IMG/VR virus record: IMGVR_UViG_3300029987_000011
Location: 1 to 49,642 of that record
Source: a virus
Strand: one strand, 5' to 3'
Length of the DNA: 49,642 bases
Of the stretch, positions 1 to 49,642 are shown one piece after another. The notes under the pieces were generated by a model, which saw only the letters and a program-made list of their open reading frames with translations, searched no databases and had not been told where the DNA came from. A program made the translations under genes and the position numbers. Position 1 is the stretch's first letter. Every line of letters starts with the position of its first letter.

Positions 1-1
1 G

Positions 2-83
<82 letters not shown>

Positions 84-149
84 AGCAAATCCAATGCCGT
101 ATTCAAGCGAAAAATACGACAAAACGCACTTTTTTTCGGACGCATGGGA

Positions 150-183
150 GAAAGGGAAAAAACTGCGGCGCTCACTGAGCGCC
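150..183 (-). terminator. Rho-independent terminator of the leftward RHH gene
   Basis: On the minus strand a perfect 7-bp stem (GGCGCTC / GAGCGCC, loop of 3) at 167-183 is followed after GCAG by six T and a pyrimidine-rich stretch. It lies 37 bases past the stop of the leftward RHH gene at 220, the right place to end that transcript. Confidence 0.7.
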
Positions 184-200
184 CGGTGCGAACGACTGGC

Positions 201-222
201 AATCCTAAACTATCCTAAACTA
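201..222. repeat. Tandem 10-bp repeat
   Basis: The decamer ATCCTAAACT is repeated directly in tandem just past the 3' end of the leftward RHH gene. No function can be assigned. Confidence 0.5.
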
Positions 223-543
223 CGGCGTGGGCTCGATGGGGGGCGGCTCGCCGGCCGGCGGGGGCGAGACCGGGCGCAAATAGAGGGTGGCCTTCCCCTC
301 GAACACCTGGCCACCCCCCGCGGCAGTCATAACAAAGCCGTCGACTTGCGCCGGCTTCTTGGCCGCAGTGGAGACGATAAGTAGTTGATGATCTACGGCC
401 ACGCGGGCGATGAGTTGATCCACCGCAATCTCAATGAGCTTGCCGGGGTTCAGTTTGAACAGCCGGCCTAAACGGCGCAAATCCGCTGAAGCGGAACGAC
501 TAAAGCGAACGGACGACGGTACGGCGCGAGTTTGAGCTTTCAC
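220..543 (-). CDS. Ribbon-helix-helix (CopG/Arc-like) DNA-binding protein, putative repressor
   Basis: A 107-aa protein whose N-terminus fits the ribbon-helix-helix fold: a short basic beta-strand (SSVRFSR, residues ~9-15), helix A (ADLRRLGRLFKL), a turn, and helix B (PGKLIEIAVDQLIARV). The C-terminal half is unlike known domains and ends Pro-rich. Start: GTG at 543 has an AGGGAG Shine-Dalgarno at 553-558 (9-nt spacing); a longer frame opens with TTG at 615 but lacks a good ribosome site. It is transcribed away from a second RHH gene at 660, with long inverted repeats between them, one overlapping its own ribosome site, so autoregulation is likely. A terminator follows at 150-183. Inference: lysogeny-switch regulator. 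The RHH call is by pattern only. Confidence 0.65.
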   Translation of the reverse strand: MKAQTRAVPSSVRFSRSASADLRRLGRLFKLNPGKLIEIAVDQLIARVAVDHQLLIVSTAAKKPAQVDGFVMTAAGGGQVFEGKATLYLRPVSPPPAGEPPPIEPTP

Positions 544-549
544 TCCCCA

Positions 550-635
550 AAACTCCCTGCAACTACAAATTAAAGCAAGTCTTTGATGCGGAATGGTGCA
601 TTTTTTAACAGCCAATCCGGAGTTGCAGGTAGTTT
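550..635. promoter_or_regulatory. Divergent operator/promoter region with long inverted repeats
   Basis: Two 17-nt arms, 550-566 and 619-635, are inverted copies of each other with 15 of 17 positions matching (core CCTGCAACT). They bracket the gap between the two divergent RHH genes. The left arm covers the Shine-Dalgarno of the leftward gene and the right arm lies just upstream of the rightward gene. This is the arrangement expected for operators of a regulator controlling both promoters, possibly by looping. A weak rightward promoter candidate (TTGATG at 583-588, TAACAG about 17 nt on) lies between the arms. Confidence 0.6.
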
Positions 636-659
636 GGATTAGGGGGAACGGTGGGGACT

Positions 660-899
660 ATGGAACAAGAACCCCCTCTCTCCATTAAGTTTCTCTCGCT
701 GCGTGCTGCCGTCGATGCTGCCTCCCGAGCCAGCGGTATCCCTCTCACGCGGCTGATCCGTCTCGCCGCCGCGGAACTGTTAGCCCGGCACACCACCCCC
801 CGCAGTTTGCTCCTGGCCGAACTGCGCGCAACCGAACGAATCGCCGAAGGTCGCAGCCTATGGCCAACGAAAAAACCTCAGAAAGCGAGGGCGGCATGA
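660..899 (+). CDS. Small ribbon-helix-helix-like protein
   Basis: 79 aa. The N-terminal half reads as an RHH unit: strand SIKFLSL, helix RAAVDAASRASG, turn, helix LTRLIRLAAAELLARH. The rest is short and basic. ATG at 660 is chosen; GTG at 651, in frame, is an alternative since AGGGGG at 641-646 suits it better. It opens the rightward early operon, opposite the leftward RHH gene, and its stop overlaps the next start (ATGA at 896-899). Two small RHH proteins facing each other across shared operators suggest a switch comparable in logic to Arc/Mnt-type control in other phages; this is inference. Confidence 0.6.
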   Translation: MEQEPPLSIKFLSLRAAVDAASRASGIPLTRLIRLAAAELLARHTTPRSLLLAELRATERIAEGRSLWPTKKPQKARAA

Positions 900-1213
900 A
901 CCTGCCCCCGCATCCCGCCGTCCCGGAACTGCGCCCGGAGTTTCTGCGCTTCCCGAAGGGAAACAATCCTTGCCCCTATACCGGCATGTCCCGGTCCGGG
1001 CTCTACAACCTTTGCGTGCCGTGCAAAGCGAACAAGTTTCGCCCCGCGGTCCCGGGCAAGTGTCTGCGGCAGCCGGGCAACCTCACCGGTGTCTGGCTGA
1101 TCCCCTTCGCCGAACTCATCGCCTATCTGCGCAGTCTGCCGACCCCGACCCCGGGCCAGCCGGTGGATGATCCGGTCCCCCGCCGGCCGCACCTCGTTAT
1201 TTCCCGCGTCTAG
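896..1213 (+). CDS. Helix-turn-helix / excisionase-like DNA-binding protein
   Basis: 105 aa. Contains a block of the type seen in small phage and plasmid HTH proteins that recognise DNA next to a 'YLRSL' tail: FPKGNNPCPYTGMSRSGLYN (HTH, residues ~20-39), followed by a beta region and WLIPFAELIAYLRSL. Such proteins are usually annotated as excisionase-family or HTH proteins in phage early regions. Start at 896 is preferred because it makes an ATGA overlap with the previous gene and has GAGGG just upstream; an in-frame ATG at 860 would overlap that gene by 40 bases. The C-terminus is Pro-rich. Role is probably transcriptional control. Confidence 0.6.
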   Translation: MNLPPHPAVPELRPEFLRFPKGNNPCPYTGMSRSGLYNLCVPCKANKFRPAVPGKCLRQPGNLTGVWLIPFAELIAYLRSLPTPTPGQPVDDPVPRRPHLVISRV

Positions 1214-1327
1214 CTCCGCAGTGGCGTCCCCCGTCTCGCGAACGGGATAGGGGCAGCGCGACCACGAAGAATCGAACCCCGGCGCCACTGCGCGAGCTTT
1301 GCTGTAATACTAAAACAAATACATTTT
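1214..1327. other. Intergenic spacer with a tRNA T-arm-like fragment
   Basis: The 114-bp gap before the RecT gene holds no open frame. On the minus strand, around 1263-1285, a stretch resembles a tRNA T-arm (loop TTCGATT between CGGGG and CTTCG) followed by a possible acceptor strand, but no matching 5' acceptor, D-arm or anticodon arm is present, so it is not a tRNA gene. It could be a remnant or chance. The last 20 bases before the RecT start are A/T-rich with no clear Shine-Dalgarno. Confidence 0.4.
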
Positions 1328-2482
1328 ATGTCTTCCGAAACCAGTCTGGTCACTTCGTCCGAACAGTTGTCCGTCTTCCTTGGGATGGAAAAGCGGATGA
1401 TGCTCGATACGCTCAAAGTCCAGTGCTTCAAAAATAAGCGGCCGGAGGAAGTCAGCGACGAACAGCTCGCCGCCTTCGTTTCCGTCGCCAACGTTCTCCA
1501 GCTCAATCCCCTCGTGCCGGGCATGCTCTACGCCTACCCGGAAAAAAACGGCGGCATCACGCCGATTGTCGGACCCGACGGCATGTTTCAGAAGCTCGCC
1601 CAGCTTGCCGGCGTAACTTACGATTGCACCGTCTATCCCGATGACGTGGCGCTGAAGCCGACGCATGCCATCGCGGAAATCTTCATCGCGGGACAGGAAC
1701 GGCCGCACCGCTACACCGCGATTTTCAGCGAGTGGACGGTGAATTCCAATCCGAACTGGCAGACCCGGCCGCGGCACATGCTGTGGATTCGCGCGCTCAA
1801 GCAATGCGCGCGGCAAGTCATCCACGGACTGCCCTGGGACGAGGACGAGCGCACCATCGCGAACCTGGTCAACGTCACCCCCCTCGGTCAACCGGGCGAA
1901 CCCGTCCCCGCCCGCCCCCTCCCGCCGAAACGGTCCTTGCGGGGCGTGGCCGCGGTGGTGGAGAGCGAGCGGGTCGATCTGCCCAAACCCGAGCCGGCCG
2001 CGGCCGAGGCGACAACGAAGCCGGCCGAGAGCGCCGTCGTGGCGGATCTCGTGGCCGAAGTCGTCCCGGCGGATCTGCCCGCGCCGCTGCCGGTGGTGGC
2101 CGAGGTGGTGAAGCCGGCCGCCAAGCCGGCGCCGGTCGCCGCCAAGCCGCACGTCGAACCGCCAGCCGTGCCCAAGCCCGCGGCCAAATCCATCCCCGTC
2201 ACCGCCCTCGAAGACAAGCAGGAGCGCACGTTCACGAACCTGACCATCGTGCAGTGGGCCAAAAAAAACATGAACACGAAGGATCACGGCATCGTAGAGA
2301 ATTCTGTCGAGGCCGAGGTCACGGGCGCCTTCACCGGGAAGGTATATCATATCGGCGGTTACTCCGAACTGTGGGACAGCAAGGAGCCGGTCACGCTGCA
2401 CCTCTCGGGGCGCAAACTCAGATCCGGCACCGTCGCCGTCATGGTCGAGCGCATCGAGCTGACGCCGGCCGATGAATTCTGA
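1328..2482 (+). CDS. RecT/Bet-family single-strand DNA annealing protein
   Basis: 384 aa. Residues ~10-180 match the RecT/Bet family: a block beginning with the conserved 'F…KRPEEVSDEQLAAFVSVAN' pattern, then LNPL...YAYPEKNGG...PIVGPDGM, then the ARQVI-containing region. Family members bind single-stranded DNA and anneal complementary strands during phage recombination, working with a 5'-3' exonuclease; the exonuclease here is probably the gene at 2678. Residues ~190-285 form a Pro/Ala/Val-rich linker, and ~290-384 form a separate C-terminal domain (starting near ERTFTNLTIVQW) rich in beta strands, possibly OB-like, which is longer than the minimal family. No good Shine-Dalgarno precedes ATG 1328. 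Confidence 0.88.
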   Translation: MSSETSLVTSSEQLSVFLGMEKRMMLDTLKVQCFKNKRPEEVSDEQLAAFVSVANVLQLNPLVPGMLYAYPEKNGGITPIVGPDGMFQKLAQLAGVTYDCTVYPDDVALKPTHAIAEIFIAGQERPHRYTAIFSEWTVNSNPNWQTRPRHMLWIRALKQCARQVIHGLPWDEDERTIANLVNVTPLGQPGEPVPARPLPPKRSLRGVAAVVESERVDLPKPEPAAAEATTKPAESAVVADLVAEVVPADLPAPLPVVAEVVKPAAKPAPVAAKPHVEPPAVPKPAAKSIPVTALEDKQERTFTNLTIVQWAKKNMNTKDHGIVENSVEAEVTGAFTGKVYHIGGYSELWDSKEPVTLHLSGRKLRSGTVAVMVERIELTPADEF

Positions 2483-2675
2483 GGCGCGTGCCATGACCAT
2501 GCCCCGGCTGACCCTCGCGGCGTATTCGGAACTGTGCCGCTGTGCCGGTTTTTGGGCCGGTGCTTTCGCGACGGCCGGCCAGCGCATGGGGCGCCTGCAA
2601 AAATGGGCCACCCGTAAAGCCGCGACGGCAAACCTCGCCGTCATCAATCAACGCAAGACCGAACCAGGAGCGTAA
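2472..2675 (+). CDS. Small basic protein of unknown function
   Basis: 67 aa, overlapping the end of the RecT gene by 11 bases and ending 2 bases before the exonuclease start, so it sits in the operon without gaps. Composition is Ala/Arg-rich with a short hydrophobic stretch (AGFWAGAFATAG) that might be a weak membrane helix. No family is recognised. Its reality rests on operon packing only. Confidence 0.45.
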   Translation: MNSEARAMTMPRLTLAAYSELCRCAGFWAGAFATAGQRMGRLQKWATRKAATANLAVINQRKTEPGA

Positions 2676-2677
2676 TC

Positions 2678-3874
2678 ATGCTCGGATTTGAACATCTACT
2701 CTTTCCCTCTCCCGCCAAGCCGATCATCCGCTGTTCCGAACTGGAACAGGTGTTGAGTTGTCCCGGCTCGATCGTGCTGAAGCGTCTGGTCCGGTCGCGA
2801 GCCGGCAGTGAAGGATTCGAGGGGACGGTGCTGCATTACCGGATTGCCGCGCAGCTCATGGCCGAACTTGGCGCGTCGAGTGGCAACGCGACCGGACTCA
2901 TCCCGCCCAACGTCCCGGCGGGCTTCAAATTGTCCAAAGGATCAGAGTGGATCATCCGCTACTGCGTCGCGCTCGTCCGCCACGCCGCGCCGCCGGGTGA
3001 CAGTCTGGAAGTAGAGGCACCCTTCGCGTATAGTTTCGACCGGTGGACGCTCTCCGGCCACCTCGACGTTTCGTGCATCGACCAGGAGGCGACGCGCGCC
3101 GCGGGCTGGGATTGGAAGACGGGGCGCAAGCCGGTCTCTCCCGCGGTCTGCAACAGTCAGGCGCTCGGCTATATCGTACTGCAAAAACGTGCCTGGCCGA
3201 CGTTGCAGCAAGCCGAGTTCTCGATCGTGCAACCGCTCAACAACGAGGACGAGGGCGATGAACGCATCACGACGACTCAGGTGGAAGGCGCCAAGCTCGA
3301 TGCCTGCGTAAAGTACCTCGACGAACAAGTGTGCGACGCGCTCGACCGCTCGGGCGAGGTCATCAGCGGGCTCGCGCAATGCGATTGGTGCCCGGTCGGC
3401 ATCCAGTGCCCGGCCATACAAGCGGAAATCGAAGCCATGAAAATCAACCTGACCCCGGAAATGCTGGCGAAGATCACGAAAGAACCCAACGACGCGCTGC
3501 TCGGCGATATGGTTATTGCCGCGCGCACGATCTGGCGCGCCGTCGACGATGCCGAACGCCTGTTGCATGCGCGCCTCGACAAAGTACCGCAAATCACCTC
3601 GGGCGCCGGCGTCCAGATTACGCGGACCGTGATGGGCGGCCGCTACACCGTGCTCGATCCGGTCGCGTTCTACGCGGGGCTCAAAACGATTGCGGACGAG
3701 GACAAGATTGCCGCGGTCCTCTCCTATCCAGTGACGCGCATCAAGGATCTGATCGCGGAGGAAATGGACATCCCGAAAACGGGCAAAGCCGAATTGACCG
3801 CCGAATCGGTTTTCCAAGGCAAGTTTGGTCCGCTCGTCGAGCAAACGAAACGCCGGCAACTCATCTTCAAATGA
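2678..3874 (+). CDS. PD-(D/E)XK exonuclease with Fe-S cluster motif (DUF2800/RecB/Cas4-like)
   Basis: 398 aa, preceded by AGGAG. The nuclease core shows a helix ending in LH (H53), D130 in GHLDVSCID, and the D-x-K pair in GWDWKTGRK (D145, K147), as in RecB/Cas4-type nucleases. One N-terminal cysteine (C28 in LSCPG) and a C-terminal C-x2-C-x5-C (C235, C238, C244) fit the [4Fe-4S] 'iron staple' of the AddB/Cas4 group. The C-terminal ~140 residues resemble the DUF2800 phage family. Next to a RecT gene this is most likely the 5'-3' exonuclease that makes single strands for annealing. Directly followed by another gene with an ATGA overlap. Confidence 0.82.
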   Translation: MLGFEHLLFPSPAKPIIRCSELEQVLSCPGSIVLKRLVRSRAGSEGFEGTVLHYRIAAQLMAELGASSGNATGLIPPNVPAGFKLSKGSEWIIRYCVALVRHAAPPGDSLEVEAPFAYSFDRWTLSGHLDVSCIDQEATRAAGWDWKTGRKPVSPAVCNSQALGYIVLQKRAWPTLQQAEFSIVQPLNNEDEGDERITTTQVEGAKLDACVKYLDEQVCDALDRSGEVISGLAQCDWCPVGIQCPAIQAEIEAMKINLTPEMLAKITKEPNDALLGDMVIAARTIWRAVDDAERLLHARLDKVPQITSGAGVQITRTVMGGRYTVLDPVAFYAGLKTIADEDKIAAVLSYPVTRIKDLIAEEMDIPKTGKAELTAESVFQGKFGPLVEQTKRRQLIFK

Positions 3875-4131
3875 CGACCCCGTTCTACAACCATTTTGCC
3901 GCGGCGGAAAAATCCTCGCCGATGCCATGGGCGGACGCCAAGCACCGGGAACGGTTTCTCGATGCGTTTTACGCGGGCGGCATGGCCGTGATGACGTTGC
4001 TCCGCGACGCCGACACCGAAGAAGAGGCGGAAGCGATGTTCTTCCGCCTGACGCAAGAGATGGACGCGCGCATGGAGGTGATGAACGCCCGCATCACCGC
4101 TGCCGCGAAAGGATCTGCCGATGAAAACTAA
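3871..4131 (+). CDS. Small hypothetical early protein
   Basis: 86 aa, start overlaps the exonuclease stop (ATGA) and its own end overlaps the next gene by 11 bases. Mostly helical with an acidic segment (DADTEEEAEAMFFRL) and Met-rich amphipathic helices. No family recognised. The tight coupling to the recombination pair suggests co-expression. Confidence 0.65.
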   Translation: MTTPFYNHFAAAEKSSPMPWADAKHRERFLDAFYAGGMAVMTLLRDADTEEEAEAMFFRLTQEMDARMEVMNARITAAAKGSADEN

Positions 4132-4450
4132 ACCTCCCACCGTCGACGCGGCCCGCGCCGAAGGACTCGCCGCGGCGCAGGTCGCCGCCGAACACGCCGG
4201 CGAAACCTGGTTCCAGTGGGCCTACACCGCCTTTTGCTGCTACGCCCGCGCGGATTTTCTCCGCGAGTTCACCACGGAGGACGTGCGTTTCTCCGATCCT
4301 TTGCTGCCCGTAGCCCCGCCGGACGCCCGCGCCTGGGGCCACGTCGCCCAGCACGCCAAACAGTCGGGCATCGTCGAAGCGTGCGGCTTTTCGCCGGCGC
4401 GGTCCTCGCACGGCTCACCCAAAACCCTCTGGCGACTGCGCCTCCACTGA
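4121..4450 (+). CDS. Small phage protein with winged-helix-like C-terminus
   Basis: 109 aa. The C-terminal half (DARAWGHVAQHAKQSGIVEA then SSHGSPKTLWRL) follows a pattern common in small phage replication-region proteins: a helix pair, then a basic 'HG-P…WR' wing. The N-terminal half contains an aromatic helix (WFQWAYTAFCCYARADFLREF). A role in DNA binding is plausible but not shown. Confidence 0.6.
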   Translation: MKTKPPTVDAARAEGLAAAQVAAEHAGETWFQWAYTAFCCYARADFLREFTTEDVRFSDPLLPVAPPDARAWGHVAQHAKQSGIVEACGFSPARSSHGSPKTLWRLRLH

Positions 4451-4474
4451 AAACCCAAAACAGGAGTCACGACC

Positions 4475-4882
4475 ATGGCAAAGAAAACACCGGCCGAAGC
4501 GGCCCCGATCCGCCCGCCCCTCAAAACGGAAATGTCCTTGCGCGTTAATTACAGCGAAAAGGAACTGTTGGAAATCGGCAAAAAACTGGCCGAGGCCAAT
4601 CGGGATTTGGAGAATACCGAGAGCGAGAAAAAAGGCATCACGGCGACGTTGAAAGCGAAGTGCGACTCGATCGCCTCGCGCATCCAGCAACACAGCGGCG
4701 AATTGACCAACGGCTATACGTTTCGCGCCATTGCCTGCGAGGTGCGCTATGATTCGCCGACGAAGGGCATGAAGACGACGCAACGCCTGGACACCAACGC
4801 GACGATTTCCACCGAGGCGATGACCCTGGCTGAAATGCAGGGCGAATTGGGCTTGGTCGAAGTCGCCGACGATCCGCGCTAA
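4475..4882 (+). CDS. Coiled-coil hypothetical protein
   Basis: 135 aa. Residues ~25-75 form a charged helix with heptad character (ELLEIGKKLAEANRDLENTE), then a small beta-containing C-terminal part. AGGAG lies 7 bases before the ATG. No family recognised; similar small coiled-coil proteins are common in phage recombination operons. Confidence 0.65.
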   Translation: MAKKTPAEAAPIRPPLKTEMSLRVNYSEKELLEIGKKLAEANRDLENTESEKKGITATLKAKCDSIASRIQQHSGELTNGYTFRAIACEVRYDSPTKGMKTTQRLDTNATISTEAMTLAEMQGELGLVEVADDPR

Positions 4883-4886
4883 TTCC

Positions 4887-5270
4887 ATGAAACCGGCTGC
4901 ACCCGAACAATTCCGCATCACCCCGCCGCTCGCGCTCCGGTTCGGTATCCCTCCCCGCATGGCCTCCGACGAATCCTTCGGCCGCAACGGCGTCTTCTAC
5001 ATCCCCTGCGTGCGCGAGGTGCTGCACTGCATTGCGGCCGACGGGCTCGGCTGGGAACACGTCAGCGTTTCGCTGCCGCACCGCTGTCCGACGTGGGACG
5101 AAATGAACTTCGTGAAAGCGCAGTTTTGGGACGAGACCGAATGCGTCGTCCAGTTTCATCCGCCGAAAAGCGAGTACGTGAACGTGCATCCGTACTGCCT
5201 CCATTTGTGGCGGCCGACCGTGGAAAAAATCATTGCCCCGCCCTTCTACTTCGTCGGGCCAAAATTATGA
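4887..5270 (+). CDS. DUF7694-like phage protein
   Basis: 127 aa. The central block WEHVSVSLPHRCPTWDEM, then FW…ECVVQFHPP…YVNVHPYCLHLWRP, matches my recollection of a small phage domain (DUF7694 type) often encoded in early regions. Its biochemical role is unknown. Stop overlaps the next start (ATGA at 5267-5270). Confidence 0.65.
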   Translation: MKPAAPEQFRITPPLALRFGIPPRMASDESFGRNGVFYIPCVREVLHCIAADGLGWEHVSVSLPHRCPTWDEMNFVKAQFWDETECVVQFHPPKSEYVNVHPYCLHLWRPTVEKIIAPPFYFVGPKL

Positions 5271-5497
5271 TCCTCCTTCCCGCCACCGGCTTTGTTTTGC
5301 GCCATCGGGACGGCCGCGTTTCGCTGGGTTCATTCGCCGCGACCGAGGCGGGCGCCTGGTCCTCGATCGCGGGCGGCGGCACGATCACGCAGAACGAAAA
5401 AAACCTCGCGACCCTCGCCGGCGTAACCGTGCAGCGCATCACGATCACGACCGCGCTTCGCCCGGGCCGGCCGAAAATGAAAACCGTGCGGCCATGA
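5267..5497 (+). CDS. Small hypothetical protein
   Basis: 76 aa, starting inside the stop of the preceding gene and ending inside the start of the RusA gene, both by ATGA overlaps. Predicted as beta-rich with a basic C-terminus. No family recognised; supported by coupling. Confidence 0.55.
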   Translation: MILLPATGFVLRHRDGRVSLGSFAATEAGAWSSIAGGGTITQNEKNLATLAGVTVQRITITTALRPGRPKMKTVRP

Positions 5498-5964
5498 CCA
5501 CCTCCCTTGATTTCGCCGATGACGGGACCGTGCTCGAATTTTTCGTGCCCGGCATTCCGGCGCCTGGCGGCAGCAAGCGGTTTATGGGGCTGGGCAAAAG
5601 GACCGGCCGCGCCATCCTCATTGATGCCGGCGGGCAGCGAACGAAAGACTGGCGGGCCTGCGTGGGGCTGGCCGGTTCGCTCGCCGCCAAGGTCGTGCTG
5701 CAAGGTCCGCTCGAACTGACGTGCGTGTTCACGATGCCGCGGCCGAAGTATCATTTTCACACGGGCAAGGCGAAGCGCGGTCAACTCCGCGAAGATGCTC
5801 CGCAGTACCACACCACCAAACCGGATACCACGAAGTTGCTCCGCTCGACCGAGGATGCCCTGAAGGGGATTACCTGGCTCGACGATTCCCAAGTGGCCCG
5901 GCAGCACGGCATCAAAACCTACGGGCCGCATCCCGGCTGTTTAATTCGCATCAGCACGCTATGA
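5494..5964 (+). CDS. rusA: RusA-family Holliday junction resolvase
   Basis: 156 aa. Carries the RusA signature near the C-terminus: KPDTTKL (D111), STEDALKG (D121) and WLDDSQV (D130/D131). RusA enzymes are homodimeric nucleases that cut four-way junctions. The second aspartate of the E. coli 'D-x-D' pair is Thr here, a variant I recall in other phage homologues, so activity is still likely. Presumably resolves branched DNA made by the RecT system or during packaging. The first ~20 residues (DFADDGTVLEFFVPGIPAPGG) include the N-terminal strand typical of the family. Coupled on both sides by ATGA. Confidence 0.85.
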   Translation: MTTSLDFADDGTVLEFFVPGIPAPGGSKRFMGLGKRTGRAILIDAGGQRTKDWRACVGLAGSLAAKVVLQGPLELTCVFTMPRPKYHFHTGKAKRGQLREDAPQYHTTKPDTTKLLRSTEDALKGITWLDDSQVARQHGIKTYGPHPGCLIRISTL

Positions 5965-6377
5965 ACGACACCGACCATCCGCGATACCTGCAAAACCGCC
6001 GGGCCTACTGGCTCACGTACATCGTGGTTTCGGCCACGCCGCCCTTTGCGCTGCTCGATCCGCGCGACGGCTTTCTCCTGGCCTTCACCGATTACGACGA
6101 AGCGGCCAACGAGGCGCTGAAGTTTTCCGGCTTCGTCACGTCGTTGTCGGAATTTCGCCGCCTGCAAATGTTGCTGCTGTTGAACCCGCCGCCTCCCGCG
6201 ATTCGCATTTGCCGGCGCGAGGGCGATCACCGGCTGCGGCATTTCATCGCGCCGATCTCGGTTCCCCTGCGCGCGCTGCAAGCGCCGGCCGACTGCACCC
6301 CGACCGATTTAGTCCGCCACCGGCTCCGCAGTCGCGAGATGATGGCGCGCTCGTGCATCGTGGAGGAGACCGCATGA
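5961..6377 (+). CDS. Hypothetical early protein
   Basis: 138 aa, start in an ATGA overlap with rusA and end overlapping the next start. The N-terminal two thirds are mixed alpha/beta with many aromatic residues; the C-terminus is basic (RHRLRSREMMARS). No family is recognised. Confidence 0.6.
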   Translation: MNDTDHPRYLQNRRAYWLTYIVVSATPPFALLDPRDGFLLAFTDYDEAANEALKFSGFVTSLSEFRRLQMLLLLNPPPPAIRICRREGDHRLRHFIAPISVPLRALQAPADCTPTDLVRHRLRSREMMARSCIVEETA

Positions 6378-6760
6378 GTGCGCGCACCGATCCATTCCCG
6401 CTCGCCAGTTTGCTGGCCTGCGCACAACGCGAGCTGGCCATGCGCAAGGCGGTTTACAAGGGCCGGGTCGCCGCCGGTCGGATGACGATGGAAGCGGCCG
6501 AGTTTGAAATCGACGCCATGCTCCAAATCGCGGCGCTGCTGGAAGCGTATCCGCTGACGAATTTCGCCGAGGCCGCGGTGCGACTCGTGTTTGCCGATCT
6601 GCGACAACGGCAGGGTTTCGCCGAACTCCTCGCCCGGGTGGACGATCTGGCCGCGCTCCAGGTGGCAATCACCGAAAAGGTCCAGCGTGCGGTCGTTGGC
6701 CCGGTGGCGCCGTTTGGCGTGCCGCAGTCGCCGAAAACCCTCGAACTCGATTTCGCGTGA
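6374..6760 (+). CDS. Small helical phage protein
   Basis: 128 aa. The N-terminal helix pattern (ELAMRKAVYKGRVAAGRMT then AEFEIDAMLQIAALLE) recurs in many small phage proteins near replication genes: 'RE…MR…VY…V..GRM…A..EI..M..I'. Function unknown. Coupled on both sides: ATGA with the gene before and GTGA with the one after. Confidence 0.6.
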   Translation: MSARTDPFPLASLLACAQRELAMRKAVYKGRVAAGRMTMEAAEFEIDAMLQIAALLEAYPLTNFAEAAVRLVFADLRQRQGFAELLARVDDLAALQVAITEKVQRAVVGPVAPFGVPQSPKTLELDFA

Positions 6761-7125
6761 GCCGCGCCATGAGTGAGCTTCATCTACACGGTTCGGCTTT
6801 TTTGCCCCTGATTCTCAGTGAGGAAACGGCCGTACTGATCCGGTGGCAGCGTCACTGTCACAGCCTGGCTGTCGAGCTGACTGAATCGCTCGATGGCTGG
6901 ATTGCGGCCGCGCACTACTTGCGGAAAGGAGAACCGCGCGGATTTGGAGGGCTATTTGATGTCCCGCGTGGCCCGTATCCATCGCGTGAAGCCGCTGTCC
7001 GCAACACGGTCGCGCATCTGGTACATCACGCTTTGCACATGGGCCTCACGATCAAGGAGGCCGGGCGACTCTATCGTGCCGCCGGCGTGCCGATCCCACC
7101 CCGTTGGCCCAATAATTACAGATGA
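6757..7125 (+). CDS. Hypothetical early protein
   Basis: 122 aa from a GTG that overlaps the previous stop (GTGA); an in-frame ATG at 6769 is the alternative. Helix-rich, ends with a basic, Pro-rich tail. No family recognised. Its stop overlaps the helicase start (ATGA at 7122-7125). Confidence 0.55.
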   Translation: MSRAMSELHLHGSAFLPLILSEETAVLIRWQRHCHSLAVELTESLDGWIAAAHYLRKGEPRGFGGLFDVPRGPYPSREAAVRNTVAHLVHHALHMGLTIKEAGRLYRAAGVPIPPRWPNNYR

Positions 7126-10100
7126 GCGACGCGCCGCTCTTCCTCGATTTCGCCGACGACCTCGATCCGGCGGCGGTGTTCGCCAATGCCGCGTATTTGC
7201 TGCGCGACTACCAAAACGACTGTCTCGCCGCGATCAGCGCCGCCTGGGCCGAGGGCTTGTCGCGCATCCTCGCGGCCATGGCCACGGGTTGCGGCAAGTG
7301 TCTCGGCAGAGGGACGCCCATCCTGATGTTCGACGGATCAATCCGCAACGTCGAGGACGTGCGGAATGGCGAACAACTGATGGGGCCGGACTCGAAGCCG
7401 CGCAATGTGCTGTCGGTCTGCCGCGGATCGGAACGCCTTTTCCGTGTCGTCCCGACAAAAGGACAAGCTTACGTTGTCAACGAGAGTCATATCCTTTCGC
7501 TCAAGATCACAGGAAAGCGCCGGGTTTCGCTTGGGTGCGAGAAATTCGGTGGGGGCTCCATTGCCAATGTGAGTGTGTGCGACTACCTCGCCTCGTCCAA
7601 GAATTTCAAGCATTGCGCGAAAGGATGGAGGGTCGGAGTCGAGTTCAACGCTCGTGAGATTCATCCCGACCTGCCGCCTTATATCCTTGGGGTGTGGCTT
7701 GGGGATGGAGGTTCTAGGGGGGACGGATTTGCTACGTGCGATTGGGAAATAGCCTTTGCGCTCACTCAGTATGCGAAGTCATTAGGGCACCATATCCGTT
7801 GCGACCAAACCGGGGACAAGTGCCCGATGGTTCACGTCACGACACGAGTAAAGCCGGGCCGCGGAATCAGGAATAACCGCTTCAAGCGGGCACTGCATGA
7901 ATTGGGTCTTTTGGGCAACAAGCACGTTCCGTTCTCCTACAAGTCGAATACCCGCGCGGTCCGCTTGGAAGTGCTGGCTGGATTGCTCGACACTGACGGT
8001 CATCTCGGCAGTGGATCATGCTATGACTTTATCAATGCCAACGAGACAATTGCTGACGACGTTTGCTTTCTCGCGCGCTCGGTTGGACTCGCAGCCTACA
8101 AAACGCCCTGTCGGAAAACGTGCGGGAACAATGGAGTTTCCGGCGATTATTTCCGGGTCTGCGTTTCGGGAGAGACTAGCATCGTCCCTTGCCGGATCAA
8201 GCGACAGATCGCCCATTCACGTCGGCAGAAAAAGGATGCGCTTGTAACCGGGTTCACGGTCGAGCCTGTCGGGGTCGGCGACTACTATGGATTCGAAATC
8301 GACGGCGACCGCCTTTTCCTGCTTGGCGATTTCACGGTAACGCATAACACGATTATTTTCTCCCAGGTCGCGCGTGAGATGGTGGCGGCCGGCGGGCGCG
8401 TGCTGATCCTCGCGCATACCGAGGAACTGCTGGACCAGGCCGCCGACAAACTCGAACGGTCGACCGGCCTCGTGTCCGAGCGCGAGAAGGCGGCCGAGTC
8501 GGCGTCGCTCCAGGCTTCGGTGGTGATCGCGTCCGTGCAAACACTGACCAAGCACACCCGGCTTTGCGGATTCCCGGACGATCATTTTGCGCTCGTCGTC
8601 GTCGACGAGGCGCACCGGTCCCTCGCGCCCTCGTACCTGAAAATCCTGAATTATTTCCACTTCGGCCGTCAGTCGCTCGCGGCGGATTGGAAGGCACCGG
8701 CGGTCGGGGAACCCTACGCGCACAAAGCCAAAATCCTCGGCGTGACCGCGACGCCGGACCGCGGCGACAAGCGCAGCCTCGGCCGGTTCTATCAGCGCAT
8801 CGTGTTCGACTACGGGCTCCTGCCGGCCTGCCGTGCGGGCTACCTCGTGCGCCCGATCTCCGTCCAGATCCCGCTGCGCATTGATCTCCGCAACGTCAAA
8901 ATCAGCCGCTCGCCGCACGGTGCCGACTTCGACGCGAAGGAATTGTCTGTCCGCATTTCCCCGTTTCTCGGCGAGATTGCCCGGCATGTCTTCGCCCGGG
9001 CGGGGGACCGCAAAATCGTGCTGTTCCTGCCGGGGGTCGAAACCGCCCGGCTCATGTCCGAGGCGTTAAATGCCGCTGGCATGGTCGCGCAGTTCGTTTC
9101 GGGCGCCTGTACCGACCGCACGGAGAAAATGGCTTGGTTCGCCCGCGCTGGCCGGGGACACGCTATCTGCAACGCGATGCTGTTGACGGAAGGTTGGGAC
9201 TGCCCCGACGTGTCATGCGTGTGCGTCCTGCGTCCCACCAAGCTCGCGGGGCTGTACCGGCAATGCGTTGACGAGCAAACGGAGATACTGACGCGCGACG
9301 GCTGGAAGCGCGACGTTGCCGTAGGCGAGTCCGTCGCTGGCTTCGACATCCAGACCGGAAGCCTCAACTACGTGCCAGCGCAAGAGGTATTCCGCCGGCC
9401 GCTCGCGCCGGAGGAAAGGTTCGTCGCGATCAAGGCCCAGAGCTGCGATATTCGCGTCACGGAAAACCACCGGATGCTTTACGACCACGCTGGGCGGACC
9501 GGATGGAAATTCAAAGAAGCTGGCAATCTCGCCTCATTGCGAGACACCTCGATTCTACCGTGTGCGGGCGTTTGGGACGGAGCCGTAGGGGTTCCACTAA
9601 CCGACGACGAACTGAGCTTCATCGGCTGGGCAATGACCAACGCGCATATCAATGAGAAGACCGGGGGAATTGTGATTACCCAAGGCGAACATCGCCCGTG
9701 GCTTGAGCAAATCGAAACCTGCATCCGCGGATGCGGCTTCAAATTCACACAGACGAAGCGAGAGCGGCGCACCTCGCAATTCAAGTCAAACAGTCTGGAT
9801 GTTAATTGGACAATCTCACGCGGCGAACCGCGCGGCAGAGACAAGCACCTGCGCGGCTGGGGTGCCTTGGCTCCATGGCTCTCGAAAAGTTTCGCGGAAC
9901 CACTCATGTCCCTGTCGCCGGTTCAATTTGACGTGCTTATCGAGGCGATGCACTTGGCGCATGGGGCCAAGCAAGAGGGACAGACATGGACTCGGCGAAG
10001 CTATCACATCCACTGCGGGCGGCATCGGCAGCAGGCGGACCGGCTGCAAATCGTTGCGTTGCGGTGCGGCTGGCGCGCGACCGTATCAATCCACCAGTGG

Positions 10101-10949
10101 AATGGGCATGAGCAATTTATTGTCCGGCTCAAACGGCAAAACTTTGTCCGCGTGGGCGGTCATGTCGGAGATCGTCCGTCGTGGAAATTCGAGCCGGGAA
10201 CCGGTGAGCAATGTTGGTGCGTCAAAAACGAACTCGGCACGTTAGTAACTCGCCGAAACGGCAAGGTTGCCATCGTGGGGAATTGCGTTGGCCGCGGAAC
10301 CCGCACGCTGCCCGGCGTGCTGGATGGTCTGAATACCCGTGCCGAACGACTGTCTGCCATCGCAGCGTCTCAAAAACCCGACTTGATGATTCTTGATTTC
10401 CTCTGGCTGTCCGACCGGCTCGATCTGATCGAATCCGTCGACTTGGTAGCGGACCGGCCGGAGATCCGTGCAGCGATGAAAAAGGCGGTCGACTTGAAAA
10501 TGCAGGGGGGCGATTTGATCAGCCTGTTCGAAGTGGCCGAACACGATTTACTCAAATCGCTGGAAATCGCGGCCCGCAAACACGCCAAAAAGAATGCGCG
10601 TGTCATCGACCCGCTCGCCTGGGCGGTCAGCCTGGGCGACGACCAACTCCTCGGCTACGAACCGATTTCGCAATGGGACGAACTGCCGATGACGGCGCCG
10701 CAAGCCGCACTCCTCCACCGTAACGGCATCGACGCCGCCCCCGTCACCTGCCGCGGCATGGCCTCCAAGTTGATTGACCGGGTGGTGCAACGGCACCGCC
10801 TGGGGCTCTGCACCGTCAAGCAACTGGAACTGTTGACCCGGCTGGGCGTCGCCGATGCCGCGTTGTTATCGCGCGCGGAAGCGACGACCATGATCGGCTC
10901 CAACCTCGCAGACAAACGCGACCAACGAGCTTATGAGCGACTCCATTGA
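7122..10949 (+). CDS. SF2 DEAD/DEAH-box helicase precursor containing two inteins
   Basis: 1275-aa precursor: 585 aa of helicase interrupted by two inteins. Extein motifs in order: Q-like/N-terminal RDYQ, motif I MATGCGK|T (split by intein 1), Ia AHTEELL, II VVVDEAHR, III GVTATPDR, IV KIVLFLP, V LTEGWDCPDV, VI YRQ|CVGRGTR (split by intein 2). The C-terminal ~200 residues are family-specific. This layout fits RadD/UvsW-like SF2 translocases that remodel branched DNA. Neither half of the split P-loop or motif VI can work unspliced, so both inteins must be removed for activity. It sits between small early genes and the replicative ATPase, with an ATGA overlap upstream and a 17-base overlap downstream. 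Confidence 0.9.
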   Translation: MSDAPLFLDFADDLDPAAVFANAAYLLRDYQNDCLAAISAAWAEGLSRILAAMATGCGKCLGRGTPILMFDGSIRNVEDVRNGEQLMGPDSKPRNVLSVCRGSERLFRVVPTKGQAYVVNESHILSLKITGKRRVSLGCEKFGGGSIANVSVCDYLASSKNFKHCAKGWRVGVEFNAREIHPDLPPYILGVWLGDGGSRGDGFATCDWEIAFALTQYAKSLGHHIRCDQTGDKCPMVHVTTRVKPGRGIRNNRFKRALHELGLLGNKHVPFSYKSNTRAVRLEVLAGLLDTDGHLGSGSCYDFINANETIADDVCFLARSVGLAAYKTPCRKTCGNNGVSGDYFRVCVSGETSIVPCRIKRQIAHSRRQKKDALVTGFTVEPVGVGDYYGFEIDGDRLFLLGDFTVTHNTIIFSQVAREMVAAGGRVLILAHTEELLDQAADKLERSTGLVSEREKAAESASLQASVVIASVQTLTKHTRLCGFPDDHFALVVVDEAHRSLAPSYLKILNYFHFGRQSLAADWKAPAVGEPYAHKAKILGVTATPDRGDKRSLGRFYQRIVFDYGLLPACRAGYLVRPISVQIPLRIDLRNVKISRSPHGADFDAKELSVRISPFLGEIARHVFARAGDRKIVLFLPGVETARLMSEALNAAGMVAQFVSGACTDRTEKMAWFARAGRGHAICNAMLLTEGWDCPDVSCVCVLRPTKLAGLYRQCVDEQTEILTRDGWKRDVAVGESVAGFDIQTGSLNYVPAQEVFRRPLAPEERFVAIKAQSCDIRVTENHRMLYDHAGRTGWKFKEAGNLASLRDTSILPCAGVWDGAVGVPLTDDELSFIGWAMTNAHINEKTGGIVITQGEHRPWLEQIETCIRGCGFKFTQTKRERRTSQFKSNSLDVNWTISRGEPRGRDKHLRGWGALAPWLSKSFAEPLMSLSPVQFDVLIEAMHLAHGAKQEGQTWTRRSYHIHCGRHRQQADRLQIVALRCGWRATVSIHQWNGHEQFIVRLKRQNFVRVGGHVGDRPSWKFEPGTGEQCWCVKNELGTLVTRRNGKVAIVGNCVGRGTRTLPGVLDGLNTRAERLSAIAASQKPDLMILDFLWLSDRLDLIESVDLVADRPEIRAAMKKAVDLKMQGGDLISLFEVAEHDLLKSLEIAARKHAKKNARVIDPLAWAVSLGDDQLLGYEPISQWDELPMTAPQAALLHRNGIDAAPVTCRGMASKLIDRVVQRHRLGLCTVKQLELLTRLGVADAALLSRAEATTMIGSNLADKRDQRAYERLH
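7299..8348 (+). mobile_element. Intein 1 (350 aa, LAGLIDADG homing endonuclease type) in the helicase P-loop
   Basis: Starts with Cys (CLGRGTPILM, splicing block A), has block-B-like NESH, and ends FTVTHN followed by Thr as the +1 extein residue, all hallmarks of class 1 inteins. Excision rejoins GCGK with T to restore Walker A. The middle holds two LAGLIDADG-type motifs, ILGVWLGDGG and LAGLLDTDGH, both with their acidic residues, so the homing endonuclease looks intact. Insertion between K and T/S of a P-loop is a recurrent intein site in ATPases. Confidence 0.93.
9264..10283 (+). mobile_element. Intein 2 (340 aa) in helicase motif VI, endonuclease apparently degenerate
   Basis: Begins with Cys (CVDEQTEILTRDGW, block A), carries a block B TENH, and ends VAIVGN with Cys as +1 residue (CVGRGTR). 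The penultimate residue is Gly instead of the usual His, a known minority variant. The central region aligns by eye with LAGLIDADG motifs but both catalytic aspartate positions are changed: FIGWAMTNAHI (Asn where Asp is expected) and LIEAMHLAHGAK (His where Asp is expected). So splicing residues are kept while the endonuclease is probably dead. Confidence 0.9.
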
Positions 10950-12753
10950 TGATTTTGATTTTGCCGACGATCCGCCGGCCGATCCGCCCCTCCATCTTGT
11001 TCCTCCCGAGATTGAGCCGCCGGTCGTGTGGGAACACAGCAGCGACCCAGGCCAGAATGGCTTTGCGCTGTACGAAACGGCGGCGAACGCCACGAACGGG
11101 CACGCGCGGCCCGAACTCTTCAGCATGACCGCGGAACGCAACGTGATTTCCTGCTGCGCGCTCGACGGCGCCGATGTCATCCGCCGCTGCCTGCAAGCCG
11201 GTTTGTCGCCCGCTTCCTTTTACTTCGCCGCTCATGGGGTGATCTTCCGTTGTCTGCTCCGACTCTACGAACGAAACGCGGCGCTCATCGACGCGTCGTT
11301 ATTGTACGAGGAGCTGTTGAAAACCGGAGAACTGGACGCGGCCGGCGGCCAGCCGGTGTTGACGGAAGCGACCGCACCCATGCCGACGACCATTCAAGCC
11401 GGCTATTATATCGAACAGGTCCACCGGTATGCGGTGATGCGGGCATTTGTCCGTACCGCCGGCTCCCTCGTCGAAGAATGTTACAACCATTCCGGGGACA
11501 TCACGGAGTTTGCCGCTTCAGCCGAGGCGGCCATTGCGCAGGTCGTCCGCACGGCGCGCGAGGCGAAAGCGGTGGGGGTGCTAACGCCGCTCCTTGATTA
11601 CCACTACCCGGAGACGGATGACCCCGGCATCTTGCTCGGCAGTGACGACTATCTCGGCCGCGGCGGCGGCATGTTGTTCGTGAGCTATGCGGGCATCGGC
11701 AAATCCTCGCTCATCATGGACGCATGTTTACAGTGGGCGCTCGGACGGCCCTGGATGGGGCTCCGCAGCAACGGACCGCTGCGCTGTCTCATTATTCAAT
11801 CCGAGGACTCCGCCCGGTATCTCGGCAAGGTTGCCGATTCCTTCGCGTTTTTCGAGGAACTGACCGCCGCGGAAATTGAGCAAGTCCGGCGCAATTGCGT
11901 CACGATCCAGCTTCGCGGCATCAGTGGCGCCGAGTTTTTCGCCGAGCTGCGACGGCTCCTCGACATTTATAATCCTGATTTGCTCGTGATCAATCCGCTC
12001 TACCTTTTCGCCGAGGGTGACATCGCGAAATCGGAAGACATTCAACCGTTCCTCCGGCAACTCGACGCGCTGAACCCGATGCGCTTCGGTACGATCCTCG
12101 TTCACCACACCGGCAAACCCGCCGCGAAGGGCAACAACGGGAAGCGCGCAGAGCTGGAAAATTGGGAGACGACGTACATGGGTTTCGGTTCGAGCTATCT
12201 GGCCAACTGGCCGCGCTGTTCCTGCATGCTCATGCCGAAAGCCGGCTCAGGCTCCCGCTTCGCGCTGAAGCTCGGCAAGGGCGCACCAAATGCCGGCATC
12301 ACGCGCCAGGTGCCGCAAGGTGCCGGCTACCGGCTGGAATCCGTGAATCACATCAATATCCGGTACAGCTCCCGCCAGGTGCTCGTTAACGGGGTGGGGA
12401 AAAAATCCTACTATTGGGAACTCGACGAGGATCAGAGCGAAGAGTCGGTCGAGGACAAAGCGCAGGTTGAGGGCGCGAAAAAGCGAAAGCGGAGAACGGA
12501 CTATCCGGCCATCTCGTTCCGCGATGTATTCATGCGCGTCTGCCCTTCCTTCGAAAAACGGGAAAGTTTCTCTGCGATTAGGAAGGAAGCCGTCGAGAAA
12601 AAGGGCGAGCAGGTTAAAGGCGGCGTTTTTGTACGGGTCATGCGAGAAGCGATCGACGAAGGACTACTCATAAAATACCCCGACGATGGGATGTACTACT
12701 GTTCACCGTTTCTGATCGGAGAATTGCCGCTGCCACCGCCAGAGAGTAGTTGA
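10933..12753 (+). CDS. DnaB-N-domain / RecA-like (RepA-type) replicative ATPase
   Basis: 606 aa. After an acidic, Pro-rich N-terminal tail (1-60), residues ~66-165 match the DnaB N-terminal helical domain (AERNVISCCALDG…). A RecA-type ATPase follows: Walker A YAGIGKSSL at ~252-260, a Walker-B strand PDLLVINPL (Asn where Asp is usual), and LVHHTGKP as the later sensor motif, all typical of the AAA_25/RepA group. The C-terminal part has a basic linker (KKRKRRTD) and a winged-helix-like end. Probably the phage replicative helicase or helicase loader, acting at the origin. It overlaps the helicase gene by 17 bases. Confidence 0.82.
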   Translation: MSDSIDDFDFADDPPADPPLHLVPPEIEPPVVWEHSSDPGQNGFALYETAANATNGHARPELFSMTAERNVISCCALDGADVIRRCLQAGLSPASFYFAAHGVIFRCLLRLYERNAALIDASLLYEELLKTGELDAAGGQPVLTEATAPMPTTIQAGYYIEQVHRYAVMRAFVRTAGSLVEECYNHSGDITEFAASAEAAIAQVVRTAREAKAVGVLTPLLDYHYPETDDPGILLGSDDYLGRGGGMLFVSYAGIGKSSLIMDACLQWALGRPWMGLRSNGPLRCLIIQSEDSARYLGKVADSFAFFEELTAAEIEQVRRNCVTIQLRGISGAEFFAELRRLLDIYNPDLLVINPLYLFAEGDIAKSEDIQPFLRQLDALNPMRFGTILVHHTGKPAAKGNNGKRAELENWETTYMGFGSSYLANWPRCSCMLMPKAGSGSRFALKLGKGAPNAGITRQVPQGAGYRLESVNHINIRYSSRQVLVNGVGKKSYYWELDEDQSEESVEDKAQVEGAKKRKRRTDYPAISFRDVFMRVCPSFEKRESFSAIRKEAVEKKGEQVKGGVFVRVMREAIDEGLLIKYPDDGMYYCSPFLIGELPLPPPESS

Positions 12754-12784
12754 GTTCATAACGGTTTGGCCGATAGTGAGTGGG

Positions 12785-13042
12785 ATGCAACGCGCTCAAC
12801 TCATCTCCCTCGCCATGGCGGAACTCGGAAAATCCCGCTCGCCTAAAAAGCTCGCGGCGGTAACAGCCAACGCCCGCAAGGCCACCGCCGCGCGCTCTAT
12901 CCCTGACGCCGAAATGGAAAAAGCATACCTCTCCGTGCGGGGCGGACACGTTGCACTCAGCGTCGCCGCGCGCACGGCCGGGTGCAGTTATTACCGGCTC
13001 CGCGATTACTATCAGGCGCGGACGTTGGAGGACGCCAAATGA
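12785..13042 (+). CDS. Small basic helical protein with possible HTH
   Basis: 85 aa from ATG 12785 (GTG 12776 in frame is an alternative). Basic N-terminus (GKSRSPKKLAAVTANARKAT) and a C-terminal half that could be an HTH (GGHVALSVAARTAGCSYYRLRDYY). Its stop overlaps the next start by ATGA. Function unknown. Confidence 0.55.
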   Translation: MQRAQLISLAMAELGKSRSPKKLAAVTANARKATAARSIPDAEMEKAYLSVRGGHVALSVAARTAGCSYYRLRDYYQARTLEDAK

Positions 13043-13278
13043 GCATTCCAATTGACGATCCAAACTACATAAACCGGAAAGTGTGCCGGTCTCTATTTTG
13101 GATCTGCATGGGCCTGTTGCTGATTTTTAGTGTCTGCGCGTTTTACGCGCCGCTGTCTCCGTACTGGCAGTCATGCGCTGGTCTGGCGATGGTCTGCTCA
13201 GCGGCGCTCGCCGTCGGTTCAGCCCTCGAATGGCACAACGGGCCAACGTCGGCCGCAAAAAAGCCGGGCACCAAGTAA
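13039..13278 (+). CDS. Small two-helix membrane protein
   Basis: 79 aa with two hydrophobic segments, roughly residues 18-36 (FWICMGLLLIFSVCAFYA) and 42-60 (SCAGLAMVCSAALAVGSA), and a basic C-terminus (AAKKPGTK). Last gene of the rightward early operon. It could be a superinfection-exclusion or holin-like protein, but there is no direct evidence. Confidence 0.6.
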   Translation: MSIPIDDPNYINRKVCRSLFWICMGLLLIFSVCAFYAPLSPYWQSCAGLAMVCSAALAVGSALEWHNGPTSAAKKPGTK

Positions 13279-13288
13279 GGCGCCCGGC
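13257..13288 (-). terminator. Terminator of the integrase gene
   Basis: On the minus strand a 7-bp GC stem (GCCGGGC/GCCCGGC, 13263-13288, loop of 12) is followed by six T. It lies 17 bases past the integrase stop and overlaps the last codons of the convergent membrane-protein gene, so it separates the two convergent transcripts. Confidence 0.8.
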
Positions 13289-13304
13289 TCGGGGTGGAGG
13301 GGAA

Positions 13305-14465
13305 TTATGCGGCTGGCATGGCGGCGGTCGTGATGTCAGGCAGGAGGGCAAGAGCTGCCCGCTTGAGGTTCGGAGCGACTTTGGTGTAAATCTGAGACAT
13401 TGCTTCACTGTCATGCCCTACAATATCCATTGCGGTTGTCCGACTCACGCCGGCGTTTATAAGTTCCGAAGTGGTCGAGTATCGTAGTGAGTGAAACGAC
13501 AATTCATTTCTTGTTCGCGGTCCAGAAAGCCCAACCCCCGTGGATTTGTGGGAAAGCGGGCGCGCTTTGGTCAGTCCTGCTTTAACGAGCAGATCATGGA
13601 AGGAATCACTAAGTTGAGTTGTGACCTTAGTTTTCTCCACGATGGCAAAAGCTCGGGGGAAAATCGGATCGTGGGGCTTGTTGCTCATGTTGATTTTCAA
13701 CCACTGCGCCAGCGGTTCCGCCAGTGGCACGCTCATGTGTCGGCCCTTTTTTGAAGACTTAAATTCGATCATGCCTTGCGCGAGATTGACTTTGCGCATC
13801 GTCATCTCGGCGATGTCCTTTAGCCGAGGTCCAAGATAAAAACCGGCGACGATCATACCTTGCCATTCGTGGTCAGCGACCGCGAACACTCGGCGGAGTT
13901 CGTCCAGCGTGAACCCGCGACGGACGGTTTCTTCGGTTTTTAATGACTGCACTTTTGTCCCAACATTGTCAGGGACCAGTTCTTCGCGCCATGCCGCTTG
14001 CAGCAAAACTCTGATGCTTTTCAGCTTGTTGTTGGCGGTCCGCGCAGTGGATTTGGCTGCGCTTTCGTTTCGAAAGTCCTCAACATTCTTTCGCGAAATA
14101 TACATCAATGGTTGATCGGCAATCGGGCCGAGAAAATCGCGAAATTCAGTTAGGTGATTGCGGTAGGTTACGAGACTAGAATAGGCGAGTTCGCCTTCCC
14201 TGCGCTTGAGCCAAAGTGCCAAGTAATCACGCAATGTCGTTTGATCTAATGCGGCATTATGAAGATCCAGGGCGAAATCCGATAAGACGCGCCGCATTTG
14301 TGAAACGGTTTGCCTGTTCAGGTAAACCCTCTCTAGCTCGTCGGCCATGCGTTGCGCGATTTTCCTGTCCGTCGTTTTAGTGGAGCGTTGTTTTTTTTCA
14401 CCGCCCGCATTGCGGAAACATGCGTACCAAAATTGGGTGCCCGGTTTGAGTCGAATTGAAGCCAT
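13305..14465 (-). CDS. int: Tyrosine recombinase (phage integrase)
   Basis: 386 aa. N-terminal part has arm-binding character (FWYACFRNAGGEKKQRSTKT), then a core-binding SAM-like domain (~75-160), then the catalytic domain with all conserved residues visible: Arg in LGPRLKDI, Lys in FKSSKKGR, H-x-x-R in FHSLRYSTT, and the final H…Y in VGHDSEAMSQIYTKV. It catalyses site-specific integration into and excision from the host chromosome. It is transcribed toward the early operon from next to attP (14466-14680), and the excisionase-like gene lies beyond attP in the opposite orientation. Confidence 0.95.
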   Translation of the reverse strand: MASIRLKPGTQFWYACFRNAGGEKKQRSTKTTDRKIAQRMADELERVYLNRQTVSQMRRVLSDFALDLHNAALDQTTLRDYLALWLKRREGELAYSSLVTYRNHLTEFRDFLGPIADQPLMYISRKNVEDFRNESAAKSTARTANNKLKSIRVLLQAAWREELVPDNVGTKVQSLKTEETVRRGFTLDELRRVFAVADHEWQGMIVAGFYLGPRLKDIAEMTMRKVNLAQGMIEFKSSKKGRHMSVPLAEPLAQWLKINMSNKPHDPIFPRAFAIVEKTKVTTQLSDSFHDLLVKAGLTKARPLSHKSTGVGLSGPRTRNELSFHSLRYSTTSELINAGVSRTTAMDIVGHDSEAMSQIYTKVAPNLKRAALALLPDITTAAMPAA

Positions 14466-14680
14466 AGGACTGACAACCGTACTGGCAACCGCAATGCTGT
14501 CAATCGCGCTTTTGGCGCTTTGCTCTCATAGGTAAACCGAGATTGCTAGTGGTCTAGCTGAAATCGGGGGTTCGAATCTCCCAGTGTCCACCGATTCCAT
14601 AAGCTGTGTAATTAGAGCTTGTTATGATTTATGAGTGATTCGGAAAAGGCCAAACTGACAACCAACCTGACAACATTACA
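14466..14680. other. Putative attP: tRNA 3'-end core flanked by paired arm-type repeats
   Basis: Just upstream of int the plus strand at 14566-14592 reads as the 3' end of a tRNA gene: T-stem GGGGG/CTCCC with loop TTCGAAT, acceptor strand AGTGTCC, discriminator A, then CCG. The rest of a tRNA is absent, as expected for an attP core copied from a host tRNA gene. Nonamer repeats flank it: CTGACAACC at 14470-14478 and CTGGCAACC at 14482-14490 on one side, CTGACAACC at 14655-14663 and CTGACAACA at 14667-14675 on the other. Both pairs have the same 12-nt spacing, as expected for integrase arm sites. Confidence 0.8.
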
Positions 14681-14752
14681 CCCGTGGTTTTGCAGAGGCG
14701 TCGTTTGCAATTGGCGCGATAGGGGCGATGAATTCGGCACGTCCGAAACAGC

Positions 14753-14797
14753 ACCCTACGCGTAGGGTCGCGGTAGGGTGCCGTAGGGTCGTAGGGT
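14753..14797. repeat. GTAGGGT repeat cluster between attP and the Xis-like gene
   Basis: The heptamer GTAGGGT occurs at 14762, 14773, 14783 and 14791, and its inverse ACCCTAC at 14753-14759. The first two units form a CCCTACGCGTAGGG palindrome. Spacings of 11, 10 and 8 place most copies on one face of the helix. Likely binding sites for Xis or a regulator. The remaining DNA from 14681 to 15029 shows no convincing gene. Confidence 0.6.
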
Positions 14798-15029
14798 GTC
14801 CGTTCGCACGTACTTGTGCGGTAGGTCGGAACCTCGTCGAGGTCATTATGGCGATCGATTGCGCTAAGCCAAGACGCCGCGACAGAACACGGACTTGATT
14901 GGTCCCAACTCCGCGAGCTGCCCTTCAAGGGGATTTTTGACTGGGTGGACTGGTCGACAAAAAAAATCATTTCTGCCTAGGCAAGGTTGGCATTCGTTGC
15001 CCACGACTGCCGATGCATTTGTGCGCAAG

Positions 15030-15293
15030 ATGGCGCGCGTGAAAACCATCAAAACAGTAGGATCGAATTCCGACCCGCTGAACGCAGTAAACACGGACGG
15101 GGTTGCCCCGGGCCAGTCAGAGACACTTGTGACCGATTTGATGTTGGCCCGGCAGCTCTCGATTTCCCGGCGATTCGTTCACACTCTACGCGCCCGAGGT
15201 GACCTCGTGGCTGTCAGGCTCGGAACTGCGCTACGCTTCCCGCTTCAAAAAAACTTGGCCCGTATCATGGCGGCGGGAGGGACCAACAAATGA
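15030..15293 (+). CDS. Excisionase-like winged-helix protein
   Basis: 87 aa from ATG 15030; the open frame extends up to 14895 but the upstream part looks non-coding. Residues ~35-75 (LVTDLMLARQLSISRRFVHT… LVAVRLGTALRFPL) have the 'HTH then wing' pattern of excisionase/MerR-like small proteins, which read a DNA site and bend it. Position beside attP, opposite to int, supports a role as recombination directionality factor. A short frame follows with an ATGA overlap. Confidence 0.65.
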   Translation: MARVKTIKTVGSNSDPLNAVNTDGVAPGQSETLVTDLMLARQLSISRRFVHTLRARGDLVAVRLGTALRFPLQKNLARIMAAGGTNK

Positions 15294-15469
15294 GCCTCCC
15301 GAAAAAGAAAAAACCGAACCCCGATTTACGGTCGGGGCTCGGCGGTAAAAAAACTGATCACTCGGGACTCGGTGTACAGAAGCAGAAAGGCGCCGCGGGG
15401 TCAACTGCCGGTCTGTCCTGCCCGCCCGATAGCCTCAACCGTGAGCACTGCGGGCGTGAAGGCTGGTGA
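15290..15469 (+). CDS. Possible short protein coupled to the Xis-like gene
   Basis: 59 codons, beginning in an ATGA overlap with the Xis-like gene (N-terminus MSLPKKKKPNPDLRSGLGGK; C-terminus ends HCGREGW). It contains the DNA that forms the leftward late terminator, which argues against strong constraint on the protein. Kept at low confidence because of the coupling only. Confidence 0.3.
   Translation: MSLPKKKKPNPDLRSGLGGKKTDHSGLGVQKQKGAAGSTAGLSCPPDSLNREHCGREGW
15302..15342 (-). terminator. Strong terminator of the leftward late operon
   Basis: On the minus strand an 11-bp stem (one G-T wobble) at 15314-15342 with a 7-nt loop is followed by TTTTTTCTTTTT. It lies about 200 bases beyond the stop of the 2008-aa virion protein and is well placed to stop late transcription before it enters the attP region. 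Confidence 0.85.
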
Positions 15470-15502
15470 CGGGTTGCCGGCCGTCGAGCCCGCGATAACC
15501 TC

Positions 15503-15536
15503 GCGACATGTCGCGAACCTGTCGCCAACGTGTCGC
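15503..15536. repeat. TGTCGC repeats with an 11-nt period and a 12-bp palindrome
   Basis: Immediately past the late operon's last stop codon, TGTCGC occurs at 15509, 15520 and 15531, one per helical turn, and the first is half of a perfect 12-bp palindrome (15503-15514). This could be a protein-binding array. No gene is seen between 15470 and 15538. Confidence 0.5.
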
Positions 15537-15538
15537 GG

Positions 15539-18500
15539 TCACTTCGCCGGCAGCGCGTCAATGGCCTGCCGCAGCGCATCCCGCTCATTCCGTGACCTGT
15601 CGCGAAGCGGGAGCGAGACGCCGGGACCGAGCCGGCGGATCTCCGCCTCCGGCCATGTCCGCAGGATGTAATCCTGAAGGTAGGGCTCGTTCAACAGCGC
15701 GGCTTGCTCGTCCGCGGTGAATGGCAGTTGGTGCTGGGCCTTGCGGATGATTTCAAACCCCATCACGCGCAGCGCGGCATCTTTCGCTTTGCCCGGTGCG
15801 TTCGCACGATCTGCTGTTTCGTAGAGGCCGCGGTTGGAAACCTTGAGCCACCGGCCGAGGAGGTTGGAGATACCGGGCTGCGCGAGGAGTTTTTCGATGC
15901 CCTCCTTGGGCGGATCGTAAATGCTCTCGTCGCCGAAGCGGGTAATCAACGTGCCGCCGGCCGCGTTCCAAGACCATTTGGCCATGGCTTCCGTGCCCAT
16001 GCCGGCGTCGAATTCGTTGACCGGCACAATCGCCCGCCCGCGAAACGTGTCGTAAGGATTCTCTTTGTTGACGGCGAACTGCAACCAAGCATAGCCAACC
16101 GAAAAAATCGGATTCACGCCGGGCACTTGTCCACCGGCAAAGCTCAACGGTCCCTCGCCACCTTGGCCCAAGGTCAGTGACCGCCGCAGGAGTCCATTCC
16201 CCAGGCGCTCACCTTCCTCCAACGGCATCCGAAAATAGAACACTTTGCCCAGCGCCTTGTCGGTCCAGAATAGCGGGAAGCAATGGTAATTGCTTTTGTC
16301 ATACTCGGAAATCGACGCCAGCATGTCCTTGTACCGTTTGCGCAGCGCCGCCGGAATCAGCTCGTCCGGGAACATGTCGTTTTCGAGCATCCAGAGCACG
16401 ATGGTCGTGGCCGCGGTATAGACGGCGAACTTGGCGAACATCTCGCCGGGGGAACGCTTCCACGCCCGCCACTCCGAGCGCAGACCTTCTTTCGCCGGGT
16501 TATAAAACATGAAACCAAAGTCGAGCAGATTTGCTCCCTTCCCTCGCTCAAGAAAATTCGGGGAGCCGGCTGAATCGTGGATGATCCGCATTTTGATGAC
16601 CTCGGACATCGTTGGGAAATGCTCGTCCATGTACAGCATGCCGGCGATCTTCACCATGCGCTCGTTGACCTGGCCGCGCTGTTTGTACCAGACCCAAATC
16701 TTTTCGAGCTGCTTTAGCGCACCAAGATTCTTGGCGCGCCACGTCTCCGGGATTTGCGAGTACCGCAGCAACATCCGCTCAAACGTACTATCGGCGGCAT
16801 CTTCCCCGCGCGTATCAGCTTCACTGATGACGACGCCCCGTTGAAGCGCCATGTCGCCCAGCGCGTTCGGCCGGTTTGAGACGGTGGCGGCGGCGGCGGC
16901 CCGCGCCTCGCGCAGATACCGCACGACCGCGTGTTTGCCGAAGAGCAATCGCGCTTCCGGCATCTTCCGGGCAAACCCGCGGATGTCGCGGTACGTTGCC
17001 ACCGGCCAGAACCCATAATTCCAGCCGGTGTAAAGCGATTTGATCGCCGCCACTTTCCGATAAATCTTTCCGATCAATCCGGCCTGAAGTCCGTCCGATC
17101 TCCCGAACGCTTCGGCAATCGCGCGCGGCACATAGTACGCCATGACCTTTCCGCCATGCGTGTAAACAAGGGTGCCGATCCGGTCGTTTTCGCGGATGAC
17201 CGGTTCACGATAACGCCCGTTGTAGCGCATTTCGGCCTCGGCAATGAGCGGGTCGCCAGACTCCAAAAGGAACTGCACGATTTCATGGATCGCCACGGTC
17301 CGATGCGTCATGGCAATGAGCGACATCGCCTTTTGAATGGTAGCCGTCGCCGCGTTCTCAATTTCACCCAGGAAGCCAACTTGCTTGTAAATCTGCGCGG
17401 AAACGCCCGCGCCGTACTGTCCTTCCAAGGCCGCCTCGATGCTGTTGCGATCGAGGGCGGCGCCGGCCGGGGCCTTCTTCATCGTCGCGTAGAAAGTCCG
17501 TTCCCAGAGAATCGCCATCAACTGAGGATCGAGAATGTTTGCCGCCGCGAGTGGCTTCAAAACCAAGTCCTCATAAATGGCCCGCAGCGTGCGCTGGCCC
17601 TGTTCAAGACTCGCGTAGCGGGCGGGGCCGAGCTGTTGCGCCATGCCGGCCATGGCTTCCGTGGCAGCCTTGGGGTTCATGCCGCCCGAGCTGGCGATGT
17701 CCGGCCGGTTGTGGATGACGTGCTGGAAAAACATATACTGGCCGAGTTCAACCCAATCGAGATTTGCGCGGACGAGCGCCCCCAGCACTTCGAGGTTCAA
17801 CCGCCGCAACAGCAGTTCGTATTTGGTCGCGCGATATAAGTAATTCCCAATCGCACCTTCCGTCTTCAAGCCGGGTTCGGTGAGTTTGGCTTGTTTGATC
17901 CGACGATAGACCGGGCCGAAGGTCCGATCAAAAAACATGCGCCAGTCGTCGAGCTGTTCCTGAAACGGTTTGATCCCGGCGACCTGTTCCCTTTCCAGCG
18001 CCGTTTCTTCCGCGCGCTGCCAGGAGTCGGTCAGATTGCGGATGCGCTCGCGCTGCACGGTCCCGGTTTTGATATCGTCCTGAATTTTATAGTACAGTTT
18101 GTGAATCTCCGGCTTGGCGGCGAGGTAGTTGAAAAAGGCTTCGTAGAACAGCGGAGCCCGCTGGAGGACCGCAGCCGGGTTGTTGAGGAGAACGCTGAAT
18201 GTCTCGGCGTACATTTCCGCCGGCGGTTCAAAGTAGTCCTCCATCGTTTTCGTGCCGCGCCACCACGCGATGAGCGGCCGGAGTTCGTCTTTCATTTGCT
18301 CCAGCGCGAAGAGCCGGCGCTTGCGGATCTCTTCGACGAGGAGTTCCGCATAGAATTCCTTTTCGCCCTTGGTCAGATTGGCCAGCTTGTCGCGGTTGAA
18401 TGCGAACCAGTCGGAAATTTTCCCGCGGACGGCGGAGCGCACGAGTTCCTTTTTCTGCGCCGGGTTGAGCGACGCGACGAAATCATAGAGCCCCGGGTCG

Positions 18501-21500
18501 GCGTCGCGCGCGGCCGGATTGCGCCAGATATTCAGGATCTCATCAGCGGTGACGCCCGGCTCCTGCTTGGGATCAATCCCGGCCTTGTCGCGCTCGGCCT
18601 GGGCGAGCTTGGAGGCTTCCCGGCGCAAGCGTGCCCGGTCCGCTGCGGTCAGTTCGCCGAGGGCGCCCGGCTTTTCCGGCAGGATCGTTTTCGTGAATCG
18701 CTTCAGGCTGGCGATGCGGCCGAACAGATTGCCGCGGCCGGAAATCATCTTGTCCGGGAGCCAGTCAACCGCGTGGCCGATCTCATGCCAGATGACCTTG
18801 GAGGCGAGGACGGGGTTTTTCAGCTTCGCCGCTTCAAAGGCCGCCTGATAGAGATCCGCGTATTTTTCCGCTGCAACCCGGGCCTCGTCAACGGTCGGAT
18901 CGGCCGCCTTCGTCGCCGACGCGTATTCGGCGGCGTGCTGGCGCATCAGGCGCTTTTCGGCCGCGGTAACGAGATTGAATACGTCCGCGCGCAGTTCGAT
19001 GGAGGCGAGGCCGGTCAGGCCGTCGGTATGTTTGAACACGCCAAGCGCCTGACCTTTGAGCGCGCGGATCTTGTCGAGGACGGCCGGATATTTCCCGCCG
19101 AGGAGTGCCCTCGCGAACTGCACCGCTTCCGGTAGTTCGATCGGGAACACGGTAAAGTTGGGGTTGTTCGCCGGCTGCGAGGGATCGCCGAGATCGCCGC
19201 CGATGCCGGAGCCGGGCGCGGGCTCGATGTTGCCTTCGACGCCGCCGCGGGCCGCCGCGTTCGCCTTGTCCATCTCCGTCGGCGGCGTGCCCTTCACTTC
19301 ATCCCCGAACATCGAAGGCGTGTTGTCGACCGGGAGCGATTTTTCCGCCGCAGATTTTTCAACTTCGCTGGCCAGGCTAAACGTGTCGGCGGTGTTGAGT
19401 AGGTCGCCGGCATCCGGTGCTTTGTTAACATCCGTGTTAACACTCGCCGGGGCATCGACGGACGCGGGAGCGGTTTTGTTAACACTCGTGCTAACATCCT
19501 CGTGCGGGGTCAACCCCGCTTCCCGTCGCAACTGTTCGAACGTCGTCGGTGAAGGGTTGTGCAGTTCGGCGTTGGCCGCCTTCAGTTCGTCGACCCGCGT
19601 TTGCAGGGCGGCCGGATCTTCCACGGGGAGCCCCATTTTGCGGGCGGCCTCGGGACGCTTGGCGGCGCCTTGCGCGGCGAGGATCAATTCCGAGTTCTGG
19701 CGGATCTTCTCGGCCTGCACCTTCGCGACGGCATCCGCCTCTTTTTCAAACGCAGCAAAATCGCCGCCGATGTCACCAAACCCCATTTGCTCCGTGCCGG
19801 CGGGTTGAGCGGTGCCCGTGAGCCGCGAGAGGTTGCGCGCGTAAAGCTCCAGCTCGGCCGGACTCTTCTGTTTGGCCCCGCGGATCGCGCTGGCCTGGGC
19901 CGCTTCATTACCCGGTGCGCCGCGGGCTATTGCGACCGCTTTCGCTTCGACGATCTGACCGTTTTGATAGAGGGTGAATAAACCATCGCCGGCATCGTGG
20001 CCCAGACTGAAGCCGGCGCTTCCTTTATAGCGCGATAGTAGTCCTCGCGCGTCTGCAACTGCGCGGGTGTTGAGGTCGCGGGTGGCTCGGAAATACTGGG
20101 CATAATCTTTGATGTCTCCTTGTCCGTCTTTGATGTTGGATTCGGCGTCATAGATTTGGGCATGGACTACGGTGAAACCATCCGCCTCGTTAAACTGATA
20201 AGCGATGATAGATTTTTCGCCTGAATCTTTCGCTGATGCGAAACGATGGCGGCCGGTGATGATTTCCTTTTCCCCGTTCAGCTTCTTCCACAGTACGATG
20301 GGCGCCACGCCCTCGGGGATGTATTTGCCGAGCGGGTCGACCACGCCCGTCACCGGATCAGCGTTCGCCTTGAACTGCTTGATGTCCTTGTTGACGACGA
20401 TTTCGGACAGTGGGACTTGCTGCGGGGTGTACTTGTCCGGGTCCGGCGTCGTCGCGACGTTTTTGGAAAGGACCAGGGCGCCTGGGGTAAGCGGTTTCGG
20501 AACCCAATCGGTCAACGAATCCTCCCGCTCGCCGGTGGCCGGCATGCCGCCGCCTTGGTCAAAGATGGAATAGTCGATGGGTTCGTCCGCTGGCACCGCA
20601 GGACCGCCGAGCGGTGCCGCAGGGACGCTGATCGGGCCGGTGGGGGTCGTCACCACCACCAGCGCGCGCGCAGGCGGGATTGGCGCGGGAACGGAGGCCG
20701 CGCGCACGTCCACGGGCAGGGGCACATCGAGTGCGGTCGGGGTGGGCGCTGCTGGCTCGGGGGGAGTATCCGGCGGCGCCACGGGCGGACCTTTCCCATT
20801 TCGGGCGGTGCGGGCGGCGGCAATGAATTCCTCGTCGCTCATCGTCCAAACGCCGGTTGCCTTCCGCATCTGCAACAAAGCCGCTTTCTGCGCCAGGGTC
20901 ATCGCCGCCGATTCGAACCCGCCGGCGCCAGCGCCAAAAAGTGTCGACCAGGCGGCGGTCTTGGCGACTTCGGACCAGTTCACTTTGCCCTCGTCGATAA
21001 CCTGAGCCGTGACTGAGCCGGCGGTTCCGATGCCGGCGCCTTGCGCGGCGCGCACTGCTACTGCTTGGGGAATCGCAATGGCGAGCCGGCCGCCTGCGAA
21101 CAGGCGAGTCGGCGCCAACTTGCCGAGCGGAATCGCGCCCATCACCGTAGAAACGGTGAGCTGCCCATAGCTGGGCGATGTGCGTTCGCCACGGAACGCC
21201 TCCCGGGTTTGCGCCAATGCTTCACCGGCCAAACCACCCGCACCGCCTCCGATATATGTGCCAGCGCCAGGAACAACCGAACCCGCTATCGCTCCGGCAA
21301 TCGGCGCGACAACCCTGATCGCGAGATCCGTCTTCTTCCCGCCGAGGGTGAGTGCTGGATCATCAATCCAGTCGGGAGCCATTCCGGGCACAGCAATTCT
21401 CGTCTGTCCGTAGTGCGGGTTGATCTTCCGCTTGTCGGCAATAAATTCGGCCGGAGTCGGAGGCAAAGAAAACTCGGCGCTGAGATCGACGGGCGCGGGC

Positions 21501-21565
21501 GCGTCGAATTCCGCGGACAGGTCGACGGGAGCCGGCGCCTCAAACTCGTCAAGGAGGTTGGGCAT
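15539..21565 (-). CDS. Giant polyvalent virion protein (ParB-like, zincin-like, LPD38-like), probably ejected with the DNA
   Basis: 2008 aa, last gene of the late operon. Visible parts: an N-terminal duplicated segment (DAPAPVDLSAEF); a Gly-rich hydrophobic stretch near 84-115 (VVAPIAGAIAGSVVPGAG); a ParB/sulfiredoxin-like domain at ~375-560 with EKEIITGRHRFASA near 435; a zinc-protease-like helix KVIWHEIGHAVDWL with HExxH at ~927; and a C-terminal region resembling the large polyvalent protein domain LPD38, with a hydrophobic helix at ~1711-1726. Polyvalent proteins of phages join several enzymatic domains and are delivered into the host. Position and size match T7 gp16-like ejected proteins; the exact roles of each domain are inferred. 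Confidence 0.82.
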   Translation of the reverse strand: MPNLLDEFEAPAPVDLSAEFDAPAPVDLSAEFSLPPTPAEFIADKRKINPHYGQTRIAVPGMAPDWIDDPALTLGGKKTDLAIRVVAPIAGAIAGSVVPGAGTYIGGGAGGLAGEALAQTREAFRGERTSPSYGQLTVSTVMGAIPLGKLAPTRLFAGGRLAIAIPQAVAVRAAQGAGIGTAGSVTAQVIDEGKVNWSEVAKTAAWSTLFGAGAGGFESAAMTLAQKAALLQMRKATGVWTMSDEEFIAAARTARNGKGPPVAPPDTPPEPAAPTPTALDVPLPVDVRAASVPAPIPPARALVVVTTPTGPISVPAAPLGGPAVPADEPIDYSIFDQGGGMPATGEREDSLTDWVPKPLTPGALVLSKNVATTPDPDKYTPQQVPLSEIVVNKDIKQFKANADPVTGVVDPLGKYIPEGVAPIVLWKKLNGEKEIITGRHRFASAKDSGEKSIIAYQFNEADGFTVVHAQIYDAESNIKDGQGDIKDYAQYFRATRDLNTRAVADARGLLSRYKGSAGFSLGHDAGDGLFTLYQNGQIVEAKAVAIARGAPGNEAAQASAIRGAKQKSPAELELYARNLSRLTGTAQPAGTEQMGFGDIGGDFAAFEKEADAVAKVQAEKIRQNSELILAAQGAAKRPEAARKMGLPVEDPAALQTRVDELKAANAELHNPSPTTFEQLRREAGLTPHEDVSTSVNKTAPASVDAPASVNTDVNKAPDAGDLLNTADTFSLASEVEKSAAEKSLPVDNTPSMFGDEVKGTPPTEMDKANAAARGGVEGNIEPAPGSGIGGDLGDPSQPANNPNFTVFPIELPEAVQFARALLGGKYPAVLDKIRALKGQALGVFKHTDGLTGLASIELRADVFNLVTAAEKRLMRQHAAEYASATKAADPTVDEARVAAEKYADLYQAAFEAAKLKNPVLASKVIWHEIGHAVDWLPDKMISGRGNLFGRIASLKRFTKTILPEKPGALGELTAADRARLRREASKLAQAERDKAGIDPKQEPGVTADEILNIWRNPAARDADPGLYDFVASLNPAQKKELVRSAVRGKISDWFAFNRDKLANLTKGEKEFYAELLVEEIRKRRLFALEQMKDELRPLIAWWRGTKTMEDYFEPPAEMYAETFSVLLNNPAAVLQRAPLFYEAFFNYLAAKPEIHKLYYKIQDDIKTGTVQRERIRNLTDSWQRAEETALEREQVAGIKPFQEQLDDWRMFFDRTFGPVYRRIKQAKLTEPGLKTEGAIGNYLYRATKYELLLRRLNLEVLGALVRANLDWVELGQYMFFQHVIHNRPDIASSGGMNPKAATEAMAGMAQQLGPARYASLEQGQRTLRAIYEDLVLKPLAAANILDPQLMAILWERTFYATMKKAPAGAALDRNSIEAALEGQYGAGVSAQIYKQVGFLGEIENAATATIQKAMSLIAMTHRTVAIHEIVQFLLESGDPLIAEAEMRYNGRYREPVIRENDRIGTLVYTHGGKVMAYYVPRAIAEAFGRSDGLQAGLIGKIYRKVAAIKSLYTGWNYGFWPVATYRDIRGFARKMPEARLLFGKHAVVRYLREARAAAAATVSNRPNALGDMALQRGVVISEADTRGEDAADSTFERMLLRYSQIPETWRAKNLGALKQLEKIWVWYKQRGQVNERMVKIAGMLYMDEHFPTMSEVIKMRIIHDSAGSPNFLERGKGANLLDFGFMFYNPAKEGLRSEWRAWKRSPGEMFAKFAVYTAATTIVLWMLENDMFPDELIPAALRKRYKDMLASISEYDKSNYHCFPLFWTDKALGKVFYFRMPLEEGERLGNGLLRRSLTLGQGGEGPLSFAGGQVPGVNPIFSVGYAWLQFAVNKENPYDTFRGRAIVPVNEFDAGMGTEAMAKWSWNAAGGTLITRFGDESIYDPPKEGIEKLLAQPGISNLLGRWLKVSNRGLYETADRANAPGKAKDAALRVMGFEIIRKAQHQLPFTADEQAALLNEPYLQDYILRTWPEAEIRRLGPGVSLPLRDRSRNERDALRQAIDALPAK

Positions 21566-21568
21566 GGC

Positions 21569-22798
21569 TCAAGGTTTCTTCTTCGGCTTGAACCCCATTT
21601 TCAGCAGTGCCGCGCGCGCCGTCTCCGCGTCAATCACCCGGTCATTCACGGCTTGATTGATCGCGGCCAAATACTGCGACGGTGAAAGATCATGCGCGAA
21701 GGTCACGGCGCCGTTCTCGATCATATAAGGTTTGGCGACGGCGGGGGCGGCCGGCGCGGGCGGGACCACCGGAGGCGTGACCGGCGGTGACACCGGGGCG
21801 GCAGCCGCCGCGGGAGGCGCGGGAGGGGCGACGGGGGGCGGAGCGGGAGCAACGGGGGCCGCGGCCGGGGTGGCGGTCATGCCGGCGGCCAGTTTGTTTG
21901 CGAGTACCTGTTTCATCGGGTCGACGAGGATGGTGTTTTGCTTCTCGATTTGCGCGGAGATCAGCGCCGCATCCTGCGGACGACCGGCAGCCGTTGCGGC
22001 GTCGCGTTCCTGAATCAATTCCGCGATCAGCGCCTTTTTTTCCGGCGCGATGTAAGTGCTTTTGGCGATCATCCCATTATAGAAATCCGCGGTCGATTGA
22101 TCGCCGGCCTTGATCGCCTTGTTATATTCTTCGACGTACTGCACGAAGGGGCTTTGGTGCCCTTTGGACGCGGACGCCGCCCGTGTTTCCGCCGCGGCCG
22201 TCAGTGAGTCCGCGCGAATGTTTGCCACGTCGACCGCATTACTCCCCCGGGCGGCCACGTCTGCCGCCCGTCCACTCACCAGCGTCTCACCGTACTTTTG
22301 ATGCGCGGCAATATCCTGGTCGGTCTTGCCCCGCGTGACGGCATTGCCGCGGGCTTCGTCGACGGCTTTCAAAAACCCGGCGTAAACCGGCTGGCCGCCG
22401 TCGTCGCGAATGTTGCCGAGAAAAGCGTACTTCACCTGGAGCTTGCCCAGTGCGTCCGCCTTCCCGTACCAGTCCGTGATCGAATCCGCCTGGAGAAATT
22501 CATTGTTCGCATCGACCGAGGCAGTCGCGCCCTGAGCGCGGAGCATTTCCATTTGGGTATGGTTCGCCACGGTGGCCTTGGCCGTCACGATGTCGGCCTG
22601 GTTCTTTGCCAGCGCGACCGGCAAGAGCGCCTGATACTGCGCCCGCTGGCGGTCTTCCATTTCGGTCGCGCGTTGATCGGCGGCGGCGCGCAGTCGCATC
22701 GCCTGTGCCCGCTCCATGAGCGACATGCCGGTTTGCAGGCCGTTGCCGATCGTCTGGAATTCGCTGCCGCTGCCAGGAATGAATTGTGATTCGGCCAT
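21569..22798 (-). CDS. Internal virion protein-like, Ala-rich coiled-coil
   Basis: 409 aa starting at ATG 22798, 4 bases after the previous stop; an in-frame start 10 codons upstream would overlap that gene. Residues ~25-300 are mostly charged, Ala-rich helix. A Pro/Ala-rich linker (~300-350) precedes a short C-terminal domain with ATARAALLKMGFKPKKKP-type basic end. In podoviruses the gene between the small and the giant internal protein (T7 gp15 position) encodes an ejected core protein; the same is inferred here. Confidence 0.65.
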   Translation of the reverse strand: MAESQFIPGSGSEFQTIGNGLQTGMSLMERAQAMRLRAAADQRATEMEDRQRAQYQALLPVALAKNQADIVTAKATVANHTQMEMLRAQGATASVDANNEFLQADSITDWYGKADALGKLQVKYAFLGNIRDDGGQPVYAGFLKAVDEARGNAVTRGKTDQDIAAHQKYGETLVSGRAADVAARGSNAVDVANIRADSLTAAAETRAASASKGHQSPFVQYVEEYNKAIKAGDQSTADFYNGMIAKSTYIAPEKKALIAELIQERDAATAAGRPQDAALISAQIEKQNTILVDPMKQVLANKLAAGMTATPAAAPVAPAPPPVAPPAPPAAAAAPVSPPVTPPVVPPAPAAPAVAKPYMIENGAVTFAHDLSPSQYLAAINQAVNDRVIDAETARAALLKMGFKPKKKP

Positions 22799-22802
22799 GG
22801 GA

Positions 22803-23672
22803 TTAGGTTCCGGTGCTGTGCCAGTCACCCGTCAGCGCGGGGTTCGAGCCGATATTGGCGTTGGCGGGCGCGGTGATGCTCGGGGTCGTCGTGGCCGGCC
22901 GATTGGCCATGTAGCCGCCAGCCGCTCCGGCCACCGTCGAGACGACGCCGCCCCACATGGAAGCGTTGGCATTGGCGGCGGCCGCCGACGCGTTGTTCGC
23001 GCTCTGCTGACTGTTGTACTGGCCGGTGTTGTTCTGCACCGTCGCGTCGATCTGCTGCGCGGGCGTGACGTAGAATGCCATCGGGGACATTGGATTGATC
23101 CGCGGCGCCAGTTGCGCGACGGTCGACATGATGCTTTGCGCGGAGTTGATCCGGCTTTCCCCGTACTTGAGCGATTCGACGCCGAAATCCCGGAGCAAAC
23201 TGAAGTCCTGAAACTCGCCGCGCGTGCCGGCGCTGATCCCCCGTTCCGAGGCCATGCGCGACAAGTTATCCTGCACGTCCTGCGGAACGGCGTAAGGGTT
23301 GTCCAGCATGCCGCTCGCCTGTTTCATAAACTTGGCTGACAGCGCGGTGTAGCCGGGCATCGCCTTTTCGGCGAGGGAGCTGGCCTGGTCCTGCGTGAAT
23401 GAGTTCGAGCGCGAGACAAGCGATTCGATGGAGCCCTGCGCGGCGAGATTGCCGGCGAGCGCCTTTTGCTGTTCGGCCTGCGCATCGACCGTCTTCAACT
23501 CCGCCGCCTTGGGCGCCTTCGGGGCAGTGACGACGCCCGCAATGAGCGAGCCGGCGCCGACCGCCACCGCCGCCCAGGTGGCATGCGAGAAACGCGGATG
23601 GTCCGGCGGATCGCGGTTCCACGATTCGGAATTGTCCGAGCATTGGCGAAGACGACGCGGTAAATCAATCAT
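22803..23672 (-). CDS. Internal virion protein-like with membrane segments
   Basis: 289 aa. An early hydrophobic segment (WAAVAVGAGSLIAGVVTAP, ~33-51), a long polar helical middle with Ser/Gln/Asn-rich stretches, and a second hydrophobic segment near 240 (GGVVSTVAGAAGGYMA). This matches the size, layout and position of T7 gp14-like internal proteins that form a pore in the outer membrane during DNA ejection. Overlaps the upstream gene by 8 bases. Confidence 0.7.
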   Translation of the reverse strand: MIDLPRRLRQCSDNSESWNRDPPDHPRFSHATWAAVAVGAGSLIAGVVTAPKAPKAAELKTVDAQAEQQKALAGNLAAQGSIESLVSRSNSFTQDQASSLAEKAMPGYTALSAKFMKQASGMLDNPYAVPQDVQDNLSRMASERGISAGTRGEFQDFSLLRDFGVESLKYGESRINSAQSIMSTVAQLAPRINPMSPMAFYVTPAQQIDATVQNNTGQYNSQQSANNASAAAANANASMWGGVVSTVAGAAGGYMANRPATTTPSITAPANANIGSNPALTGDWHSTGT

Positions 23673-24165
23673 GGCGGGGAAGGGTAAGGTTGGAAGGGCC
23701 GGCCAGCGGCGCCTTGGGTTCGGGCGGAATAATCAAAAACGCTTCGAGCTTTTTTAGATCGCGCTCATTCGTCGGGTTCGGATGAAACGTCGTGAAAGTC
23801 GTATCCTCGAAGATTTCCAAAAGGCGGCGCGTGCCGGCTTCGGTCACTCCACAAAACGGTGCGCAGATGATCGCGGCCTGCCCCTCTCCTTCGACGAAAA
23901 CGGCGAAGCGCCCTTTGGTCACATGGTAGGTATGCCGCTTGGCATGCCGCTTCGAAATGATCTTGGTCCCGGCCGGCATGAAGATCGTCCGGCAGTAAAA
24001 TCCGGGAATCCATGAGTGGGTCAGCGGACAGTCGACTTGCGGCAGCTTCGCCATTTCCGCCGCTTTCGCGTCGATCGTTTCCCGGATGTCCGGGACCGCC
24101 GCCAAGCCGCTCGGCATGACGCAAACCCACTTCTCCTTGCGACGAACTTTGACGGGCTTTTTCAT
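23665..24165 (-). CDS. Cupin-like phage structural-region protein
   Basis: 166 aa, start overlapping the upstream gene by ATGA. The middle (CRTIFMPAGTKIISKRHAKR, then HVTKGRFAVFVEGEG, then RRLLEIFEDTTFTTFHPNPT) has the double-stranded beta-helix pattern of a family widespread in tailed phages with a cupin-like fold. Metal-binding residues are not clearly kept. Role unknown; location among tail and internal proteins suggests a minor structural or assembly protein. Confidence 0.65.
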   Translation of the reverse strand: MKKPVKVRRKEKWVCVMPSGLAAVPDIRETIDAKAAEMAKLPQVDCPLTHSWIPGFYCRTIFMPAGTKIISKRHAKRHTYHVTKGRFAVFVEGEGQAAIICAPFCGVTEAGTRRLLEIFEDTTFTTFHPNPTNERDLKKLEAFLIIPPEPKAPLAGPSNLTLPRHD

Positions 24166-24929
24166 TCTTTGACCAGGCACCACAGGAACAGCGTGGGCTG
24201 CATGTTTTCGTGCGGCGCATCCTCTCCGACCGCGACCGTCTGCGGGTCGAAAAGCTGTGAGGAATTCTGCGCGGAATTCGCCGTGACGACCATGGAGCCG
24301 ATGTCGCCGTTGTCGGCGGACGATCCGGGGGGCGAGCGCAAGCCATGCGTGTGCGCCGGCAATTCCGCCGTGAGGAGCGTATGCGTCTCGGTGCCGACGA
24401 CCGCGTTGTACGCCCGGTCCGTCAGACCTATTCCGGCGCCCGCCGCGCCCAACACCCGGCCCGAGGCAGCGCCGAATTGAATCCAGCCAGGATTGGCGGT
24501 GAGGGCTTCGGCAAGCGTGGGTTTCGCGATCAGCTTCACGTCGCCGGGTGAGCCGAACGCCGTCCGCCATTTGTTGCGCTCATAAATCAGTTCCGCATGA
24601 AGCGTCGTATCGAAAAACCGCGTGCCTTCGCTCGCATCGGCCGGCCGCTCCTCGGTGGTGCCGCTCGGTACGCGCATCGGAATGGGGTCCCACGATGCCC
24701 CCGCCCAGCTATACCACCCGACCGGTACGCCCGCTTCCGTCGTCTTGAACCAGGGCTTGTCGCGGTCGATCGCCGGCGGTTGCGCAGCGCCGAAGTTGAC
24801 ACCATTGAACACGTCGCTGCCGGGCACTTCGACGTATTCGGTAATCAACTCCAAAAACTCCTGCACCGTGGCGGGAAAGTCGGTGCCAGCCGGCACAGGG
24901 AGCGCGGTGAGGGTAAGGGTAAGGCTCAT
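24162..24929 (-). CDS. Tail collar-type structural protein
   Basis: 255 aa. The C-terminal half has features of the phage tail-collar / microcystin-dependent-protein-like fold: GWIQFG…GRVLGAAGAG, AELPAHTHG, and the terminal HENMQPTLFLWCLVKE. Such domains are trimeric fiber tips or collars. The N-terminal half is a beta-rich linker. Lies next to the nozzle-like gene. Confidence 0.72.
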   Translation of the reverse strand: MSLTLTLTALPVPAGTDFPATVQEFLELITEYVEVPGSDVFNGVNFGAAQPPAIDRDKPWFKTTEAGVPVGWYSWAGASWDPIPMRVPSGTTEERPADASEGTRFFDTTLHAELIYERNKWRTAFGSPGDVKLIAKPTLAEALTANPGWIQFGAASGRVLGAAGAGIGLTDRAYNAVVGTETHTLLTAELPAHTHGLRSPPGSSADNGDIGSMVVTANSAQNSSQLFDPQTVAVGEDAPHENMQPTLFLWCLVKE

Positions 24930-24931
24930 GG

Positions 24932-26671
24932 TTATCCGGTGGGAATTTCGTAATGTATATCATTGCCCGACACATCGTATTCGATGGGCGCGGCCTCGGT
25001 GTCGTCCCGGTCGGCGTAGGCCGGCTCGGGGATGGGCTGGGCGACGACGACGACGCGGTGAATCTTGACGCGCCCGGTCCAGACCAGGCGGAACTGGAAT
25101 TCAAATCCGACGCAGCGCGCCCGGTCGTTTTCGTCGATCCCTTCATCCGGGATCGTGAACGTGCGCACGCCCGGCCGGTGCTGGGCCTTCAGGTTCTTCC
25201 ACCGATGCGGCGCGGTGGTCGAAGGATCGGACATCTGTGCGCCGGCCTTTACCTCGTCCCATTTATTCCAGCGGTCGTGGTTATCACAGCGCCAGAAAAT
25301 ATCGAGCGCCACGTCGCCCTCGATGCCGGACAGGAAAACCTCGCAGCCGGTGAGCCGTTTGCGCTGGCCCGGCGAGCCAAAGTTGCGCCGCGAATACTCC
25401 ACCACCGCCTGAATCGGCGTCCGCACAGCCTGGCCCGCGACGGTGGAAACATCGTCGGTCCCGCGCGCCATGAATTCCCACAGTCGGTTTTTTCCGTCGG
25501 TATCCGTTGAAATCGCAAACGCGCGCTTGCGGCCGTTGAACGTCCCGGCGACCAGCAACGCCGCGTCGAGTCCGTCCCATTCGCCATCGTAAGCCGGCGG
25601 GGCCTTGCCGCGCATGCTGGCGAGCATGGCCAGATCGAGCGAGATGATGTCGCGGAACGAAACCCCGCCGCGGCAATTGAGGAAGGGGCTCGCCGTCATC
25701 AGCAGCCGGTTGTCGGCGACGACCCCGGAGCAAAACGCGAGATGCCGGGACGATTCAGTGTCGGTGAGGCGACGCACTTCGCGCGAGATCGGCGCGGAGC
25801 CAGCGCCCGCCTGATCGCTGACGGCACTGCTCAACGACCGGATGCCGCCGTCGCCGTCCCGCCAGTACAAATCTTGGTTTACTTCCACGATGCCCCGATG
25901 CCCGGCGGCGCCCGTCGTCCGCAACGTCGTCGAGTTGAAGCCGGGAATCTGTGACCAAAGATCGCGGGAAGTGATGTCGGCGCGGATGGTTTCGGCGTTG
26001 TCGCGGCCGAAGACGATCAGGCCGCCGGTGCCGGTGTTGCCAACCGTCGGAAGAAAGGCGAGGCCCTGCATTTTGCGGGGAAAGTAGAACGAACCGCCGC
26101 CAACGAGAAATTTGATTTCCGTGAACTTGAGTTCCGACTGAAACGCTTTCTGGCAAATGTCGCCGGCGACCAGCTCGTTCCCGTTCTTTGCGACCCACAG
26201 CCGGCCGTTGCCATAAGCCATCTGCCGGCCGATCGGTACTTCATCCTTCAGGGGATCGGACCGGCGCGCATCGGCCCCGTCATAGATGATCGCGCGCGAC
26301 TGCCCATCCTGCACGAGAAAGCTGCCGACCGTTTCCTCCATCCAGACTTCCGGCTGCACCGGGGAGTTCTCAAACGCCAGCGGGATCTCGTCGCAACTGA
26401 ACACCCGTTCGCCGATCCAAATCCGATACAGGTGCCCGGCGATGGAGGCGATCAGCATGCCACCTTGCACGGAGAAAAAATCCGCGCCTTGCACGAGACC
26501 GGGCGGCAGTTCGAGCCGTTGCACGATGGGGCGGCGCGTGCTCGGCTTCCCGCCGCGGATGTTCACGTTTTTCGCCCAGGCAAGCTGCGTCGGCAAAATC
26601 AACTCCGGTTCGAACGCCGAGGACACGCCATCGGTGCAGACTTCGAAAAGCTCGGTGGCGGGGTTAGGCAC
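24932..26671 (-). CDS. Putative tail nozzle / beta-propeller tail protein
   Basis: 579 aa from GTG 26671, which gives an 8-base overlap with the upstream gene and has GAAAGGC upstream; the frame continues to ATG 26770 but that would overlap by over 100 bases. N-terminal block (PTQLAWAKNVNIRGGKPSTR) is the type of motif seen near the start of podovirus tail nozzle proteins, followed by repeated beta-strand units with propeller character. In short-tailed phages the nozzle closes the tail tube beneath the adaptor. Assignment is by pattern and location. Confidence 0.6.
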   Translation of the reverse strand: MPNPATELFEVCTDGVSSAFEPELILPTQLAWAKNVNIRGGKPSTRRPIVQRLELPPGLVQGADFFSVQGGMLIASIAGHLYRIWIGERVFSCDEIPLAFENSPVQPEVWMEETVGSFLVQDGQSRAIIYDGADARRSDPLKDEVPIGRQMAYGNGRLWVAKNGNELVAGDICQKAFQSELKFTEIKFLVGGGSFYFPRKMQGLAFLPTVGNTGTGGLIVFGRDNAETIRADITSRDLWSQIPGFNSTTLRTTGAAGHRGIVEVNQDLYWRDGDGGIRSLSSAVSDQAGAGSAPISREVRRLTDTESSRHLAFCSGVVADNRLLMTASPFLNCRGGVSFRDIISLDLAMLASMRGKAPPAYDGEWDGLDAALLVAGTFNGRKRAFAISTDTDGKNRLWEFMARGTDDVSTVAGQAVRTPIQAVVEYSRRNFGSPGQRKRLTGCEVFLSGIEGDVALDIFWRCDNHDRWNKWDEVKAGAQMSDPSTTAPHRWKNLKAQHRPGVRTFTIPDEGIDENDRARCVGFEFQFRLVWTGRVKIHRVVVVAQPIPEPAYADRDDTEAAPIEYDVSGNDIHYEIPTG

Positions 26672-26957
26672 GAGGCGCCGCCTTTCGTTGCGGGCCACGA
26701 CTGGCGAGCCGGGCGGCGAATTCCGGCGCGAGCCCCTTGGCGACATATTGCGCGGCGAGATCCGGCACATCAGTCCGGCGGACGATGGATTTGATGCCTT
26801 CGGGCGTGCGGTCGACGCGATGCGTGAGATCGTTTGCCTGGCCGATCATCACGGATTCGCCAAAGCCCGGTTGGAGCGCGACCATTTTTTCGGGACATTG
26901 CCCGGTCCGCTTGATCGCGCCGGTTGCACGGTCGAAAACAATAAAGGGCGTGCTCAT
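26664..26957 (-). CDS. Small phage protein, FDxATG type
   Basis: 97 aa. Begins FIVFDRATGAIKRTGQCPE, a pattern common in small proteins next to tail fiber genes (FD-ATG-I-R-G-CP), then VALQPGFGESVMIGQANDL. Possibly a tail assembly or fiber-associated factor. Start overlaps the fiber stop by ATGA. Confidence 0.55.
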   Translation of the reverse strand: MSTPFIVFDRATGAIKRTGQCPEKMVALQPGFGESVMIGQANDLTHRVDRTPEGIKSIVRRTDVPDLAAQYVAKGLAPEFAARLASRGPQRKAAPRA

Positions 26958-28834
26958 TTCTTGAAGGCGAGCGCCTGTAAAAACCGCTTGGAAAACCGTA
27001 CCGTAACCTGGTTACCCGAGGCATAATGCGGCGTCACTTCGAATGTGTACGTGTGCGAACCCGCTCCCGGCGTATCGGTCCACAGCAACGAAACCACTTC
27101 ATAGCCGTTAATATACGGACCTACTTTGGTGAGTTCCCAAAGTATCGTTCCATCGCGGACCAGCCGGAAATAAATAAAGTCGTTGCATTGCGAAAACTGC
27201 GCACCCGCGGACAAAGCGACCGGTTCGGAGCCGATGGTTGTGATCGTCACCGTTTGAATCGTCACGTTCGTATTGGGCGTGACGGAGATTTCGCCGTCAG
27301 TCCCGGCAAAGACGACGACCGTGACCGCGTTATCCACGAGCTTCGCGGTGCCCACCGTCAAATCCCGGATCATCGCCGTGTCGATATAGACGATGCCGCC
27401 CACGATGGAGAACGGGTTGATATGGCCGACACCGCTCGTGTTCACGAAACCAAACTTGTCCGCCTGCACGACGAATTCCGTGTACCCGGCCGCGCCGCCC
27501 AGATTCGTGACGCGGAAACCGGCAACGCGGGGCTGGCCGCCGGTCGTCGAAACCGACAGCACGTATTCGGCGGCGAGCGACCCGTCGGCATTGGCGCGGG
27601 CAATCGCTTCAGCCGAAACCTGCGCTTGCAGTGTGGTGCCCAAGCCGAGGCGCGCGGTGACTTCGAGATCGAGCGAGGCTTGTACCGTTCCGTCGGCGCT
27701 GATCCGCGCGATCCGCTCGGTATCGACCTGCGCAGAGACAGCGGACACACCAGCAATCCGGGCCGCTACCTCATCGTTAAACGTGCTTGTCAGCGTGCCA
27801 TCGGTGGCGATGCGTGCGGCTTTTTCCGTCGCGATCGAGGCGGTTAGGACTCCGCTTTGCGCCGAGATTTCTTCGAGAACCTGCGCGAGCACTTCACCGT
27901 CCGCGGCAAGCCGCGCCGCCGATTCGGTGGCGATGGTAGCAGCCAGTCCGTCGATCCCGCCTGAACGCGCAGAGATTTCCGTGTCGAGGGAGGCTTGAAT
28001 CGTTCCGTCGGCGCTGATCCGCGCGATGCGCTCAGTATCCACCTGTGCAGAAACGGCATCGACACCCGCAATCCGGGCCGCGACTTCATCATTAAAGGTG
28101 GTGGTGATTGTGCCGTCAGTTTCGATGCGGGCGCTTTTCTCTGTCGCGATGGACGCGGTTAGCGCCCCGTTGACCGCCGAGATTTCTTCAAGGACTCGGG
28201 CTTCCACTCCGCCATCCGCTTCGATCCGTGCGGTCTCCTCGGTGGTGATCAACGCGGTCAAGTCGGTGCCGAGGCCCGATCGGGCGGACACTTCCGTATC
28301 GAGTGATGCCTGGATGCTGCCATCTGAATTGACCCGCGCGATCCGTTCCTCGTCGACCTGCGCCACCAATCCATCGTCGCCGCCCTTTCGGGCCGCCACT
28401 TCCGTCGCCCACATCGCGACGATCGAACCGTCCGGCTCGGTATAGGCGGCGATGATTTGGGCCACGCTGGCCTCCAAGCCCCCGACCGACGTTTCCCGGG
28501 CGAGGATTTCCGCCCGTGCATCCCGCGTCAGGTTGTTGTCGGCGAGAGAACGCGTCAGCGCCTCCGCGCGAAGTTTTTTCAACAGATCCTCATTGGCGAG
28601 CGAACGCGTCAGGGCGATCTCGCGGAGTTTGGCCAGGAGGTTTTCGTCGGCGAGCGAGCGCGTCGTGAGGAGACGTTTTTCCAACCCGTCAATCACCGGC
28701 ATGTCCCACAGCGAAATGAGCGTCAGTTCGCCGCCTTTCACGCCCAGCAGCTCCCCGTCTTTGGCCCCGGAGAGATCCGGACGCCCTAAGACGCCTTCCC
28801 ATGGCACGGTGGCAGCAAAGTCCGCGGTCGTCAT
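26954..28834 (-). CDS. Tail fiber with 105-aa tandem repeats
   Basis: 626 aa. An N-terminal segment carries three ~20-aa units of the LTRSLANEDLLKKLRAEA kind. From about residue 155 come two full and one partial copies of a 105-aa unit, each made of three 35-aa subunits with a TExARIxADG core, a rod-like helical pattern. The C-terminal ~200 residues are beta-rich and probably bind the host. Repetition is visible at DNA level (27640-28350). The start overlaps the adaptor stop by ATGA. Confidence 0.75.
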   Translation of the reverse strand: MTTADFAATVPWEGVLGRPDLSGAKDGELLGVKGGELTLISLWDMPVIDGLEKRLLTTRSLADENLLAKLREIALTRSLANEDLLKKLRAEALTRSLADNNLTRDARAEILARETSVGGLEASVAQIIAAYTEPDGSIVAMWATEVAARKGGDDGLVAQVDEERIARVNSDGSIQASLDTEVSARSGLGTDLTALITTEETARIEADGGVEARVLEEISAVNGALTASIATEKSARIETDGTITTTFNDEVAARIAGVDAVSAQVDTERIARISADGTIQASLDTEISARSGGIDGLAATIATESAARLAADGEVLAQVLEEISAQSGVLTASIATEKAARIATDGTLTSTFNDEVAARIAGVSAVSAQVDTERIARISADGTVQASLDLEVTARLGLGTTLQAQVSAEAIARANADGSLAAEYVLSVSTTGGQPRVAGFRVTNLGGAAGYTEFVVQADKFGFVNTSGVGHINPFSIVGGIVYIDTAMIRDLTVGTAKLVDNAVTVVVFAGTDGEISVTPNTNVTIQTVTITTIGSEPVALSAGAQFSQCNDFIYFRLVRDGTILWELTKVGPYINGYEVVSLLWTDTPGAGSHTYTFEVTPHYASGNQVTVRFSKRFLQALAFKK

Positions 28835-29826
28835 TGGATGTGGGGAATGCCGCCCATCCCGAAGCCGGGAGCGAACGTCATCACCGGGTTGACCGCCTCA
28901 CCGAAGTAGGACCGCGCTTCCTTGTTCAGCAGCCCGACGGCGATTTTCTTGAAATTGAAGTAGCCGCCAATGTCGTCGGCGTCGCTTTTTTGGAGCGCCT
29001 TGAGCATCGCCCCGAGAGCGCCCATGTGGGAGATCAGCAAAAAGTCGTTGTCGTCTCTGACCGGAACGAAGCGTTTGCGCGCACGAATCAAAACATTGTG
29101 CGTAATGGCCGGGTCCAGAAACGGCACGAAATAGCGGCGGTAACTCGGGTGCGTCTCAATCGGCGCGTAACTGGCGAGATGATACACCGCCGCGCCGTTG
29201 GTCGCCTTGATGTCGACCGTGCCGCGCGTCTGCGGTTTGAGGACCGCTTCGACCATGCGAAAGCCCATCGGGGGGATGATGAAAAAGGGCGCGGTGTCGC
29301 CGTTGATTTCCACTTCCACGCCGTCAATCCAGTCCTCGCCCATCTGCGTGCGAATCCAGCCGCCATTGCCATCAAAACCACGCAGGAGAATTTTCGGACG
29401 CTCTCCGTTCACGCGCTCGTCGACGCGCCCATAAACGCGCAAGGTGTACGCGGTGCCGTCGTCCGGGATACCCTGAAAGGTGCAGCACTCGCCGCGGTCC
29501 AAGACCGTATCGAGCCAGCCGCGTTCTTCCTGCGGTCCCGGTCCGTTTTGCACGAACTCGTACCAGGGCGAACTCATGGCGAGCGGTGAACCACCGTCGA
29601 GCGCAATGCCGAGAATCCGTTCCAAGTCGCCCGGCAAAGTGATCAGGCCGCCGAACACGGCAAAGCGGTAACGATCGACGACGCCGGGCCAGTCGCCCTC
29701 GTGCATCAGTTCCTCGATCGCGCGATTGAGCCGGTCGAGAAAGCGGTCATCGGTCACGCGGAAACCGGTTACGCCAGCGATCCGCGAAAGTTCCGGGCGG
29801 GCATCCTTGAGGGTGAGCTGGATCAT
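28831..29826 (-). CDS. Head-tail adaptor / tail tubular protein A-like
   Basis: 331 aa. Pattern: an N-terminal helix pair (FLDRLNRAIEELMHEGDWPG), a long beta-rich middle, and a C-terminal helix pair (VPVRDDNDFLLISHMGALGA…YFNFKKIAVGLLNKEARSYF) of the sort found in phage adaptor proteins. Gene order (adaptor, then fiber, then nozzle) supports this. Function inferred from layout and general pattern. Confidence 0.6.
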   Translation of the reverse strand: MIQLTLKDARPELSRIAGVTGFRVTDDRFLDRLNRAIEELMHEGDWPGVVDRYRFAVFGGLITLPGDLERILGIALDGGSPLAMSSPWYEFVQNGPGPQEERGWLDTVLDRGECCTFQGIPDDGTAYTLRVYGRVDERVNGERPKILLRGFDGNGGWIRTQMGEDWIDGVEVEINGDTAPFFIIPPMGFRMVEAVLKPQTRGTVDIKATNGAAVYHLASYAPIETHPSYRRYFVPFLDPAITHNVLIRARKRFVPVRDDNDFLLISHMGALGAMLKALQKSDADDIGGYFNFKKIAVGLLNKEARSYFGEAVNPVMTFAPGFGMGGIPHIQ

Positions 29827-30194
29827 GGACGCCTCCGTTCGCTGTCCGGTTCCTCGGCCGTCGTCAGGCGCCGGCCTTGGTACTCCATGCGTGACCGAAT
29901 CCAGCCCACGTCATTTTTGATGATGCTGATGTCGGACTGTGAAGCGGTCATCTTGCGTTCGAGTTCCGAGATGCGCGTGTCGGTGAACTCGAAATGTTTT
30001 TCCTGCCGCGCGTACCGGTCCGCCGCCAGGACGAAGTTGTTGAGGATCGCGTCTCCTTGCGTGCGGTCCGAGTCGCGGAGATCGCGCCAGGCGGCATAAA
30101 TCCCGATGACGCCGATCAGCACGACGAGGAGCGCCCAGACATTGCTGATGACGCGGGAGGTTTTGGATACGTCGAGATTCAGGGGAGGATTCAT
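29823..30194 (-). CDS. Single-helix membrane protein with coiled-coil (holin/spanin candidate)
   Basis: 123 aa: one transmembrane helix at ~18-36 (NVWALLVVLIGVIGIYAAW), then a long charged helix (~60-100) likely to form a coiled-coil. This is the shape of an inner-membrane spanin or a class III holin. It sits directly after a lipoprotein gene with TM helices, coupled by ATGA. Role in lysis is inferred. Confidence 0.6.
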   Translation of the reverse strand: MNPPLNLDVSKTSRVISNVWALLVVLIGVIGIYAAWRDLRDSDRTQGDAILNNFVLAADRYARQEKHFEFTDTRISELERKMTASQSDISIIKNDVGWIRSRMEYQGRRLTTAEEPDSERRRP

Positions 30195-31141
30195 GCAGTT
30201 GCTTTGGTTACGCCGGCCGGCGGAGTCAGCGCCGTGGCGCGGACTTCATGCACCGTCGCCTTTTCAGCCCGGTCCATGGTTGAGGCCAGCGGATCGAAAA
30301 CCGTCCGGTCCAAGGTGGCCTTGCCGGTCGAGTCGGCGGTTTCATAGGCGACATCGAGCACCGGGACGATTTCGTTCAAGACGGTCTTGAATTTGATCGC
30401 CTGCGCTTGCGCGGCCGCGGCGAGTTTGCCCGCTTTCATCTGTTCGTAGATCCACCAGGCGACGACGCCAAGCCCTGCCGCCAGCACGGTCAGGGCGGCC
30501 AACTTAAACCACCAGGCCCCGACGATCTGCGCCAAGCCAAAGCAAAGTAGTGCGAGAATCCCGAGCGGATAACCTTTCAAGACCCCGGGCAATCCGCCGA
30601 AACCAACGAACAACCCGAACGTGACGAGGCAACCCGCGCCGGCGAGATTGAGGTACAAAACCTGTTTGGCGGAAATCACGCTGTTGGCCCGGGCGCGTTC
30701 CGCGGCCAGTTGACGGGTCAACTCTTGGCCGGCGGCAATCCGTTCCGCGGCGACCTTGGCTTCGAGTGCCGTGATGCGTTGGGCATTCTCGTCGGCCTCG
30801 GCGCGTGAGGTCGTCCAGCCGGCGCTGGCTGCATCGAGTTTCCCGGCAAGGGCCTGGTTGACGAGGGCGAGGGCGGCGAGGCGCAGCGGCTCGGGATAGG
30901 GTCCGGGCGCCAGCGAGCGAATGACCGACACCGGGCCAAGCACGGCCGCCTGAGTGAAGGGTTCCGCAATATGACCGGCGGCCAGCTCTGCGGCTTCCGC
31001 GTTGGCGCCGATGGTCTGCAAGCGGGTTTGGGTGGCGCTCGCGAGCAACGGCGCACTGGCGACGTTGGCCGGCGGAGGCGGGGCGCTGGCCTGTTGGCAA
31101 CCGGTCGCCAGGACGCACAGAAGAAGGAAGCGGGTCGTCAT
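30191..31141 (-). CDS. Lipoprotein with several transmembrane helices (lysis-cassette candidate)
   Basis: 316 aa. N-terminal lipoprotein signal with lipobox LATGC (Cys ~15), an Ala-rich periplasmic helix with charged stretch (EADENAQRITALEAKVAAER), then about three hydrophobic helices around 160-230 (LYLNLAGAGCLVTFGLFVGF, LGILALLCFGLAQIVGAWWF, LAALTVLAAGLGVVAWWIY), and a polar C-terminus. A lipobox with later membrane helices is unusual for spanins. Next to a one-TM gene, the pair may form a holin/spanin unit. Confidence 0.6.
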   Translation of the reverse strand: MTTRFLLLCVLATGCQQASAPPPPANVASAPLLASATQTRLQTIGANAEAAELAAGHIAEPFTQAAVLGPVSVIRSLAPGPYPEPLRLAALALVNQALAGKLDAASAGWTTSRAEADENAQRITALEAKVAAERIAAGQELTRQLAAERARANSVISAKQVLYLNLAGAGCLVTFGLFVGFGGLPGVLKGYPLGILALLCFGLAQIVGAWWFKLAALTVLAAGLGVVAWWIYEQMKAGKLAAAAQAQAIKFKTVLNEIVPVLDVAYETADSTGKATLDRTVFDPLASTMDRAEKATVHEVRATALTPPAGVTKATA

Positions 31142-31566
31142 GCGGTGAAAACCGACAGATCCATCAGGCGATCGAGCACGCGGAGGTTAATGCGCCGTTC
31201 GCCCTTGAGCGCCGCGACGGAGAGCGTTTGCGGGCTGAACTCGACTTCGCGTTCGAGTAAACCGGTGAGCGCGGTCAGCAACACGAGATAAGCCGGATTC
31301 GGTCGGATTACACCGTCTTGCGTGATCGAAGCGGCGACCGCGTAATTGCCTTCCGGTGACTTGACGCCGTGCTGTTTGATGAGTCCTTCGCGGGCGGCGT
31401 CATAATCTTTGGACGCGTCGCGCGCCAGCCGGTAGTTGGCGAGCAAATCGTACCGCGTATCCGCATCGACTTCGAGCGGGCTGGCGGCGTCCAACTCGAT
31501 GATAACGGCCAGGGCATCACGGATGGCGACGACTTCGGCAAGTTTGCGGTTGGGAATCGTCTTCAT
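31138..31566 (-). CDS. Hypothetical late protein
   Basis: 142 aa, coupled by ATGA to both neighbours. Alternating helices and strands, no cysteine or membrane segment, no recognised family. Lies between the first fiber and the lysis candidates. Confidence 0.6.
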   Translation of the reverse strand: MKTIPNRKLAEVVAIRDALAVIIELDAASPLEVDADTRYDLLANYRLARDASKDYDAAREGLIKQHGVKSPEGNYAVAASITQDGVIRPNPAYLVLLTALTGLLEREVEFSPQTLSVAALKGERRINLRVLDRLMDLSVFTA

Positions 31567-31826
31567 GGTGCGGTATCGGCGGAGTCAATCAGCGCGGCGA
31601 GCGCGAGGAGTTGGGTTTTGACGCCGGCCGGAATTTGCGCGGCGGTGAACGTCGTCGGGCCGATATAGAAGGGGGTCGTGACATCGACGCCGGCCTGCTG
31701 GGCGACGGAGTAGCGGTGCGCGGCCACGGCAAGAATGGCCCCCGCCGTGTCATAGGTGATATTGATCGCGAGCGAGCACCGGATGCGGGTGACGAGGATG
31801 GGGGTGGCGTCGATGATTTTGGCCAT
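31563..31826 (-). CDS. Hypothetical late protein
   Basis: 87 aa, starting 16 bases after the fiber gene's stop. Hydrophobic and Thr/Ala-rich (FTAAQIPAGVKTQLLALAAL). No family recognised. Possibly a fiber-associated protein by location. Confidence 0.5.
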   Translation of the reverse strand: MAKIIDATPILVTRIRCSLAINITYDTAGAILAVAAHRYSVAQQAGVDVTTPFYIGPTTFTAAQIPAGVKTQLLALAALIDSADTAP

Positions 31827-31841
31827 GGAGGTATTCGGGTT

Positions 31842-33629
31842 TTAGGTACTGCAAATTCCGCAGGCGATCAGGGCCGCGTTCATCCCCGCGAGCGTACCGC
31901 CCGAGGCGTATTTGCCCTGTGCGGACTGACCGTTGCAGCCGAAGGCGCCGGAGGCGCTGAGCACCCCCATGATGGCGAGGCCGGTAGAGGAAATGGTCGC
32001 AATAGGGTTCGTGCCTCCGAGAACGAGATTGCCCACTGCCGCGGATATTCCAAAATCGGCCACGCTTCCGCCGCCAAAAATTTGGTCACACGTTCCGATA
32101 AACCCTCGCGTTCCCGCGCTAGTCGTAAAACGAGCATACACGCCGGTGACATTGCTGGATGAAATTCCGAGCGATTGACCACCGGCAACCGTCGTGCTGA
32201 TCGCCCCCGTGACCGCAAGGCCGGTGGCATTGCTAAACTTAGCAATACGATTTACGCCCCCGGCAGCATTGGACACATCAACGGATAGGTACCCGTCTAA
32301 ATCACCAGAGGAAGAGTTTGATTTCCTCCCAGTGACATAGGCGAAGGCAATACGATCAGAGGTGCCATCATACGCACCACCAAGCCCCAACCCACCGCCC
32401 ACGTCCGCAGCTTGGGCATCAGAGGTGGCAATCAGGACATTCGAGGAGGTCAGATTAAATGCGCGGTTAGCATAGTAGAACGATCCATCTGCTCGACTCA
32501 ACACCGTTGCGCCCCCCGCAGAGAATTTTCCCGTCGCACTCAGCGCCGTGAACGCGCCCGCCGCCGGGGTGGTCTGGCCGATGGGCGTTCCGTTAATGCT
32601 GCCGCCCGTGATCGCGACAGCAGAAGCCGCCTGGGATGAAAGGGTCCCAAGGGTGGGCTTGCCCGAAAGTGAAGCGTAGGCCCCATCAAACAAAGTCGGT
32701 TTGCCGCTGAGCGAACTATACACGCCGTCAAAACTCGACGTGCCCGCGCCAATGGCGACCCGCGCCGCCGCTTGGTCAGCGGCCACGATCAACGCGCCAC
32801 CGACGACGGAAGCATTGAGCGCCGCCGCGGTGCCCAGGGTTGGGCGACCCGTCAGCGACCCATACGCCCCGTCAAACAACGCGGGCTTGTTGGCGATGAC
32901 GCTCCACTCCGGCGTAATATCCGCCAACTGGATATAGCTCGCCTCCAGCACCTTTGAGCCGGTCCCGGTATAGACCCAGCGCCAGCCGTCCGTCGCGGTG
33001 ACGACGGTGCCCTGGCCGATCTGCGCCTGCTGGGGCGCAGTCAAATTGGCGATTAACCCGGGGCTGGCAATCTGTACCTGGGACGGCAGCACGGGAATGC
33101 GGGCAATATCAATCGTGCCACTGATGAGCGCCGCGGCATCGTGCGTGTGTACCAGGTCCGCCTTGCCGGCGAGGGCGGAGACCAGGCCGATAATATCCGG
33201 GATGTCATGCAACAACAGGGAGGAGGCCAGCGCCGCGGCGGCCGCATCCTGCGCCAGTTGCCGGGCCAGATCGGCGAGCGCGGCGGAATTCCCCGCGGCG
33301 GTCGCATTGGCGGCGGTGGTGGCAATGGCATCGCCGATTTCAGCTAGAATCGCCTCTGCCTGTGCCACGGCGGCGAGCGCCTGGGTAACGGCCGCGGTAG
33401 CCTGGGCAATGATCGCGGCGGCGGCATCGACAGTGGCGGCGGCGGCGATCGCTTGCAGGGCCGAGGCGGCGGCGGCGACCGCGCTTTGCGCCGCGGCGAC
33501 CGCACTGGCGGCGGCGGCATATTCATCCATCACGCGGCGCGGATTGCTGTATTCCTGCAATTCTTCGCGGGAGCCTTCGTTGAGCCCTTCGCCGATGGGC
33601 GGCACGGCAATCTGGCTGAATTGAGTCAT
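31842..33629 (-). CDS. Tail fiber / receptor-binding protein
   Basis: 595 aa from ATG 33629 (an in-frame start 12 codons upstream looks less likely). Residues ~35-145 are Ala-rich coiled-coil, then a beta-rich zone with repeated fiber modules of the kind SLSGKPTLFDGAY (three copies near 240-320), then a Ser/Gly/Thr-rich C-terminal domain that would be the receptor-binding tip. The HTHDAA motif near 160 (DLVHTHDAAALI) is common in fibers. Located immediately after the capsid gene in the transcript. Confidence 0.8.
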   Translation of the reverse strand: MTQFSQIAVPPIGEGLNEGSREELQEYSNPRRVMDEYAAAASAVAAAQSAVAAAASALQAIAAAATVDAAAAIIAQATAAVTQALAAVAQAEAILAEIGDAIATTAANATAAGNSAALADLARQLAQDAAAAALASSLLLHDIPDIIGLVSALAGKADLVHTHDAAALISGTIDIARIPVLPSQVQIASPGLIANLTAPQQAQIGQGTVVTATDGWRWVYTGTGSKVLEASYIQLADITPEWSVIANKPALFDGAYGSLTGRPTLGTAAALNASVVGGALIVAADQAAARVAIGAGTSSFDGVYSSLSGKPTLFDGAYASLSGKPTLGTLSSQAASAVAITGGSINGTPIGQTTPAAGAFTALSATGKFSAGGATVLSRADGSFYYANRAFNLTSSNVLIATSDAQAADVGGGLGLGGAYDGTSDRIAFAYVTGRKSNSSSGDLDGYLSVDVSNAAGGVNRIAKFSNATGLAVTGAISTTVAGGQSLGISSSNVTGVYARFTTSAGTRGFIGTCDQIFGGGSVADFGISAAVGNLVLGGTNPIATISSTGLAIMGVLSASGAFGCNGQSAQGKYASGGTLAGMNAALIACGICST

Positions 33630-33701
33630 GGTTAAAGGAACTGATGAAGGGGTCGGGTGCTGCACGGCCCGGCCCCTCCATGGCGGTCCCGTTCGTAAAG
33701 T

Positions 33702-34877
33702 TTAGTCCTTTACGAGCGTGAGGATTGAGTAACCGAGTTCCGGGTACTGGGGCTTGGCCGCCTGTTGGATGTCGACCCGGTAATAGCCGTGATTCCCCAG
33801 GGGATTGTTGGCCATGTCGGGATTGTTGATCCACTGCACCGAGCCGGTGTAATTGGCCGGCGTGAAACGCTGTTTGCCAAACGAGGTCGGTCCCACGGGC
33901 CGCACGTCCACCTCATAGATATTGGAGCACAGCACTTCGACGACTTCGTACACCGCGAGGCCACCCTTGGCCACGGAACGATAGTCGGGATTGGCGACGG
34001 ACTCCTGGCCACTGGTGGTGGCCTGGTTTTTCGTCGGGTAAATCTTCGTCGTCGCGTCGGCCGCGATCCGCATTGGGAGTTCGTCGACATTCGGCGCAAA
34101 GCCGTTGACCGACGTATTGATGCCGCGCGCGGTGAAGTTTTCTTTGGAATTGCCGCTCCAGTTGACCGTCTCACGAACCTTGTCGTTCGTCTGAAACAGC
34201 TTTCGTTTATAGGCGGGTCCAGTGATGAGCGAGAAAACCGGCTGACCCATCGCCTGACCCGGGGCGTATTCGCCACCGCCGCGACTGATGAGCGTATCAT
34301 AGATCGCATCGAGATGTTCCCACTCCAGTTCGTGGGTGGGCAGGGCAAGCGTGGAGAAATCGCCCAGCGTATCGCTCTTTTCCGCCAGCGAGGTCGCGCC
34401 GGTCGTGGTCGCCTTGTGGTCGATCATCGAAATGTTCTTCGTGCGGGACCAGTCGGACAGGAACACCTGGACGTATTCGGCCAGGCCCTTCTCCATGTTT
34501 TTGACCTGCGTGAGCACGTCTTGCATATATTGCAGATCGCTCAGGCAGAACACCGGCGTTTGAAACGCGTACTGTTCCAGTTGGAAGGAACGGGTTTTGT
34601 GGCCGTGCCCCACGGTGACGGCGGGGACATCGCAACCCTTGTCCCCGGTGCCATCCCCAATCCCGGGGGAAAGGGCGGTGGTGGGATAGCCGGTGGGCAG
34701 TTCGTGCGTGGCGGTAATGATCGTTGGGATACGACCCTCGCTCATGTCAAATTCGGCGCGGGGGAAAAGCGAAGCGAAGGGATTCGAGCGCCAGAAGCGG
34801 GCGTACATATTCTTGTGGAAAATGGACGGCCGTTGCGCGAAATAGTTATTGATAGCGGTAAGATCGGGAGCGGACAT
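33702..34877 (-). CDS. Major capsid protein
   Basis: 391 aa, in the canonical place after scaffold. Sequence fits tailed-phage capsid proteins of HK97 type in general style: N-terminal helix (YFAQRPSIFHKNMYARFWR), a long helix near VLTQVKNMEKGLAEYVQVFL, and a beta-rich C-terminal half. AGGG lies about 8 bases before the ATG. A structured ~190-bp leader separates it from the tRNA gene. Identification rests on size, style and gene order. Confidence 0.82.
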   Translation of the reverse strand: MSAPDLTAINNYFAQRPSIFHKNMYARFWRSNPFASLFPRAEFDMSEGRIPTIITATHELPTGYPTTALSPGIGDGTGDKGCDVPAVTVGHGHKTRSFQLEQYAFQTPVFCLSDLQYMQDVLTQVKNMEKGLAEYVQVFLSDWSRTKNISMIDHKATTTGATSLAEKSDTLGDFSTLALPTHELEWEHLDAIYDTLISRGGGEYAPGQAMGQPVFSLITGPAYKRKLFQTNDKVRETVNWSGNSKENFTARGINTSVNGFAPNVDELPMRIAADATTKIYPTKNQATTSGQESVANPDYRSVAKGGLAVYEVVEVLCSNIYEVDVRPVGPTSFGKQRFTPANYTGSVQWINNPDMANNPLGNHGYYRVDIQQAAKPQYPELGYSILTLVKD

Positions 34878-35065
34878 GGTAAGCCCTAGAGGTTTTGAAT
34901 CGGTGAGCGGACGAGGCGGAATGCCTCATTCACGCGGATGCCAACCGCGCCCCTGGGCTGTCGCTGCACCGGAAAACCACCCCGGTCGATAGGTCTAAGC
35001 TACGGTCGTGCGCTCCGAATGTCGGGAATGCAAGCGCCGCCAAATCAGTCGGCGCACCCGCCAAG
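34878..35065 (-). promoter_or_regulatory. Structured leader between tRNA-Met and the capsid gene
   Basis: 188 bases without a gene. It contains a GAGGC/GCCTC hairpin at 34913-34927 near the capsid start and, further upstream, two mutually exclusive stems: GCGCCG pairing with CGGCGC (35034-35055), or the GCGCAC at 35052-35057 pairing with GTGCGC at 35008-35013. No U-tract follows. Could aid processing of the tRNA or boost and stabilise capsid mRNA; this is inference. Confidence 0.4.
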
Positions 35066-35140
35066 TGGATGCAGGGGCGGGACTCGAACCCGCAACCTCC
35101 GCAGTATGAGCGCGGCGATCTACCATTGATCTACCCTACA
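35066..35140 (-). tRNA. tRNA-Met (anticodon CAU; possibly Ile with modified C34)
   Basis: A complete 75-nt cloverleaf on the minus strand: acceptor TGTAGGG/CCCTGCA with one G-T pair, D-stem GATC/GATC, anticodon stem CCGCG/TGCGG with loop CTCATAC (anticodon CAT), T-stem GCGGG/CCCGC with loop TTCGAGT, discriminator T and encoded CCA. It lacks initiator features (no C1-A72 mismatch, no three G-C pairs at the base of the anticodon stem). U1-A72 is an unusual first pair. It starts 6 bases downstream of the scaffold gene and is transcribed with the late operon. Confidence 0.95.
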
Positions 35141-35146
35141 AAAAAT

Positions 35147-36394
35147 CTATCGGCTGAACAGTTTTCGCGCCGCCTGTTCGTGCGTCTCCTCGGCCTCGTC
35201 GCCCGCCGGGTCGCCGCTCGGTGTTCCTGTTCCAGCCTGCCGCGAACCTTTTAAGGCGGTGATTTCCGCGGTCAATTCCGCAATCAGGTCACGGCTTTTC
35301 TGATACTCCGCAGCCATTTTGGGGATGACGTGGCCGCGCAGAAAACGAAAGGTGGCGGCCTCCGATGCGACCAACGCCGTGCCGGCCTCGTCCATCCGGC
35401 CGAACGCGAGTTTTTCCGCGGTCCCCCGGATTTCCGTCAGGCCCTTGTTGTAGGCTTCCAGCGCCGTTTTTTCCTCCGGCGACGCATCCGGTGCAATCGG
35501 AAAGGGCTTGAGCTTTTCGGCGCTGAAATCGAGCGCCTTCCAGGTCGCTTCGAAGGTGGTGCGCTGCCGTTCCACGGACTGCGCCGCGAGGTTTTGCGCG
35601 AGCTTGCCGGCGTTGGCTAGCTGCGCTTTAGCCTGGGTGTCGAGCGCCTGCACCTGGCGCATGTCGGCGATGAACGCCTGTTGCTCGTACACGGGAAGCT
35701 GTTCGGCGATCGCACTGACTGCCTTGGCGAAGTCCGGTCGGGATTTGGCGATCAGGGAATTTACATCCACGTCTTTGATCTCGTTCGCAGCCAGCACCTC
35801 GGAGACGTTGGCGAGCAACTGATTTCTCGGCTCGACGAATTGCTTTTGAAACTGCGGATGATTTTGCAGATCGAGAATCGCGAGCCGGTCGCCAAAGGTC
35901 TTGTTTTCCGCGCGCAGACGATCCGCTTCCGGTGAGGTATCGGGCAAGGCCGCGCCGCGGGTACGGAGTTCGACCAACTCGGCGGCGAGGCGTGATTTTT
36001 CCGCCCGCTCGGCTTTGGTAATAGCTTTGAGTTGTTCGAATTGCGTGTGCGTCGTCGGCGCCGATTTTTCGGTCAACGTAATCTTGTCTTCCGGGGCTTC
36101 CTCGGGAGCCGCCGGCGGAGTTGCGGCGGGGAGCGTCGGGGCTGTCTTGGGCTCGTCGACGACATCTAAGATATTAGCGGGGGTCGCGGGCGGGGCTTTG
36201 ATGGGCGATTCCTTGGCCGGCGCGGGCGGGGCGGCCGGTTCCTTGCCCGCTGGAGGCTCGATCGGGGGTGGTGAATGCCCGAACAGCTCTTTCGCGTCGG
36301 CTTCGTGCGTTTCCAGCGCAACGGCCGCTTCGCCACCTTCGGCGCCATCCTCGGGCGCGCGCACAATCACGGGAGGAAGAAAGGGAAAGTTCAT
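35147..36394 (-). CDS. Scaffold protein
   Basis: 415 aa. Acidic N-terminus, a long Pro/Ala-rich segment (~40-105), then Glu/Lys/Ala-rich helices with coiled-coil character and few aromatics, ending in a charged tail (DEAEETHEQAARKLFSR). This is the usual composition of scaffolds that guide capsid assembly and bind through a basic helix at the C-terminus. It lies between portal and capsid genes. Start overlaps the upstream stop by ATGA. Confidence 0.75.
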   Translation of the reverse strand: MNFPFLPPVIVRAPEDGAEGGEAAVALETHEADAKELFGHSPPPIEPPAGKEPAAPPAPAKESPIKAPPATPANILDVVDEPKTAPTLPAATPPAAPEEAPEDKITLTEKSAPTTHTQFEQLKAITKAERAEKSRLAAELVELRTRGAALPDTSPEADRLRAENKTFGDRLAILDLQNHPQFQKQFVEPRNQLLANVSEVLAANEIKDVDVNSLIAKSRPDFAKAVSAIAEQLPVYEQQAFIADMRQVQALDTQAKAQLANAGKLAQNLAAQSVERQRTTFEATWKALDFSAEKLKPFPIAPDASPEEKTALEAYNKGLTEIRGTAEKLAFGRMDEAGTALVASEAATFRFLRGHVIPKMAAEYQKSRDLIAELTAEITALKGSRQAGTGTPSGDPAGDEAEETHEQAARKLFSR

Positions 36395-36723
36395 ACGTCA
36401 GGATAGGTTTCGAGCGTCGGGCTCAATTTGGGTTTCGGATCTTCCACTTGGGCGAACAGGGCCGCCGAAAACATCTCCCAGCCGCGGATCTCATGCAGCC
36501 GGTTGTTCGCCATCAGCATCGCGGTGGGCGCATCCTTCATTTCGGCGATCGTCGTCCCGGCGCCGCTGAAAAAGACGCTGGGTTTGAACTGGCTGCTGAA
36601 GCCGAACGCCTTTTGAAACACGTCGCTATTGAGCAGCGCGGCGAGCTTCGTCCGTTCCTCGAACGTCAGAGCCGACGGCAGCGCCACCGGCGGGCGCTTA
36701 ACTTTCAGGATGGGTTTGGTCAC
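36391..36723 (-). CDS. Hypothetical head-region protein
   Basis: 110 aa from GTG 36723 (first residues TKPILKVKRPPVALPSALTF); the frame stays open to 36771 but that part is the overlapping small membrane gene in another frame. Helical C-terminal half. Coupled to the scaffold by ATGA. No family recognised. Confidence 0.55.
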   Translation of the reverse strand: MTKPILKVKRPPVALPSALTFEERTKLAALLNSDVFQKAFGFSSQFKPSVFFSGAGTTIAEMKDAPTAMLMANNRLHEIRGWEMFSAALFAQVEDPKPKLSPTLETYPDV

Positions 36724-36731
36724 AGCGAGTA

Positions 36732-36878
36732 TCAGCCGACCGATCCCCGACCCACCAGCAGCGCCACGCAAACGAGGATGAGCGCGAGGGGGAGGAGCGG
36801 CCAGGCCGGTTTGATGAGCGCGAGGATCGCGAAGATCAGCGCGATCCCGATGAGGAGATTGAAGGCGGTAAGTTGCAT
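36732..36878 (-). CDS. Small hydrophobic protein
   Basis: 48 aa with two hydrophobic stretches (FNLLIGIALIFAILALI and PLLPLALILVCVALLVG) separated by KPAW, a short hairpin-like membrane protein. Fills the gap between portal and the next head gene. A holin-like or other membrane role is possible. No clear Shine-Dalgarno. Confidence 0.5.
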   Translation of the reverse strand: MQLTAFNLLIGIALIFAILALIKPAWPLLPLALILVCVALLVGRGSVG

Positions 36879-36891
36879 GGCAATTTGGGGG

Positions 36892-38949
36892 TTAGGATTG
36901 CGGGGCTGACATCATGGGCGGGGTGCCCATCGTGCCGGGTCCGGGCGGGGCGCTGTTTGGCGGTCCGCCGGCCTGGGCCTGACGTTGTTTCATCAGATTG
37001 GTGAAAATTCCGCGGGCGATACTCGTCACCTGGGAGAAAGCCGGGTACAGCGTCTTGTACGCCTCCGCCAGCGTTTCGTCGCTCTGCATGAATTCGAAAT
37101 GTTTCGCCAGATGCGGAATGGCCGTCTGCAAGGCGACCAACGCTTCGGGTGCCAATTTCTGCTGCTGGGTATAGACCTGGATCATCTGCGCGAGCGGCTT
37201 CAAATGCTCCTCGGCGTGCTCGGGATGCGAGTCGGCCGGATCGACCGGCAGCGGCAAGCCCTGCCCGAAGACGGAATTCTCCATCATGGCGAGCCGGCGT
37301 TCGCCTGGCGCACTGTCCTGCCCGGCCGGCAGCATGAATTGCCCGATCGCCTGGGTGCCGAGGCGGTTCGAAAGGTACGCTTCGATGATCGCCCGGCCAT
37401 TCATGCCCGGCAGCCGCATCATGCCGAGGAGTTCCTTGAAAATCATATCGCGGAGCGCCGCGCCGGCCGTGCCGGGGTTCGCGCCCGTTGTCACCTTCAC
37501 GTCGGCGAGATCAATCTGTTTCCACGGCACGCCGCGGGCCGTCAGCCGCTTTTTGAATTTAACCGCGTCCGGGTCGCGCGAACCCGCCTTCATCAGCCGG
37601 CGGAAGGTTTCCGCAAATACGTTCTCTCCGACTTGCGAGAGATAGATGCTTGCGGTCGCACTGCCGATTTCTTCGGAGAGATTGGCGAGGATGACCGCCT
37701 GCCGCGCCGTACCCGTCTCGGCAATATCCTTGGACGAATCGCGGTAGATGAAATTATTTTCCGCGACGTTCCCGGAGAGCACTTGCAGCACGCTCTGGGT
37801 ATTGCCGAGCTGTGGGTAGATCGGGATTTGTTTCAGCCCACGCGGGAAGATATTGACCGCGCTATAATGTTCGACCGGCGGCGACTGCGCCGGTCCCTCG
37901 TCCTCGCGAATGAAGTTAAACCCCATCCCGATCGACGCCGAATCCATCATGCGGCTTTTCATCCGGTTTTGCAGCATCGAGAAATAATAATTCTTGATCC
38001 CAAAGCCCTTGATCGAATGCACGAGGCCCGCGGTCCCGACATCATAGAACAGTCCGCCGATGACGTGTTTGAATTCCTCCGCGTAGTCCCCGGACTCGAA
38101 GAGAAAATCCGGCACCGCCGCATTTTTCGCGAACACGTACAGGGCGATTTTCCCGTCAAAGCCCTTCACGAAGAGGCGGACGATTTCGAGGGGCGAATGC
38201 GTCTCGGACAGCCCCATGTCGTTACTGACAATTTCATCCTGCGTGCGGGTCCAGCTCGCCGCATCGGTCTGCGAGCCGTCGCCGGCCATGCAGTAGGCAA
38301 TCGCCTGTTTCAGCGCCTTCACGTTCCAGCCGACATACGACGTGCGCTTGGTGGCGCCGGGCGTGTGGATCTTCAGCCACATTTCCGCGATGCTCATTTC
38401 GCCCTCGACCGCGGCAATTTCCCAATCGGCGATATTGGCCTTGGCCCGTTTCGGGACGAGGACGTATTCCGTGCGGGCGTGCTTGAAGCGCGCACTGTCC
38501 CCGTCGGCCCACATGACGTAACCAGGCCCGAACTTCACAAAGTCATTCGTGAAGAGCATGAATTGAAAAAAGTAGTCCGCGCCCCAGTCGTTGAGGAATT
38601 TGTCGAAGCACTCCGCGAATGCCTTCTCCCATTTCGGTCCGGCCGGGCTGCCAGTTTCGATCGCCACCGCGATCTTGTTCGGCGCATCATGCACCATTTT
38701 CCAGTACGGCAGAAACGTCCGGTTGAAGGAGGATTCCGCGTCGCGGAAATTGATGTTCGTCTGCCACGACTCGCCGTTTTTTTCCATGACGGCCGGATCT
38801 TTTGGCCGCCCGCCGTCGATCTGGTTGCGGGTCTGCGCATAGGTCGCCGCCCGCTTGCGGTTGCTGTCCAGATACGTCGAATAAATCTGGCGGGCGCTGG
38901 CGGCATCTTTCACCCGCGGTTGTTGCAAGTCGTCAGGTTTCGGCGTCAT
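36892..38949 (-). CDS. Portal protein
   Basis: 685 aa, the size of podovirus portal proteins. N-terminal region (KDAASARQIYSTYLDSNRKR) leads to mixed alpha/beta wing and stem regions, and the C-terminus is a Gln/Pro-rich tail with methionines (MGTPPMMSAPQS). Lies between terminase and scaffold. Twelve copies form the ring through which DNA is packaged and ejected. Overlaps the upstream gene by 17 bases. Confidence 0.82.
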   Translation of the reverse strand: MTPKPDDLQQPRVKDAASARQIYSTYLDSNRKRAATYAQTRNQIDGGRPKDPAVMEKNGESWQTNINFRDAESSFNRTFLPYWKMVHDAPNKIAVAIETGSPAGPKWEKAFAECFDKFLNDWGADYFFQFMLFTNDFVKFGPGYVMWADGDSARFKHARTEYVLVPKRAKANIADWEIAAVEGEMSIAEMWLKIHTPGATKRTSYVGWNVKALKQAIAYCMAGDGSQTDAASWTRTQDEIVSNDMGLSETHSPLEIVRLFVKGFDGKIALYVFAKNAAVPDFLFESGDYAEEFKHVIGGLFYDVGTAGLVHSIKGFGIKNYYFSMLQNRMKSRMMDSASIGMGFNFIREDEGPAQSPPVEHYSAVNIFPRGLKQIPIYPQLGNTQSVLQVLSGNVAENNFIYRDSSKDIAETGTARQAVILANLSEEIGSATASIYLSQVGENVFAETFRRLMKAGSRDPDAVKFKKRLTARGVPWKQIDLADVKVTTGANPGTAGAALRDMIFKELLGMMRLPGMNGRAIIEAYLSNRLGTQAIGQFMLPAGQDSAPGERRLAMMENSVFGQGLPLPVDPADSHPEHAEEHLKPLAQMIQVYTQQQKLAPEALVALQTAIPHLAKHFEFMQSDETLAEAYKTLYPAFSQVTSIARGIFTNLMKQRQAQAGGPPNSAPPGPGTMGTPPMMSAPQS

Positions 38950-39550
38950 GGCGGGGCGGGGGTTGCCAGCAATAGGCTGGATACGTCAGATCGTGGTTAC
39001 TCGCGCGCAGCACGTTTTCCGGCATCAAAACTTTCGCGGTCAGGGCACAGCCGCAGATCCCGCAGGCCAGCAAGCCTGGCTCCTGCCGCGTCCGCGGGAC
39101 GAGTTTGCCGATCATCGCATAGAGCGAGGTGCAGACCCCGCAACCTTCCGCGACGCGGTTATACGGACAGCCGCGGCAGATTTTCGCCCGCGCTTCCGCC
39201 ACCGGTTTCGCGACGGTTTCGCCCCCGCTCCGCAGAAATTCCAGCAAGGCCGCCGTCCCGGCCAGCACGCGCTTGCTCGTGAGCGACGACGGCAGATCCA
39301 CAATCGGGACGTAATGTTCGCCCGGTTCCGCCGTGCAGAACCGCGCTTCCAGCCGCGAACAAAGCTGCCGCTCAACATCGAGCGCGATCAAATTGCTTTC
39401 CTTCGGCTCGGTCCCGGTGAAGGCCCGGTGTTGCGCGACGCGTTCGACCAGTTCGACAAACGACAGCGATTCGATCCGGCACCCGGTTTCCGGCTGCACG
39501 TACCGCCAGCCTCCCGGCGGCGCTGTCCGCGTGTCCTTCAGTCGCGCCAT
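38933..39550 (-). CDS. Zinc-ribbon phage protein
   Basis: 205 aa with clustered cysteines in the second half: CRGCPYNRVAEGCGVC, then LLACGICGCAL, and a late PAYCW. This is the layout of one or two zinc-binding ribbons. The N-terminal half is helical and polar. Found between terminase-adjacent protein and portal; a nucleic-acid or assembly role is possible but not demonstrated. Confidence 0.6.
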   Translation of the reverse strand: MARLKDTRTAPPGGWRYVQPETGCRIESLSFVELVERVAQHRAFTGTEPKESNLIALDVERQLCSRLEARFCTAEPGEHYVPIVDLPSSLTSKRVLAGTAALLEFLRSGGETVAKPVAEARAKICRGCPYNRVAEGCGVCTSLYAMIGKLVPRTRQEPGLLACGICGCALTAKVLMPENVLRASNHDLTYPAYCWQPPPRHDAET

Positions 39551-39554
39551 GAGG

Positions 39555-40136
39555 TCACAACCACGCCGGCCCCTTCGTGCCCCGCGGAATGCGCAGCACC
39601 CACCGCACGAAACCCTTCAGCGGATTATAAAAATGGAGCGCAATCACCCAGCGCCAGTTCACGACCGACGGCCCGGAAATCTTCGGCCGGTGCCAGCGGC
39701 CCCACACCACCCTGACCGGTTGGCCGTCCGGGCGGCGAAAGGTCCCGGACACAAACGAGGGTCGCGACGATTGATCCGACCAGTCATCGACCAGCACATC
39801 CGTTTTCGACGACGCCACGGGAATCAGGATCACGCTGCCGTCGATCTCCGTGCGAAAGCGTGAGCCGCCCTTGACGACCAGCCCCGCCTGGCCGCCGCCC
39901 CACAGCGCCAGCGTGCCGAACACCGCCACGCTCGAACCGTTGTTCACGTCGCAGGCATTTTCCGTCCCGCCCGGCACCCGGCACTCCCCCCGAATAATAA
40001 CGCCTTCCGCGCAGGAAAATTTCAACCCGTCCGCCGCGGTCCCGAGCGGGCGCGGCACGATCAGATTGGTCAGCACGAGCCCGCGGCCGGTGTACGCGGC
40101 GGTGATGGGATCAAACGTGACGGAGGAGGACGGCAT
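39555..40136 (-). CDS. Hypothetical beta-rich protein between TerL and portal
   Basis: 193 aa, rich in short beta strands and Gly/Val (VIIRGECRVPGG, SVAVFGTLALWGGGQAG), which may form a small beta-helix; C-terminus has many Trp residues (WGRWHRP, NWRWVIALHFYNP). No family recognised. Probably structural by location. Confidence 0.55.
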   Translation of the reverse strand: MPSSSVTFDPITAAYTGRGLVLTNLIVPRPLGTAADGLKFSCAEGVIIRGECRVPGGTENACDVNNGSSVAVFGTLALWGGGQAGLVVKGGSRFRTEIDGSVILIPVASSKTDVLVDDWSDQSSRPSFVSGTFRRPDGQPVRVVWGRWHRPKISGPSVVNWRWVIALHFYNPLKGFVRWVLRIPRGTKGPAWL

Positions 40137-40148
40137 GACAGCGAAAGC

Positions 40149-41906
40149 CTAAAAGTAGGAGAACTCAGCTTCCTCCCCGTACCGCGCGCAAGCGTCCACG
40201 GATGCAATCTTCGCCGCCGCCCAGATCCCCCCGGCCCGCGGCACGTCCGTCGTTTTCCCCGGCATGTGCCCCTTCCGCGCCATCAGTTCCCCCGCCAGAA
40301 TATACGCGTCCCCATAATCCGGCGACCGCCCCAGCCGCTTTTTAATCTCCGCCTTCGATTCGACCCGCTGTTTCTGGTCGACGACCGTATACCGCCGCGC
40401 CGCCAGGTCCTCGATCGTTTCCTTTGCCAGCCGCCCGAGGCCGCCCGCCCGGCCCGACGCCGCCCAGGCCGCCGCCCGGAAATGCAGTTCGTCGACGAAG
40501 TAGCGGAAGCGTTCGTCGCACTTCGCCGCCTCCCCGTAAATCAGCGGCCGGTCAGTCGGCTTGCCCCCAAACTCCACCCCCTGCACCGCCCGCCCCCAAT
40601 TCTTCGACAGGTGCGACCAGACCGACCGCCCGTTGCCCGTCATGTCCTGAATATAGTTTTCCGCCTTGATCCCGCGCGCCTCGCACGCCGCCTGCACAAA
40701 CTCCGCGATCTGTTCGTCCTTCGTCTGATCGGTCCCCGACACCTTCACCGGGACCACCACCGTCGCCGTCATCGTAAACGACACCAGCCCGTCGCGCACC
40801 GTCCCGTACACCCCGAAGTGCAGCACGCAGTTGTCATGCTCATAGGCCGGGTCGAGGACCGCGAACCCCACCGGGGGAAAATCGAACGTCACGTCCGCCT
40901 GCATCCGCTCCAGCAGCAGCGAGGGAAAGACCCGCGACACGATCCCGTCCGGCGGGAAGAACCCGCGAATATACATCCACCACTCCAGCGACTCCTCGGT
41001 GTGCTGCAACCGCACCTCCTCGATATACTCCTGCGTCAGCATGAACGGGAGTTTCTTCGCCTCATAGTCCGCCCGCGTGATCGCCCCCCGCCCCAGCCGG
41101 ATATACAGTTTCGCGTTGAAGCATTGCAGCCCGTCGAAGTGCAGCACGATCCGCCCCGCCTTCGTCCGCCACCACAGATCCGAGTCATGCACCGTCCCCC
41201 AGCCGCCGGCCGGCTCGCAGCACTCCCGCCCGAACACCGTCTCCTTGTCCACCGGGTTCGCCAGCCGGATGCTCTTGAAGTCCGGCGCCGTTCCCGCGTT
41301 CACCTCCGCCTGAAAAATCACGTCCGGCAATTCCTGCGCCTCGTCCAATCCCAGCCGCCGCCGCGCCGCATGCTTGCCCTGAATCCGCCCGGCCGCGTCC
41401 CGCTGTTTCGAGGTCGCAAATCCCTCGATCATGTATTTCTCCTCCGCCCGGTGCCCCGGGGCCACCAGCCGCAGTTTCATCTCGTTCGACGTGCTCGAAA
41501 TCTTGAACGGGTTGCCAAACGTCGCGCTCTCCACCGCCGCCATCAAATCCGACCACATCCGCCCCTTCAGCCCGTCGAACGTCACCGTCGTCAGCGAGGT
41601 CCACGTCGCCAGCGGCGCCGCGCAATAGTCCAGGTACAGCAGATGCGCCACCCCATACGTCTTCGTCGCCCGCGCATGTCCGATCACTGTAATGATTTTC
41701 TCATTACAAAACGCCGTCATCAGCATCTCCATCCACTCGTGCCAGATGAATTTCGGCCACGCCAGCTTGAACGCCCGCCGGAAATGCGCCTCCGGCCCCA
41801 GCCCCCCCTCGTCCACCGTCAGCCCCGTCTGGTAGGCCCACAGCTCGATCGCCAGCTCCCGCGTCTCCCCCGGCCATTTCCGCCCGTACCGCGTAAACGG
41901 ATTCAT
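40149..41906 (-). CDS. terL: Terminase large subunit
   Basis: 585 aa from ATG 41906, which overlaps the previous stop (ATGA). ATPase domain: Walker A-like GHARATKT (~76-84) and Walker B with catalytic Glu, LGLDEAQE (~185-192). Nuclease domain: VLDPAYEHDN (D352), IQDMTGNG (D421) and SPDYGDAYILA (D530/D533), the acidic triad of RNase H-like terminase nucleases. It pumps DNA into the procapsid through the portal and cuts concatemers. Works with the small subunit at 42873. Confidence 0.92.
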   Translation of the reverse strand: MNPFTRYGRKWPGETRELAIELWAYQTGLTVDEGGLGPEAHFRRAFKLAWPKFIWHEWMEMLMTAFCNEKIITVIGHARATKTYGVAHLLYLDYCAAPLATWTSLTTVTFDGLKGRMWSDLMAAVESATFGNPFKISSTSNEMKLRLVAPGHRAEEKYMIEGFATSKQRDAAGRIQGKHAARRRLGLDEAQELPDVIFQAEVNAGTAPDFKSIRLANPVDKETVFGRECCEPAGGWGTVHDSDLWWRTKAGRIVLHFDGLQCFNAKLYIRLGRGAITRADYEAKKLPFMLTQEYIEEVRLQHTEESLEWWMYIRGFFPPDGIVSRVFPSLLLERMQADVTFDFPPVGFAVLDPAYEHDNCVLHFGVYGTVRDGLVSFTMTATVVVPVKVSGTDQTKDEQIAEFVQAACEARGIKAENYIQDMTGNGRSVWSHLSKNWGRAVQGVEFGGKPTDRPLIYGEAAKCDERFRYFVDELHFRAAAWAASGRAGGLGRLAKETIEDLAARRYTVVDQKQRVESKAEIKKRLGRSPDYGDAYILAGELMARKGHMPGKTTDVPRAGGIWAAAKIASVDACARYGEEAEFSYF

Positions 41907-42121
41907 CCGGCCACCCGCGTCCCGTGAAACCCGCAGTGTCCGCACACCACCTGCTTGTGCGGCGGATCAGAGAGCAGCACCGCCGCCGTCTCGTCGCTCA
42001 GCTCCTGCCCGCACACCGGACAGGCCAGCCCGTTCGGCCGCGGATACTTCGTCACCCACCGGTACGCCGCCGCATGCGCCGCATTGTGCTCCGCCAGCGG
42101 GATCAAGGTCCGCACCATCAT
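41903..42121 (-). CDS. Small zinc-ribbon protein
   Basis: 72 aa with two C-x2-C pairs (ACPVCGQ and VCGHCGF) spaced as in a zinc ribbon. Sits between the small and large terminase genes, coupled to the latter by ATGA. Function unknown; may help DNA recognition or packaging. Confidence 0.6.
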   Translation of the reverse strand: MMVRTLIPLAEHNAAHAAAYRWVTKYPRPNGLACPVCGQELSDETAAVLLSDPPHKQVVCGHCGFHGTRVAG

Positions 42122-42417
42122 AAAGCCCCTCCCGGATTCTCCCGGTCAAACCGCGCCAGCGCCGCCCGCCACGCCTCCTGCCGCTCCACCGTCACCAACA
42201 CCTCCACCGCATCCGTCCGGTATGTCGTCAACACATCCCGCAACGCCCGCGCCAGCTCCCGGCAGGTCGCCGGCTGCCGCCCCCATTCCACCCCCTGCCG
42301 GAACCCCAGCACAAACGCCCGCTCCTCCCGCGGCACGTCAAACCGCATCAGCCCCACCAGATGCGCACACTGCAAGCCGTCCACCACCGCCGCCACCCGC
42401 AGATCCACCGGCTTCAT
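42118..42417 (-). CDS. Hypothetical protein of the packaging region
   Basis: 99 aa from ATG 42417, which overlaps the previous stop; the frame remains open to 42522 but the upstream part overlaps another gene. Helical, with clustered Arg (RREERAFV-type stretch near the middle). Ends by overlap with the zinc-ribbon gene. No family recognised. Confidence 0.5.
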   Translation of the reverse strand: MKPVDLRVAAVVDGLQCAHLVGLMRFDVPREERAFVLGFRQGVEWGRQPATCRELARALRDVLTTYRTDAVEVLVTVERQEAWRAALARFDRENPGGAL

Positions 42418-42668
42418 GGCGACCCCTTCCGCGCCTGGTCCACCGCCACCCGCAGCGCGATCTGCCGCCACCCGGCCGGGATTCCGCCCAGCCACGTTAA
42501 CAGCGCCGCCAACGCCGGCCACCGCGACGGATCGGCGTCGACATACTCCCCCGCCGACACCAGCTCATCGCCGGCGCCGTCCGGTGTATCCAGTAGCATA
42601 TTACTGGAAGGGCGGTCGTCCGTATTCAGCGGAGTATTACCGGGCGAACGGCGTGGAAAGGGTGACAT
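42414..42668 (-). CDS. Hypothetical protein downstream of TerS
   Basis: 84 aa if read from ATG 42668; ATG 42599 (MLLDTPDGAGDELV…) is an alternative giving 61 aa. C-terminal helix pair (LAALLTWLGGIPAGWRQIAL). Coupled to the next gene by ATGA. No family recognised; neither start has a convincing ribosome site. Confidence 0.45.
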   Translation of the reverse strand: MSPFPRRSPGNTPLNTDDRPSSNMLLDTPDGAGDELVSAGEYVDADPSRWPALAALLTWLGGIPAGWRQIALRVAVDQARKGSP

Positions 42669-42872
42669 AGATTTTGACGGGTGCCTGACTTCCGGGGGGT
42701 GGGAGTGGCCGGCGGGGGGTGTATGTATTCTTTGGATGCATACTCGACGCAGCCCAGCGCATCGACGCACGCAGCCAGCGCGATGCTCCTGACTCGATGC
42801 GAATGGCTGATGGGTTGGCGATCATCGGGGATAGTCAGTGGATTTTGGCAGGGGATTGGGGGGCGCACGAAC
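42669..42872. other. Spacer within the late operon, no gene seen
   Basis: 204 bases between the small terminase gene and the next open frame. No convincing reading frame. It could carry a promoter, an mRNA processing site, or a pac site near TerS; none is recognisable by eye. Confidence 0.4.
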
Positions 42873-43466
42873 TTACTGTTCGAGTCCCTTCCCATCCCTT
42901 ACGCTCGCAGATGCAGCGACTTGCGGAGCAACTGACAACTCGGCTGACAATCCATCATCAAAATCCAGCTCGATCACGGGCACGACGACCCGCGGCGCTG
43001 GCGCTTCGAGCGGTCGTGCAAAAATCGCTGTTAGGGAGATATTTACCGCATCGGTTTGCAGGTCTAGACCCAGGGCTTGTCTTTTCAGATCCACGGCAAT
43101 CTTCGTTCCCCGCATCGCGTCGGCGAAATCCTTCGGAACGGAGGTTTTCGTGGCCATGTTGAACCCTTTTTCGGCGAGTTCACCTGACCTAAGATCCACA
43201 TTTGCAACGAATTCCTTAGCTGAATCGAGCCCGGCTTCTACACCGTCCCGCTCGGCCTGATCCTCCATCTCGCGGCGCTTGGCCGGCCAGCCGTGGCGGT
43301 TGGAAAGTTGAGTGATTTGGAGCGGTGTTTTTTTGAGGGCCTTTGCTATCTCAGTGGGCATGAACCCCCTTACCAAGTAGAGCGTGCGAGCGCGCAGCGT
43401 TTCGGCGCGGGAAAAGGCGCGACCTGAATTGATGTGCCGGGTTTTATTCACTTCGGCGGACGGCAA
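42873..43466 (-). CDS. terS: Terminase small subunit (HTH type)
   Basis: 197 aa. N-terminal HTH: TLRARTLYLVRGFMPTEIAK then PLQITQLSNRHGWPAKRREM, the homeodomain-like pattern of small terminase subunits, followed by a helical oligomerisation region (EDQAERDGVEAGLDSAKEF) and a C-terminal part that may contact TerL. It binds the packaging site. First gene of the late operon, transcribed leftward from the repeat-rich region at 43467-43933. Confidence 0.75.
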   Translation of the reverse strand: MPSAEVNKTRHINSGRAFSRAETLRARTLYLVRGFMPTEIAKALKKTPLQITQLSNRHGWPAKRREMEDQAERDGVEAGLDSAKEFVANVDLRSGELAEKGFNMATKTSVPKDFADAMRGTKIAVDLKRQALGLDLQTDAVNISLTAIFARPLEAPAPRVVVPVIELDFDDGLSAELSVAPQVAASASVRDGKGLEQ

Positions 43467-43614
43467 AGGATGCCAGACCCAATCGCAAGCGTCACAGAAT
43501 CAGTCCCCGGTTTGACCCGTTTTTCGGGTGGTCTCTGTTGCAGATGGCTTGCGGCTGTTGAACCAGGTTGTTAAGTGGTCTAAAACGGCTGAAACCTCTG
43601 CATGCCGAAGAAAA

Positions 43615-43743
43615 TGGACCACGCGGACCAGATGGACCACATCCCCCTTTAGGGGGATTGGTCTGGTCAAGTGGTCCATTTTTCGGCTGGTTGTGATTTT
43701 GGACCGTGGTCCATGATTTGGTCCACTTTGGTCCAAGTGGTCC
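43615..43743. repeat. Cluster of TGGTCCA/TGGACCA repeats
   Basis: Sites in one orientation at 43615 (TGGACCA), 43625 (GGACCA), 43633 (TGGACCA) and 43699 (TGGACC); in the other at 43659 (TGGTCT), 43664 (TGGTCA), 43672, 43707, 43719, 43729 (all TGGTCCA) and 43738 (TGGTCC). Many spacings are 8-12 bases. Dense short direct and inverted repeats like this are typical of iterons or operators. Confidence 0.75.
43634..43664. repeat. Cruciform-like hairpin within the repeat cluster
   Basis: ATCCCCC at 43641 pairs with GGGGGAT at 43652-43658 across TTTA, and the flanking GGACCA and TGGTCT sites extend the pairing. It could form a stem in single-stranded DNA or RNA. No T-run follows on either strand, so a terminator is unlikely. 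Confidence 0.6.
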
Positions 43744-43838
43744 GGGGAGAAACTGGAAAAAACTTACGTAAAGTTCTAAGCGCTAATCGTGACTTACAGA
43801 ATTTAGGAAACTGATTTTAGGTGATCCTCCGATATGTC

Positions 43839-43869
43839 TTGAGTTCCAAGCCGTTTGGTTCGATATAAA
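43839..43869 (+). promoter_or_regulatory. Candidate sigma70-like promoter for the accessory cassette
   Basis: TTGAGT (43839-43844) and GATATA (43862-43867), spacing 17, about 65 bases before the first start of the cassette. The -10 match is poor, so this is tentative. Confidence 0.35.
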
Positions 43870-43933
43870 GCGCACGGGGCGAAGGCGACCCGGCAAAGAA
43901 ACTCAATCAACAGACGAAACTGGAGAAACGATA

Positions 43934-44206
43934 ATGAAAATCACGATCAACCATAACGGATTCCACGGCTACACCTCCCGCACGCTGCTTCTTAAGGGAG
44001 CAGCCGGAGAACGGGTCGAACTGACTTGCTCGCAGGTGAAAAAACTGGAGCGAGCGGCCTGCGGAATCTCGGCCTGCAAATGCGGAGAGACATTATTTGC
44101 GGCCTGCGAAATCCCCGAGCCGTGGCTCGAAGCTGCCGCGGTTTTTTTGGTAATCCCCACGACGGGCAACGAAATCAACGTGCGCGGGAATTACCCGCAA
44201 AACTGA
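43934..44206 (+). CDS. Hypothetical accessory protein
   Basis: 90 aa with a good ribosome site (GGAGA, 7 bases before ATG). N-terminal beta region (MKITINHNGFHGYTSRTLLL), then a Cys-containing helical middle with ACGISACKCGE that might bind a metal, and an aromatic C-terminus. No family recognised. First gene of the rightward cassette. Confidence 0.6.
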   Translation: MKITINHNGFHGYTSRTLLLKGAAGERVELTCSQVKKLERAACGISACKCGETLFAACEIPEPWLEAAAVFLVIPTTGNEINVRGNYPQN

Positions 44207-44226
44207 ACCCTCAACCCATCCACAAA

Positions 44227-44550
44227 ATGAATACAAAGATAATTCCGGCCGCAAACGCGTGGGCCTATGACGAAATGAAAGCCGACCTGCGGGCCGGCCT
44301 GAACCAGTGGCGGGAAGTCACGGCCGAATTTGCCGAGCAAGCCCTGAACGTGCTGCCCCCGATTTACGGCGTGCGCGGTGGTTTTCTCGTGTCGGAACCG
44401 TTCACGCACACGGACCGCGGGGCAATTTACGCGGGCTTCATCGCTTTGGACGGGCGGCACTTTGCGCGCTACTCGTCGGCCCGGGACTTTGCGGGGAAAT
44501 GCGACGAATTGCGCACGGCGCTGGCGGCGCCGGCCGGGGAGGCGAAATGA
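44227..44550 (+). CDS. DUF1419-like accessory protein
   Basis: 107 aa from ATG 44227. The pattern ALNVLPPIYG, GGFLVSEP, YAGF and ARYSSARDF resembles a plasmid/phage family I recall as DUF1419. Unknown function. Its stop overlaps the next start (ATGA at 44547). Confidence 0.55.
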   Translation: MNTKIIPAANAWAYDEMKADLRAGLNQWREVTAEFAEQALNVLPPIYGVRGGFLVSEPFTHTDRGAIYAGFIALDGRHFARYSSARDFAGKCDELRTALAAPAGEAK

Positions 44551-44981
44551 TCGCGCCCCTCGGATTCTCTCCCACGCCGGCCGCGGCGCTGATCGCGCTG
44601 CGTGGTTTCATCGGTCCCGGGCAGCTCGCGGCCGTGCGGCAACTGCTGCGCGGCGAGGAAGGGGCGTGGTATCAGTCGAAGATTTGCGCGCTGGCGGCGA
44701 CGGTGCTCGTGATGCCCGAGACCTACGGGCAGGACGGGAAGGGATCGGCCGCGGTGGTGTTCCTGCACTACTTCACGGGCGGGTGTGATTTTTATCTGAC
44801 CGAGAAGGACCGCGGCGACCCGGACGACGCCCCCGAGGATTTTCAGTCGCAGGCGTTCGGGCTGGCAAATCTCGGGCAGGGCGGGGAGCTGGGCTACATC
44901 AGTTTGCCGGAGATCCTGAGCTGTGGCGCGGAGTTGGATTTCCACTGGGAGCCGAAAACGCTGGAGGAAATTGGAGCCTGA
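44547..44981 (+). CDS. DUF2958-like accessory protein
   Basis: 144 aa. The series WYQSKI, VLVMPETYG, VVFLHYFTGG, DFYLTEKDR and GELGYISLPEIL follows the general order of DUF2958-type proteins, common on plasmids, integrative elements and phages. Beta-rich, unknown function. Coupled to its upstream neighbour by ATGA. Confidence 0.55.
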   Translation: MIAPLGFSPTPAAALIALRGFIGPGQLAAVRQLLRGEEGAWYQSKICALAATVLVMPETYGQDGKGSAAVVFLHYFTGGCDFYLTEKDRGDPDDAPEDFQSQAFGLANLGQGGELGYISLPEILSCGAELDFHWEPKTLEEIGA

Positions 44982-45048
44982 TTTTCGCCCCGTGCTGCCG
45001 GTTCGACCGGCGGCACCAAGCGGCAATGAAGCTGCAAACCGAATCACC

Positions 45049-45237
45049 ATGAAAAGCATCATCTATACTAAAATTATCGACGAAGCCGGCCGGACGTGCT
45101 GGCAGTGGGAAGTCTTCACGGTGCTGGGCGCGGGCGCTTGGGCCGTGGACCAAGACACGCTGCTATTGGGCGGCGGCTATGCCCGGACGGCCAAGGACGC
45201 GCAACACGACGCGGAAATCTTCGCGGACGCACCATGA
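45049..45237 (+). CDS. Small accessory protein
   Basis: 62 aa, alternating short strands (IIYTKIIDEAGRTCWQWEVF) and an acidic C-terminal helix. ATGA overlap with the next gene. No family recognised. Confidence 0.5.
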   Translation: MKSIIYTKIIDEAGRTCWQWEVFTVLGAGAWAVDQDTLLLGGGYARTAKDAQHDAEIFADAP

Positions 45238-45668
45238 TCGCCGCGCATTATATTTCCGACCCGCGGACGATCGCCGGCGCGGTCTGGCGGCTGGTGGTGG
45301 TGGACTCGCGTTGCATGCCCGGTTCCCGGACCGTGGAGGCGCAATTCTGCCGGGCGGGGCTCTGGCGTCCGGGCACGACGGTGGCGGGCTCCTGCGACGA
45401 CACGGCGGGGGCCTACGGGCTGCCGGCCGCGGTGGCCACGGCGTTCCGGCGGTCGATGCCGGAGATCGAGCGGCTTTTGCAGCGCGTGCCGGAGATTCAG
45501 GGGGAACTCGGCTCAATCCACGCGGATCTCGCGCGGGATGAGCTGGCGCGGCGGGAAGTGGCTTGCGCCCGGCGTGCGGCGGAGTACGAAAAGCAGGACG
45601 CGTTAAGGGTGGCCGAATTTGAAAAGCGCGCCCGCGGCGACGATTTGCCGATGTTTGCGAGCGCCTGA
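45234..45668 (+). CDS. Accessory protein with charged C-terminal helix
   Basis: 144 aa. N-terminal half beta-rich (VWRLVVVDSRCMPGSRTVEA); residues ~85-135 form a long charged helix (LARDELARREVACARRAAEYE) likely to be a coiled-coil. No family recognised. Confidence 0.5.
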   Translation: MIAAHYISDPRTIAGAVWRLVVVDSRCMPGSRTVEAQFCRAGLWRPGTTVAGSCDDTAGAYGLPAAVATAFRRSMPEIERLLQRVPEIQGELGSIHADLARDELARREVACARRAAEYEKQDALRVAEFEKRARGDDLPMFASA

Positions 45669-45686
45669 ATTTTTTCTGCACAAAAA

Positions 45687-45938
45687 ATGAAAACCATGAA
45701 ATTCAAATCGACTGGCTCGGGGCGCGTCTCCGGGCAGCACCCCAACGCCCCGCTCGGAGCAATCCGCGACGGACTTTACACTTATGAAGTCACCGGCATC
45801 CCGGAAGCGACCAGCACCGCGGAAGTGCAGCGGCTCCTCGACGGGACGACGACGTTTTTAGCGGAAAGCGCCGGCCGCTTCTCTTTCAGCTTCGCCGAAC
45901 TTGGAGTCGGCCACATCCTGCAAGCCGCCCGGCCGTAA
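45687..45938 (+). CDS. Small accessory protein
   Basis: 83 aa. Basic N-terminus (MKTMKFKSTGSGRVSGQHP), then a mixed segment with helix AEVQRLLDGTTTFLAE and a hydrophobic end. No family recognised. Confidence 0.5.
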   Translation: MKTMKFKSTGSGRVSGQHPNAPLGAIRDGLYTYEVTGIPEATSTAEVQRLLDGTTTFLAESAGRFSFSFAELGVGHILQAARP

Positions 45939-45974
45939 ACCAATCTGGTTCGCCCGCGCCGCTGTGAACCAATC

Positions 45975-46235
45975 ATGAGCGCAGCCGACACAGCTAAGCC
46001 ATATTATGTCCAGGGGTGGGCCGATGCCCGTGGGTCTGGCATACGACGCGGCCCGGTTCACCTGTTCCCGGTGGTCGGGCAGAACGTTTCGTCACTTTGC
46101 GGAAGCCGCGTAAAGTTTTGGAATTTCGAGGGAGAAACCGACGAGGATTTTTGCCCTCACTGCCTGCGGATCGCACGAAAAATGAACGCGGCCACCGCCG
46201 CAATAGACGCAGTTCCTTTAACCTCGCCTCGCTGA
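45975..46235 (+). CDS. Small cysteine-containing accessory protein
   Basis: 86 aa. One C-x2-C (DFCPHCLRIA) and an isolated upstream Cys (SSLCGSR) suggest a half zinc finger. Last gene of the rightward cassette; terminators follow. Confidence 0.5.
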   Translation: MSAADTAKPYYVQGWADARGSGIRRGPVHLFPVVGQNVSSLCGSRVKFWNFEGETDEDFCPHCLRIARKMNAATAAIDAVPLTSPR

Positions 46236-46260
46236 ACAAATCAGAGGTGTTGAGACTGGA

Positions 46261-46288
46261 GCCGGTCCGTTCGCGGGCCGGTTTTTTT
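46261..46288 (+). terminator. Terminator of the accessory cassette
   Basis: Hairpin with stem GCCGGTCC / GGGCCGGT (one G-T pair, loop of 6) immediately followed by seven T. Lies 26 bases after the last cassette stop. Confidence 0.8.
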
Positions 46289-46298
46289 ATGCCCAAAA

Positions 46299-46334
46299 CG
46301 AAAAGGCCGACCCGGTGAAGGATCGGCCTTTTCG
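46299..46334. terminator. Bidirectional terminator
   Basis: A perfect 12-bp inverted repeat (CGAAAAGGCCGA / TCGGCCTTTTCG, loop of 12), with A-rich DNA before and T-rich DNA after (GTCTTTTTT). It can stop transcription from both sides, including the leftward gene at 46478-46819. Confidence 0.8.
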
Positions 46335-46438
46335 TCGTCTTTTTTCAACACGAGCTTTCGCCCGTGAATAGAAACGAACACCGATCCGCGTCCGGTCCGG
46401 CGAAAGCAGAAAAAATTCGGTAGTGTCCTAGTTTGAAT

Positions 46439-46464
46439 CCGGGCACAAAAAAGCCCGGTTTTAT
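46439..46464 (+). terminator. Third terminator-like hairpin
   Basis: Stem CCGGGC/GCCCGG with an A-rich 8-nt loop followed by TTTTAT on the plus strand. It lies just past the stop of the leftward gene at 46478, so its strand use is uncertain. Confidence 0.6.
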
Positions 46465-46477
46465 CGGGGCCAATGAT

Positions 46478-46819
46478 TCATTGGAATCGAACTTGAGAAG
46501 CGGGCACCCCAGCTTCCGACCCTTCGATGCTAAGGAAGAGAACGCCGTCCTGCGTCCCTTTTTCTCCGGTCACAACTACCGGTTGATCGTTGTTTTTATT
46601 ATTCCAGATCGCCTTTGCTGGATACGAGCGAGCCTGTGGCGCTTTCACTATACCGGGCTTCAGCGCGGCAAGAAGTGTGGTGTAAAAGCTGAAATCGGCA
46701 TCCGACACGGATGACGGAAGGCGGTAATAAGCGACAATGCCGCTCGGAAGCGGGACAGGAAAATCAATCAATCCAGTCATCGGAGCGGGCGGAGATGGCC
46801 GCGGCGTGTCGGAGTTCAT
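46478..46819 (-). CDS. Isolated hypothetical protein, possible moron
   Basis: 113 aa; an in-frame ATG at 46780 (MTGLIDFPVPLPSG) could be the true start. C-terminus (FLSIEGSEAGVPASQVRFQ) and the middle (YRLPSSVSDADFSFYTTLL) resemble short bacterial proteins of unknown function with an 'IEGS-GIPAS' end. It stands apart from the operons on both sides, with terminators downstream, which is how morons (lysogenic-conversion cargo) are often arranged. No function can be stated. Confidence 0.6.
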   Translation of the reverse strand: MNSDTPRPSPPAPMTGLIDFPVPLPSGIVAYYRLPSSVSDADFSFYTTLLAALKPGIVKAPQARSYPAKAIWNNKNNDQPVVVTGEKGTQDGVLFLSIEGSEAGVPASQVRFQ

Positions 46820-46866
46820 AAAAGGTGAGCCGCCACTGACGCAGGTTGCTCAGTCGCGTGTGTGGG

Positions 46867-47136
46867 TTACAGTCCCACTTGCGGCGGGACTTCGGGAATG
46901 ACGACCGGATCGGGAATGGCGTCATCCACCGTTTGGGCCGCGACCTTCACCGCCTCCACGGCGTCCGTGAGTTCTTCGGTTGATTCGCCACCGGCCTCGA
47001 TCGCCGCTTCCAATTCGGCGATTTTGGCGTTGAGGGTGTCGACCGACGTTTGCACGCCTTTGATTTCGGTATTCGATTTTTCGAGCTGCGCTGTGATGCC
47101 GCGGAGAATGCCCGCGAGTTCTGCCTGGGTTGCCAT
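46867..47136 (-). CDS. Small coiled-coil protein
   Basis: 89 aa from ATG 47136, which has AGGA 10 bases upstream. An alternative start at 47238 makes an ATGA overlap with the upstream gene and gives 123 aa. The protein is one long heptad-like helix (QLEKSNTEIKGVQTSVDTL…IAELEAAIEAG) with a Pro-rich acidic end (IPDPVVIPEVPP). Last gene of the right-hand leftward operon. Confidence 0.6.
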   Translation of the reverse strand: MATQAELAGILRGITAQLEKSNTEIKGVQTSVDTLNAKIAELEAAIEAGGESTEELTDAVEAVKVAAQTVDDAIPDPVVIPEVPPQVGL

Positions 47137-47234
47137 GATTTTGTTTCCTAGTTTTTCCAAGTCGTGGGGGGTAAGAGGGAGGAAGCGCGACCTGATTCGC
47201 CGCCAGCCATATCCGAGTGTTTGATACATTGGGA

Positions 47235-47876
47235 TCATTTTTCGCTGGAAACGGGGGCGGCCGGTTCCGGGCCGGTGATGGACAGATCGACCGCGGCCTG
47301 GCTCCGCTCGGTTTTGCCGAGGAGCACATGCGCGAGCCAGACGCCCAGGTGATCGAACTGGAGCAGGCCGGGCGCGTCGCCGGTCATCAGGCTGGCCGCA
47401 CGCACCATGATTTCCGGTTCCTGCGCGGTCAGGACGAACTTTTGATGGGTGCGCGCGGCATCGTCGGCACACCGCGACGGGTGCCTGATCGCGAGATGCA
47501 CGCGGCAGGAGATCGGGCGGACGGCATAGGCGCGGCATTCCGTGCCGTGCAGAAACGGACACCAGATTTTTTGCGCGCGATAGCGGGCCAGCTCCGTGCC
47601 ATCCTGTTCCCAGCTCACGGGCGCCTCGTCCAGTTGGGCGCCCCAAAACATTTCCCACCATGCCGCGGTCCGGGCCGTGACTTCAGCGCGGGCGGCCGGA
47701 TCGGTCAGGGTATCGACCAGGCCGACGGCTTCACTCCGCTCTGCCATGACCGGCTCCTTGCAGCAGTGGAAACAGCCGCGGTGACAGGTCGGCGGGTTGC
47801 CCAGGCGCGTCGTGGTGCGGACGACGGCGACCATGTAGCGGTCAACGTAAGCGTGCGCCGCGGCCACGGGGCTCAT
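47235..47876 (-). CDS. YkgJ-type cysteine-cluster protein
   Basis: 213 aa from ATG 47876 (ATGA overlap with the upstream gene). Cysteine pattern CHRGCFHCC, then CPFLHGTECRAY and RPISCRVH matches the YkgJ / zinc- or iron-cluster-binding family (C-x3-C-x2-CC … CP-L … C-Y-RP-CR). Members are thought to bind a metal cluster; their role is poorly known. Its presence in a phage operon is noteworthy. Confidence 0.75.
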   Translation of the reverse strand: MSPVAAAHAYVDRYMVAVVRTTTRLGNPPTCHRGCFHCCKEPVMAERSEAVGLVDTLTDPAARAEVTARTAAWWEMFWGAQLDEAPVSWEQDGTELARYRAQKIWCPFLHGTECRAYAVRPISCRVHLAIRHPSRCADDAARTHQKFVLTAQEPEIMVRAASLMTGDAPGLLQFDHLGVWLAHVLLGKTERSQAAVDLSITGPEPAAPVSSEK

Positions 47877-48085
47877 AACCACACCTCGACAATGTTCGGG
47901 TCGTCATGCGGATCGCGGCACAGGCGGGACAGGCCCGGCGGCAAGCGGTCGCGCACCGCATGCAGCGATCCCGCGATCCAGTGCTCCGGCGTCGGCCGAT
48001 CCCCTTCAAATTTCCGCACGATGTAATGCAGCGGAAAATCCGCCGGGGCGGCATAAACGACATAAAGCGTGAGCGGTGGGGGCAT
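47873..48085 (-). CDS. Small conserved-type phage protein
   Basis: 70 aa from ATG 48085. Pattern ADFPLHYIVRKFEGDRPTPE then LPPGLSRL and DDPNIVEVWL recurs in short bacterial and phage proteins. Stop overlaps the YkgJ-type start (ATGA). Function unknown. Confidence 0.6.
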   Translation of the reverse strand: MPPPLTLYVVYAAPADFPLHYIVRKFEGDRPTPEHWIAGSLHAVRDRLPPGLSRLCRDPHDDPNIVEVWL

Positions 48086-48138
48086 GGCGCGCGTCAGGTT
48101 TGGATTTTGAAAGTGACCGCGAAGCAAGCGTCGCAAAA

Positions 48139-48450
48139 TCAGTCGGCCTCGACGGGGAGTTTCCGCCGCTGCGCGGCCCAGGCGGCATCGGTCGGCGCCG
48201 CCAAAAAACCGAGCGCGAAAAACAGGTTCAGTTGCACGTCGCGCGCCCCGCGGCACAGCACCGACGGCTTGCCGGTGCGGTGGTGAAACGCGTTATTCGA
48301 TCCGCTGGAATGGCAGATCCGCGAGGCTTCCGTGACCGCTGATTCGGCGAGAGTGCCCGCCAAGTACGTGTTCGGACTGCCGGGCCGAAACGGACAGGTG
48401 GCGCACATCACGCGCCGGACTGGCAGAGACTTGGTTTTCGACAGGTTCAC
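48139..48450 (-). CDS. Small Cys/His phage protein (CPFRPGS type)
   Basis: 103 aa. Conserved-looking motifs MCATCPFRPGSP, ASRICHSSGSN and LCRGARDVQL are typical of a widespread phage protein with metal-binding cysteines and histidine. Function unknown. Start overlaps the upstream stop by ATGA. Confidence 0.65.
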   Translation of the reverse strand: MNLSKTKSLPVRRVMCATCPFRPGSPNTYLAGTLAESAVTEASRICHSSGSNNAFHHRTGKPSVLCRGARDVQLNLFFALGFLAAPTDAAWAAQRRKLPVEAD

Positions 48451-48764
48451 AGCGCATGCGTCTTCAGATATTTGACCAGATCATGGTCGACGATCGCGCG
48501 CGCGGCATAGATCGCCGATGCGGCAAAGGGGCTCGTGCCGTTGCGAAAATCCTGCCGGCTCGCTCCGTTCGCCCGCGTCAACCCCGCTTTCCCGATCCGA
48601 TAGGTGATCTGCGACGCCGACAGGCCGGTGATCGACTGAATATAGTAGGTCGACATGCCCATTGCCGCCAGCAACGCGCATTCGTGATCCGAGACCAGGC
48701 TGACGAAATCCACCCGCCGCGGCTTGGCGTGGAGAATCCGCTGGACTGAGTTTGTCGTACTCAT
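48447..48764 (-). CDS. HTH-like small protein
   Basis: 105 aa from ATG 48764. Centre reads as an HTH (ALLAAMGMSTYYIQSITG, then SASQITYRIGKAGLTR). Probably a DNA-binding regulator. ATGA overlaps at both ends. Confidence 0.6.
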   Translation of the reverse strand: MSTTNSVQRILHAKPRRVDFVSLVSDHECALLAAMGMSTYYIQSITGLSASQITYRIGKAGLTRANGASRQDFRNGTSPFAASAIYAARAIVDHDLVKYLKTHAL

Positions 48765-49117
48765 GGCGTCGTGGTTTTGCGGGCATTGCGCCGTCTCGAT
48801 TTGCGCGTATAAATGCACGCGGCAGTCGCGGAGCGCGTCCGGCCAATTTTCAGGGCGATCTGCCGCGGTTTTTCGCCGGCCTCGTACAGCCGGATGCACT
48901 CCGCCCGTTCCTCCTCGGTCCAGGGCGACCGTTTGACCTTTTCCTTGGGCACCGTAAGCAACGGCGTTTGACCGTTGTTGCCGTTTGGATGGACGAGCGC
49001 CGAGGGCGAGGCACGCAGCGCACCGTATTGGAGCGCCACGGCGATGTTGTGGATGTTGCAGCCGCAATTGGGGCAGAAATTCGGCTCAAAGGGGCGGGAG
49101 GCAGCGGGTGGAATCAT
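48761..49117 (-). CDS. Zinc ribbon plus Myb/HTH-like DNA-binding protein
   Basis: 118 aa from ATG 49117. N-terminal FCPNCGCN zinc-knuckle motif; C-terminal RSPWTEEERAECIRLYEAG followed by PRQIALKIGRTRSATAACIY is a SANT/Myb-like HTH as used by phage regulators, ending in a basic tail (RKSRRRNARK). Likely a sequence-specific DNA-binding protein. ATGA overlap with the upstream gene. Confidence 0.68.
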   Translation of the reverse strand: MIPPAASRPFEPNFCPNCGCNIHNIAVALQYGALRASPSALVHPNGNNGQTPLLTVPKEKVKRSPWTEEERAECIRLYEAGEKPRQIALKIGRTRSATAACIYTRKSRRRNARKTTTP

Positions 49118-49611
49118 GGGTTGGGTTGATCGGTTTTGTCTGGCACGCGGACGATTTTGACGTGCATCCAGGATTTCTTTTCCCGCAGGGCCACGTCGAA
49201 AAACTTTTGCTTGTCGCCCTCGATGATCAGGTATTCGCGATCGAGTGGCGCACCGACGAATGCCCGGCCCAGCAGCCCCAGCCAATCGGCCACCTGGTTC
49301 AGCCGGCGCCGGCTGTCCTCCGTGAATTGATCCCGCACCGCGTACCAGCTTTTGCGGTCGAGTGGACCGAATGGATCACTATTGAAGCCGCCGTTATACC
49401 GGAGGCGAAATATCATAAACCATTCCTGCGGGTTGATCTCATACCGCCACACCAACGACGCCACATCGCCGCCGAAGGGCGGTACGACCGCCGGCGGGAG
49501 CGTAATGAAACACATCCGGTCAAAGTATCGCCCCGGACAAATGTTGAACATCGGCTCATTCCACGGCAGCGCCGCGGCGTTCTCCAGGCGCATGCGCTCG
49601 TCCTCAGTCAC
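49114..49611 (-). CDS. Hypothetical protein
   Basis: 165 aa from GTG 49611 with a good ribosome site (GGAGG 6 bases upstream). Many aromatic residues and short strands (MCFITLPPAVVPPF, EWFMIFRLRYNGG). No family recognised. It is the first complete gene of the right-hand operon; the operon continues off the edge. Confidence 0.6.
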   Translation of the reverse strand: MTEDERMRLENAAALPWNEPMFNICPGRYFDRMCFITLPPAVVPPFGGDVASLVWRYEINPQEWFMIFRLRYNGGFNSDPFGPLDRKSWYAVRDQFTEDSRRRLNQVADWLGLLGRAFVGAPLDREYLIIEGDKQKFFDVALREKKSWMHVKIVRVPDKTDQPNP

Positions 49612-49642
49612 GGCCGGCCTCCGTGAAAGAGGAACGCCCGCC
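49604..49642 (-). CDS. Partial gene end at the right edge
   Basis: Twelve codons and a TGA in a frame that overlaps the next start, the same coupling used elsewhere in this operon. The rest lies outside the window, so nothing can be said of its product. Confidence 0.3.
   Translation of the reverse strand, partial: GGRSSFTEAGRD

Follow-up and report, generated by a model that had tools for sequence, protein, structure and literature searches.

Two inteins in a single helicase have been described for mycobacterial DnaB (PMC6195587) and for haloarchaeal MCM (PMC10643990), and two-intein terminases are known from cyanophage Mic1 (PMC7156551) and from a crAss-like phage (PMC7886860). In M. smegmatis DnaB, one intein (DnaBi1) occupies the P-loop and the other (DnaBi2) a second functional motif, with a working endonuclease in only one of the two (PMC6195587). 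Inteins inserted at the GK^T of P-loops, where the caret marks the junction, are found in both phages and bacteria, TerL1-a of the mycobacteriophages being an example (PMC5050341).

The helicase gene described here comes from IMG/VR record IMGVR_UViG_3300029987_000011, which is classed as linear and whose 49,642 bases are referred to below as the window. Like M. smegmatis DnaB, it has a P-loop intein and another in a second functional motif, with a predicted working endonuclease in only one, but the roles are exchanged: the DnaB P-loop intein is of class 3 and lacks an endonuclease (HEN), whereas in the present gene it is the P-loop intein that is predicted, from its motifs, to be mobile, and the second is endonuclease-dead. 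DnaB also belongs to a different helicase family. As in the Mic1 and crAss-like terminases, two inteins are found in a phage ATPase, though here in a helicase rather than a terminase; an endonuclease domain is likewise present in only one of the two Mic1 inteins, but the second Mic1 site lies in the nuclease domain. The P-loop intein sits between the Walker A Lys and Thr, as do those of the TerL1-a type. The reading preferred here, at a probability of about 92%, is that of a phage SF2 helicase gene carrying two independently acquired protein-splicing elements, the first with an intact and the second with a dead endonuclease, whose splicing would yield a 585-aa helicase.

The precursor gene and its surroundings

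The helicase-intein ORF starts with ATG and extends from 7122 to 10949 on the plus strand (as do all features below unless otherwise indicated), encoding 1275 amino acids with Pfam matches to ResIII (4e-19), DEAD and Hom_end_hint (5.5e-17) and a match to PHROG 16, DNA helicase (E 2.8e-58). The 59-aa N-extein (7122-7298) ends in the GCGK of Walker A (7287-7298). The 350-aa intein 1 (7299-8348) begins with Cys1 and ends in THN, and its +1 residue is the Walker A Thr (8349-8351). A 305-aa middle extein (8349-9263) follows, containing Walker B (DEAH), motif III (TATPD) and the motif V region (LLTEGWDCP) and ending in LYRQ; the 340-aa intein 2 (9264-10283) then runs from Cys1 to VGN with a +1 Cys, and the 221-aa C-extein (10284-10946) begins with the CVGRGTR of motif VI. 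Both sets of junctions are in frame (MATGCGK^CLGRGT...TVTHN^TIIF for intein 1 and LAGLYRQ^CVDEQTEIL...AIVGN^CVGRGTR for intein 2), and motifs I, II, III, V and VI are all present in the exteins, which when joined give the predicted 585-aa spliced product. The third-position GC content is 65% and 68% in the two inteins as against 88, 83 and 74% in the N-, middle and C-exteins, a difference in keeping with the inserts having been acquired later.

The extein protein is an SF2 helicase of the RadD-like kind, RadD itself (6jde) being the closest solved protein by profile. In public genomes, the nearest relatives of the middle extein are from Opitutaceae and other Verrucomicrobia (L110 and L111, 51-52%; L112, 45%), and the C-extein is 46% identical to its verrucomicrobial homologues; L110, L111 and L112 read ATGTGKT or ATGLGKT at Walker A and QA(V/A)GRGTR at motif VI, with no inserts. 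The insert boundaries are thus not a guess, since intein-free homologues read through both sites, as ATG(C/T)GKT and Y-x-Q-(M/A/I)-x-GRG-x-R, without a gap. A first census covered viral and bacterial collections and comprised 129 homologous loci. Of these, 117 are intein-free at both sites, six have an intein at TG^CGKT and two at LY^CQMVGR, and the other four are intein-free at Walker A with a truncated or unreadable motif VI; both inteins together were found in none of the 129. A second set of 75 loci, mostly more distant, added two that are interrupted at Walker A; none of the 75 carries two inteins. No insert-lacking homologue keeps insert residues as part of its helicase domain, a comparison that had been set beforehand as a possible refutation.

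An earlier note, made from the sequence alone, had proposed this ORF as one phage helicase gene with inteins of 350 aa at GCGK^T and 340 aa at Q^CVGRGTR. The ORF is present with its ATG start, and both insertion points proved correct to the codon. Splitting the ORF at the proposed residues also returns the predicted product length of 585 aa. The overall picture of two inteins in one phage helicase is supported by the family matches, the intein-free homologues, the intein-bearing relatives and two confident models.

The gene lies among others for a RecT/Bet-like annealing protein (1328-2482) and a PD-(D/E)XK exonuclease (2678-3874), both in the same early module, and it is followed directly, with a 17-base overlap, by one for a DnaB-like helicase with DnaB N-terminal and AAA_25 domains (10933-12753). 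An integrase gene is also found among its neighbours. This company places the helicase in a recombination/replication module, and the record looks like a temperate phage, its host, judging by the helicase, perhaps one of the Verrucomicrobia. Elsewhere in the window, positions 1-83 are a run of some 80 C with only a few other bases among them, which probably arose as an artefact in sequencing or assembly, and a 2008-aa ORF on the minus strand (15539-21565) has no Pfam or PHROG match.

Two inteins of separate origin

Intein 1 scores 63 bits against Hom_end_hint (cut-off 32.1) and has the splicing residues C1, NESH (61-64), THN ending at residue 350 and a +1 Thr. Its AlphaFold model (mean pLDDT 90.3) has a Hint fold, with PI-SceI (1ef0; Foldseek E 1.3e-25) as the best match among solved structures. 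PI-SceI, the yeast VMA1 intein (Pfam Hom_end_hint/Hom_end), has the same combination of Hint and two-motif LAGLIDADG domains, though it is longer (454 as against 350 aa), only about 20% identical, and not housed in an SF2 helicase. The two LAGLIDADG motifs of intein 1, YILGVWLGDGG (7680-7712) and LAGLLDTDGH (7974-8003), have kept the catalytic Asp136 and Asp233, which are invariant (in WLGDG and LDTDG) across 13 aligned sequences; it is thus a PI-SceI-type intein whose mobility is predicted from these intact motifs.

Forty relatives of intein 1 were found in viral contigs, nearly all at the G-x-G-K^T/S of unrelated ATPases (SF2 helicases as well as P-loop ATPases of the DnaB-like and other kinds); all those whose contig includes the N-terminal side have a Lys^Thr or Lys^Ser junction. 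The closest of these inteins are 53-55% identical to intein 1, but the identity drops to about 27% in the surrounding middle helicase pieces (55% and 27% in the case of L048), which points to horizontal transfer. A tree of 26 inteins splits those at K^T from those at G^CGKT at a branch supported at 100/99, and it places intein 1 with the K^T-site inteins of other helicases, apart from the six found at G^CGKT in the helicase clade to which its own host protein belongs. These six, also PI-SceI-like, interrupt TG^CGKT in homologous helicases of Bacillota and phages (L044, L119, L124, L149, L159 and L178), their site lying three codons upstream of that of intein 1. Their separation in the tree suggests that a different lineage of the same intein type invaded three codons away.

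Intein 2 is less easily recognized by standard models. Its Pfam Hint score of 12.2 bits is under the cut-off, no curated intein model, including those of NCBIfam, gives an above-threshold match, and PF14890, run over the whole record, misses both inteins; the identification of intein 2 therefore rests on its relatives and its structure. The AlphaFold model (pLDDT 88.1) has a Hint fold and matches archaeal VMA inteins (TliVMA intein, 7qsu; Foldseek E 2.3e-12), and one relative, L098, passes intein_Nterm TIGR01445 with 29.8 (cut-off 24.5). The splicing residues are C1, T66ENH69, G339-N340 and a +1 Cys, with C1, T66, H69, C319, G339 and N340 invariant across the relatives; the penultimate Gly, in place of His, is the rule in this family. 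The closest relatives, 52% and 47% identical, are the motif VI inteins of L096 and L097 (IMG/VR), homologous helicases of the same clade whose middle pieces are only about 42% identical to the one here; these two have no P-loop intein, have intact endonuclease motifs, and carry their inteins at LY^CQMVGR, two codons upstream. Other relatives lie at Q^CIGR of the SNF2-type L098, LYVQQ^CGRGTR of L099 and LH^CQKIGRG of L102, at motif V of two helicases (L100 and Salinibacter phage L092), and in other phage proteins (L103 and, more distantly, a portal, a polymerase and a methyltransferase); a repeat alignment scan with the same pattern for further relatives of intein 2 yielded nothing more. By sequence, intein 2 is a member of a family of phage SF2-helicase motif V/VI inteins.

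Both LAGLIDADG motifs of intein 2 are degenerate: FIGWAMTNAHI (9618-9650) has D126N (9639-9641) and G127A, and IEAMHLAHGAK (9939-9971) has D233H (9960-9962), where relatives have FIGWVLSDGSI and LEAIHFGDGAK. The catalytic DG is intact in L096, L097 and L098, whereas intein 2 has lost both Asp residues, a point absent from the earlier note, and so should splice but not cut DNA. Its +1 Cys is not seen in any of 123 intein-free homologues, which have M, A or I at this position, so that it probably came in with the intein; that an intein may carry a splicing-friendly residue in its conversion tract is an idea also raised by others (PMC11855218).

Splicing, homing and other readings

In class 1 splicing, an acyl shift at Cys1 is followed by attack by the +1 Thr or Cys and by Asn cyclisation. 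Both inteins would leave the precursor by this chemistry, with the three exteins joined into the 585-aa helicase. In the mature enzyme, the Walker A Thr binds Mg2+, and both Walker A and motif VI are needed for the binding and hydrolysis of ATP, so that the precursor and the singly spliced forms are expected, from established SF2 biochemistry, to be inactive. The same Thr would serve as splicing nucleophile of intein 1 and, later, as metal ligand, a double role reported for the P-loop Ser of DnaBi1 (PMC6195587).

The endonuclease of intein 1 would let it home into GxGKT alleles that have no intein. Intein 2, without homing of its own, would persist because its imprecise loss kills the helicase; alternatively, intein 1, at a distance of 915 bp, may start repair tracts on which intein 2 hitchhikes by co-conversion. 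In haloarchaeal MCM, homing by each of two adjacent active inteins is impeded by the other (PMC10643990), so that a dead second endonuclease may even make homing of intein 1 easier. A stricter coupling, in which the dead intein 2 spreads only by hitchhiking on the repair of intein 1 or is kept as a splicing switch on a recombination helicase, seems doubtful.

One form of this, that the immobile intein 2 was retained to act as a post-translational switch, releasing the helicase under some condition such as redox acting on the catalytic cysteines, is improbable in its own right. It would suit the dead endonuclease and the strong conservation of the C-terminal splicing block, which at 70% identity to L096 exceeds the N-terminal splicing part (48%) and the endonuclease region (52%), and there is a precedent in M. 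smegmatis DnaB, where the redox-responsive intein of the two is the P-loop one that lacks an endonuclease (PMC6195587). That sensitive intein, however, is at the P-loop, unlike intein 2, and no conserved extra sensor was found here. Moreover, by lineage-specific counts the endonuclease region, its catalytic residues apart, has not clearly decayed more than the N-terminal splicing part, which fits a recent loss of homing as well as it fits domestication; dead second motifs are seen in L099, L100 and L103 as well. Region-wise dN/dS, as a measure of domestication, yielded no estimate of selection for intein 2, the synonymous sites being saturated. The earlier note had raised splicing that depends on conditions, but nothing here argues strongly for regulation over plain mobile-element biology.

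Still less probable is that one intein no longer splices, for instance through its shifted site or changed +1 residue, leaving a dead gene and a phage that uses another helicase. Intein 2 does lie two codons from the site of its relatives, with a +1 Cys foreign to intein-free homologues, and the DnaB-like gene directly downstream could supply a helicase; but the frame is open over 1275 codons with all splicing residues conserved, Cys is the usual +1 nucleophile of the intein 2 family, and the intact extein motifs are not what would be expected of a dead gene. Finally, the chance that the inserts are ordinary accessory helicase domains is negligible, and this candidate was rejected: one of them parts Lys from Thr in Walker A and the other interrupts motif VI, homologues without them read straight through at both places, the relatives of each occupy unrelated proteins, and both models match solved inteins.

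How unusual the pair is, and what it means

The earlier note had called two inteins in conserved motifs of one phage protein unusual. Within the helicase clade this holds, since a search of viral and genome collections, taking in about 200 helicases from the clade and from neighbouring groups, gave no close relative with both, though records very near to this one may lie outside its reach; more widely it needs qualifying, as is seen from the published terminases and from several phage helicases in the viral collection, so that the present gene is a clear and rare but not unique case. The nearest parallel is L098 (1550-5308 of IMGVR_UViG_3300048839_000424), an SNF2-type phage helicase in which the same two sites are occupied, GTGK^T by one intein and Q^CIGR by another. 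The second is homologous to intein 2 (about 35%), but the host protein is of another SF2 subfamily, the P-loop intein is from another family, and the relative of intein 2 has intact endonuclease motifs.

Three other phage helicases, L052, L054 and L069, have one intein at GAGK^T and another just after motif VI. Inside the latter, in the +1 frame, lies an HNH endonuclease ORF of 240-297 aa (L052, 5903-6820; L054, 3758-4675; L069, 2402-3343) matching PHROG 374 HNH at E 4e-23 to 7e-26. Of the 61 substitutions between L052 and L054 in the middle of the insert, 42 fall at the third codon position of the HNH frame, which indicates that constraint acts on this hidden frame. For a non-intein insertion, a hidden HNH has already been published (PMC11855218); the flanks here look like a real intein splicing domain. 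Two inteins are also seen in a further IMG/VR ORF (L090, containing 4001-5011), cysteine-peptidase-like by eye, the second of them distantly related to intein 2.

Motif VI of SF2 helicases is thus an intein site in addition to the well-known one at Walker A, and a single phage gene can have both filled, as in the present case and, by a different set of inteins, in L098. Within the same helicase clade, homologous inteins occupy positions a few codons apart, three at Walker A and two at motif VI. The natural pairing in one gene of an intein with an intact-looking endonuclease and one whose endonuclease is dead is well suited to tests of sequential invasion, loss of homing and hitchhiking.
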